Positions 1 through 40,519 of a DNA stretch of 40,519 nucleotides are shown in pieces. The notes beneath the pieces were generated by a model. It was not told the origin of the DNA, searched no databases, and worked only from the letters and a program-made list of their open reading frames with translations. Source of the DNA: Mucispirillum schaedleri. GTDB lineage: Bacteria; Chrysiogenota; Deferribacteres; Deferribacterales; Mucispirillaceae. A program made the translations under genes and the position numbers. How positions within the stretch are numbered: position 1 is the first letter of the stretch; every line of letters starts with the position of its first letter. The stretch is from contig CASEIN010000061.1 in assembly GCA_949287985.1 (NCBI GenBank), forward strand, positions 1-40,519, given 5' to 3'.

Positions 1-95
1 ATATTATAAATAAAAATATAATATAAAATACCTTATAAAACAAAAAATATTATTTATTGCATATAGTGTAATAAATATAAATTTAATTATATTAC

Positions 96-124
96 TTGAC
101 TAATTCGTAAAAATTTATTACAAA
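96..124 (+). promoter_or_regulatory. Candidate promoter of the dcw operon
   Basis: TTGACT (96-101) and TACAAA (119-124) are separated by exactly 17 bp and resemble sigma-70 -35 and -10 boxes (five and four of six matches). The predicted start of transcription is near 131, upstream of mraZ. The surrounding sequence is extremely AT-rich, so chance -10 matches are common; the TTGACT with correct spacing is the stronger part. Confidence 0.55.
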
Positions 125-139
125 TGGGGAGAGATGGCA
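125..139 (+). promoter_or_regulatory. Possible MraZ operator (two TGG-type repeats)
   Basis: TGGGG (125-129) and TGGCA (135-139) are in direct orientation with a 5-nt spacer, straddling the predicted transcription start. MraZ proteins are known to bind runs of TGGGN repeats spaced by 5 nt upstream of their own gene. Only one repeat fits the consensus fully and no third repeat is obvious, so the assignment is tentative. Confidence 0.4.
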
Positions 140-181
140 TGATTTGTATTAAATTGTCATAAAATGTATGAAGGTAAGCAA

Positions 182-637
182 GTGGGATTTTCAGGCAATT
201 ATCTTAACAAATTTGATGATGCTGGTAGGTTAAGTCTTCCTGCGAAGATGCGGGAGGAGTTGCGTGCAAATTTCGGCAGTGATGCTTTAATGGCATACTG
301 TGTTGCTGGTGTTGTAAAAATTCACCCTAAAAATGTATATGACGCAAAAATGAAAGCCATGTTTGAATCGGCTAAAGCTAACCCAGAAGCTTATAAAGTA
401 TTTAGAAAATTAAATGCATCTGCTTATGCTGTTGAAATAAACAGTTCTGGTAGAATGAATATACCTGCTCAAATACGTAATGCTGCTTCATTAGGTGATG
501 AATGTTACGTAATTGGTGCATATGATGTAATTGAGCTGTGGAATAAAGAAAAATGGGATAAAGAAAGTGCAGAGGTTGATTTATCCCTTGACAGTAATGC
601 TGCTATTTTATCAGGGTTTATGGATATGATTATTTAG
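182..637 (+). CDS. mraZ: Transcriptional regulator MraZ
   Basis: MraZ is a DNA-binding regulator of the dcw operon, built from two tandem AbrB/SpoVT-type swapped-hairpin domains. Both are visible: one with DDAGRLSLPAK near the N-terminus and one with SSGRMNIPAQ about 75 residues later. The frame is open from an ATG at 164, but I place the start at the GTG at 182. It has GAAGG (170-174) 7 nt upstream, and the protein then begins GFSGNYLNKFDDAGR, close to the usual MraZ N-terminus; the ATG at 164 has no ribosome binding site. This gives 151 aa, a normal length. It is the first gene of the operon, 8 nt before rsmH, and probably regulates its own promoter through repeats at 125-139. Confidence 0.93.
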   Translation: MGFSGNYLNKFDDAGRLSLPAKMREELRANFGSDALMAYCVAGVVKIHPKNVYDAKMKAMFESAKANPEAYKVFRKLNASAYAVEINSSGRMNIPAQIRNAASLGDECYVIGAYDVIELWNKEKWDKESAEVDLSLDSNAAILSGFMDMII

Positions 638-645
638 GAGTAGCT

Positions 646-1569
646 ATGCATATCTCCGTATTATACCATGAATTAATAGACAGCTTAAATGTAGAACCTG
701 ATGGCACCTATGTAGACTGCACTGGCGGTGGAGGAGGCCATGCTGCATTGCTGCTACAAAAACTTTCCCAAAAGGGCAGGCTCATTATTCTTGATAGAGA
801 TGTAGAGGCTGTTGAAAGGCTTAAGGAAAAGTTTGCAGGTGATAACAGAGTAATTGTAGTCCATAGTAATTTTGCAGATATTGACAAGGCACTGCATGAT
901 TTAGGAATAAAAGAGGTAGAGGGAGTATACGCAGATTTTGGTGTTTCATCTTTTCAACTTCAAGATGGCAGCCGTGGTTTTTCTTTTAGAAAAGACGGAC
1001 CAATTGATATGAGAATGGATACATCTTGTGGAGAGCCGGTAAGCGAAGTAGTTAATACTTTTTCTGAAAGCAACCTTTCTACAATTATTTATAAATATGG
1101 TGAAGAACGGTTTGCAAGCAGCATAGCAAAAGCCATTGTAAAACGCAGAGCAGTTAAACCTTTTTCAAACACACTGGATTTGGCAGATGTGGTGCGTGGA
1201 GCTATCCCTAAAAAGTTCCACAAAAAAGGCATAAACCCTGCAACAAAAACATTTCAGGCTTTTCGTATATTTGTTAATGGCGAACTTGATGCAGTGGAAG
1301 CATTAATGAGTAAAATTGCTTCACTAATAAAGGTTAAAGGGCGTTTTGCAGCCATTTCTTTTCATTCTTTAGAAGATAGAATTGTAAAGGAATGGTTAAA
1401 CCAGTATGCTCTTACCTGCGTATGCCCAGCTGAATTTCCAGTATGTGTGTGCAATAAAAAAGCTGAGTTTAAAATTATTAATAAAAAACCTATTTTGCCT
1501 ATGGAAAAAGAAGTGGTAGAAAACCCACTTTCTAGAAGTGCAAAATTAAGGGTTGCGGAGCGTATATAA
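646..1569 (+). CDS. rsmH: 16S rRNA (cytosine-1402-N4)-methyltransferase RsmH
   Basis: RsmH (MraW) methylates N4 of C1402 in 16S rRNA using S-adenosylmethionine. The glycine-rich SAM loop TGGGGGH is at residues 26-32. Other family blocks are DFGVSSFQL, GSRGFSF, SFHSLEDRIVK and the C-terminal NPLSRSAKLRVAER. At 307 aa it is full length. The ribosome binding site AGGAG (636-640) overlaps the mraZ stop codon, and the stop codon overlaps the next start by 1 nt, so translation is likely coupled on both sides. Its place directly after mraZ is the standard order. Confidence 0.97.
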   Translation: MHISVLYHELIDSLNVEPDGTYVDCTGGGGGHAALLLQKLSQKGRLIILDRDVEAVERLKEKFAGDNRVIVVHSNFADIDKALHDLGIKEVEGVYADFGVSSFQLQDGSRGFSFRKDGPIDMRMDTSCGEPVSEVVNTFSESNLSTIIYKYGEERFASSIAKAIVKRRAVKPFSNTLDLADVVRGAIPKKFHKKGINPATKTFQAFRIFVNGELDAVEALMSKIASLIKVKGRFAAISFHSLEDRIVKEWLNQYALTCVCPAEFPVCVCNKKAEFKIINKKPILPMEKEVVENPLSRSAKLRVAERI

Positions 1570-1871
1570 TGAGAGTGATGAGTCAGGAACGTGTATCTGG
1601 TATTGGAATTTCACTTGCACCTATTGTGGTGTTTGGCACACTTATTATTATTTTTTGTATGGCTGTGCTTATGATATTTCGCCACAAGTGTTTTGAAGAA
1701 GGATATAAGATTTCTGCACTTACCATTGAGCTTGATGAAAAAACCCTTGAGTATGAAGCTGTATCACAAAAATATTCTGATGCATTAAGGTGGGAAAGCC
1801 TTTTTGTAAAAGCTAAAGATATGGATTTTATTTTTCCTGTAGGCGGTAAAGTGTATTATGTTCAAAAGTAG
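1569..1871 (+). CDS. ftsL: FtsL-like division protein
   Basis: A 100-residue bitopic membrane protein with a short N-terminal tail, one transmembrane helix (about residues 15-37) and a periplasmic segment whose heptad-like pattern (about 45-75) suggests a coiled coil. FtsL joins FtsB and FtsQ in the divisome and activates FtsW/FtsI. Sequence alone is weak evidence, as FtsL is poorly conserved. The call rests on size, topology and position between rsmH and ftsI, where ftsL is normally found. It overlaps rsmH by 1 nt and ftsI by 14 nt. Confidence 0.75.
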   Translation: MRVMSQERVSGIGISLAPIVVFGTLIIIFCMAVLMIFRHKCFEEGYKISALTIELDEKTLEYEAVSQKYSDALRWESLFVKAKDMDFIFPVGGKVYYVQK

Positions 1872-3549
1872 CACAATTATAAAAATTTTTAATGTTTTTT
1901 CTTTTGTAATATTTGCAATAGTTGTTGGTAAACTTTTTTATCTACAGGTAATTGATAAAGAAAAATATGTTCAGCTTGTAGAATCTCAAAGCGATCCAAA
2001 ACTAACTGTTTTAACAGATAGAGGCTATATTTATGATAAAGAAGGCAAGCTTTTAGCAAGAAATAAAAGTGCAGGCTCTTTATTTGCTTATAGAAAAAAT
2101 ATACCTAATAAATACGAATTTTTTAAAGCACTGGAAAAAAATGGTATAAGAGTTAGTTCTAAAGCTAAAAAAAATCTACAGGAAACTGATACTTTTACAT
2201 ATATTGCACGCCAGATAGATTTAGCGAAAGCCATTAAATTATCTGAAGAAATAGAAGGATTAGAATATTTTGTAGAAGATGCAAGGTTTTACCCACAGGG
2301 AAGCTTAATGGCTAATATTGTGGGCTTTACTGGTTCTGATAATATTGGTAGAAGTGGTTTAGAATACTTTTTAAACAGCAGGCTTGAAGGTAAAAAAGTA
2401 AATATTGCAAGCTTAAAAGACTCAAGAAGAAAAATTATTCTTTTTGAAGATAAATCAGAGCTTTCACGTCCTGATACTCAAGTATATGTTACAATATCTT
2501 CAAGAATACAGGCTGGTGCAGAATATATTTTAAGAGAAGGTGCAAAAGATTTTGGTGCTAAAAATGGTTCTGTTGTAGCTATGGATATTAAAACTGGAGA
2601 AATAATATTAGCAGCTAATGTTAATAGTTTTGACCCACATAATTACTGGAAATATAAACCTACAAGCTGGTCTAATCATGGTTTTAATTATGTATTTGAG
2701 CCAGGCTCTATTTTTAAAACTGTTGCATTTAGCTACCTGCATAATTCAAATAAACTTGATAGAAATAGACTTATAGATACAAGTAAAAAAATTACCATAG
2801 GAAAATATACTTACTCTGATACAAAATACTATGGCACATTAACTGTTGATGAAGTTTTTACTCATTCTAGTAATATTGGTATGACTCAGCTTATTAGAGG
2901 GGAAAATTCAAACAGACAGGATTTTTATAACTTTTTAGTTACTTCTGGCTTTGGTGAAAAAACAGGTATTTATGGTGCCAATGAAGAATCAGGCATTGTA
3001 AAACCAGTATCATCATGGTCTAAAACAAGCCTTACTTCTATGGCAATAGGCTATGAAGTGCTTGTAACTCCATTACAGGTTGTTCGTTTTTATGCAGCTG
3101 TTGCAAATGGCGGGGTTATGGTAAACCCAAAAATTATATCAAAAATAGTTAAAGGTAATGAAACTGCAATACCAGAGCATACAGAAAAACAAATTATGTC
3201 TAAAGAAACTGCAAGTTATATGCTTGATTTAATGCAGCAGACAGTTGTAGCAGGAACAGGGCAGAAAGCAAATACAGAGCTTACTAAAATTGCAGGAAAA
3301 ACAGGAACAGCAAGGGTGTATGATAATAAAGCAGGTGCTTATTCTACACAAAACTATTCAGCAAGTTTTGCAGGTGTTTTCCCTGCTGAAAATCCAAAAG
3401 TTGCTATGGTAGTTGTTTATGAATCCCCAAGAAGTTCCATATATGGTGGTGCAACAGCTGCAAATGTATTTAGACAAATTGCAGAATTTATATCCACTGA
3501 AAAACATTATTTTAATGAAGAAATTAAGGTGGTAGCAAATGAAAATTAA
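1858..3549 (+). CDS. ftsI: Penicillin-binding protein FtsI (septal transpeptidase)
   Basis: A class B penicillin-binding protein that cross-links septal peptidoglycan. It has one N-terminal transmembrane helix (about 6-27), a dimerisation domain, then the transpeptidase domain. The three active-site motifs are present: S284-I-F-K287, S337-S-N339 and K481-T-G483. No PASTA domain follows, and 563 aa fits Gram-negative-type FtsI/PBP3. It overlaps the upstream ftsL-like gene by 14 nt and murE by 11 nt, which suggests translational coupling. The neighbouring ftsW encodes the glycosyltransferase expected to partner it. Confidence 0.95.
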   Translation: MFKSSTIIKIFNVFSFVIFAIVVGKLFYLQVIDKEKYVQLVESQSDPKLTVLTDRGYIYDKEGKLLARNKSAGSLFAYRKNIPNKYEFFKALEKNGIRVSSKAKKNLQETDTFTYIARQIDLAKAIKLSEEIEGLEYFVEDARFYPQGSLMANIVGFTGSDNIGRSGLEYFLNSRLEGKKVNIASLKDSRRKIILFEDKSELSRPDTQVYVTISSRIQAGAEYILREGAKDFGAKNGSVVAMDIKTGEIILAANVNSFDPHNYWKYKPTSWSNHGFNYVFEPGSIFKTVAFSYLHNSNKLDRNRLIDTSKKITIGKYTYSDTKYYGTLTVDEVFTHSSNIGMTQLIRGENSNRQDFYNFLVTSGFGEKTGIYGANEESGIVKPVSSWSKTSLTSMAIGYEVLVTPLQVVRFYAAVANGGVMVNPKIISKIVKGNETAIPEHTEKQIMSKETASYMLDLMQQTVVAGTGQKANTELTKIAGKTGTARVYDNKAGAYSTQNYSASFAGVFPAENPKVAMVVVYESPRSSIYGGATAANVFRQIAEFISTEKHYFNEEIKVVANEN

Positions 3550-4987
3550 GCAGTTGATAGATAAATTAAATGTAGAAAGTGTTAATTTTAACGGCACTGA
3601 AAATATAGAAATAGAAAATATAGCAACAGATTCAAGAAACCCTAATGGCACAATATTTTTTGGATATGCTGGGGAAAGCTATGATTCTAATAAAGATGTG
3701 AAAGATATATATAATAAAGGTTTAGCGAAATTTATTATATCAGAAACAAAGTTAGATGATAATATTGCCCATGCAGTTATAAAAAATGGTAGAACTGTTC
3801 TTCCAAAAGCAATTTCAGCCCTTTATGGTGAGCCTATGGCAGAATATCGTTCTATGGCAGTAACTGGCACAAACGGAAAAACTACATCTACATATATTAT
3901 GGATTCTGTTTTTTCAATGGCAGGTTATAAAACTTGCAGGATAGGCACAACTGGTATAAAAGTAGATGATGAATTTATTGAAACAGATAATACTACCCCT
4001 TCCCCTGCTTTAGTATTTTCAAGCCTTAAAAAAGGGTTAGATAAAGGCTGTAAGGCACTTACTATGGAAGTATCAAGTCATGCTTTAGCTCAAGGGCGTA
4101 TTAATGGTGCTTTTTTTGAAACTGCTGTTTTTACTAACCTTACAGGCGACCATTTAGATTATCATAAAGATATGGAGCATTATTTTCAAGCAAAAGCAAT
4201 GCTTTTTACTGATGATTATTCTAAACACAGAGTAGTAAATACAGGACATGAGTATGGCGAAAAATTAGCAAAATTAGTTAATAAAAACTTAATTACATAT
4301 AGTGGGCTTAATAATAATGCAGATATTTACCCTGTTAAATATACATCTACAGTTCATGGAATAGATGCAGAAGTTTCTATTTTTGGTAAAACTATAAATA
4401 TTCATTCTAACTTAATAGGTGAATATAACTTAGAGAATATATTAGGTGTAATAGGTGCAGCTTATTCATTAGGTATTGATACAGATGTAATAGCAAAAGG
4501 CATTAATAATCTTAAAAATGTACCGGGCAGGCTTGAAAAATATATGAATAAAAATATTATTGCCTTTGTAGATTACGCCCATACTGATGATGCTTTAATT
4601 AATGCAATATCATCATTAAAACAGGTAGCTGGTGGCAGAATAATTACAGTTTTTGGTGCAGGAGGGGACAGGGATGCTACAAAAAGACCTCGTATGGCGA
4701 AAGCTTCCACATCACTTTCTGATATTACTGTAATTACAAGTGATAATCCGCGTACAGAAGACCCTGAAAAAATTATTGATGATATAGTAAAAGGTGTAGT
4801 TGAAGGCAGCACATATTATGTGGAAGTAGACAGGGAAAAAGCAATAGAAAAAGCAGTATCTCTTGCAAAAGAAAACGATATAATTTTTGTGGCAGGAAAA
4901 GGCCATGAAACATACCAAATAATTGGTAAAGAAAAAATCCATTTTGATGATAGAGAAATGGTGCAAAAATACTTGGGGAGGCTTTAA
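3539..4987 (+). CDS. murE: UDP-MurNAc-L-Ala-D-Glu:meso-diaminopimelate ligase MurE
   Basis: MurE adds the third amino acid of the peptidoglycan stem peptide in the cytoplasm using ATP. The Mur-ligase P-loop TGTNGKTT is at residues 109-116. The substrate-selecting motif D402-N-P-R405 is the form known from meso-diaminopimelate enzymes; lysine-adding MurE proteins differ there. The carbamylated-lysine and histidine regions of Mur ligases (VSSHAL, TGDHLDYH) are also recognisable. At 482 aa it is full length. It overlaps ftsI by 11 nt and is followed immediately by murF. Confidence 0.96.
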   Translation: MKIKQLIDKLNVESVNFNGTENIEIENIATDSRNPNGTIFFGYAGESYDSNKDVKDIYNKGLAKFIISETKLDDNIAHAVIKNGRTVLPKAISALYGEPMAEYRSMAVTGTNGKTTSTYIMDSVFSMAGYKTCRIGTTGIKVDDEFIETDNTTPSPALVFSSLKKGLDKGCKALTMEVSSHALAQGRINGAFFETAVFTNLTGDHLDYHKDMEHYFQAKAMLFTDDYSKHRVVNTGHEYGEKLAKLVNKNLITYSGLNNNADIYPVKYTSTVHGIDAEVSIFGKTINIHSNLIGEYNLENILGVIGAAYSLGIDTDVIAKGINNLKNVPGRLEKYMNKNIIAFVDYAHTDDALINAISSLKQVAGGRIITVFGAGGDRDATKRPRMAKASTSLSDITVITSDNPRTEDPEKIIDDIVKGVVEGSTYYVEVDREKAIEKAVSLAKENDIIFVAGKGHETYQIIGKEKIHFDDREMVQKYLGRL

Positions 4988-6316
4988 TTGTTAGTATCAG
5001 AAATTATTAAAGCTGTTCCATGTATTAAAAGCAGCATAGTAAATGATATAGAAATTAATGGAGCGTTTTTAGATTCAAGGCTTGTAAGAGAAAACTCATT
5101 ATTTTTTGCAAGTAAAGGTGAAAATGTAGACGGCAACCTTTATGCAGAAAGTGCCATAAATAAAAAAGCTGCTGCTGTTATTATGGATAATATGTCAGAA
5201 TATGACAAGATAGACGGTAATAAGATATTAGTAAATAATACTTTAGAATATATGCAGGCACTAGGCAGATATAATTTTGAAAGAGTGCATAAAAATAATG
5301 TTAGAATTATTGCTGTTACTGGCTCTTTTGGAAAAACTGGTATGAAAGAAATGTTGAAATATATTTTTGAAGAAAATGAAAAAGTATATGCAACAGAAGG
5401 TAATAAAAATAATATGCTTGGTGTGCTTTTAACAGGCTGCGGTATAGATGATAATGCATCAACTATAATTATTGAACTTGGTTCAAATAATTTTGGCGAA
5501 ATAAAAGAATTAACTGAAATAGTCCGTCCAAATATGGCAATTGTTACAAATGTAGGACATGCTCATATTGGCAGATTTAAAACTTTTGAAAGGCTTATTT
5601 TTGAAAAAATGAGTATAAGTGATGGGTTAGTTGCAGGTGGCGAATTTATTATACCTACTATGCTTACTCCATTTGTTCCAAAAGGTGATTTTAAATTTAG
5701 AACATTTGGAGAAAGTGCCCATTCTGGTATAAGAATAACAGAATATAAGCATAATGGCGAATATATTACTTTTAAAACTAACATTACTAAAAGTGAGTTT
5801 AGATTAAACCACCCATATTTACATGTGGCAGAAAACTCACTATGTGCCATATATGCGGCACTTCTATGCAATATTAGTGAAGAAAGAATTGCTTCAGGCT
5901 TATTAAACTATAAGGCTGCTAAAGGCCATGGCAGTATTGAAAAAATAGGTGATATATTCTTAATAGATGACAGCTATAATGCAGGGTTTGAATCTTTTAT
6001 AAAAAGTACTGAAAGCCTAAACCTTATTAATATCAGCCCAAAATATGCCATATATGGCGAAATGGGTGAAATAGAAGGCTTTGAAGAAGCTTTTTATAAT
6101 GAGATTACTCAGCTTGCTTATACTTATAAAGATATTACATTTTTCCTTGTTGGAGAAAACTATCAAAAAGCAAGTAACCTTGAAAATAGAATTATTTTTG
6201 CCACAAAAGAAGAATGTATTGAAAAAGTAAAAGAAATAAATTGTGGTGCTATCGTAGTAAAAGCATCACGAGCTAAAAAGTTTGAAGATATAGTTAATGC
6301 TATAAAAGAAAAGTAG
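4988..6316 (+). CDS. murF: UDP-MurNAc-tripeptide:D-Ala-D-Ala ligase MurF
   Basis: MurF attaches D-Ala-D-Ala to complete the UDP-MurNAc pentapeptide. It starts with TTG right after the murE stop, supported by a strong GGGGAGG (4975-4981) 6 nt upstream. The N-terminal substrate domain is followed by the P-loop TGSFGKTG (111-118) and the central ATPase, with VTNVGHAHIG and DDSYNAG further on. In MurF the residue after GKT is usually Ser or Thr; here it is Gly118, a small departure at the nucleotide site. At 442 aa the protein is otherwise full length and intact. Confidence 0.95.
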   Translation: MLVSEIIKAVPCIKSSIVNDIEINGAFLDSRLVRENSLFFASKGENVDGNLYAESAINKKAAAVIMDNMSEYDKIDGNKILVNNTLEYMQALGRYNFERVHKNNVRIIAVTGSFGKTGMKEMLKYIFEENEKVYATEGNKNNMLGVLLTGCGIDDNASTIIIELGSNNFGEIKELTEIVRPNMAIVTNVGHAHIGRFKTFERLIFEKMSISDGLVAGGEFIIPTMLTPFVPKGDFKFRTFGESAHSGIRITEYKHNGEYITFKTNITKSEFRLNHPYLHVAENSLCAIYAALLCNISEERIASGLLNYKAAKGHGSIEKIGDIFLIDDSYNAGFESFIKSTESLNLINISPKYAIYGEMGEIEGFEEAFYNEITQLAYTYKDITFFLVGENYQKASNLENRIIFATKEECIEKVKEINCGAIVVKASRAKKFEDIVNAIKEK

Positions 6317-6333
6317 AAAAGTGAGAGATAAGC

Positions 6334-7419
6334 ATGCTTTATAATTTATTGTACCCATTATCAAGTCAGTTAAGTTTTTTAAATGTATTTCAATATATTA
6401 CATTTAGAACTATGTTTGCCACATTGACGGCTCTTATTATTACCATGCTTATAGGTAATGTAGTAACAGACCTTTTAAAGAAGTGGAAACTTTCTCAAAT
6501 TACTAAAGGATATGAGCCAAAACGTCATAAAGCAAAAGAGGGCACACCTACTATGGGTGGCATCATGATTATTGGTACAACAGTTTTATCTACTTTATTA
6601 TGGGCAGATATTACAAACCACTATATTATTCTGCTTTTAATATTATTTGTAGGCTTTGGGTTGGTTGGTTTTGCTGATGATTATATTAAAACAATAAAAA
6701 GAAACCCAGAGGGTATGCGTGGTAAAAGCAAACTTGTTTATGAAATACTTCTTTCTACAATTATAGTTTTTTTACTTATACAACTTGATAATTCTGGTAA
6801 AGTAACTTCAATTACTCTGCCATTTTTGAAGAATTTTATTATTGATATTAAATGGTTATATGTACCGTTTGCTGTTTTTATAATAGTAGGAACTGCCAAT
6901 GCAGTAAATTTAACTGACGGCCTTGATGGGCTTGTTACAGTGCCAGCAATCACTGCTTTTGGAGTGTATGGTTTATTTGCTTACATTATGAGTAACTATA
7001 CATTTACAAGCTACTTATATCTTCCACATCTTCCACAGACTGGTGAGTTAGCAGTATTTTGTGGAGCTATGTTTGGTGCAGGGCTTGGGTTTTTATGGTT
7101 TAATACATTTCCTGCTACCATATTTATGGGAGATGTAGGCAGTCTTTCAATAGGCGGTTCACTTGGTTTAATTGCCTGCATGGTAAAACAGGAAATTTTA
7201 CTTGCCATAGTTGGCGGTTTATTTGTAATGGAAGCATTGTCTGTAATATTACAGGTTAGTTACTTTAAAATAACCCATGGTAAAAGGCTTTTTAGAATGG
7301 CACCCCTTCATCACCATTTTGAATTAAAAGGTTGGAGCGAGCCTAAGATTATTATTAGGTTTTGGATAATTACATTTATATTAGCAATACTTGCTATTAG
7401 TACATTAAAATTAAGGTAA
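6334..7419 (+). CDS. mraY: Phospho-MurNAc-pentapeptide transferase MraY
   Basis: MraY makes lipid I by moving phospho-MurNAc-pentapeptide to undecaprenyl phosphate at the inner membrane. It is a 361-aa polytopic protein with about ten hydrophobic helices. Conserved blocks include KEGTPTMGG, A114-DD-YIK, N192-LTDGLDGL with the catalytic-site aspartates, GDVGSLSIGG and the MAPLHHHFE loop with three histidines (326-328). The ribosome binding site is weak. It lies 17 nt after murF and 4 nt before murD. Confidence 0.97.
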   Translation: MLYNLLYPLSSQLSFLNVFQYITFRTMFATLTALIITMLIGNVVTDLLKKWKLSQITKGYEPKRHKAKEGTPTMGGIMIIGTTVLSTLLWADITNHYIILLLILFVGFGLVGFADDYIKTIKRNPEGMRGKSKLVYEILLSTIIVFLLIQLDNSGKVTSITLPFLKNFIIDIKWLYVPFAVFIIVGTANAVNLTDGLDGLVTVPAITAFGVYGLFAYIMSNYTFTSYLYLPHLPQTGELAVFCGAMFGAGLGFLWFNTFPATIFMGDVGSLSIGGSLGLIACMVKQEILLAIVGGLFVMEALSVILQVSYFKITHGKRLFRMAPLHHHFELKGWSEPKIIIRFWIITFILAILAISTLKLR

Positions 7420-7423
7420 TATT

Positions 7424-8689
7424 ATGAAAGCAGCTATAATAGGTTATGGAAAAAGCGGTGCGGCAGCATCAAGGCTTTTAAAATTAAAAGGTTATGAGAA
7501 AATAGAAATATTTGATGATAAAAACGAAAATTATAAAAATATTTCTGAATATAAAGATGAATATAATGAAGTGGTTGTAAGCCCAGGCATTGATTTAAAT
7601 AAGTATAAAAATATAAGTGGTAATATTACAAGCGAAATAGAGCTTGCATATAACCATATGGATAAAAATGCAAAAATTATAGGTATTACTGGTACAAACG
7701 GCAAATCTACTACTACATTTTTAACAGCACAGATATTAAATAATGCAGGAGTGAAAGCTTGTGCCTGCGGAAATATTGGCTATCCTTTTGGTGAAGCAGT
7801 ACTTGATAAAGCAGATACTGAAGTATATGTAATAGAGCTTTCAAGTTTTCAAATAGAGCTTTTAAAAAGGTTTAAAGCAGCTGCTGGTTGCATTATAAAT
7901 GTTACTCAGGACCATTTAGATAGATATGGCACTATGGATAAATATTATGAAGCAAAACTTCTGCTTTTAAATTTTATTGATAAAAAAGGGTTGTTTGTAA
8001 CAAATACTGATACGGTGATTGTAAATAAAGCAATACTTTATGATTTTCAAGCAAGATATATTGATGATAACTTTAAAAGCTTTCCAAAATTAAGCGGAAA
8101 TATATTAGATTTTGGAAAATTCAATGTAGATTTATCAAAATATAAGCTTTTTGGAAAACATAATATTACTAATCTTTCATTTGCATTATCAATGGCTGAT
8201 AAAGTGTGCAGTTTTGAAGGGGATATTACTAACTTAATAGAAAACTTAACAAGTATGCCTCATAGAACAGAGCTTGTGGCAGAAATTAATGGTGTTAGGT
8301 GGATAAACGATTCTAAAGCAACAAATGTAGATTCAGTTTACACTGCTTTAGTAAGTATGAAAAAACCTGCTGTTTTACTAATAGGTGGCAGAGATAAAAA
8401 AAGCGACTATACACCACTTGCTGATTTAATAAACCAAAACATTAGTAAAATTTGTTATTTCGGAGAGGCAGCAGATTTAATTAAATCTCAGCTTTCATCA
8501 CTTTTAAAAGGTGTTGAAGAAGAAAGCTATAAAAGCTTAAAAGAATGTGTGAAATCTTTAGCTGAAAAAGAAAAAGATATTACTGTTTTATTATCCCCTG
8601 CATGCACAAGTTTTGATGAATTTAAAAGTTATGAAGATAGAGGATATAAATTTAAAGACTATGTGCTTGAATTTACTGGAGGAAAGTAG
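7424..8689 (+). CDS. murD: UDP-MurNAc-L-Ala:D-glutamate ligase MurD
   Basis: MurD adds D-glutamate to UDP-MurNAc-L-Ala in the cytoplasm. An N-terminal Rossmann-like segment (AAIIGYGKSG) precedes the P-loop TGTNGKSTT (89-97, Lys94). WINDSKATN and LLIGGRDKKSDY follow and are typical of MurD. The C-terminal block with LLSPACTSFDEF is also diagnostic. It is 421 aa, slightly short but within the family range. ftsW starts at the next base after its stop codon. Confidence 0.96.
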   Translation: MKAAIIGYGKSGAAASRLLKLKGYEKIEIFDDKNENYKNISEYKDEYNEVVVSPGIDLNKYKNISGNITSEIELAYNHMDKNAKIIGITGTNGKSTTTFLTAQILNNAGVKACACGNIGYPFGEAVLDKADTEVYVIELSSFQIELLKRFKAAAGCIINVTQDHLDRYGTMDKYYEAKLLLLNFIDKKGLFVTNTDTVIVNKAILYDFQARYIDDNFKSFPKLSGNILDFGKFNVDLSKYKLFGKHNITNLSFALSMADKVCSFEGDITNLIENLTSMPHRTELVAEINGVRWINDSKATNVDSVYTALVSMKKPAVLLIGGRDKKSDYTPLADLINQNISKICYFGEAADLIKSQLSSLLKGVEEESYKSLKECVKSLAEKEKDITVLLSPACTSFDEFKSYEDRGYKFKDYVLEFTGGK

Positions 8690-9781
8690 ATGATTAATAT
8701 ACGGGATATTCGCTTTCAAATACTTGCAACTTGTGCAGTTTTAATAATGATAGGGCTTATATTTATATATAATACAAGTGCTACTCAAGCCATAAGATTA
8801 GAGAGAAATGAGCTTTATTTTTTTATAAAACAATTTATACATGTAATACTTGGATTTATTGTTCTTTTAGTTGCGTATAAAATACCACTTGAAGTATATA
8901 GAAAATATGTTATGCCAATATTTTTTCTAACTTTAATACTTTTAATAGTTGTGCTTTTTATGCCGGGGGCAAATGGTGCAAAAAGGTGGATACATCTTCC
9001 TTTTGTAACTTTCCAACCATCAGAGCTTGCAAAGTTTACAGTTGTTTTATACCTTGCCCACTATTTAGATAAAAAACACGATAAAATGTGGGATTTTATG
9101 AAAGGCTTTTTACCTGCATCATTACTTGTAGGTATATTAGCATCATTGATTATAATAGAGCCAGACTTTGGAACAACAACATTAATAGTTGTTGTAGCAT
9201 TTACTATGTTTATAGTAGGTGGGGCAAGAATAAGCCATATTTTAGGTATTGTAGGTGTTGTGCTTCCTGTAATGATAGCAGCACTTTTGGCAGGAGAATA
9301 TAGAAAAGCACGTATTGCAAACTTTATGGACCCATGGCAGGACCCTTATGGAATGGGATACCAGCTTATACAAAGCTTAGCATCAGTTGGCAGTGGTGGA
9401 ATATTTGGTAAAGGAATAGGTAATTCAACACAAAAATTATTTTTCTTACCAGAAGCTCATACTGACTTTATATATGCTATAATTGCAGAAGAAACAGGGC
9501 TTATTGGTGCAAGCTTATTATTTTTAGTAATAGTATTTTTATTTAGAAAAAATTTACAGGCTGCATTTATGCATGAAGATAAATTTAAAAGACTGCTTGT
9601 ATTTGGACTTTCATTTTTAATATTTGTTCAAAGTTTTGTCCACGTATTTGTGGTAATGGGCATACTTCCAACAAAAGGGCTTACACTTCCTTTTGTATCA
9701 TATGGTGGTTCTGCTTTAATTGTTACCATGTTTTTTATAGGTGTCATACTTAGAAGTATTGATGAGGTGGAAAAAGAATGA
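8690..9781 (+). CDS. ftsW: Peptidoglycan glycosyltransferase FtsW (SEDS family)
   Basis: FtsW is the septal SEDS-family polymerase that joins lipid II into glycan strands together with FtsI. It is a 363-aa protein with about ten hydrophobic helices. Family signatures are QPSELAKF, the large extracellular loop with GYQLIQSLASVGSGG, PEAHTDFIYAIIAEE and the C-terminal PFVSYGGSAL. RodA is a paralogue with similar motifs, but position between murD and murG indicates FtsW. It overlaps murG by 4 nt (ATGA). Confidence 0.95.
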   Translation: MINIRDIRFQILATCAVLIMIGLIFIYNTSATQAIRLERNELYFFIKQFIHVILGFIVLLVAYKIPLEVYRKYVMPIFFLTLILLIVVLFMPGANGAKRWIHLPFVTFQPSELAKFTVVLYLAHYLDKKHDKMWDFMKGFLPASLLVGILASLIIIEPDFGTTTLIVVVAFTMFIVGGARISHILGIVGVVLPVMIAALLAGEYRKARIANFMDPWQDPYGMGYQLIQSLASVGSGGIFGKGIGNSTQKLFFLPEAHTDFIYAIIAEETGLIGASLLFLVIVFLFRKNLQAAFMHEDKFKRLLVFGLSFLIFVQSFVHVFVVMGILPTKGLTLPFVSYGGSALIVTMFFIGVILRSIDEVEKE

Positions 9782-10815
9782 AAGTAATATTTGCAGGTGG
9801 TGGCACAGGTGGCCATTTATACCCTGCTGTTGCAATTAGTGAACAGCTGAAAAAAAATAATATTAGCTTTTATTTTATGGTATCAGACAGGGGTATTGAA
9901 AAAAGTATTCTTACCCCTTTAGGTTATGAATTTGAAGAACAAAAAGTATCAGCTTTTATGGGAGCAGGTGTTTTTGGGAAAATAAAAGCAGTATTAAATA
10001 TGATAGGTGCTACTACACGAGCATTAAAGGTAGTTAAAAAAGGTGATAAAGTTGTTCTAACTGGTGGGTTTGCAGCAGCACCTTCAGCCATAGCTGCCAT
10101 AATAAAAGGGTGTGATTTATATCTACATGAGCAAAACAGTGTAATGGGACTTGTTAATAGAATATTTGCAAAATATAGCAAGAAAGTATTTTTATCTTTT
10201 GAAAATACTAAAAATGCAAAAGGAAGAATTATTGTTACAGGAAACCCAGTAAGAGAAGCATTTTACAGCCTTGAACCAAAAAAGGATTATACAAACAGTA
10301 TACTAGTTCTTGGTGGTTCTCAAGGCAGCAGGAAAATAAATACATTAATTAGCAGCAGTATTGATGAACTTGTAAATAATGGTTTTCATATAGTGCATCA
10401 GTGTGGCAAAAAATTATATGATGAAACAATGCAAATGTATGGTGATAAATTAGAGATTTATGAAAATAAAGTAAAATTAATGCCATATATTGATAATGCA
10501 GTGGAAGAAATGAAAAAAGCAGATATTATAATTTCACGTTCTGGAGCTGGTGCTGTGTTTGAAATAAAAGCATTAAAATGCCCTGCAATTTATATACCTT
10601 TTGCAGGGGCTAGTGAAAACCACCAGTATTATAATGCATTAAATGAAAAAGAACGTGGCAGATGTATTATAATAGAAGAAAAAGATGCAAATACTAATGC
10701 ATTAATAAATGGATTAAATGAAATAAAAAATAATATAGAAAAATATAGAGCAGCTTTTGGAAAAGAAGTAGAAAAAAGCAGTGAAATTATTTTTAAAGAA
10801 TTAGAGTTAGTATAA
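9778..10815 (+). CDS. murG: Undecaprenyldiphospho-MurNAc-pentapeptide GlcNAc transferase MurG
   Basis: MurG converts lipid I to lipid II at the cytoplasmic face of the membrane using UDP-GlcNAc. This GT-B fold enzyme (345 aa) shows the N-terminal glycine-rich loop GGGTGGHLYPA (7-17), the family block LHEQNSVMG, the second loop LGGSQGS and the UDP-GlcNAc-site region SRSGAGAVFE. The start codon overlaps the ftsW stop. It is followed by a 23-nt gap to the proposed murC start. Confidence 0.96.
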   Translation: MKVIFAGGGTGGHLYPAVAISEQLKKNNISFYFMVSDRGIEKSILTPLGYEFEEQKVSAFMGAGVFGKIKAVLNMIGATTRALKVVKKGDKVVLTGGFAAAPSAIAAIIKGCDLYLHEQNSVMGLVNRIFAKYSKKVFLSFENTKNAKGRIIVTGNPVREAFYSLEPKKDYTNSILVLGGSQGSRKINTLISSSIDELVNNGFHIVHQCGKKLYDETMQMYGDKLEIYENKVKLMPYIDNAVEEMKKADIIISRSGAGAVFEIKALKCPAIYIPFAGASENHQYYNALNEKERGRCIIIEEKDANTNALINGLNEIKNNIEKYRAAFGKEVEKSSEIIFKELELV

Positions 10816-10838
10816 AATATATTTGTGGAGTGAGAAAA

Positions 10839-12227
10839 GTGAATAGTGTATTTGGAAGGTTTTCCCATATTCATTTTGTGGGCATTGGTGGCATTGGTAT
10901 GAGTGGTATTGCTGAAGTGCTTCATAATATGGGGTTTAAAGTAAGTGGTTCAGATATTAGTGAAAATGCTAATGTAAAAATGTTAAGAGATATGGGCATA
11001 AACATATGCATTGGTCATAAAGAAGAAAATATAGAAGGTGCAGATGTTATAGTTTATACAAGTGCAGCTAGCGATGATAACCCAGAATTAGTAAGGGCAA
11101 GGCAGGAAAGAAAACCTGTTATTAAACGTGGCGAAATGCTTTCTGAACTAATGCGTTTAAAATATGCTGTTGCAGTAGCTGGTTCTCACGGTAAAACTAC
11201 AACTACTTCAATGGTTGCAGAAATTGTAAAAGCTGCAAAACTTGACCCAACAATATTAATTGGTGGCAGGCTAAACAGCACAAATAATAATGCAAGCTAT
11301 GGTAAAAGTAATATTATGGTTGCAGAAGCTGATGAAAGTGACAGGTCGTTTTTAATGCTTTACCCATCTATTGCTATTATTACAAATATTGACCATGAAC
11401 ATATGGAAAGTTATAAAGATTTTGATGATGTAAAGATGAGTTTTACAGAATTTGCTAATATGGTTCCATTTTATGGTGCATCTGTTTTATGTATTGATAA
11501 TAATAATGTAGCAGATATTATTCCAAATATTACAAAAAGATTTGTAACATACGGCACTAAAGCTCAAGCAGATATTAGGGCAGTAAATATTAAAAAAGAT
11601 GGTTTTTCCGTATCTTATGATGTGCAAAAAGATGGCGAAATATTAGGGCATATTGAAATTATGCTTCCTGGGGACCATATAGTGCTAAACTCTCTTGCTG
11701 CCCTTACTGCTGCTATGGAAATGGGTATAGAATTTAATGTGATTGCAGAAACTTTGAAAAACTTCTCAGGGGTGCAAAGAAGAATGTCTATTCGCCATAA
11801 AAGCGATAATTTTGTGGTAATAGATGATTACGGGCATCACCCAACAGAGATTGCAACTACATTAAAAGCAGTTAGGGAAGCAAGCCCACAAAGTAAGATA
11901 ATAGTAATATTTCAACCACACAGGTATACAAGAACTCAAAATTTAATGAGTGATTTTGCAAAATGCTTTATGGACGCTGATAAATTATATATTACAGATA
12001 TTTATGCAGCATCTGAACAGCCAATTGAAGGAATAGATGCTCCAAGATTAATTAGTGAAGTGCAAAAACACGGTTTTAAAGATGTAACATATCTTCCTAA
12101 CCTTGATGATTTTCTTCAAACATTAGAACAAGAAGAAAATAAAGCAATTATTATAACTTTTGGTGCAGGAAGTATTACAAACTTTTCATTTAAAATAGCA
12201 GAATATTTAAAAGATAGAGGCTTATAA
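10839..12227 (+). CDS. murC: UDP-MurNAc:L-alanine ligase MurC
   Basis: MurC adds the first amino acid to UDP-MurNAc. The N-terminal HFVGIGGIGMSGIAEVL is the typical UDP-sugar-binding start. The P-loop GSHGKTT is at residues 115-121, and DEHMESY, DDYGHHPTE and QPHRYTR follow. The frame is open from a GTG at 10830, but GGAG (10827-10830) is 8 nt before a second in-frame GTG at 10839, so I use the latter (462 aa). In many bacteria murB follows; here ddl follows directly, 1 nt after the stop. Confidence 0.95.
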   Translation: MNSVFGRFSHIHFVGIGGIGMSGIAEVLHNMGFKVSGSDISENANVKMLRDMGINICIGHKEENIEGADVIVYTSAASDDNPELVRARQERKPVIKRGEMLSELMRLKYAVAVAGSHGKTTTTSMVAEIVKAAKLDPTILIGGRLNSTNNNASYGKSNIMVAEADESDRSFLMLYPSIAIITNIDHEHMESYKDFDDVKMSFTEFANMVPFYGASVLCIDNNNVADIIPNITKRFVTYGTKAQADIRAVNIKKDGFSVSYDVQKDGEILGHIEIMLPGDHIVLNSLAALTAAMEMGIEFNVIAETLKNFSGVQRRMSIRHKSDNFVVIDDYGHHPTEIATTLKAVREASPQSKIIVIFQPHRYTRTQNLMSDFAKCFMDADKLYITDIYAASEQPIEGIDAPRLISEVQKHGFKDVTYLPNLDDFLQTLEQEENKAIIITFGAGSITNFSFKIAEYLKDRGL

Positions 12228-12228
12228 A

Positions 12229-13131
12229 ATGGATAAAAATACAAAAATATGTGTAATATATGGTGGCATGAGTGTAGAAAGAGAAGTATCTTTAAAAAGT
12301 GGTAAAAATATGGCAGATGCACTTTTAAAAAACTTCCCTAATACTCACCTTGTGGATGCTGATTATACATTAGCAGAAAAACTTGTAAATTTAAAGCCAG
12401 ATATTTGTGTATTAGCCCTGCATGGCACATATGGAGAAGATGGTTGTATTCAAGGTATGCTTGAAATGATGGGGATACCTTATACAGGTTCTGGTGTTGC
12501 TGCTAGTGCTGTTGCATTTGATAAGCTTTTAGCAAAACAAAATTTTATAGATTATGGGCTTAATACACCAAAATATGTAATAGTAAATAAAGGTGATAAA
12601 AAAGCACCATTTATTCCTTGTGTTGTAAAAGCTACAAGGCAGGGTTCAAGTATTGGTGTTACTATTGTCCGTGAAGAAAAAGAGTATGAAGCAGCAGTTT
12701 TAGAAGCATTTAAATATGATAATAAAGTAATATGTGAAGAATATATTTCAGGTAAAGAGTTAACAATACCTGTAATGGACGGCAATGCTTTTCCACCTAT
12801 ATGGATACGCCCTAAAAAAGGTTTTTATAACTATGAAAATAAATATACAGCAGGTATGACAGATTATCTTTTAGATACAGGTTTAAGCCCTGCAAGAATA
12901 AGAACATTAAAAAAATTAGCTGTAAAAGCATATAACGCTTTAGGTTGTCGGTCTATGGCTCGTGTTGATTTTATAGCAACAGATAAAAAGTTTTATGTAA
13001 TAGAAGTGAATACTGTTCCTGGAATGACTGCCACATCACTTGTACCAAAATCTGCAAGTAAGCTTGGTATATCTTTTGAGGAAATAGTGAAAAAGATTGC
13101 TGAAAGTGCATCACTTGATAATAAAAAGTAA
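12229..13131 (+). CDS. ddl: D-alanine--D-alanine ligase
   Basis: Ddl joins two D-alanines for use by MurF. It is an ATP-grasp enzyme of 300 aa, typical of the short DdlB type. Visible motifs are the N-terminal GGMSVEREVSLKSG, LHGTYGEDGCIQG, the strand block YTGSGVAASAVAFDK, and the C-terminal metal-binding EVNTVPGMT. Its place between murC and ftsQ is standard except that murB is absent. A ribosome binding site for ftsQ follows in the 18-nt gap. Confidence 0.96.
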   Translation: MDKNTKICVIYGGMSVEREVSLKSGKNMADALLKNFPNTHLVDADYTLAEKLVNLKPDICVLALHGTYGEDGCIQGMLEMMGIPYTGSGVAASAVAFDKLLAKQNFIDYGLNTPKYVIVNKGDKKAPFIPCVVKATRQGSSIGVTIVREEKEYEAAVLEAFKYDNKVICEEYISGKELTIPVMDGNAFPPIWIRPKKGFYNYENKYTAGMTDYLLDTGLSPARIRTLKKLAVKAYNALGCRSMARVDFIATDKKFYVIEVNTVPGMTATSLVPKSASKLGISFEEIVKKIAESASLDNKK

Positions 13132-13149
13132 AAAAAGGGGTATGAGATA

Positions 13150-13824
13150 ATGAAAGGCGGCATTATCAAATTAGTTTTACTTTCTGTTTTAGTTTTTGGT
13201 GTAGGCTTTGGAGCAGCTACAGTTGTAGAAAAAATAAAACAGACACAAGTATTTACTATTAAAAGTGTGGAAGTAAAAGGCGTAATTAACGCAGACAGGC
13301 AGGCTATTAAAGAGATAGGTGCAAAATTTATAGGACTTAATCTTTTTGACAGCAGGCTTAAAGAAACTATTGCATCAAATGACCCATGGGTGCAGCGTAT
13401 ACAGGCAAGTAAAGTGCTGCCTGATAAAGTAAACTTAATAGTTTATGAAGAAAAAGCACTATTTGGATTTGCAAATAACGGTAAATGTTTTGTTTTTACA
13501 GGCAGTGGCAGGGAAATGCCAATTGCATGCAATAATATTAATATTACAGCAAAAAATAAAATACATATGGATAATGCTATGAGATTTGCTGTTATTTTAG
13601 AAAATATGCCTGAATTAAGGGATAAACAAATAACATTAAAAGATTATAGTTTTGAAGTAGTGCTTGATAACCAAGTGCTTCACTGCCCATATGATTATGA
13701 ATTATTAAAAGAAAATTTAGCAGTTTATAATGATACAATAAAATCAAGATATAAAACTGTTGAATATGTTGATTTAACTATTGATAAAAGAATATATGTA
13801 AAGGGGGTGCTTCATGCCTCATAA
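13150..13824 (+). CDS. ftsQ: Cell division protein FtsQ
   Basis: FtsQ is a bitopic divisome protein that recruits FtsL and FtsB. This 224-aa protein has an N-terminal transmembrane helix (about 6-25) followed by a POTRA domain (about 36-103, FTIKSVEVKGV to VNLIVYEEKAL) and a short beta domain. The ribosome binding site AAAAGGGG sits about 10 nt upstream. It is at the short end for FtsQ. It overlaps ftsA by 11 nt. The call combines the POTRA pattern with the ddl-ftsQ-ftsA gene order. Confidence 0.9.
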   Translation: MKGGIIKLVLLSVLVFGVGFGAATVVEKIKQTQVFTIKSVEVKGVINADRQAIKEIGAKFIGLNLFDSRLKETIASNDPWVQRIQASKVLPDKVNLIVYEEKALFGFANNGKCFVFTGSGREMPIACNNINITAKNKIHMDNAMRFAVILENMPELRDKQITLKDYSFEVVLDNQVLHCPYDYELLKENLAVYNDTIKSRYKTVEYVDLTIDKRIYVKGVLHAS

Positions 13825-15049
13825 AGATAATGTATATGTAGGACTTGATATTGGAACAACAAAAATATGCACTGTTGTTGCAAGGCAAAACATGGAAGGT
13901 GGAATAGATATTATAGGCTTAGGTTCAGCACCCAGCACTGGTATTAGAAAGGGTGTAGTAGTAAATATTGATTCTACTGTTAAAGCCATAAAAGATTCTA
14001 TTGCAATGGCTGAGCGTATGAGTGGTGTTACTGTAAAAAGCGTATGTGCTGGTATTGCAGGTGGCCATATAGAAAGTTTTAACTCACGTGGTGTTGTTGC
14101 TGTAAAAAGTGGTGAAGTTACCCAAAATGATATTGATAGAGTTATTGAAGTAGCTTCTGCTGTTAATATACCAATGGGTTATGAAGTGCTGCATATTCTT
14201 CCACAGCAGTATATATTAGACGGTCAGGACGAAATAAAAGACCCAATAGGTATGAGTGGTGTTCGTCTTGAAGTGGAAGTGCATATTGTAACAGGTGCAG
14301 TTTCTTCTGCTACAAATATTACAAAATCATGCTCAAAAGCAGGTATTGCTGTTGAAGATATATATTTAGAGCAGTTAGCTTCAAGCGAAGCAGTATTAAC
14401 TGATGAAGAAAGAGAAATCGGTGTATGCTTAATTGATGGTGGTGGTGGTACTACAGATATGGCTGTATTTAACAGAGGTGCATGCTACCATACTGCTGTC
14501 CTGCAAATTGGTGGTAATAACTTTACACGTGATTTAACTTCTGGACTTTCCACATCAGAATCAGAAGCTGAAAAAATAAAGATTGCTGAAGGGTGTGTGC
14601 TGACTGATTTAGTTGCACCTGATGAAGTAATAAACGTTCCTTCAGTAGGTGGAAGACCACCAAGAACCATATCTAAATCTGTAATGGCTCAAATATTACA
14701 GGCTAGAGCAGAAGAAATATGCGAATTATTTTTAGGAGAATTAAAAAATAAAAAATTAATAGATATGCTTGCAGCTGGTGTTGTAATGACAGGTGGTATG
14801 TCTAACTTTAAAGGTATGGAAGAGCTTGCTTCATCTGTTTTAGGGTTAAATGTAAGAGTTGGACACCCTGTAAATATTGGTGGTCTTTCAGACCAGGTAA
14901 ATAACCCAATATATGCAACAGCTGTAGGTCTTGCAAAATTACATGCGAAGAATGGCCACTCCCAAAATATAATAGCTTCAGGTAATGAAGAAAGCACTTT
15001 TAAACAGGTTGGGGAGAGAATGAAAAACTGGTTAAAAGAGTTTTTCTAA
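13814..15049 (+). CDS. ftsA: Cell division protein FtsA
   Basis: FtsA is the actin-like protein that tethers FtsZ filaments to the membrane. It is 411 aa with the actin-type phosphate-1 loop GLDIGTTKICTVV near the N-terminus, the 1C (SHS2) insertion, the phosphate-2 block LIDGGGGTTDMAVF, and VVMTGGMSNF in the adenosine site. The last 16 residues (KQVGERMKNWLKEFF) form the amphipathic membrane-targeting helix. AAGGGGGTG serves as ribosome binding site inside the end of ftsQ. A 94-nt gap with a hairpin separates it from ftsZ. Confidence 0.97.
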   Translation: MPHKDNVYVGLDIGTTKICTVVARQNMEGGIDIIGLGSAPSTGIRKGVVVNIDSTVKAIKDSIAMAERMSGVTVKSVCAGIAGGHIESFNSRGVVAVKSGEVTQNDIDRVIEVASAVNIPMGYEVLHILPQQYILDGQDEIKDPIGMSGVRLEVEVHIVTGAVSSATNITKSCSKAGIAVEDIYLEQLASSEAVLTDEEREIGVCLIDGGGGTTDMAVFNRGACYHTAVLQIGGNNFTRDLTSGLSTSESEAEKIKIAEGCVLTDLVAPDEVINVPSVGGRPPRTISKSVMAQILQARAEEICELFLGELKNKKLIDMLAAGVVMTGGMSNFKGMEELASSVLGLNVRVGHPVNIGGLSDQVNNPIYATAVGLAKLHAKNGHSQNIIASGNEESTFKQVGERMKNWLKEFF

Positions 15050-15093
15050 AATTAAAAAAATAAAAATAAAAAATAAAATATAATAAGGTAGTT

Positions 15094-15127
15094 TAAATTC
15101 TTTTAAAAGGCGGCGTAAAAGAATTTA
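15094..15127. promoter_or_regulatory. Perfect 12-bp hairpin in the ftsZ leader
   Basis: TAAATTCTTTTA (15094-15105) and TAAAAGAATTTA (15116-15127) are exact reverse complements around a 10-nt loop rich in GGCGGCG. The 3' arm ends 3 nt before the strong ftsZ ribosome binding site GGAGGGG (15131-15137). It could be an mRNA hairpin controlling stability or processing between ftsA and ftsZ, or an operator. It lacks a following U-tract, so it is not an ordinary terminator. Confidence 0.75.
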
Positions 15128-15143
15128 GACGGAGGGGATATTA

Positions 15144-16292
15144 ATGGACGATTTATTTCTTGATGAACACATACCGTATGTAAACGGTGCAGTAATTAAA
15201 GTAGTAGGAGTTGGTGGTGCTGGTGGTAATGCAGTTGCAAACATGGTAGCAGCAGATATTGGTAATGTGGAATATATTGCTGTAAATACTGATGCGCAGG
15301 CATTAAAAGTAAGTGGTGCTGGAACTGCTATACTTATTAGTAAATTAGGTTTAGGAGCAGGGGGAAGACCTGAAAAAGGTAAAGAGTATGCTCTTGAATC
15401 AATTGATGAAATTCGCAATGCTATAAAGGGAGCTGATATGGTATTTATCACCTGTGGTATGGGCGGCGGCACAGGGACAGGGGCAGCACCTGTTATTGCA
15501 GCAGAAGCTAAAGCAAGTGGAGCATTAACTGTGGCAGTTGTATCTACTCCTCATACAACAGCAGGCAGCAGAAGAATAAATATTGCAAAAGAAGGCTTAG
15601 CAGAGCTTGTAAACTATGTAGATTCATACATTGTAGTTCCAAATGACGGTATGCAGGACGCAGGCCATAAATTAACTCATAAAGAAGCATTAAGAATGGC
15701 TGATGATGTTCTTCGCCAAAGTATTCAAGGAATATGTGAAATAGCAGGGGTTAGAGGCCATATTAATATTGACTTTGCAGATGTAAGAACAGCTATGGGA
15801 CAGCAGGGCAAAGCAGTTATGGGTATAGGCACAGCAAGTGGCGAACATAGAGCAAAACAAGCTTTTGAAAATGCTTTAAAAAGCCCACTTTTATCTGATA
15901 CTAATATTAAAGGAGCTTATGCAGTTCTTTTAAATATTACAGGTAATGAAGATGATTTATTAATGGACGAAGTAGCTGAAATTCAAGCGCTTGTTAATGA
16001 GCATGCTGGCAATGATGCTTTAATTATTGACGGTATCAGCTATGATGATAGAACAGACGGCACTATTTCTGTAACTATTGTAGCAACAGGTATTGCAGGT
16101 GGTAAAACAATAGAAAACTTAACTAAAGTAGAAGATATTAAAAAAGCAAAACCAACTGGTGCAATTGTTGCAAATATGCAGGATAAACTTAAAAGAATAT
16201 CTAAAGAGGACCATAACCTGCAAGGTATTAGTAACAGATTAAATGAAGATTATTTTGAAATACCAACGTATTTAAGAAAACAGTCTGATTAA
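15144..16292 (+). CDS. ftsZ: Cell division protein FtsZ
   Basis: FtsZ is the tubulin-like GTPase that forms the division ring. It has 382 aa with the N-terminal [12 protein letters not shown], the tubulin signature GGGTGTG (107-113), the T7-loop region [11 protein letters not shown], and the C-terminal peptide EIPTYLRK, which binds FtsA and other partners. The linker between the globular domain and this peptide is short (about 40 residues). It has the strongest ribosome binding site in the operon (GGAGGGG), which suits the high FtsZ dose, and follows a leader hairpin. Confidence 0.98.
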
Positions 16293-16293
16293 T

Positions 16294-17349
16294 ATGAATA
16301 TAGTGCATTTAATAAATGTGCGGTGGTTTAATGCTACTGCATGGTATGCTTATAAATTAGCAGAAAGTGCAGTATTACAAGGGGATAAGGCAGCAATAGC
16401 AGGACTGCCTTTATCCCCTGTTATACATCATGCAAAAGAACTTGAAATTAATACTCTTGAAGCACCATTTACTTCAAACAATCTTTTTATGTTTTTTTCC
16501 AATATGAGAAAACTTCACAAATTTATCCGTGATAATAATGCAGATGTGCTTTGCTGCCACAGGGGAGAAATGTTTTGGATAATAGCACTGGATAAATTTA
16601 TCTTTAGAAGAAAATATAAATTAATAAGAGTGCGTGGTGATGTGCGACCACCTAAAAAAGATATTTTTAGTAAATTTACTCATAATATTGCATGCGATAA
16701 AATCATTACTTCAGCAGAGTTTATAAGAAATTTTTTTATAAATAATGTAGGCTCTAAAAATGACCATGTAAAAACCATATATGGTGGTGTTAATAGAAAA
16801 GTATTTTTTGAAGATAAGGCAAAAGGCAAAATATATAGAGAAAAATATAATATTCATGATGATGATTTTGTAGTAGGTGTGGTAGGCAGGTTTGACCCAG
16901 TAAAAGGTCATAATGTATTTCTAAAAGCCTGCAAAAAAGCATATAATAAAGGAATGAAAAATTTAAAAATAATATTAGCTGGCTTTCCTGAAAATATATC
17001 AAATGAAGAAATGCAGGAAATGATAAAAGAAAATCATTTAGAAGATATTACAATTATAACAGGAAAAGTAGAAGATGTAACTGGAGTAATTAACGCCATA
17101 GATTTAGGTGTAATATCATCTTTAGGCAGTGAAGCAATATGCAGGGTAGCAATGGAATTTATGGCTTGTAATGTGCCTGTAGTATCTAGCAATGCTGGTG
17201 TTCTTCCCGAAATGTTACCTGGTGAATTTATATATGAAATGCAAGATGATGAAAGATTATCAGAATTAATAGTAAATAAAAAAGGCTTTATAAAAATATA
17301 TGATGAAATAGATTTTTATAAAGAATTTGTAAATGAAATAAGTAAGTAA
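16294..17349 (+). CDS. GT-B glycosyltransferase (family 4-like)
   Basis: A 351-aa glycosyltransferase of the GT-B fold starting 1 nt after the ftsZ stop. The N-terminal half (NIVHLINVRWFNATAWYAYKLA) resembles the acceptor domain of GT4 enzymes. The C-terminal half has VGVVGRFDPVKGH and SLGSEAICRVAMEFMACNVPVV, whose E-x7-E spacing is typical of retaining GT4 nucleotide-sugar sites. No membrane helix is evident. The acceptor cannot be told from sequence; lipopolysaccharide core or another cell-envelope glycan is plausible. It is not a usual dcw member. Confidence 0.85.
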   Translation: MNIVHLINVRWFNATAWYAYKLAESAVLQGDKAAIAGLPLSPVIHHAKELEINTLEAPFTSNNLFMFFSNMRKLHKFIRDNNADVLCCHRGEMFWIIALDKFIFRRKYKLIRVRGDVRPPKKDIFSKFTHNIACDKIITSAEFIRNFFINNVGSKNDHVKTIYGGVNRKVFFEDKAKGKIYREKYNIHDDDFVVGVVGRFDPVKGHNVFLKACKKAYNKGMKNLKIILAGFPENISNEEMQEMIKENHLEDITIITGKVEDVTGVINAIDLGVISSLGSEAICRVAMEFMACNVPVVSSNAGVLPEMLPGEFIYEMQDDERLSELIVNKKGFIKIYDEIDFYKEFVNEISK

Positions 17350-17415
17350 AAAAGTATTAGTTAATTTATAAATAAAATTTTTAGCTTTTTATATGCTGGA
17401 TATAAAATATAATTT

Positions 17416-17540
17416 ATACTAAATATTCATTTAAACTTTTTACATCTACTACAGCTTCTTTATTAATTCTGCCATAAATATGGGGAAAATCCTGCTTTAA
17501 AGATAAAGAAAATTCTAATTTTACTTAAGAAATAAGTTTA
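17416..17540 (-). pseudogene. Remnant of a DUF952-type gene (3' end only)
   Basis: Read on the minus strand this stretch encodes a tail matching the end of the DUF952 gene at 18371-18682: KLIS, a stop codon, then VKLEFSLSLKQDFPHIYGR and INKEAVVD, ending in a diverged KSLNEYLV and stop. Over 17444-17540 versus 18401-18497 the DNA aligns without gaps with 8 mismatches in 97. A GAA codon in the intact copy is TAA here. No N-terminal half is present. It is a decayed partial duplicate lying 14 nt beyond the hicB stop. Confidence 0.85.
17444..17540. repeat. 97-bp direct repeat, copy 1 (92% identical to 18401-18497)
   Basis: Matches 18401-18497 base for base at a constant offset of 957 with 8 differences. 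The two copies lie on either side of the hicAB genes in the same orientation. Recombination between them would remove hicAB and leave one DUF952 tail. Confidence 0.9.
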
Positions 17541-17554
17541 AATTTTAGTTTTTA

Positions 17555-18004
17555 TTATGCACTTTGTATCTTTTCTCTTATAGCATCTTGTAATAATTTA
17601 GAGAGTTTTAATTTTTTGGCTTCTGCCATATCTGCCATCCATTGTGGAATAGTAACTAATTTTTTTACAGATTTATTGAAATGTTTTTCTGCATATTCTG
17701 CCACATTTACAGATATAATGTTTACAAATACTCTTGATTTATCAGTATACAGTTCTTCCAGCTCATTTTTTATAACATTATCATCAATATTTTGTATGTT
17801 ACTAGCAACAGGAATTTCACCATTGTTAAGAATTAAGGAATGCAGATAACCAGCTAAGCAGTCCATAGCCATTCTAATGCTATCATCTAAATCAACTCCG
17901 TATGTAGCTAAATGATTTAAGTCTGGAAATATAACAGAAAATCTTCCGTCATCTTCCTTATAAAATATAGCTGGATAATTATATAATTTATTCATTTTTT
18001 CCAT
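17555..18004 (-). CDS. hicB: HicB-type antitoxin
   Basis: HicB neutralises the HicA RNA-cleaving toxin and usually represses its own operon. The N-terminal part has the HicB fold (YPAIFYKEDDGRFSVIFPDL, then DLDDSIRMAMDCLAGYL). The C-terminal 40 residues (VTIPQWMADMAEAKKLKLSKLLQDAI) look like a ribbon-helix-helix DNA-binding module. I start at ATG 18004 because AGGGG (18011-18015) lies 6 nt upstream; the frame stays open to a TTG at 18010. This gives 149 aa. It is downstream of hicA with an 18-nt gap. Confidence 0.9.
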   Translation of the reverse strand: MEKMNKLYNYPAIFYKEDDGRFSVIFPDLNHLATYGVDLDDSIRMAMDCLAGYLHSLILNNGEIPVASNIQNIDDNVIKNELEELYTDKSRVFVNIISVNVAEYAEKHFNKSVKKLVTIPQWMADMAEAKKLKLSKLLQDAIREKIQSA

Positions 18005-18022
18005 ATACAACCCCTAAGAGTT

Positions 18023-18208
18023 TTAAAGTCCTGCTTGTTTTTTGATACTTTTTAATGTGCCTATTGGTATATCATCATTTAACTTGTGATAAGCAACTGT
18101 TACAGTTCCTTTTTTTACAGAGTGGTGGAATTGTTTGTGAGAGCCTTTCTGGTTTACCTGATACCACCCGTCATCTGTTAATAATTTTAATATCTCTCTA
18201 TACTTCAT
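18023..18208 (-). CDS. hicA: HicA-type mRNA interferase toxin
   Basis: A 61-residue protein with the double-stranded-RNA-binding-like HicA fold: YREILKLLTDDGWYQVNQKGSHKQF. His24 in GSHKQF matches the catalytic histidine of the family. HicA cleaves mRNA until bound by HicB. It precedes hicB, the more common order for this pair. I see no Shine-Dalgarno site before the ATG, so the transcript may be leaderless. Confidence 0.9.
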   Translation of the reverse strand: MKYREILKLLTDDGWYQVNQKGSHKQFHHSVKKGTVTVAYHKLNDDIPIGTLKSIKKQAGL

Positions 18209-18214
18209 ATAATA

Positions 18215-18243
18215 TAAATACTATAAAATATATATTAAATCAA
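18215..18243 (-). promoter_or_regulatory. Weak candidate promoter for hicAB
   Basis: On the minus strand TTGATT (18243-18238) and TATTTA (18220-18215) are 17 bp apart. The predicted start of transcription falls at or next to the hicA ATG (18208), which would make the message leaderless and agrees with the missing ribosome binding site. The region is very AT-rich, so this is uncertain. Confidence 0.3.
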
Positions 18244-18370
18244 TATGTGTTTTTAAAATTACATACAGATAATGGTTAAATTATGTAACTTTTATACTTA
18301 AATAACTACTTTGTATCTTATATTATTAAGCTGAATTATTTTGATAATATAAATAATTCCATAATATTCT

Positions 18371-18682
18371 TTATTGTATAAATTTATCCATACTAATTAT
18401 ATCTACTACAGCTTCTTTATTAATTCTACCATAAATATGGGGAAAATCCTGCTTTAAAGATGAAGAAAATTCCAGCCTTACTTCAGATATAAGTTTATCT
18501 GTATCTATTTCCATTACAATATAATTTTCTTCTTTGCCCTTAAATCTTGGCACAATTAAATGAAACTGTTCCTTAAAACAGCCATGAATAAAGCCCTCAT
18601 CACATATTAAACTTTCACCAAAAATATACCTGTCCTTTATTTTTTCATAATATGATTTTTCCATATTAATAATAACTACCAT
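18371..18682 (-). CDS. DUF952 family protein
   Basis: A 103-aa protein resembling the DUF952 family, whose members carry EGFIH and FPHIYG motifs. Here they appear as DEGFIHGC and QDFPHIYGR, followed by INKEAVVDI. The biochemical role of the family is not established. The ATG at 18682 overlaps the end of the upstream LRR gene by 7 nt, suggesting coupled translation; an alternative ATG is at 18664. Its 3' end is duplicated at 17444-17540 beyond hicAB. Confidence 0.75.
   Translation of the reverse strand: MVVIINMEKSYYEKIKDRYIFGESLICDEGFIHGCFKEQFHLIVPRFKGKEENYIVMEIDTDKLISEVRLEFSSSLKQDFPHIYGRINKEAVVDIISMDKFIQ
18401..18497. repeat. 97-bp direct repeat, copy 2
   Basis: Second copy of the repeat at 17444-17540, here inside the intact DUF952 gene. 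Differences are concentrated at the end corresponding to the upstream part of the coding sequence, and similarity stops abruptly beyond it. Confidence 0.9.
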
Positions 18683-20256
18683 ACTTTCCTGCCTATATAT
18701 TTTACTGCTTTAAATACTAAAATTAAAAAGGCAAGTATAATAATTATATCCCCACCGGTTGATTTACCTTTTGCAATAGAGCAGCCACCGGGTGAATTTT
18801 CGCCAGGAAGAACACCCGTATCCGTATTATTATCCTGCCAGGTTTGACCTGTAATCAAATCAATATTTACTATATTTTCACCATCTACAAAAACATTATC
18901 TGGTGGGTAGTTTTCACACTGGTTTTCAAAATGGACATCTTGTATATTATATAAAAATCTGATTTTCCTGTAATTTTCTTCTGGTATACAGTTATAAGTA
19001 AACCTTAAAGATAAAATAGGTGATACTATTGTAATATCCTGTAAAGCACTTACATCTGTAATACTATTATAATCAAAAGCCATGCTTTTCATAAATGACA
19101 TTTCAGAAACTGGGGAAATATCTGTAATATAATTATGTTTAAATGATACTTGAGCAAGCTTTGGCAAATATCTTAATGATTCTAATGAAGTAATTAAATT
19201 ATGGTCTGCTTTAATTATATTTAACATGGTATTATTTGCAAGGGGCGATAAATCTGTAATTAAATTTATCGTCATATCAAGCCCTGAAAGTATAGTCATA
19301 TTATCAAGAGCAGCAATAGAAGTAATTCTGTTATCCCTAATGCTTAAATATTTTAATGCTCTAAAATTTGCTAAAGCTGAAATATCTGATATTTTATTAC
19401 CCTGTAATGATAATGTCTGCATACTGTTAGACATATACCTAAGGGGAGTAATATCTCTTATATAATCTGGACCTTGGTAGCTTAAATCAAGCTGATATAA
19501 TGGATACATATATGGTAGATAAGTTAAATCTGTAACCTGGTTGCCGCTTAAATTAAGAGTATTAAGCATAGGAAGCCGTGTAAGATACTCTATATTTTTT
19601 ATTTGAGAATTTGGAATTTCAAGCCTTTGCAGGTTTTTTAGATTGCGAACAGGCATTAAATCATCAATTTTAGTGCCTTTTTCACCCATATCTAAAAGTT
19701 TTAAGTTTACAAGCTGCTGGACACCTTCTAATGAAGTAATATTTGGATCATCACATTTCAACATTGTAACTTTTTCAGCCTGAGCACAAGAAATTGGCCA
19801 CCTAGTCCATTCTGTCTGCTCTCTAACACATTTTTCTAAATATGAGCCTTCAGGAAATTTTAAAAGTTTTGATTTATTATCACATACACTAAAATCTGTA
19901 GCCTGTAAAAACATTTGTTTTAAATGGCGTACAGTTTCATTATCGCAGGTACAGCTGTTGCAAGACATATCAAATAATTTATCGTATGAGCTGTTATCAT
20001 TATCATATAAAGAGCAAGTATTGCAGGAACAGTCATTACCACTTAAAAGTTCAGACATAGTTGCATTATCACTTTCATAATCGCATGATTTGCAGGAGCA
20101 GTTACCCAAATCATCACAAGAGCAGTTGTAACATAGGTAGGAGCTTAAATTTTGGAGCGTGTCAAGTTCGGAGCCTGCTGCTACCTGTGGTGATTTGGGT
20201 AATAAAAAAATAAAAGAAATTAAAATTAAAGTCAAAATATAATGTTTTGCTTTCAT
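18676..20256 (-). CDS. Exported leucine-rich-repeat protein with Cys-rich head and C-terminal anchor
   Basis: A 526-aa surface or periplasmic protein. Residues 1-27 form a signal peptide. Residues 42-104 hold 12 cysteines in mirrored CxxCxC and CxCxxC clusters (42/45/47, 53/55/58, 76/78/81, 99/102/104). About ten SDS22/internalin-like leucine-rich repeats of 21-23 residues run from about 170 to 420 (pattern L..L.L..N.I.DIS.L). The tail has GGCS (490-493), a linker, a hydrophobic helix (503-516) and basic residues (KAVKYIGRK), resembling CTERM-type sorting signals with a cysteine. The ribosome binding site is weak. Ligand and role are unknown; adhesion or host interaction is a guess. Confidence 0.8.
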   Translation of the reverse strand: MKAKHYILTLILISFIFLLPKSPQVAAGSELDTLQNLSSYLCYNCSCDDLGNCSCKSCDYESDNATMSELLSGNDCSCNTCSLYDNDNSSYDKLFDMSCNSCTCDNETVRHLKQMFLQATDFSVCDNKSKLLKFPEGSYLEKCVREQTEWTRWPISCAQAEKVTMLKCDDPNITSLEGVQQLVNLKLLDMGEKGTKIDDLMPVRNLKNLQRLEIPNSQIKNIEYLTRLPMLNTLNLSGNQVTDLTYLPYMYPLYQLDLSYQGPDYIRDITPLRYMSNSMQTLSLQGNKISDISALANFRALKYLSIRDNRITSIAALDNMTILSGLDMTINLITDLSPLANNTMLNIIKADHNLITSLESLRYLPKLAQVSFKHNYITDISPVSEMSFMKSMAFDYNSITDVSALQDITIVSPILSLRFTYNCIPEENYRKIRFLYNIQDVHFENQCENYPPDNVFVDGENIVNIDLITGQTWQDNNTDTGVLPGENSPGGCSIAKGKSTGGDIIIILAFLILVFKAVKYIGRKVW

Positions 20257-20301
20257 GACTTACTTATCGGCACCACTTAAAAAAATATTAGAGAAATTTT
20301 A

Positions 20302-20328
20302 TTGTATTTAATAAAAAAAAAGTATAAT
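20302..20328 (+). promoter_or_regulatory. Possible promoter for the lipoprotein gene
   Basis: A perfect TATAAT (20323-20328) lies 68 bp before the chosen start at 20396. The best -35 candidate, TTGTAT (20302-20307), is only 15 bp away, so only the -10 box is convincing. Confidence 0.35.
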
Positions 20329-20395
20329 ATAAAAAATGTATAAAAGGCATAGTTTTTGCTGGTTAAATTAGTATATTTTATTTGAGGTTATGAAT

Positions 20396-21016
20396 ATGAG
20401 AAAATTACATATATTATTATTACTTTTGCTTTTAATAGTTTTATCTGCATGTGCTCCAAAAGCTGCCAAGCCTACTATTAAAGTATACACTTTAGAAGAT
20501 AATAACTACCCATGTATTAAAGTAGATTTTTCTGACCAAATAAGATATATTGATATGAGCAATATAAAAGATGGTGAAAATTTAGCACTTTTATATGAAC
20601 TTGTTATGCCAGGCTATCAAATAGAAGTTATTAAAATGTATGCATTAAAAGGAACTTTCAGCACAGAAAGCCTGCCTTCTTTATACGATGACCCATCTAA
20701 ACTTTTTGAAATATCCAGCATGGAAAACCCTGATAAATCAGCTGTTATAACTTTAGAAGATACTAGAGATGGTATGTTTTTAAGAGGTTCAGTTGGTTAT
20801 GTAATACAGTCTGATAGAATGGTTAGAGTAAATGTATCGCGTTTAATTAAAAAATCTGGCACATTTAAATATTCTGGGCTTGAAGACTGGAGTAATTCTA
20901 CCATTGGTAAAAGAACAATAGAAAATATGAAAACAATTGTAGATTCTGTATATGCAAGCTTAACTACTACACAATGCCCTAATAAAGCAGATTTAAATAC
21001 AGAGTGGTGGAAATAA
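20396..21016 (+). CDS. Putative lipoprotein of unknown function
   Basis: A 206-aa protein with a lipoprotein signal: a leucine-rich helix and the lipobox LSAC with Cys19 as lipidation site. The mature part has no motif I recognise. I use ATG 20396 because GAGG (20384-20387) is 8 nt upstream; the ATG at 20390 would be only 2 nt away. It converges on sfsA with no spacer, the two stop codons being adjacent at 21014-21019. Confidence 0.8.
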   Translation: MRKLHILLLLLLLIVLSACAPKAAKPTIKVYTLEDNNYPCIKVDFSDQIRYIDMSNIKDGENLALLYELVMPGYQIEVIKMYALKGTFSTESLPSLYDDPSKLFEISSMENPDKSAVITLEDTRDGMFLRGSVGYVIQSDRMVRVNVSRLIKKSGTFKYSGLEDWSNSTIGKRTIENMKTIVDSVYASLTTTQCPNKADLNTEWWK

Positions 21017-21709
21017 TTACAGTTTTATATCTACCTGATTATTTAATGTAATAGAGTCTTTTGATATTATGCAGTCATAAGCTAATATTTTCACACCTTT
21101 TGATGAGGCATATTTTAAAGCTTCTCCAAACTCTTTATGTGTTTTATAATTTGGGGTAAAATATTTAACGTTTTCCATTTGTATTACAAAGATAATATAT
21201 GCCATATATCCATTTTCATAAGCATCAACAAGCTCATGTATATGTTTTATACCACGTTCAGTAGGGGCATCTGGAAACATTGCTATATTATTTTCTTCTA
21301 ATGTAACGCCTTTTACTTCAATAAATATTTTATTATTATTACTTTCTGCATATATATCAAAACGGGACTGTTTATATTTTTGCTCCATTTTAATATAAGT
21401 TATGGGGTTATCTAATGATAATATATTTTTGCCACCATTTACTGCTTCATATACCACTTTATTAGGCACTTGAGAGTCCATATTAATAAGCCTTTCACCT
21501 TTATACACTGATATTAAGTCAAACTTTGTTTTTCTTAAAGTATCAGGAAAATATTCTAAAAATACATTTGCATTTTTTATAAGCAGCTCTTTACATCTGC
21601 CAGTATTTTTTACATGGACTATTACATTTTCATTATCTATAACACATTCAGCAATAAACCTGTTTGGTCTGTTTTTAAAAACTGCAGGCACAATATTTTT
21701 ATATTCCAT
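21017..21709 (-). CDS. sfsA: SfsA family protein (DNA/RNA nuclease)
   Basis: A 230-aa full-length SfsA. Family members combine an OB-like N-terminal part with a PD-(D/E)XK nuclease core. Visible blocks are RPNRFIAEC, HVKNTGRCKELL, the core SRFDIYAE with IFIEVKGVTLE (metal-binding D and E-x-K) and FPDAPTERGIKH. E. coli SfsA was named for sugar fermentation stimulation and has been described as a nucleic-acid-binding protein; its physiological role remains unclear. It is transcribed away from csp. Confidence 0.95.
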   Translation of the reverse strand: MEYKNIVPAVFKNRPNRFIAECVIDNENVIVHVKNTGRCKELLIKNANVFLEYFPDTLRKTKFDLISVYKGERLINMDSQVPNKVVYEAVNGGKNILSLDNPITYIKMEQKYKQSRFDIYAESNNNKIFIEVKGVTLEENNIAMFPDAPTERGIKHIHELVDAYENGYMAYIIFVIQMENVKYFTPNYKTHKEFGEALKYASSKGVKILAYDCIISKDSITLNNQVDIKL

Positions 21710-21822
21710 AATTATATAACCTTAAACTAAAATATTGCCCAAATAATACCATATATCAATGTAATATTCAAATAATATTATTGTAAAATAAGACTAAAAA
21801 AATGCATTTGGTATTAAAAAAC

Positions 21823-21851
21823 TTGACAAAATTAAATTTATTAGATATAAG
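21823..21851 (+). promoter_or_regulatory. Strong sigma-70 promoter of the cold-shock gene
   Basis: TTGACA (21823-21828) and TATAAG (21846-21851) are separated by exactly 17 bp, giving 11 of 12 consensus matches. Transcription would start near 21858, about 40 nt before the csp start codon. Confidence 0.85.
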
Positions 21852-21876
21852 TTTGTAATATAGTGTTTATATCTAA
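21841..21876. repeat. 10-bp inverted repeat over the csp promoter -10 box
   Basis: TTAGATATAA (21841-21850) and TTATATCTAA (21867-21876) are exact reverse complements 16 nt apart. The left arm covers most of the -10 box and the right arm lies in the leader. The symmetry suggests an operator for a dimeric regulator. It is less likely a leader hairpin, because the left arm would lie upstream of the transcript start. Confidence 0.65.
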
Positions 21877-21897
21877 TGTAAATATTGAGGGTTGGAA

Positions 21898-22101
21898 ATG
21901 AGTCAAAGTGGTGTAGTAAAATGGTTTAATAACTCGAAAGGTTATGGTTTTTTAACAGATGAAAAAGGTGCAGATGTATTTGTACACTTTTCAGCTATTC
22001 AAAGTGAAGGTTATAAAACTCTTAAACAAGGCGATAAAGTAGAGTTTGAATCAGTGGAAGGCGAAAAAGGTCTTCAAGCAGTTAATGTAAAAAAACAATA
22101 G
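21898..22101 (+). CDS. csp: Cold-shock protein (CspA family)
   Basis: A 67-aa single cold-shock domain that binds single-stranded RNA or DNA and acts as an RNA chaperone. RNP1 (KGYGFL) starts at residue 15 and RNP2 (VFVHF) at residue 28. ATG 21898 is preferred over the in-frame TTG at 21892 because GAGGG (21887-21891) lies 6 nt upstream and the protein then begins SQSGVVKWF as in the family. It is monocistronic behind a near-consensus promoter. Confidence 0.96.
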
Positions 22102-22358
22102 TATTTATTACATAGTTTCTGGTGCTTTTTAGTATATTATATGTAGTATATGTATTATTTACATTTGTAGTAATTTAGTATACGCCTATATATTATCTAT
22201 TAATACAAGCACCTTTTCTTATACATTTTTCAGTTTTTTTTGCGTATGATTTAATTGTATGCAGCAGTGCTTTTTTGCCTTTTTTTATGATTTATAGTCT
22301 TTATTTATACTTATCTTGACAATGTATTTATATTAATATATTTTGATATTGGTGAATT
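22102..22358. other. AT-rich intergenic region without a gene
   Basis: This 257-nt gap holds no convincing open frame. GGTGCTT (22121-22127) and AAGCACC (22207-22213) are complementary and could close a long structure. No terminator with stem and U-tract stands out. The promoter-like TTGACA at 22316 is near its end. Confidence 0.6.
22316..22344 (+). promoter_or_regulatory. Candidate promoter for the NusG_II/Gx-transporter pair
   Basis: TTGACA (22316-22321) is a perfect -35 box; TATTTT (22339-22344) is 17 bp downstream. Transcription would start within about 10 nt of the ATG at 22359, leaving almost no leader. Confidence 0.5.
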
Positions 22359-22757
22359 ATGGTTCGAGTTATAAATATTGCTATTATATTATTTTTCTTA
22401 ATTCTTTCTATTGTATTTATATTTAATCCATTTTCTTATAAATCATCACAGGATAATGGAACTGATACTAGAAAACTTATACTTGTAGTTGAGCAGGATA
22501 CTTTTTATATACCATTTAAAGACGGTGAATTTAACTTATATTCCAATGTGGAAGATATTGATGGTAAAAAACACCCAGCATTTAAAAGTATTGATTATAT
22601 AATTAAAGATGGAACTGTTAGTGTAACCCATTCAGACTGTGCTAACCAAATATGTGTTAATACGCCAGCTATATCTAAATGTGGTGATGCCATAGTATGT
22701 GCACCTAATAAAGTAGCATTTATTATTGACTGTAAAGACACTTTAAAGGCTGAATAA
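22359..22757 (+). CDS. NusG domain II-containing membrane-anchored protein
   Basis: A 132-aa protein with one N-terminal transmembrane helix (about 5-24) and a soluble domain that fits the NusG_II (PF07009-type) family: a short beta-barrel with the motif SDCANQICVNTP and IVCAPNKVAFII. Two cysteine pairs are typical. The function is not established. In many bacteria this gene sits beside a Gx-transporter gene and often near FMN-dependent electron-transfer genes; here only the transporter follows, overlapping by 1 nt. Confidence 0.85.
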   Translation: MVRVINIAIILFFLILSIVFIFNPFSYKSSQDNGTDTRKLILVVEQDTFYIPFKDGEFNLYSNVEDIDGKKHPAFKSIDYIIKDGTVSVTHSDCANQICVNTPAISKCGDAIVCAPNKVAFIIDCKDTLKAE

Positions 22758-23269
22758 TGAAAATAAATATATATATTCTTACAGGTCTTATGGCTTCTTT
22801 TAGTATAGTTTTAGGGGTGGTAGAAAATTTTATTCCAAGTCCTGTGCCTGCTATTCGTCTTGGGCTTTCAAATATTCCTATACTTATTATGCTTTATTTA
22901 TCAGAAACACATTATGCTTTTTTAACTGCCATGTTAAAAGCATTTGTTGTTCCTATATTTTCAGCAAATATTATATTTAAGTTTTCATTAAGTATGCCCG
23001 CTACTTTTGTATCATTTATATTTATGGCATTATGTTATAAATTATTTAAAAATAAATTAGATGTTGTAACAATAAGTGTAATAGGTGCTATAAGCCATAT
23101 GATGACTCAGATTATTGTAGCAAATTTTTGGATTGTAAAAGGTATTTTATATACAAGGCTTGTGGGTATACTGCTTTTATCTGCTGTTATTACTGGTATA
23201 TTAATGGGGCTTATAGTATCAAAAATTATTAAGCACCCACAAATCAAGAAAATGTTTGAAAACCTTTAA
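22757..23269 (+). CDS. Gx transporter family protein (HepS1-like)
   Basis: A 170-aa polytopic membrane protein with about five hydrophobic helices. The N-terminal block VVENFIPSPVPAIRLGLSNIPILIML is characteristic of the Gx transporter family, which databases often label heptaprenyl diphosphate synthase component I. It looks like a small-molecule S-component-type transporter; the substrate is unknown. It is coupled to the NusG_II gene by a 1-nt overlap and overlaps the convergent gene that follows by 4 nt. Confidence 0.85.
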   Translation: MKINIYILTGLMASFSIVLGVVENFIPSPVPAIRLGLSNIPILIMLYLSETHYAFLTAMLKAFVVPIFSANIIFKFSLSMPATFVSFIFMALCYKLFKNKLDVVTISVIGAISHMMTQIIVANFWIVKGILYTRLVGILLLSAVITGILMGLIVSKIIKHPQIKKMFENL

Positions 23270-24045
23270 AAATAAAACTGCCATTCAACACCGGTAGTAG
23301 TATTTACCGGCATATTATCACTAAAGGAATGCATGTTTGTAACAGCAAGGTTGCCATTACGGTTGTATCCCAGCTTAAATTGAAATGTTGTATAATTAAT
23401 ATTATATTCTGACATATAAGAATAAGAGAACTGCATATTTCTAAATGGTTTAACTATTGCTTCAAACCCTGAAGTATATGCAATATCTGTAGAGCTCCAA
23501 ATATTTAAGCCAAACATATTGCCTGTAAAATAACCAAGCAGAGAGTTTAGTAATATATTTGAAACATCATCAGAAAGAAGTGTATTTTCACTTTCTTTAT
23601 CAAAAATAGCCATACTTTTTGTGGTAAACCTTGTAATACCTGTGCTAAAACGTGAAAGTGGAGAGTTTTGATCACCATAATATGTAATATTACCATAATA
23701 TGGCAGTGCATAAGTTGTTAAAGTGTTACCTGCTATTTTAGAACTAAATGGTGATATAACAGGGCTGTTTAAATACCCTACAATATCATCTTTATCCATA
23801 TATCGTTTTTTTATTTCCTGATAGTAGTTGTTACCAGCAGAATAATATACTGCATTTGCATTATCAATGCTGCCGTCAGTTATTTTAACACTATTATGTG
23901 TTGGCACTTCTTCACTACCTGCTGCACTTTCATTATCTGCCATTTCTTCACTGTTTTTTATACTGGCATTATCATTAGCATATAGATATGAAAAGCTAAA
24001 CAAACAAATTGTAATGGTTAAGATTATATTTAGACACACTTTCAT
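23266..24045 (-). CDS. Putative outer-membrane or periplasmic protein, unrecognised
   Basis: A 259-aa protein with an N-terminal signal peptide (about 1-23, ending near LYAND). A low-complexity acidic stretch follows. The C-terminal half alternates polar and aromatic residues (FSYSYMSEYNINYTTFQFKL) and ends in WQFYF; a terminal Phe on a beta strand is the usual outer-membrane targeting signature. A small beta-barrel is therefore plausible, though I recognise no family. No clear ribosome binding site is seen. It lies 78 nt downstream of addA on the same strand. Confidence 0.65.
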   Translation of the reverse strand: MKVCLNIILTITICLFSFSYLYANDNASIKNSEEMADNESAAGSEEVPTHNSVKITDGSIDNANAVYYSAGNNYYQEIKKRYMDKDDIVGYLNSPVISPFSSKIAGNTLTTYALPYYGNITYYGDQNSPLSRFSTGITRFTTKSMAIFDKESENTLLSDDVSNILLNSLLGYFTGNMFGLNIWSSTDIAYTSGFEAIVKPFRNMQFSYSYMSEYNINYTTFQFKLGYNRNGNLAVTNMHSFSDNMPVNTTTGVEWQFYF

Positions 24046-24123
24046 ATGATAAATATTATATAAAAATAACGAAAAATCAATATGAAATTATAAAGAAGTA
24101 TATAGAATAATTTACAAATTCTT

Positions 24124-27100
24124 TTATTGTGTTAATATTACCTGGTTACTTTCAATATGAAATATATATGTTTCTACCTGTTTATTATATATTTTCCTTA
24201 AAATATCAGCATATTTTCTTAATTTATCAGCATAATCTCTTATCCTGCTATCATCAATAAAACCTGTTTTATAGTCCATTAATATTACTTTATTATCTAA
24301 TTCGCTGTATATATCAACTGCATAAAGAGTATTATTTTCTCCAATGCGTCTTTCTTTAAAAACTCGTCCTTTAAAAAGTTCCTGCCATACAGTATTATTA
24401 TATACTCTATTAATGTAATCATATGCTAAATTCATCTGTGTATCTGATACTAATGCACCAAAATGAGCCATCATATGCTTTTCTGCCATTTTAATTGTTG
24501 CATCATTTTTATATTCAATAATATTTAATCCAGCATGTAAACATGAGCCAAAAAGTGTCGCTTCATAACTTTGTGTTTCTAGTTTATCAGTATCAAAATA
24601 TGCATTATCAGTGCCAAAAGATTTTTCTTTATCTATTTCCACATTTATTTTTACACTTTTTCTTTCTGCTGTTTTTTCTTTTTTTAATGGTTTTAATTTT
24701 CCATATTCTTCATCTTCTACTATAAACTGGCTTATATACTGGGAAAGGTTAGTAGGTGTATCTTTAAAATATTTAATATTCATAAAAAGTGCTTGTTCTG
24801 CCCTTGTCATAGCAACATAGAGCATATTTATATTATCCTGCATAATTAAATTATTTTCATTATTCATATTTTCTTCTGCTTTTGTATTTGCTATATATGT
24901 ATGGACATCTTTTTTATAAACATAGCACAGGTCTGAATTGCCAAACTCTTTATTATCAGATACAAAAAGATGTGTATTTGCTGCATTTAATTTTAAATCA
25001 ACTTCCAAGTTTGGAATTACTACAACAGGAAACTGTAAGCCTTTTGATTTATGTATTGTCATAATGGTAACAGCATTATTACTTGATGATGATGTTGACT
25101 GCTTATCTGCTGCTGCCTTATATATTTTTTCCATAAATAAATTTATATTTTTTTCACCATATGCTCCCTTTTCCATAACATCAATTACTGCATAAAAATC
25201 TGGGTTATTATTAAACCTGCTTTGTAAATCAAGTGTATTTGTAAGATATAATATTTTTTCAAAAATAGAGCAGTCTATCATATTTTTTATACAGCTTTTT
25301 ATTCTATTCATATCCTTTACAATATTTTCTTTATTTTCTATAAAGGAATTATTATAAGCTTTAGGGTGGGAAAGGGCGTATGTAAGGTATGCAAAAGTAT
25401 CACCAGTTTCTATAAAAACAGCAAGGGCAGATAATATTTGAAAAGCCTGGCTGTTAGTAAGTTTTGATGATGTTTCTACCTGCACAGGAATATTATTTTC
25501 TTCTAAATATTCAATTAAATCGCCACCATGTTTATTAGATACTGTAAGCACTGCTATATCTTTATATGTATAGCCTGCTTCAATACATTTTTCTATTTTT
25601 TCTTTTGTATAATCAAGGTAATATTTTTTATCATCTAATGCGTGTGTTACTTCCACATAACCATCGCCATTTTCAGTATATGCTTTTTGGTCTATATTAA
25701 ATATGGAAAAAAGCTCTTTATTGCTTTTATATATATTATTGGAAATATTGTTTACAAACTCCACAATATTACTGCCACTTCTGTAATTTGTATCTAATGT
25801 TTGGGAAGTAAGTTTGTCTTTGTATTCATGTAAAAGAGTTCTAAAAAGGCTGGAGCTTCCACCACGAAACCTGTATATATTTTGCTTAGGGTCCCCTACA
25901 TAGAAAAAACTGCCTATTTTATCTTTCTGACCAAGCCCAGCCATTGCTTCTTCAGCTAAAGGCTGTAATGAAAGCCACTGGGAAATGGAAGTATCCTGAA
26001 ATTCATCTATTAATAAATGGTTTATTTTACCATCAAGCCTAAAATAAAGGTAATCTTTATCTATTTGAGAGTGCTTGTCTGAAAGCATATAATAAACTTC
26101 TTCACTAATATCGCTGTATGTTAGTATATTTCTTTCTTTTTTTATTTCTTTCATTTTTTCATAGAGCAAAACCCCAAGGTTAAGAGCAAGCCCTGTAATA
26201 ATATCACCTTGTAAAAGATAGTATTTTTGTAAATTTTCTCTTATATTTCTTTGTATATCATACTGGTTTTGGGAAAAATCATATTTTTTAAAAGATGGTG
26301 CATCAGATAAATTTTCCACCTTTATTAAGTTATTGTATATAATATCATCTAATTTATTACTTTTTAATTTCTCATATGTTTTTAACTGGTTTTTACCAAG
26401 CTCATCTACTTCAAAAGTATGCATAAACTTAATACATAGGCTTTGGATATTGTTTTTTACTTTCATAATATTATCTAGCATTTCATTAATATTATGCTTA
26501 TCTAGAGCGTTTTTCATGGTAATTTCAAGGCTTAAAATATTATTTGTAGTATATTCTGTATATTTTCTAAGCCAAGGTATAAAATTATTGGCAGCAATAT
26601 TAAGTATACCGTATAATTTCTCAAGAATTTCTTTCCACAGCTTATCATCTAAAATATTTGCAATAATATTATCAAAAGCTTCTTTTTTTATAATATCTAT
26701 TTCATCATCACTTTCTATGGTAAAATCAGGGCGAAAACCAGCTTCAAACGGGAAAATACGAAGGATAGTATTATTAAATGAATCAATTGTTTTAATATTT
26801 AGTTCAGAAAAATAAGTAAATAAATTATTTCTTGCAATAACTGCTTTTTCCTGAATAAATTCTTTTGAAAATTCAACATTAAGCTGTTTTGCATATTTTT
26901 TCATTAAAGGTGTAATAAATTCTATTTCACTTTCACTGGCAGTGTTTTCTGCCATAGAGTTAATAAATTTAATAATACGTTCTTTCATTTCTGATGTTGC
27001 TTTTTTAGTAAATGTAAGGCATAAAATATCACGTGGGGCAACACCTGTTAAAAGCATTCCTGCTACTCGCATAGCAAGTTGAAAAGTTTTACCTGTTCCA

Positions 27101-27150
27101 GCTGATGCTTCTAAAGCAAGGTTATCATACTTATTTAGCGAAGAAGCCAT
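24124..27150 (-). CDS. addA: AddA/RecB-like UvrD helicase-nuclease
   Basis: The helicase-nuclease subunit of a double-strand-break end-processing complex that prepares DNA for RecA. It has 1008 aa from ATG 27150, chosen because GGGAGGAA lies 5 nt upstream; the frame runs on to 27189 without a ribosome binding site. Walker A ASAGTGKT is at 15-22, Walker B LIDEFQDTS at about 380-388, and superfamily-1 motifs follow (DTNYRSG, TIHKSKGLQFPVV, MLYVAMTRAE). A C-terminal PD-(D/E)XK nuclease has GSCLHAGL and D959-Y-K961. The start overlaps the upstream addB-like gene by 20 nt. Confidence 0.92.
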   Translation of the reverse strand: MASSLNKYDNLALEASAGTGKTFQLAMRVAGMLLTGVAPRDILCLTFTKKATSEMKERIIKFINSMAENTASESEIEFITPLMKKYAKQLNVEFSKEFIQEKAVIARNNLFTYFSELNIKTIDSFNNTILRIFPFEAGFRPDFTIESDDEIDIIKKEAFDNIIANILDDKLWKEILEKLYGILNIAANNFIPWLRKYTEYTTNNILSLEITMKNALDKHNINEMLDNIMKVKNNIQSLCIKFMHTFEVDELGKNQLKTYEKLKSNKLDDIIYNNLIKVENLSDAPSFKKYDFSQNQYDIQRNIRENLQKYYLLQGDIITGLALNLGVLLYEKMKEIKKERNILTYSDISEEVYYMLSDKHSQIDKDYLYFRLDGKINHLLIDEFQDTSISQWLSLQPLAEEAMAGLGQKDKIGSFFYVGDPKQNIYRFRGGSSSLFRTLLHEYKDKLTSQTLDTNYRSGSNIVEFVNNISNNIYKSNKELFSIFNIDQKAYTENGDGYVEVTHALDDKKYYLDYTKEKIEKCIEAGYTYKDIAVLTVSNKHGGDLIEYLEENNIPVQVETSSKLTNSQAFQILSALAVFIETGDTFAYLTYALSHPKAYNNSFIENKENIVKDMNRIKSCIKNMIDCSIFEKILYLTNTLDLQSRFNNNPDFYAVIDVMEKGAYGEKNINLFMEKIYKAAADKQSTSSSSNNAVTIMTIHKSKGLQFPVVVIPNLEVDLKLNAANTHLFVSDNKEFGNSDLCYVYKKDVHTYIANTKAEENMNNENNLIMQDNINMLYVAMTRAEQALFMNIKYFKDTPTNLSQYISQFIVEDEEYGKLKPLKKEKTAERKSVKINVEIDKEKSFGTDNAYFDTDKLETQSYEATLFGSCLHAGLNIIEYKNDATIKMAEKHMMAHFGALVSDTQMNLAYDYINRVYNNTVWQELFKGRVFKERRIGENNTLYAVDIYSELDNKVILMDYKTGFIDDSRIRDYADKLRKYADILRKIYNKQVETYIFHIESNQVILTQ

Positions 27151-29761
27151 TATTCCTCCCACATATATTGTTATATGAACAAAAATCACAGTTTTTAAGT
27201 TTATCTGTTTGAGTAAAGTTTATATTTTTATCTACAATTTCGTTGAGCATATTTTTGATATGTATTTTATATTCATCATATAATTCCATATTAAAGCCTT
27301 CAAAATATTTAAAATCTTCTTTTATGCTAAAGTAAAAAATATTTTCAGGCAGCTTTTTCATTTCTTTTTCTATTAATATGGCATATATTACAAGTTGAAT
27401 ATCATCTACACTATCAAAATCAGTATTATCTATTACTTTTATGTTTTTTATATCTTTATATTTATAATCTGTAACATATATTTTATTATCTTTTATTTCT
27501 ACCTTATCAAGAAAGCCTTTTATATTAAATCTATTAAATGTTGCAGTTATACATTTTTCCCTGTCTAATATTTCATAACCTTCGTTAGTATGTGTTATTT
27601 CTGCATCAATTATATTTTCTAAACTGTTATATATAAAATTTGCTATAAACTGTTCCACCTTGCTGTATGTATAAGCATCATATGATTTGATTATTTTAGT
27701 AAACTCTTTTTTAAATTCATCTCTATATTTATCATTGTGCGGAGTAATGCCTTTGTTATGAAGTTCTTTAAAAACATTATGTATTACAATACCAAATATT
27801 TGATTATCAAGGCTTTCTACACTTTCTACCCTTTTATCAATATTTAATATATACTTAAAGTAAAATTTTAATGAGCATGATTTATATACATTTAATGCAG
27901 AAGCAGAATATGTAAAGTTTTGTAAATGGTTTACTACATCATCAGTTTTTTCAATAGATATTTCGTTATCTTTAATATTATAGTGGTGTGTATCTGTTTT
28001 AATAAGTGATATTTCCCTTGGTGCAAAATATTCTACCTTTAAATTATTTTTTACTATAATTTCTTCAATAAATGAGCTTCTGCGAATAGAAGAAAGCTCA
28101 TCAGAATATGAAAATATAGTAAGTTTTGCATGGTTAATAATTTGAAAACAGTAGTTTTTCATTAGATTTTCCCTGTCTATATATGTAGGCAGGTTAAGCT
28201 GGTTTCTAATTTCTGTATTAATAAATAAATCTTTACTGCTTTTTGGTGGGAAAAGCTCTTCTGTCATAAAAGGCATAAAGATAACATCATAATTCATATT
28301 TCTAGTTTCTAATATTCCTGTTACTGCTATTTCTCTTTTTGGCAGGTCAATAGAAAGCCCCATTATTTCTGAGAGTATAAGGTGAGATGATTCTAAAAAA
28401 CTTACTTCATCTTTTATGTTTTTATAAGTTATGCCCACTTTTTCAACGGCAATAATACATTTTTGGATTTCATCTTTTTCTATTGTAAGTATATCTTTTA
28501 AAGTTTTTAAAAGTATTTTATATATGTTTGCAGCTTTATTTATAGTCATAGTTTTATCAGCATTTAAAAACTCATATAAATATTTCTTTATAAAACTTAT
28601 ATTTAATAAATTATCTTTTTCTATATACTGCCTGTTGTTTTCTATTAATTTATTACATTCATTAACTGTATTTAATATTTCATCTATTGAAAGTAAAAAG
28701 CTGTCAGAAAATAGCGTAATAACACTACTTACAAGTGTTTTATTAAAACTGTATAAATCTTCGTATATATTAACAAGGTTTTCAAGTAAAGTATATGTTC
28801 TAGTATTTGACATTTCTTCACCTGCAGAAACATCAAACAACTTATAAACATCAAGCATAATAAAGTATGGTTTACAGCTTGTATCAGGCATAACAACTGC
28901 CATTTTATTAAATGGAATATTATGCTTTTTATTTATTTCAAATGCTTTTTTAGTGATTAATTCAATTTGAGATATATTTGAAGCACATTCATAAATCTTC
29001 ACATTATCATTACTTAATAAAGGCATGTTTTTATCTTTAAGTGATGAAGTATTAAAGAATTTTTCATATTCCTTATGCTGATTATAAAGGCTGCCTGCAT
29101 AATTAAATACAACACATACATTCTGCATAGTGCTTATATTTTTAATAAAAGTAAGCTCATATTTTGTGAGAAAACCGTTAATCAAAAATATATATTCATT
29201 ATATGAATTTATAAAATACTCATTTAATTTAAAATTATTATATGTTTCCCACTTATCCATATAATTATCTTTATGAATAAGCTCTAAATATATATCCCAA
29301 AGTTTTGTAAGTATATTTATCTGCATTTCATAATCAGAATAAAGGGAAGCTTTTAATAAATCTTCCACGGATACATGTTCTGCAAAAAGCTCTCTGTAAA
29401 AAGAAAATATGTTATTAGTGTTTTTTGCAAAGGAAAGAAAACTTTCAGTAAAATCTTCATTATTATTTTTAAAAACAGCATATATTTCATCTTTACTTAA
29501 TTTTTGAACTGCTTTTAATAAATAATATGGGCGTAACTCTTTTGGCAGCAGTATATTATCATATTCAATTGCCAAATCATAAAAACTAGAAAGGGATAAA
29601 ATATCTGTATACATAAACCCATATGATGCAAGATGCCTTACATTACGTTCTGTTGGCACTATTAAGCATGTTTTATTTTCATATACATCATTAGGTTTCG
29701 TAATTTCAGCAATATAGCTTAAAGCTTTCTTGTCTTCTGGTATATACAGGCATGTAAGCAT
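27131..29761 (-). CDS. addB: AddB-like nuclease subunit with iron-sulfur cysteines
   Basis: Partner of AddA in double-strand-break repair. The 876-aa protein has a diverged helicase-like N-terminal half and a C-terminal PD-(D/E)XK nuclease (SALNVYKSCSLKFYFKY, GIVIHNVFKEL, GFLDKVEI, VTDYKYK). Four cysteines fit the AddB-type 4Fe-4S cluster that locks the nuclease: C629 before the nuclease core and C858-x2-C861-x5-C867 at the end. No intact Walker A is seen at the N-terminus (it begins TCLYIPEDKKAL), as in many AddB-like proteins. It overlaps addA by 20 nt. Confidence 0.88.
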   Translation of the reverse strand: MLTCLYIPEDKKALSYIAEITKPNDVYENKTCLIVPTERNVRHLASYGFMYTDILSLSSFYDLAIEYDNILLPKELRPYYLLKAVQKLSKDEIYAVFKNNNEDFTESFLSFAKNTNNIFSFYRELFAEHVSVEDLLKASLYSDYEMQINILTKLWDIYLELIHKDNYMDKWETYNNFKLNEYFINSYNEYIFLINGFLTKYELTFIKNISTMQNVCVVFNYAGSLYNQHKEYEKFFNTSSLKDKNMPLLSNDNVKIYECASNISQIELITKKAFEINKKHNIPFNKMAVVMPDTSCKPYFIMLDVYKLFDVSAGEEMSNTRTYTLLENLVNIYEDLYSFNKTLVSSVITLFSDSFLLSIDEILNTVNECNKLIENNRQYIEKDNLLNISFIKKYLYEFLNADKTMTINKAANIYKILLKTLKDILTIEKDEIQKCIIAVEKVGITYKNIKDEVSFLESSHLILSEIMGLSIDLPKREIAVTGILETRNMNYDVIFMPFMTEELFPPKSSKDLFINTEIRNQLNLPTYIDRENLMKNYCFQIINHAKLTIFSYSDELSSIRRSSFIEEIIVKNNLKVEYFAPREISLIKTDTHHYNIKDNEISIEKTDDVVNHLQNFTYSASALNVYKSCSLKFYFKYILNIDKRVESVESLDNQIFGIVIHNVFKELHNKGITPHNDKYRDEFKKEFTKIIKSYDAYTYSKVEQFIANFIYNSLENIIDAEITHTNEGYEILDREKCITATFNRFNIKGFLDKVEIKDNKIYVTDYKYKDIKNIKVIDNTDFDSVDDIQLVIYAILIEKEMKKLPENIFYFSIKEDFKYFEGFNMELYDEYKIHIKNMLNEIVDKNINFTQTDKLKNCDFCSYNNICGRNNGFFAK

Positions 29762-29787
29762 ATTTTTCCCTTTTTAAGTTTTATTAT

Positions 29788-29816
29788 ATTCTATAAATAT
29801 AACAGGGTTGCGTCAA
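29788..29816 (-). promoter_or_regulatory. Candidate promoter for addBA
   Basis: On the minus strand TTGACG (29816-29811) and TAGAAT (29793-29788) are 17 bp apart, each matching five of six consensus bases. It lies in the 68-nt gap between the oligopeptidase and addB, so the addBA pair may be transcribed on its own as well as from upstream. The -35 is part of a small inverted repeat (TGCGTCA/TGACGTA, 29809-29827). Confidence 0.6.
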
Positions 29817-29829
29817 TAGATGACGTATA

Positions 29830-31776
29830 TTATTTCATACCCATAAGTTCAAGAAGTTTATTTTCATCTGGCTTTCTGCCCATAAACTCTGTAAAAAGCT
29901 GCTGCATAGTGCCACTGCCGCCTTTTTCTAAAATATTTTCTTTAAAACTTTTAGCTATTTTTTCATCAAATACGCCGTGTTTACTAAATTCTAAATAAGC
30001 ATCGGCAGAAAGCATTTCAGCCCATTTATAGCTGTAATAGCCAGCAGAATAGCCACCACCAAATATATGGCTGAACCCATTTTCAAATATTACATAATCA
30101 GGTGGAGTAATAACAGCAGTTTCCCTGCGAACTTCTTTTATTATGTTATGCACTTCTTCATAAGTGTAGTCTTTTTCATATATTTTTAAATCAAATATAC
30201 CAAACTCAAGCTGGCGAACTAAAAACATGCCAGACTGAAAGTTTTTGTTTTCTATTAATTTATTTATTAATTCATCAGGTATAATCTCACCAGTTTTATA
30301 GTGGCGTGCAAAAAGTTTTAACACTTTTTCTTCATAAGCAAAGTTTTCTAAAAACTGGGAAGGAAACTCAACAGCGTCCCACTCTACACCATTAATACCT
30401 GATACATCGTTTTCACTGCATTTTGAAAATAAATGATGAATGGCGTGTCCTGCTTCATGGAAAAGGGTATGCACATCATCATGACGTAAAAGGGAAGGGT
30501 TGCCGTCTTTTGCAGGTGGAAAGTTTGCTACAATGAAAGCATCGCTTAAATGAGTAACGCCTTTATCATCAACGCGTCTTGTATGCCAGTTATTCATCCA
30601 AGCGCCGCCGCGTTTTTCAGGTCTTGCTTCCAAATCAATATAAAGCCTTGCAAAAGGCTTGTTATCATTATCTAGTATGTTATAACACTGCACACTTTCA
30701 TGCCATAATGGAACATTTTTTACTTCCTGAAAGTTAATATTAAAAAGTTTTTGTAAAAATAAGAAAAGCCCATTCACCACATTATTTTTTTCAAAATAAG
30801 GCATAAATTGCTGGCTGTCAAAATCAAGCACTTCTTTTTTAAGCAGATTTGCTATATATGCAGTATCATAGCTTTCTATTTTATCAACCCCTTTACTTTT
30901 TGCAAAGTCCTGCATTTCTTTTAATTCTTTTAAAGCATAAGGTCTGCCTTTTTTACTTAAATTTTCTAAAAAACTTAATGCATCATCTGCACTAGGGCAG
31001 CTCATAGTTTTATTACGCATTTCCCTGTAATTTTTATAGCCTAACATGTGTGCTTTTTCGTTTTTTAATTTTAATATTTCTTCAATAATACTGCTGTTAT
31101 TTTCTGCTCGTGTCATATAAGCATGGTATACTTCTTCTCGTAACTCTCTATTAGAGCAGTAAGTCATAAATGCAATATATGATGGAGCTTGCAAAGTAAA
31201 CCTGTAACCTTCTTTTACTTTTGCTGCTGCTTTATCATTTTCAGGCATATTTTTAATATGTTCGTCATCTTTTAAAATCAGCTCAAAAGCATTTGTAGCA
31301 TCAAGCAGGTTTTTATTAAAATTATCAGAAAGTTCAGAAAGTCGTGTATTTATTTCAGTTAAACGTTGTTTTTTGTTATCATCTAAATGAACGCCACCTA
31401 ATTCAAACATTACAAGACTGTCTTTTATAACTTTCTTTTGTTCTTTAGTTAGATTTTCATCTTTTGAGATTTCAAGCACAGCATTATATATATTTTTATT
31501 TTGAGAAAATTCTGAAGAATATACGCTTATAACTGGTAAGCATATGGAAAAAGATTCTCTAGTTTCTTTACTGTCACACACAGAATTTAAGTGTGCTACA
31601 GGTGTAAAATATTCATTTAATTTATTATCAAGCTCCATTAATGGACGCATAAAGTTAATATAAGTTTTCTTTTTGATACTAAGTAATTTTTCTATTTCTT
31701 TTTTATTTTCTTCAATTATATTTGTTACTTTTTCCAGTGAGTTTTTAGTGCAGTCTAATGGAAAATTTATAAACAT
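29830..31776 (-). CDS. M3 family oligopeptidase (oligopeptidase A-like)
   Basis: A 648-aa zinc metallopeptidase that degrades short peptides in the cytoplasm. The zinc site HEAGH is at residues 440-444 in TLFHEAGHAIHHLFS. The downstream block with WDAVEFPSQFLENF supplies the third ligand region. The family block SHIFGGGYSAGYYSYKWAEMLSAD near the C-terminus forms the substrate-binding part. Length and motifs fit the OpdA/PrlC group better than PepF. AAGGAG precedes the start. It follows a lipoprotein gene by 14 nt and precedes addB. Confidence 0.92.
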   Translation of the reverse strand: MFINFPLDCTKNSLEKVTNIIEENKKEIEKLLSIKKKTYINFMRPLMELDNKLNEYFTPVAHLNSVCDSKETRESFSICLPVISVYSSEFSQNKNIYNAVLEISKDENLTKEQKKVIKDSLVMFELGGVHLDDNKKQRLTEINTRLSELSDNFNKNLLDATNAFELILKDDEHIKNMPENDKAAAKVKEGYRFTLQAPSYIAFMTYCSNRELREEVYHAYMTRAENNSSIIEEILKLKNEKAHMLGYKNYREMRNKTMSCPSADDALSFLENLSKKGRPYALKELKEMQDFAKSKGVDKIESYDTAYIANLLKKEVLDFDSQQFMPYFEKNNVVNGLFLFLQKLFNINFQEVKNVPLWHESVQCYNILDNDNKPFARLYIDLEARPEKRGGAWMNNWHTRRVDDKGVTHLSDAFIVANFPPAKDGNPSLLRHDDVHTLFHEAGHAIHHLFSKCSENDVSGINGVEWDAVEFPSQFLENFAYEEKVLKLFARHYKTGEIIPDELINKLIENKNFQSGMFLVRQLEFGIFDLKIYEKDYTYEEVHNIIKEVRRETAVITPPDYVIFENGFSHIFGGGYSAGYYSYKWAEMLSADAYLEFSKHGVFDEKIAKSFKENILEKGGSGTMQQLFTEFMGRKPDENKLLELMGMK

Positions 31777-31790
31777 ATTTTATCTCCTTA

Positions 31791-32645
31791 TTAATAAATA
31801 TCATCAATTTTTTTAAGTGTTGCATTATACATTCTTTCCCTTTCTTCTATCATATCTCTTAAATGATGGTATGAGTAGGGCAGGCTAAGGACAATAGCAG
31901 AAGTTGCATTATCTTGAGAATCAGTATGCAGGCTTGTAATGATTACTTTTGTAGTTAAATCTTTTGCTGCACGAACTAAAGTCATATCTTCTTCTGGTAT
32001 GGAATTAACATAAATATTAACTCTAGAGCTTGCATTTACGGGAATATATGGCTCTATTTTTTTAGTAAATGCTTTAGAACGGGCAAGCATAGTATCTACA
32101 GCCGTAAAAAACTCAACTTCACCTGAAAACTGCCATACATTGAAAGGTGTATTGTTTTCTATGGTAAAACCAATTTGTATAATATTATCACTGCCTATAT
32201 TTGTATGGACATCTTTAATAACAATATCTTTTGCAAAATGTCTTGTTTTTTTGTAAGTTTTTTCTATGTTATCAAGAGTTTTTGTAACATTTATATCACG
32301 TTTTATATCATTATCAAGATTTTGTTTTAACATTTTTTTATATTCTTCAATAATCTGCTCTGGTGTTTTGCCATTTAACCTTTTATATAATTTTTCTGCT
32401 ACAATAGCTTCATCACCTGATAATATATATCCCGGTGTAAATGAATCTTTAAGGTAAAGTGTAATAGGACCTTTTATATAACTGCAAATTGTAGAATTAA
32501 TTTGAGTGCAAACAAGTGTAATATTATTTTGCAGTGTGTAAAAATCTTCTGCCACAATAGGAACCTTCATAATATTAACTTTTTCTTTTTTACAGCCTGT
32601 TATACTTATTAGTAATAATAGTATTAGTATTATTGTTTTTTTCAT
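31791..32645 (-). CDS. Putative lipoprotein of unknown function
   Basis: A 284-aa protein with a lipoprotein signal (MKKTIILILLLLISITGC, lipid at Cys18). The central part is a lysine-rich predicted helix (about 85-140) and the C-terminal half looks beta-rich (TNIGSDNIIQIGFTIENNTP). I recognise no family. GAGGAAA is a good ribosome binding site. It is the first gene of a minus-strand group that includes the oligopeptidase, and it is divergent from htpG. Confidence 0.8.
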   Translation of the reverse strand: MKKTIILILLLLISITGCKKEKVNIMKVPIVAEDFYTLQNNITLVCTQINSTICSYIKGPITLYLKDSFTPGYILSGDEAIVAEKLYKRLNGKTPEQIIEEYKKMLKQNLDNDIKRDINVTKTLDNIEKTYKKTRHFAKDIVIKDVHTNIGSDNIIQIGFTIENNTPFNVWQFSGEVEFFTAVDTMLARSKAFTKKIEPYIPVNASSRVNIYVNSIPEEDMTLVRAAKDLTTKVIITSLHTDSQDNATSAIVLSLPYSYHHLRDMIEERERMYNATLKKIDDIY

Positions 32646-32734
32646 CTATTTCCTCATATTATATAATAGTTTATATTTTTATCATAAATTTATATTATAA
32701 ATCAAGTATATTTAAAATATTTAATTATAATCTC

Positions 32735-32763
32735 TTGACAATATTCAACATAGTTATTACATT
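32735..32763 (+). promoter_or_regulatory. htpG promoter
   Basis: TTGACA (32735-32740) and TACATT (32758-32763) are 17 bp apart. Transcription would start near 32770, inside the CIRCE element that follows. Confidence 0.75.
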
Positions 32764-32767
32764 ATCT

Positions 32768-32794
32768 TTGGCACTCGACACTTACGAGTGCTAA
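32768..32794. promoter_or_regulatory. CIRCE operator for HrcA
   Basis: TTGGCACTC (32768-32776), 9 nt, then GAGTGCTAA (32786-32794). This matches the CIRCE consensus TTAGCACTC-N9-GAGTGCTAA with a single change in the left arm and exact spacing. HrcA repressors bind CIRCE and release it on heat shock. It sits at the predicted htpG transcription start, an ideal position for repression. Confidence 0.93.
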
Positions 32795-32829
32795 TAATTT
32801 AGAAATTATATTATTTAGGAGATACATTT

Positions 32830-34725
32830 ATGGCACAAACTATGGAGTTTAAAACGGAAGTATCTAAATTATTAGATATTGTTATCCACTCACTTTATTC
32901 TAATAAGGATATATTTTTAAGGGAGCTTATATCAAATGCCAGCGATGCAATAGATAAAGTTCGTTACGAAGGTCTTACAGACCAAAGCAAATATGAAAAC
33001 GATACAAACTGGAAAATAAAACTAACACCAAATAAAAGTGCAGGCACATTAACTATATCAGATAATGGTATAGGTATGGATTATGATGAAGTAATAAATA
33101 CTTTAGGCACAATTGCAAACAGTGGCACAAAAGAATTTATGAAAATGCTTGAAGAAAAAAATGCCAAAGATGCTGTTGAGCTTATTGGTCAGTTTGGAGT
33201 TGGTTTTTATTCTGCATTTATGGTAGCAGATAAAGTTACTGTTATTACAAGGAAAGCAGGACATGAAAAAGGTGTTAAATGGGAAAGTGCAGCAGATGGT
33301 AAATTTGAAATAGATGAGGCAGTTCGCCCAAGCCGTGGTACAGATATTATTCTCCATTTAAAAGAAGATGATAAATCATACCTTGATGAATGGACTATTA
33401 GAGATTTAGTTTCTAAATATTCAGACTATATAGAGCACCCAATAGTTATGGATATTGAAAGACCAAAACGCGATGAAGAAGGCAAAGAAACTGGCGAAAA
33501 AGAAGTTAAAGAGGAAGTTTTAAACTCTCAAAAAGCTATATGGTTAAAAAGCAAATCAGAAATCAGTGAGGAAGAATATAATGAGTTTTACAAGCATATT
33601 ACTCATGATTATTCAGACCCTTTAAAAACAATCCATTTTAAAGTGGAAGGCACACATGAATTTGCAGGGCTTTTATATATACCAAAAATGAAACCTTTTG
33701 ATATTATATATAAAGAATATAAGTCAGGACCTATGCTCTATGTAAAAAGAGTGCAGATTATGGAGCACTGTGAAGAACTTTTCCCACCTTATTTAAGATT
33801 TGTAAAAGGTGTTGTTGAATCAAACGATTTACCGCTGAATATATCAAGGGAAATACTGCAGAATAACAAACTTATTGAAGTAATGCGTAAAAATATTACA
33901 AAAAGAGTGCTTGATGCCTTAACAGATATGAAAAATAAAGAGTATGAAAAATACGTATCATTTTTCAAAGAATTTGGAAGGATATTAAAAGAAGGGCTTC
34001 ATTTTGAGTTTGAGAAAAAAGAAAATATTGCAGATTTAGTATTAGCAGAATCTACTGCCACAGAGGACGGCAAATATACTACATTTGCAGAATATGTTGA
34101 AAGAATGAAAGAAGGGCAGAATGATATTTATTATATCCTAGCCCCAACAAAAGCAGAAGCAATGGCAAGCCCATATATGGAAGGCTTAACAAATAAAGGC
34201 TATGAAGTTTTAATATTAACTGATGATATAGATGATATTGTAATATCAGCTTTAAGAGAATATAAAGGCAAAACTTTCAAATCAGTAGTAAAAGGCGATA
34301 TGAACTTAACTGATGAAGAAAAGGCAGAAAAAGAAAAGAAAAGCGAAGAATTAAGCTCTATATTAACACACATAAAAGAGCAGTTAAAAGATAAAATAGC
34401 AGATGTTCGCCTTTCAAGCAGGCTTACAGACAGCCCTGTATGTTTAGTAAGAGGGGAGAATGATTTTGACCCACATATGGAGCAGATTATGAAAGCTATG
34501 GGGCAGTCATTTATGGCATCAAAACGCACAATGGAAGTAAATGCAGACCACCCATTATTTGTAAAAATAAACGAGCTTTTTAATAAAGATAAAGAAAGTG
34601 AAGTATTAAAAGAATATGTAGATTTACTTTACGATGAAGCATTAATCTTAGAAGGAGCAAAACCAGTGGATGCTTCACTTTTTGCAAAAAGAGTGGCAAA
34701 CTTAATGATTAAAGGCTTGGAATAA
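32830..34725 (+). CDS. htpG: Chaperone HtpG (Hsp90)
   Basis: HtpG is the bacterial Hsp90, an ATP-dependent homodimeric chaperone. At 631 aa it is full length. The N-terminal GHKL ATPase shows LRELISNASDAIDK, SDNGIGMD and GQFGVGFYSAFMVA. The middle domain (GLLYIPKMKPFD, VKRVQIMEHCEELFPPYLRF, LPLNISREILQ) and C-terminal dimerisation domain follow. AGGAGA precedes the start. The CIRCE operator upstream indicates HrcA control. A series of hairpins follows the gene. Confidence 0.98.
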   Translation: MAQTMEFKTEVSKLLDIVIHSLYSNKDIFLRELISNASDAIDKVRYEGLTDQSKYENDTNWKIKLTPNKSAGTLTISDNGIGMDYDEVINTLGTIANSGTKEFMKMLEEKNAKDAVELIGQFGVGFYSAFMVADKVTVITRKAGHEKGVKWESAADGKFEIDEAVRPSRGTDIILHLKEDDKSYLDEWTIRDLVSKYSDYIEHPIVMDIERPKRDEEGKETGEKEVKEEVLNSQKAIWLKSKSEISEEEYNEFYKHITHDYSDPLKTIHFKVEGTHEFAGLLYIPKMKPFDIIYKEYKSGPMLYVKRVQIMEHCEELFPPYLRFVKGVVESNDLPLNISREILQNNKLIEVMRKNITKRVLDALTDMKNKEYEKYVSFFKEFGRILKEGLHFEFEKKENIADLVLAESTATEDGKYTTFAEYVERMKEGQNDIYYILAPTKAEAMASPYMEGLTNKGYEVLILTDDIDDIVISALREYKGKTFKSVVKGDMNLTDEEKAEKEKKSEELSSILTHIKEQLKDKIADVRLSSRLTDSPVCLVRGENDFDPHMEQIMKAMGQSFMASKRTMEVNADHPLFVKINELFNKDKESEVLKEYVDLLYDEALILEGAKPVDASLFAKRVANLMIKGLE

Positions 34726-34730
34726 TAAAT

Positions 34731-34764
34731 ATATAAGGGAAAAGGTTTAACTTTTCCCTTATAT
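34731..34764. terminator. Hairpin 1 after htpG (14-bp perfect stem)
   Basis: ATATAAGGGAAAAG (34731-34744) pairs exactly with CTTTTCCCTTATAT (34751-34764) around a 6-nt loop. It begins 5 nt after the htpG stop. It is the best candidate for htpG transcript termination or 3'-end protection, but no U-tract follows directly. Confidence 0.65.
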
Positions 34765-34790
34765 TGCCGAAAAAATACATTTTTTCGGCA
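34765..34790. terminator. Hairpin 2 after htpG (A/T-tract stem)
   Basis: TGCCGAAAAAA (34765-34775) pairs with TTTTTTCGGCA (34780-34790) around TACA. A GC-rich base with an internal A-tract and T-tract resembles compact bidirectional terminators. It abuts hairpin 1 with no spacer. Confidence 0.6.
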
Positions 34791-34797
34791 GTCTTTT

Positions 34798-34834
34798 GAT
34801 GAGCCTAATAATGCTCATCGCATTTTATTAGGCT
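34798..34834. other. Two mutually exclusive stems between htpG and the NERD gene
   Basis: GATGAGC (34798-34804) can pair with GCTCATC (34813-34819). Alternatively AGCCTAATAA (34802-34811) can pair with TTATTAGGCT (34825-34834). The arms overlap at 34802-34804 and the second stem encloses the 3' arm of the first, so only one can form at a time. Confidence 0.6.
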
Positions 34835-34841
34835 AAATAGA

Positions 34842-34876
34842 GAAGTAAACTTGGATACATGCTCCAAGTTTACTTC
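34842..34876. terminator. Hairpin 4 (14-bp perfect stem)
   Basis: GAAGTAAACTTGGA (34842-34855) pairs exactly with TCCAAGTTTACTTC (34863-34876) around a 7-nt loop. A T-rich run (ATTATTTTTTAT) begins about 7 nt later on the plus strand. It lies about 70 nt beyond the NERD gene stop on the minus strand and could end transcription from either side. Confidence 0.6.
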
Positions 34877-34943
34877 AATAGATTATTTTTTATATAACTA
34901 ATATTTGTTATTTTGTATTTTCTAGATACTTAATGACATTTTT

Positions 34944-35705
34944 TTATATAATTTCTCTTAACTTATCTGCCTTATATTTGCATTTAGGGTAGTTTGAGCA
35001 TCTGTAATATTTACTTTTTTTATTTTTAATCTCTATTATATCACCATTACAGTGCGGGCATTTTGTAAGCCCTTTTTTCATATCTTTTATAAGCTTTCTA
35101 TGGTTAGCTTTACTTGTGCTGCTGTTTTTCTTAATATCATTATTAATTTTTCTTAAAGTTTTCTCATTTATTTTTTTCTTACAAGAAAGTAGTTTTTTCA
35201 TTAAGTCATTAAGATTATTTTCATTTATAATAAATGTATCAGGCATGCTGCCAGAAATATTTTCTATTTCACATCTATCACTAAAAATAATTATTGAATA
35301 GTATGGTATATCATAAGTTTTTGTAAGGAATTTTACAGCATTAATATGCACTTCATTTTGAAATACTGGGTTAAAAAATGTATGCTTTTCGCCATTTTCA
35401 TATATATGTTTCCATTCTTTTTTATCTATATTACCAGAAATTACACCACCATAGTTTTTACATTCAAAAACATATATACCAGTAGCATGAACAGCAAGGA
35501 CATCAAGTTCAGTAAGCCTTCCATTTTGACGTTTTATATAAATATTTTTATAAATATAGTTTTGATTAATAATATTTGCAAGCTTATTATATATTTTATT
35601 TTCAAAAGCATTTGCTTTATATAAACGATACCTTAAAGCTGCTAAAACTTTTAAAAATAAAATAAAAAATATGATAAACAGTATTAAAACAATAATAAAA
35701 TTCAT
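34944..35705 (-). CDS. NERD nuclease-related protein with membrane helix and C4 zinc finger
   Basis: A 253-aa protein with an N-terminal transmembrane helix (about 3-21), a NERD domain and a C-terminal zinc finger. NERD domains are diverged PD-(D/E)XK nucleases; D68 (TELDVL), E81 and K83 (FECKNYGG) fit the catalytic pattern. C216-x2-C219 and C236-x5-C242 form a topoisomerase-I-type C4 finger (CPHC, RCSNYPKCKY). GGGGAG is the ribosome binding site. It is the last gene of the minus-strand island, 48 nt after the PLD-like gene. A membrane-tethered DNA nuclease is inferred; NERD proteins are common in defence islands. Confidence 0.88.
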   Translation of the reverse strand: MNFIIVLILFIIFFILFLKVLAALRYRLYKANAFENKIYNKLANIINQNYIYKNIYIKRQNGRLTELDVLAVHATGIYVFECKNYGGVISGNIDKKEWKHIYENGEKHTFFNPVFQNEVHINAVKFLTKTYDIPYYSIIIFSDRCEIENISGSMPDTFIINENNLNDLMKKLLSCKKKINEKTLRKINNDIKKNSSTSKANHRKLIKDMKKGLTKCPHCNGDIIEIKNKKSKYYRCSNYPKCKYKADKLREII

Positions 35706-35753
35706 AATCTCCCCATATTTTATTTGATATAAGCATAAGAAATAATATTATAA

Positions 35754-36512
35754 TTATTTTTCAGATATAATGTAGGTAAAATCTTTTTTGATATTAAATA
35801 AATTTTCAAGACCACTTGTAAGGTTAATAGAAATATTATCATCAATAATAATATATCTATCATGAATAGTGTTATCAATAGGATATGGATGAATTTCATT
35901 ATAACCCTTTTGCTTAAATATAGTTTTTACTTCATCACAAGTTAAATCTCCATTCCCTTTTAAAGAGATTTTGATACTTTTCTTTAATTCATTTTCATTA
36001 AACCATTTTACTAACTTATTGATTACATCTACCTTATATAAAAACCTATCAATAATAGTAATTTGATTAGCATTTTTTATTAGGCTGAAAATATGCTTTT
36101 TTGTCTTTTCTCTACTATTGCCACTTTTGAGCTCATTTGCAAAAAAATGGGTTGATTTATCTTGTATACAAATTTTATGATAATCTAAGTTATTAAATGA
36201 ACTTGGGTGTTTTGTAAGCAATATTTTATACTTTGATTTTTCAAGCATTTCCTTATAAAATTCATTAGTATATAGTTCTTTATCATATTTAACTATTTTC
36301 CAAAAGCCACCACTATTTACCATTAATTTTTGTATTAAAGCATTTTCTTCACCAAGAAGTTTTATTAACTGTTCTTTTAATTGAATGTCTGTAATTATAA
36401 ACGGTTTAAAATGATTTAATAAGTTTGTTATAGTAAGTGAACTATACTCTTTATTTACATAAAACTTAAAAAAATCTTCAATTAAATTTTGCTCAAGAAC
36501 AATATATGCCAT
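35754..36512 (-). CDS. Phospholipase-D-like (HDR-motif) protein, possible effector
   Basis: A 252-aa protein. The N-terminal 130 residues are unrecognised. The C-terminal half has TIIDRFLY (about 152-159), then H217-D-R219-YIIIDD and S233-GLENL. This resembles the single HxR/K-type half-site of phospholipase-D-like domains such as the MIT_C group, where HDR is followed by a glycine-leucine turn. Catalysis is uncertain because the usual HxKxxxxD lysine is Arg here. It starts 10 nt after the ATPase stop (AAGGA before the ATG), so it probably works with it, perhaps as an effector or sensor. Confidence 0.6.
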   Translation of the reverse strand: MAYIVLEQNLIEDFFKFYVNKEYSSLTITNLLNHFKPFIITDIQLKEQLIKLLGEENALIQKLMVNSGGFWKIVKYDKELYTNEFYKEMLEKSKYKILLTKHPSSFNNLDYHKICIQDKSTHFFANELKSGNSREKTKKHIFSLIKNANQITIIDRFLYKVDVINKLVKWFNENELKKSIKISLKGNGDLTCDEVKTIFKQKGYNEIHPYPIDNTIHDRYIIIDDNISINLTSGLENLFNIKKDFTYIISEK

Positions 36513-36522
36513 TTATTTATCC

Positions 36523-37509
36523 TTAAAATATACTCATATATTCTTTTAAGGTAGCATCAAAAAAACCAGTAGGAAAATCTCTTAGTTCATTTTTTTCATC
36601 AACAAATCTTCCTTTTTGATCTGTATAAATAGCTTCAAAAGGTTTATTTATTTCTTTATATTGAAATACTACTTTATCATGGTCTATTATGCTTCTGTTT
36701 ACATTATAGCAAAGTTTATATATTAAATGTTCGCAGTGAGTTTCAAGTATAATTTGAACGCCTTTTTGGGCAATAAAAGCAAAAAAATCTGCCAGTTTAC
36801 TTTGGGCTTTTGGGTGCAGGTGCACTTCTGGGTTTTCAATAATTACAGTATCTCCGATTTTTGCAGTTAAGCAGGCAATCAGTATAGGAAATACCATACT
36901 TGTTCCAAAGCCAGTGTTTAAGGGGGAATATGCTTCCACATCATGCGGGGCTTGGTATGAAACTATTATATTATCTTGAATATTTTCTGTTTTCACAGTT
37001 GTGCCTAGTATGTGGTTTAGCCAATATGCAACTTGACTTCTTAAAGTAGTATTTTCCATATTATCAATAGCTAATTCACTTATATTATCATTTTGTTTCT
37101 GATGATAAAAAAATGGGGCAAGTCTACCTTGCATATCTATAAAATCATAGGTATTATTTATAGTTTCATATACTTTTCTTGGTCCAATTCTTTCAGCACA
37201 TAGCAAAGTAGGGTTAAATTGTAGAGTCGATGGGCTATCTGTGTGAACACTATGAGCACCATATGCTTTAACTACTGTATCACTATCATCTTTTAATTCT
37301 ATATATTTATAATCACCTAGAAGTCCATTAATTGCATTAAAATGATAATAACTAGTTTTATCAAAAGAACCATTTCCAAAAAATAACATTGCTCTTATGG
37401 CTGTTGATTTTCCACTGGAATTTTCACCACAAAAGACAGTTAATGGTCTTATATCTAAATTTTCATTTTCCAGCACTTTAAATTTTTGTATGTTTAAATT
37501 TTTAAGCAT
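36523..37509 (-). CDS. ABC-type ATPase, AAA_15/DUF3696 family
   Basis: A 328-aa RecF/OLD-like ATPase without a fused nuclease. Walker A GENSSGKST is at 28-36, an ABC-signature-like NTGFGTS at 198-204, Walker B TVIIENPE at 221-228, the HLHP block at 230-233 and the H-loop-like ETHCEHL at 256-262. The C-terminal FPTGFFD (312-318) is the mark of DUF3696. Such ATPases occur with varied effectors in phage-defence modules. Its start overlaps the DUF262 stop by 8 nt, strongly suggesting one functional unit with that protein. Confidence 0.9.
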   Translation of the reverse strand: MLKNLNIQKFKVLENENLDIRPLTVFCGENSSGKSTAIRAMLFFGNGSFDKTSYYHFNAINGLLGDYKYIELKDDSDTVVKAYGAHSVHTDSPSTLQFNPTLLCAERIGPRKVYETINNTYDFIDMQGRLAPFFYHQKQNDNISELAIDNMENTTLRSQVAYWLNHILGTTVKTENIQDNIIVSYQAPHDVEAYSPLNTGFGTSMVFPILIACLTAKIGDTVIIENPEVHLHPKAQSKLADFFAFIAQKGVQIILETHCEHLIYKLCYNVNRSIIDHDKVVFQYKEINKPFEAIYTDQKGRFVDEKNELRDFPTGFFDATLKEYMSIF

Positions 37510-38638
37510 ATTTTTCCTTTAATTCTTCTACTATATTTTTTAGTTTATCATAATGCTTTATCATTTGGTTTGCACCTTTAAATGATTCATCAAGCCTTAT
37601 TTGAAACCATTCTTGGTTTATTATATTATCCAATTCTTTTTTCCAAGTATCATTATCAATATGTATTTTATTAAGTAATGCTGCAGTTACAAAAAATAAT
37701 GATTCAAATAATACCATATTAAATACTGGCTTTTCTTCACTTCTTCTAAATGTTTGTTTTTTATATATTGTATGCAGTAATACCATACATTTTTTAAATA
37801 GATTTTTTATTTCATTAATATATTCATCAGTCATACTATTCATTATTCGCATATATCTTCCAAGAAAATCATCAAAATCATTATATAAGTCAGTTTTTAT
37901 TCTTGTATTTATGTTCTTTATATTTTCATCATTTTTCCAAAGATAAAATACTAATGCTCGTAAAATAATGTATCTATCTTTCATTCTTAATGGGTTTAGT
38001 TTGATAGCTACTGCATCATTAAATTCATCACATTCAGATAATTCTTTTAATAATTTTGTAGATTTTCCTTGATATAGAGCATGTCGCATTTCCTGCTTAT
38101 TAAGGGGAGTGCTGCCACTATTTATTCTTTCAAAAATATTTAATTTAATATATTCTGGTGTATTAGAGCTTATTACATTTACTTGTAATTGGTAGCGCTC
38201 AATTCTTTGCTGGTCATCTCTTTCAAGTTGTGAAAATTTCAGCCCATTTAGATTTTGAAGGTATGATAGATTTTTTAATGGGTACTTATCGTCCATAAAT
38301 TTTTTTATAGCAAATAATCTTTGGAGCCCATCAACTACACTTAAACCACCATTTTTATTTTCTGCAAAATAAAATAATGGTATAGGTATGCCCATTAAAA
38401 TAGATTCCATAAGTTTAGCTTTTTTTACATCATTCCAGATATTACTATTTCTTTGAAAATCAGGGTCTAAAACTATTTTATTATTATCAATAATTCTGTT
38501 CATTTCAAATATAGAAAAATTATTACGATTAAAATCTACTTTTACTGGATAATTATATTCTTGATTTAATAATGGTAAAAGGTCGCTGTCAAATACTTCA
38601 AGTTCTTTATCAATACTATCTTGTGATTTTTTGCTCAT
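37502..38638 (-). CDS. DUF262 (GmrSD-like, ParB-fold) protein
   Basis: A 378-aa protein with the DUF262 domain known from the GmrS part of type IV restriction enzymes. Diagnostic motifs are DPDFQRN (58-64), V102-DGLQR107 and FERINSGSTPLNKQEMRHALY. This ParB/Srx-like fold is proposed to bind or hydrolyse nucleotides. No DUF1524/HNH nuclease is fused at the C-terminus, which instead is a helical region of unknown role. GGGG lies 7 nt before the start. It overlaps the ATPase gene by 8 nt and lies 55 nt after the membrane-protein gene. Confidence 0.88.
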   Translation of the reverse strand: MSKKSQDSIDKELEVFDSDLLPLLNQEYNYPVKVDFNRNNFSIFEMNRIIDNNKIVLDPDFQRNSNIWNDVKKAKLMESILMGIPIPLFYFAENKNGGLSVVDGLQRLFAIKKFMDDKYPLKNLSYLQNLNGLKFSQLERDDQQRIERYQLQVNVISSNTPEYIKLNIFERINSGSTPLNKQEMRHALYQGKSTKLLKELSECDEFNDAVAIKLNPLRMKDRYIILRALVFYLWKNDENIKNINTRIKTDLYNDFDDFLGRYMRIMNSMTDEYINEIKNLFKKCMVLLHTIYKKQTFRRSEEKPVFNMVLFESLFFVTAALLNKIHIDNDTWKKELDNIINQEWFQIRLDESFKGANQMIKHYDKLKNIVEELKEKYA

Positions 38639-38693
38639 TATTTACCCCATTATTAATAATAAATACCAGTAAAAAAAATAAAAGTCAAAAGAA

Positions 38694-39278
38694 TTATTCA
38701 TCGTCATTATCGTTATCTTCTAATCTCTTGATAATTTTATTACTAATATCTTTATGAACAATGGTTAAATCTAGAAGTATTATATAATATATATGTATTG
38801 ACAGCAGTATATAATATAGTGCAGCAATATTAAAAGGGATACTATATACTATTATATTTTTGGGCATAAATACAACTAGTAGATTTAAAAATGCCATACA
38901 AAGTATGTAAATGATTATTATTAAAAATGCATAGATTATTGATTCTAATTTGAAAAAAATATTAGTAATAGGCTTATTTTTCTCTTTACTTTTTTTATAT
39001 ATGATAATTTGGTATTCTTCTTTATCATATATATAACTTTTTAACGTAGAAATAATATATGATTGCAATGCTAAAAAAAATGAGCCAATAGTAAGAAAAC
39101 TTACGAACAATTGTTTATTAATATCTTCATTATCCATAATATAGATAATGTGATTTACAATATCTAAATATTTAATATTTAAGTAATAAATTATACCAAA
39201 ACAAATTATTATAAGTGTTATAGGAAGTATTAATATTTTAAAGCAATATTCTCTTGATGATTTTAAATAATTTATCAT
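38694..39278 (-). CDS. Four-helix membrane protein of unknown function
   Basis: A 194-aa membrane protein with predicted helices at about 12-33, 57-78, 113-137 and 145-172, a lysine-rich cytoplasmic loop (about 85-110) and an acidic tail (EDNDNDDE). I recognise no family. Its start overlaps the stop of the 311-aa gene by 4 nt (ATGA), so the two are probably translated together. A small membrane protein paired with a larger soluble one recalls abortive-infection systems in which the membrane partner acts as the effector; this is inference only. Confidence 0.75.
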   Translation of the reverse strand: MINYLKSSREYCFKILILPITLIIICFGIIYYLNIKYLDIVNHIIYIMDNEDINKQLFVSFLTIGSFFLALQSYIISTLKSYIYDKEEYQIIIYKKSKEKNKPITNIFFKLESIIYAFLIIIIYILCMAFLNLLVVFMPKNIIVYSIPFNIAALYYILLSIHIYYIILLDLTIVHKDISNKIIKRLEDNDNDDE

Positions 39279-40210
39279 AATTGATTCATTAAACCCATAA
39301 TTGTATCCACAAATTCATTGTCTAAATCATAAAGATGTTTTTTATCTAGCATTTTTACTGCTTTATCATAAGGAAATTTATCAAGTTTTTCAAATGGTTT
39401 ATGATAATTAATTGTCCACTCATTGCCTTTTAAATCTTTTCCTGTTGCTGTAAGGTATTCAATTTGTTCATTACTATTCTTTAGCTGTTTTAGAAAGTTG
39501 CTTATTGCTTGGCGTGCCTCATGCAGTATATCTATTTTTTTGTATTTTTTATTATCCATTACTAATTGGATTCTCTCACTTTTTGTTTTAGTTGCAAGTG
39601 AAGCAAAAGCGCTTGTTTCTTTTGATAAATCAATAGCATAAGTAATACTATTTAATACTGCCAATTGACCCATTTTATCTAAAAATGATTCGCTACTTTT
39701 TAACAGTGTAATACAGATTGTTTTATTATATTTGTTTTTTATTTCTTTCTTTTTTTGTTTTTTTTCTGTATTATTAATATTTTGTTCATTAATAGTTTTG
39801 TTTAGTTCTCTCATTTTGCTTTTACGCAGAGAATTAATAAAATAATTGAATGAATGTATAGAAAATGCTCCCCTATATGATGAGAAGATACCTTTCCAAT
39901 TTGTTTTATTTATCACAAAATAATTAAAATCTATTACACTTTCTCCTTTATTAGTTGTAAGTGAGCTAAAAGTATCATTTTTCATTATAGCAGTTGTGTT
40001 CATTTTTTTATCAAAAATAATATTACCAATTAGATATTCAGTATTATCTACATATCTATTTGTAATATGTATATAATATGAGGCATCTCCTTTATTATAC
40101 ATTTTTACTGGTTGATTTAATGTAGTAAAATTATCTTGTATAAAAGGCGATAATATATCTAAAAAAATATCTGTATTATCAACAGAAAAACCATCAAAAA
40201 TAATATTCAT
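39275..40210 (-). CDS. Unrecognised 311-residue protein, first gene of the island
   Basis: A soluble-looking 311-aa protein with no signal peptide or membrane helix. A lysine-rich charged segment (about 130-165, KKQKKKEIKNKYNK) separates an N-terminal beta-rich part (FDGFSVDNTDIFLDILSPFI, SYYIHITNRYV) from a C-terminal helical part. I recognise no family. GAGGTG precedes the start and a well-spaced promoter lies 25 nt upstream. Its stop overlaps the four-helix membrane protein start. Size and partner recall the Kiwa pair (a four-helix KwaA and a roughly 315-aa KwaB), but I see no motif to confirm this. Confidence 0.75.
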   Translation of the reverse strand: MNIIFDGFSVDNTDIFLDILSPFIQDNFTTLNQPVKMYNKGDASYYIHITNRYVDNTEYLIGNIIFDKKMNTTAIMKNDTFSSLTTNKGESVIDFNYFVINKTNWKGIFSSYRGAFSIHSFNYFINSLRKSKMRELNKTINEQNINNTEKKQKKKEIKNKYNKTICITLLKSSESFLDKMGQLAVLNSITYAIDLSKETSAFASLATKTKSERIQLVMDNKKYKKIDILHEARQAISNFLKQLKNSNEQIEYLTATGKDLKGNEWTINYHKPFEKLDKFPYDKAVKMLDKKHLYDLDNEFVDTIMGLMNQL

Positions 40211-40233
40211 AATTCACCTCATGAGAATTTATG

Positions 40234-40263
40234 TATCATATGATATTTTTTAATTTATTGCAA
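40234..40263 (-). promoter_or_regulatory. Promoter of the minus-strand island with palindrome at the -10 box
   Basis: On the minus strand TTGCAA (40263-40258) and TATGAT (40240-40235) are 17 bp apart. The -10 box lies inside the perfect 12-bp palindrome TATCATATGATA (40234-40245), a possible operator for a dimeric repressor. The first start codon is at 40210, giving a leader of about 18 nt. Confidence 0.65.
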
Positions 40264-40354
40264 TAGGTTAATAGTCTGCTTCACCCCCATTTTTTTATTA
40301 AATATCTTATAAGTGATTAATATTATTTAAGAAAAAAGCGATTTTATATGGAAA

Positions 40355-40419
40355 AAGCCTCTAAAAATTGTTATAATTAATATTATCTGAAGTATTTCAA
40401 AAACAATTAATAGAGGCTT
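40355..40419. repeat. Inverted repeat before the last gene
   Basis: AAGCCTCTA (40355-40363) pairs with TAGAGGCTT (40411-40419). Inside it, AATTGTT (40366-40372) pairs with AACAATT (40402-40408). The 3' arm contains AGAGG, the probable ribosome binding site of the gene starting at 40423, so the structure could hide it in read-through transcripts. Such an arrangement is common at the ends of insertion sequences. Confidence 0.65.
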
Positions 40420-40422
40420 AAT

Positions 40423-40519
40423 ATGAAAGTAACAGAAATTGGTACAAAAGTAAAACAAAAAATTAGACTAGTTGCAGACCATTTAAAATCTAACTTAACA
40501 TGTCCAAAGTATAAGTTTG
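40423..40519 (+). CDS. Start of an unidentified gene (cut by the window end)
   Basis: An open frame begins with ATG 40423, 6 nt after AGAGG, and runs to the window edge (32 codons: MKVTEIGTKVKQKIRLVADH, then LKSNLTCPKY). It is too short to classify. The position beside an accessory island and the preceding inverted repeat make a transposase or other mobile-element gene possible, without direct proof. Confidence 0.45.
   Translation, partial: MKVTEIGTKVKQKIRLVADHLKSNLTCPKYKF

Follow-up and report, generated by a model that had tools for sequence, protein, structure and literature searches.

Hairpins downstream of htpG in Mucispirillum schaedleri: very probably a decayed miniature transposable element at a transcription terminator

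The YPAL elements of Yersinia insert near gene ends and terminators. According to PMC2229807, these YPAL/RU-2 elements are about 168 bp long and intergenic, have targets that span or adjoin a dyad symmetry, cause target duplications of variable length (3-26 bp), and are neither A+T-rich nor furnished with terminal inverted repeats. Prokaryotic MITEs such as Correia/NEMIS, ERIC and RUP are presented in PMC2229807 and PMC10969869 as short, non-autonomous sequences with inverted ends and stable stem-loops, most of them with a 5'-TA dinucleotide at their ends (PMC2229807). Long duplications are described elsewhere: PMC10132070 gives 16-28 bp for one IS1202 subgroup, the Acinetobacter members of IS1202 having the ends TGT...ACA and a DDE transposase of 441-457 aa, and PMC10045372 gives about 15 and about 25 bp for eukaryotic IS481EU. 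Literature searches on Mucispirillum listed nothing about repeats of the kind reported here.

The hairpin cluster that follows htpG in Mucispirillum schaedleri very probably contains a decayed miniature non-autonomous transposable element of a Mucispirillum-like genus, located at 34760-34945 and inserted at the htpG terminator, which would be the first hairpin of the cluster.

The hairpin cluster and the htpG terminator

The window is the whole stretch of DNA analysed (40,519 nucleotides, contig CASEIN010000061.1). Its features around the cluster are listed by position.

32830..34725, (+): htpG, 631 aa, the upstream gene, whose terminator is the predicted insertion target
34731..34764, (+): hairpin 1, perfect 14-bp stem, 34731-34744/34751-34764
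34760..34945, (+): window copy of the element, a short form of the dispersed repeat
34765..34790, (+): hairpin 2, stem 34765-34776/34779-34790, 12 bp including an outer T-A pair (11 without it)
34798-34804/34813-34819, (+): alternative stem GATGAGC/GCTCATC, 7 bp, listed as an 8-pair stem in the terminator scan
34802..34834, (+): hairpin 3, 10-bp stem, 34802-34811/34825-34834
34842..34876, (+): hairpin 4, perfect 14-bp stem, 34842-34855/34863-34876
34938..34950, (+): junction at which the T-run of the element joins TATATAA of the original T-tract and the convergent stop region
34944..35705, (-): convergent gene encoding a NERD domain and a topoisomerase-type zinc ribbon

All the stems that the first-pass annotation had listed were located, namely perfect ones of 14, 11 and 14 bp and an overlapping pair of 7 and 10 bp. 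The annotation's remark that a U-tract was missing was also borne out, with no long T-tract directly 3' of any stem, yet a lax terminator scan of 32000-37000 flagged six sites, four of them in the cluster. Further on, at 34939-34945, there is a run of seven T's, situated where the right end of the element is broken. The region 34700-34900 folded at -70 kcal/mol on the + strand (shuffle mean -32.85, sd 3.69, z -10.1) and with a z of -10.7 on the - strand, and 0 of 200 shuffles folded as well on either strand.

Relatives of htpG at 90-99% identity were found in Mucispirillum contigs. Hairpin 1, with the core AGGGAAAAG-GTTTAA-CTTTTCCCT at about 34736-34759, starts at most 6 nt after the htpG stop. 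At the equivalent convergent site of a relative (L011) there is a single terminator and no element, the hairpin being followed there by GTTTTTATATAA; at the htpG site of L010 an almost identical hairpin is present together with the element. Hairpin 1 shares several features of an intrinsic terminator, as it is a G-C hairpin near a stop codon and has a T-tract at the unoccupied L011 site. It is the predicted htpG terminator and the left copy of the target.

Two other observations concern the surroundings of htpG. Short ACACTTTTT...AAAAAGTG-type repeats were noticed by eye 3' of the gene in other species of the genus (L013:7020-7100 and L014:7015-7060). Within the window, three adjoining genes at 35754-38638 match the PADLOC models NsnC, NsnB and NsnA (E 7.8e-29, 5.9e-75 and 8.8e-101) and represent a candidate anti-phage system adjoining htpG; the NsnB and NsnA matches also contain AAA and GmrSD_N domains.

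A dispersed repeat and its forms

Comparison of the cluster with its own genome, which the first-pass annotation had proposed, revealed a dispersed repeat and settled the identity of the cluster. The query 34722-34890 gave seven other matches at 82-88% identity covering most of the query, and further partial ones. All matches elsewhere in the genome with E <= 1e-7 begin at query position 35 or later (window 34756), and therefore hairpin 1 lies outside the repeat and hairpins 2-4 lie inside it. The earlier suggestion that the cluster is the scar of a mobile repeat can thus be kept for hairpins 2-4 and has to be given up for hairpin 1, the predicted htpG terminator and target site.

When the near-consensus copy L117 (192 nt) was searched against 50 genomes of the phylum, matches were found in 9 of 10 genus genomes and in 0 of the 40 others; at most 16 first-look candidates were scored per genome, so the copy counts are lower bounds. 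The genome of the window (G000) contained at least 18 matches at no fewer than 15 places, the window included, and the one-contig genome G006 a single weak relic. The tenth genus genome (G004), which is 57% complete, had no match. Among plasmid and phage records the repeat had no match at E 1e-5, and two exact-pattern scans of viral contigs did not find it.

Intact copies have the inverted ends CAGAYTGTCRAAAAA...TTTTTTGACAGTCTG, the terminal inverted repeat being CAGAYTGTCRAAAAA. Across the aligned copies the common left end reads (T)CAGATTGTCGAAAAAATACATTTTTTCG.CAGTC and the common right end AATAACTTTTTTGACAGTCTG; the outermost bases are CAGA...TCTG, and the consensus is A+T-rich. Copies with both ends measure 190-196 nt in the short form and 247-256 nt in the long form (leaving out L128, one end of which is uncertain), and the long forms carry about 65 nt extra in the loop of hairpin 3. 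Internal-deletion forms have lost hairpin 4 (L146, L149 and L151), and truncated copies have lost either the left end (L143, L144, L154 and L155) or the right end (L148 and L150).

Hairpin 2 is the left-end hairpin and bears the left terminal inverted repeat together with a mirror of it; it was aligned in 19 copies and shows some compensatory changes. The conserved stem of hairpin 3 is AGCCTAATAA(TGC)/(GCA)TTTTATTAGGCT. This 10-bp stem and the 7-bp stem overlapping it had been described as mutually exclusive structures, a proposal that the alignment does not favour: the full 7-bp stem survives in only 2 of 19 copies, and it is therefore probably incidental. On the same count a switch RNA was ruled out. 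The outer pairs of hairpin 4 in the window differ from those of other copies in a compensatory manner. Judged from the alignment, the compensatory changes in the element could come from RNA selection or from palindrome correction.

The copy at the htpG site of L010 has the long-form loop and is without hairpin 4 and the right end, and the window copy is a short form; a loss or a gain of the loop segment must therefore have occurred at what is one orthologous insertion. In G006 the degenerate copy can be aligned over 211 nt with the long form (72.5%), an indication that the latter is the older of the two forms. The extra block of 65 nt inside the long form (as in L142) is a dispersed repeat itself, standing alone at L259-L277; G006 and G004 contain it as well. 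Just 3' of genes, two sites (L295:7237-7266 and L296:7040-7075) show only a palindrome, of 30 and 36 nt respectively, built from the two element ends; these are probably minimal derivatives of the element.

Duplicated terminator hairpins and the proposed insertion process

In many copies, the element is bordered directly on its left by a terminator hairpin and directly on its right by that hairpin's second copy. Direct repeats of 16-36 nt, which usually enclose the whole terminator hairpin, flank 12 of 25 copies, about half. The gap-free direct-repeat score was at least 12 in 12 of these 25, 3-6 in five (the window copy scoring 3) and 0 in eight; L118 and L128 were counted in this set despite their uncertain right ends, and L092, in which no end was found, was omitted. 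As a control, 600 mismatched pairings of left and right flanks gave a median of 0, a 99th percentile of 7 and a maximum of 16, and nine of the 25 copies scored above this maximum. Perfect direct repeats of 32 nt flank L142 and L091. A duplication of about 14 nt was seen by eye at L147, with no clear hairpin, and some intact copies are missing the hairpin pair: L116 has the right one only, L158 the left one only, and L119 and L125 have none that is clear.

Empty sites with one terminator were found at one locus. Around the element in L117 there are two hairpins, and when its flanks are placed on G001 they overlap by 22 nt, corresponding to one terminator hairpin; the orthologous site in G006 likewise has one hairpin. 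The sites orthologous to L142 that were tried carry other terminators or none recognisable.

Duplication length followed hairpin length with a Pearson coefficient of 0.82 and a Spearman coefficient of 0.86 in 13 selected copies, that is, the 12 with a score of at least 12 plus L133, the hairpin caller having chosen another hairpin in L134. Selection keeping both hairpins would be a source of part of this correlation. The number of T's in the 8 nt after the hairpin was lower for the left copy than for the right copy in 17 of 17 elements (means 3.5 vs 5.6), counting two mis-called hairpins among the 34 (L092 left and L134 right) and tails that start one base apart in L089 and L120. Therefore the insertion takes place a few nt into the T-tract and splits the hairpin from it.

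The nearest upstream ORF (at least 90 aa) is co-oriented with the element in 26 of 29 copies, and in 24 of these that ORF stops no more than 100 nt away. Fifteen of the 29 copies stand between convergent ORFs, a context that is uninformative about orientation; ten have ORFs running along the element, three against it, and one has no downstream ORF in its stretch. The co-directional contexts, 10 vs 3, are suggestive of an orientation bias.

From these data a process of insertion may be proposed. A transposase acting in trans would join the element ends across the base of the terminator hairpin, on the 3' side a few nt into the T-tract, and with joining on both sides of the hairpin, repair would duplicate it. 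The left hairpin copy would lose most of the T-tract and the right copy would keep it, leaving the upstream gene with a hairpin and a poor T-tract and placing a complete terminator beyond the element. With a T-poor left copy and a T-rich right copy, the element probably forms an additional stretch of 3' UTR in the transcript of the upstream gene, which probably ends at the right terminator copy.

The window copy would be a decayed product of such an insertion. Its left end has changed from CAGAT to TATAT, so hairpin 1, whose last 5 nt overlap this decayed end, appears as a 14-bp stem reaching into the element. At the other side the right terminal GACAGTCTG is missing and the right terminator copy is also gone: the T-run stops before GACAGTCTG and continues with TATATAATTTCTC, which resembles TTTTTATATAAATTCTC, the T-tract with the stop region of the convergent gene in the unoccupied L011. 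A deletion between T-runs would have removed the right element end together with the right terminator copy, and so left four hairpins in a row.

With DDE transposases the duplication length is usually far less variable than it is here, which counts against the miniature element model. So do the copies that have no direct repeat or no hairpin pair, the truncated copies without a left end, the low covariation term given below and the failure to find an autonomous partner. We might speculate, though we consider it rather unlikely, that the target hairpin and not a fixed transposase ruler gauges the integration, the transposase acting at the foot of the terminator hairpin while this is extruded or single-stranded. 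If so, the duplicated segment would be the hairpin plus a few nt whatever the length of the hairpin, and the variable duplications of YPAL might be explained in this way too.

We found no cognate transposase sharing the element ends; most of the genomes searched are many-contig drafts, from which multi-copy IS may be missing. None of 7 genus genomes had a DDE_Tnp_1 (PF01609) match. Genes of the rve type were present in 6 of 7, and none of the 20 rve matches examined, out of 68, had paired element ends around it. Among the loci scanned for PF01609, PF00078, PF00665 and PF01797, a set separate from the Y1_Tnp loci of a later search, no gene had paired ends. NF033594 gave ten matches below cut-off (L105-L114) in several genus and family genomes; the open frames measured 589-640 aa, and paired element ends were lacking at all ten loci; the L105 frame is presumably a Mu-type phage transposase. 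When 2 mismatches were allowed, a 15-base end pattern occurred more often than its reversed control in G000 (74 vs 33) and not in G006 (56 vs 89), and no partner was located among the matches listed. The end-only matches L295-L299, with ORFs listed for four of the five, were truncated or minimal derivatives, and L300-L302 were aligned only.

A separate observation was made on IS481-like sequences. In G006, an IS of 1095 bp (L199-L214) has perfect 25-27 bp duplications in 13 of 16 copies, these being 16 of 24 matches in that length class. In 9 of the 16, the start of a -35-like hexamer (at most 1 mismatch to TTGACA) is separated by exactly 4 bp from the end of the duplication or insertion, accompanied in those nine by 4-6 of 6 TATAAT matches at 17 bp spacing; this IS may target promoters. 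A homologous IS481-like gene occurs in the genome of the window (L182:1087-2025, G000:C52; NF033577, scoring 158.8 bits against a cut-off of 224), with a direct repeat of about 25 nt visible by eye on its flanks, the left copy of which is able to form a hairpin. Enzymes that make long duplications therefore exist in the genus.

Alternative origins and comparison with known systems

The first-pass annotation had offered a bidirectional terminator array, in which the hairpins would have evolved locally and been selected for termination of the convergent htpG and NERD genes. Four strong hairpins do occupy a convergent site and terminator-like sites were listed on both strands, but hairpins 2-4 are repeated elsewhere as a single dispersed unit, one terminator is present at the equivalent convergent site of L011, and 13 of the 29 copies have co-directional genes on either side. 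Nothing points to selection as an array, and we regard this origin as barely credible. The stand-alone structured small RNA that had also been offered found no support. It is likewise highly unlikely that the copies form a structured small RNA family or riboregulator that spread secondarily to an RNA function. The strong folds and conserved interior speak for such a family, as does part of the proposed covariation check, which gave at least one compensatory change in 8 of 37 consensus pairs; the other part speaks against it, since the covariation term was only -0.16 kcal/mol (computed on the alignment without a shuffle control) and palindrome correction at the DNA level also yields compensatory changes. 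The window has no Rfam match at gathering score, by which a known RNA family was ruled out, and the four hits of a permissive scan of the intact copies L117, L142 and L158 all fell below that score. The unconserved alternative stem and the several internal-deletion forms also argue against an RNA family. Whatever the RNA role, mobility is needed because of the flanking duplications and the empty site.

Two other modes of movement were considered. A REP-like palindromic element moved single-stranded by a Y1 (REP-associated tyrosine) transposase would suit the palindromic and extragenic nature of the repeat, and Y1_Tnp matches were found in 3 of 7 genus genomes (without internal stops in G003, with an internal stop in G001, and as a short fragment at a contig end in G000). 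To our knowledge, however, Y1 elements give no target duplication, long duplications flank 12 of 25 copies here, and the drafts G002 and G005 have many copies and no Y1_Tnp match; we give this mode a very slight chance. Group IIC introns choose terminator hairpins, and a retro-element using target-primed reverse transcription at terminators would account for the terminator targeting, the variable duplication length and the copies without a left end. Against it, RVT_1 (PF00078) was found in 0 of 11 genomes, seven of them of the genus, inverted terminal repeats are present, and copies without a right end exist too (L148 and L150), so that a retro-element is most improbable.

As a miniature transposable element, the repeat means that the genus has its own repeat family spreading via transcription terminators, and that in upstream genes the terminator is probably split and the 3' tail structured. 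Because the hairpin is duplicated, both insertion and decay can be read easily, and through the relation of duplication length to hairpin length, the choice and cutting of terminators by such elements becomes testable.

Like the MITEs, the element is short, has many dispersed copies and terminal inverted repeats, and duplicates its target, but its ends are CAGA...TCTG and what it duplicates is a terminator hairpin. Its target duplications distinguish it from REP/BIME sequences. Long target duplications are shared with elements of the IS1202/IS481 type, whereas the ends are not the TGT...ACA of IS1202 and the duplication length varies with the target hairpin. By description and not by sequence, the Yersinia element YPAL, as portrayed in PMC2229807, comes closest among the elements described. 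The two are alike in approximate size, in duplications of variable length and in dyad-symmetric targets; they differ in phylum, in the terminal inverted repeats and A+T-rich consensus of the element here, and in the duplications, 3-26 bp for YPAL and 16-36 nt here, usually with a whole hairpin. We class the repeat with the bacterial miniature elements, as a new family whose mode of action resembles that of YPAL and whose hairpin duplication is unusually clear.
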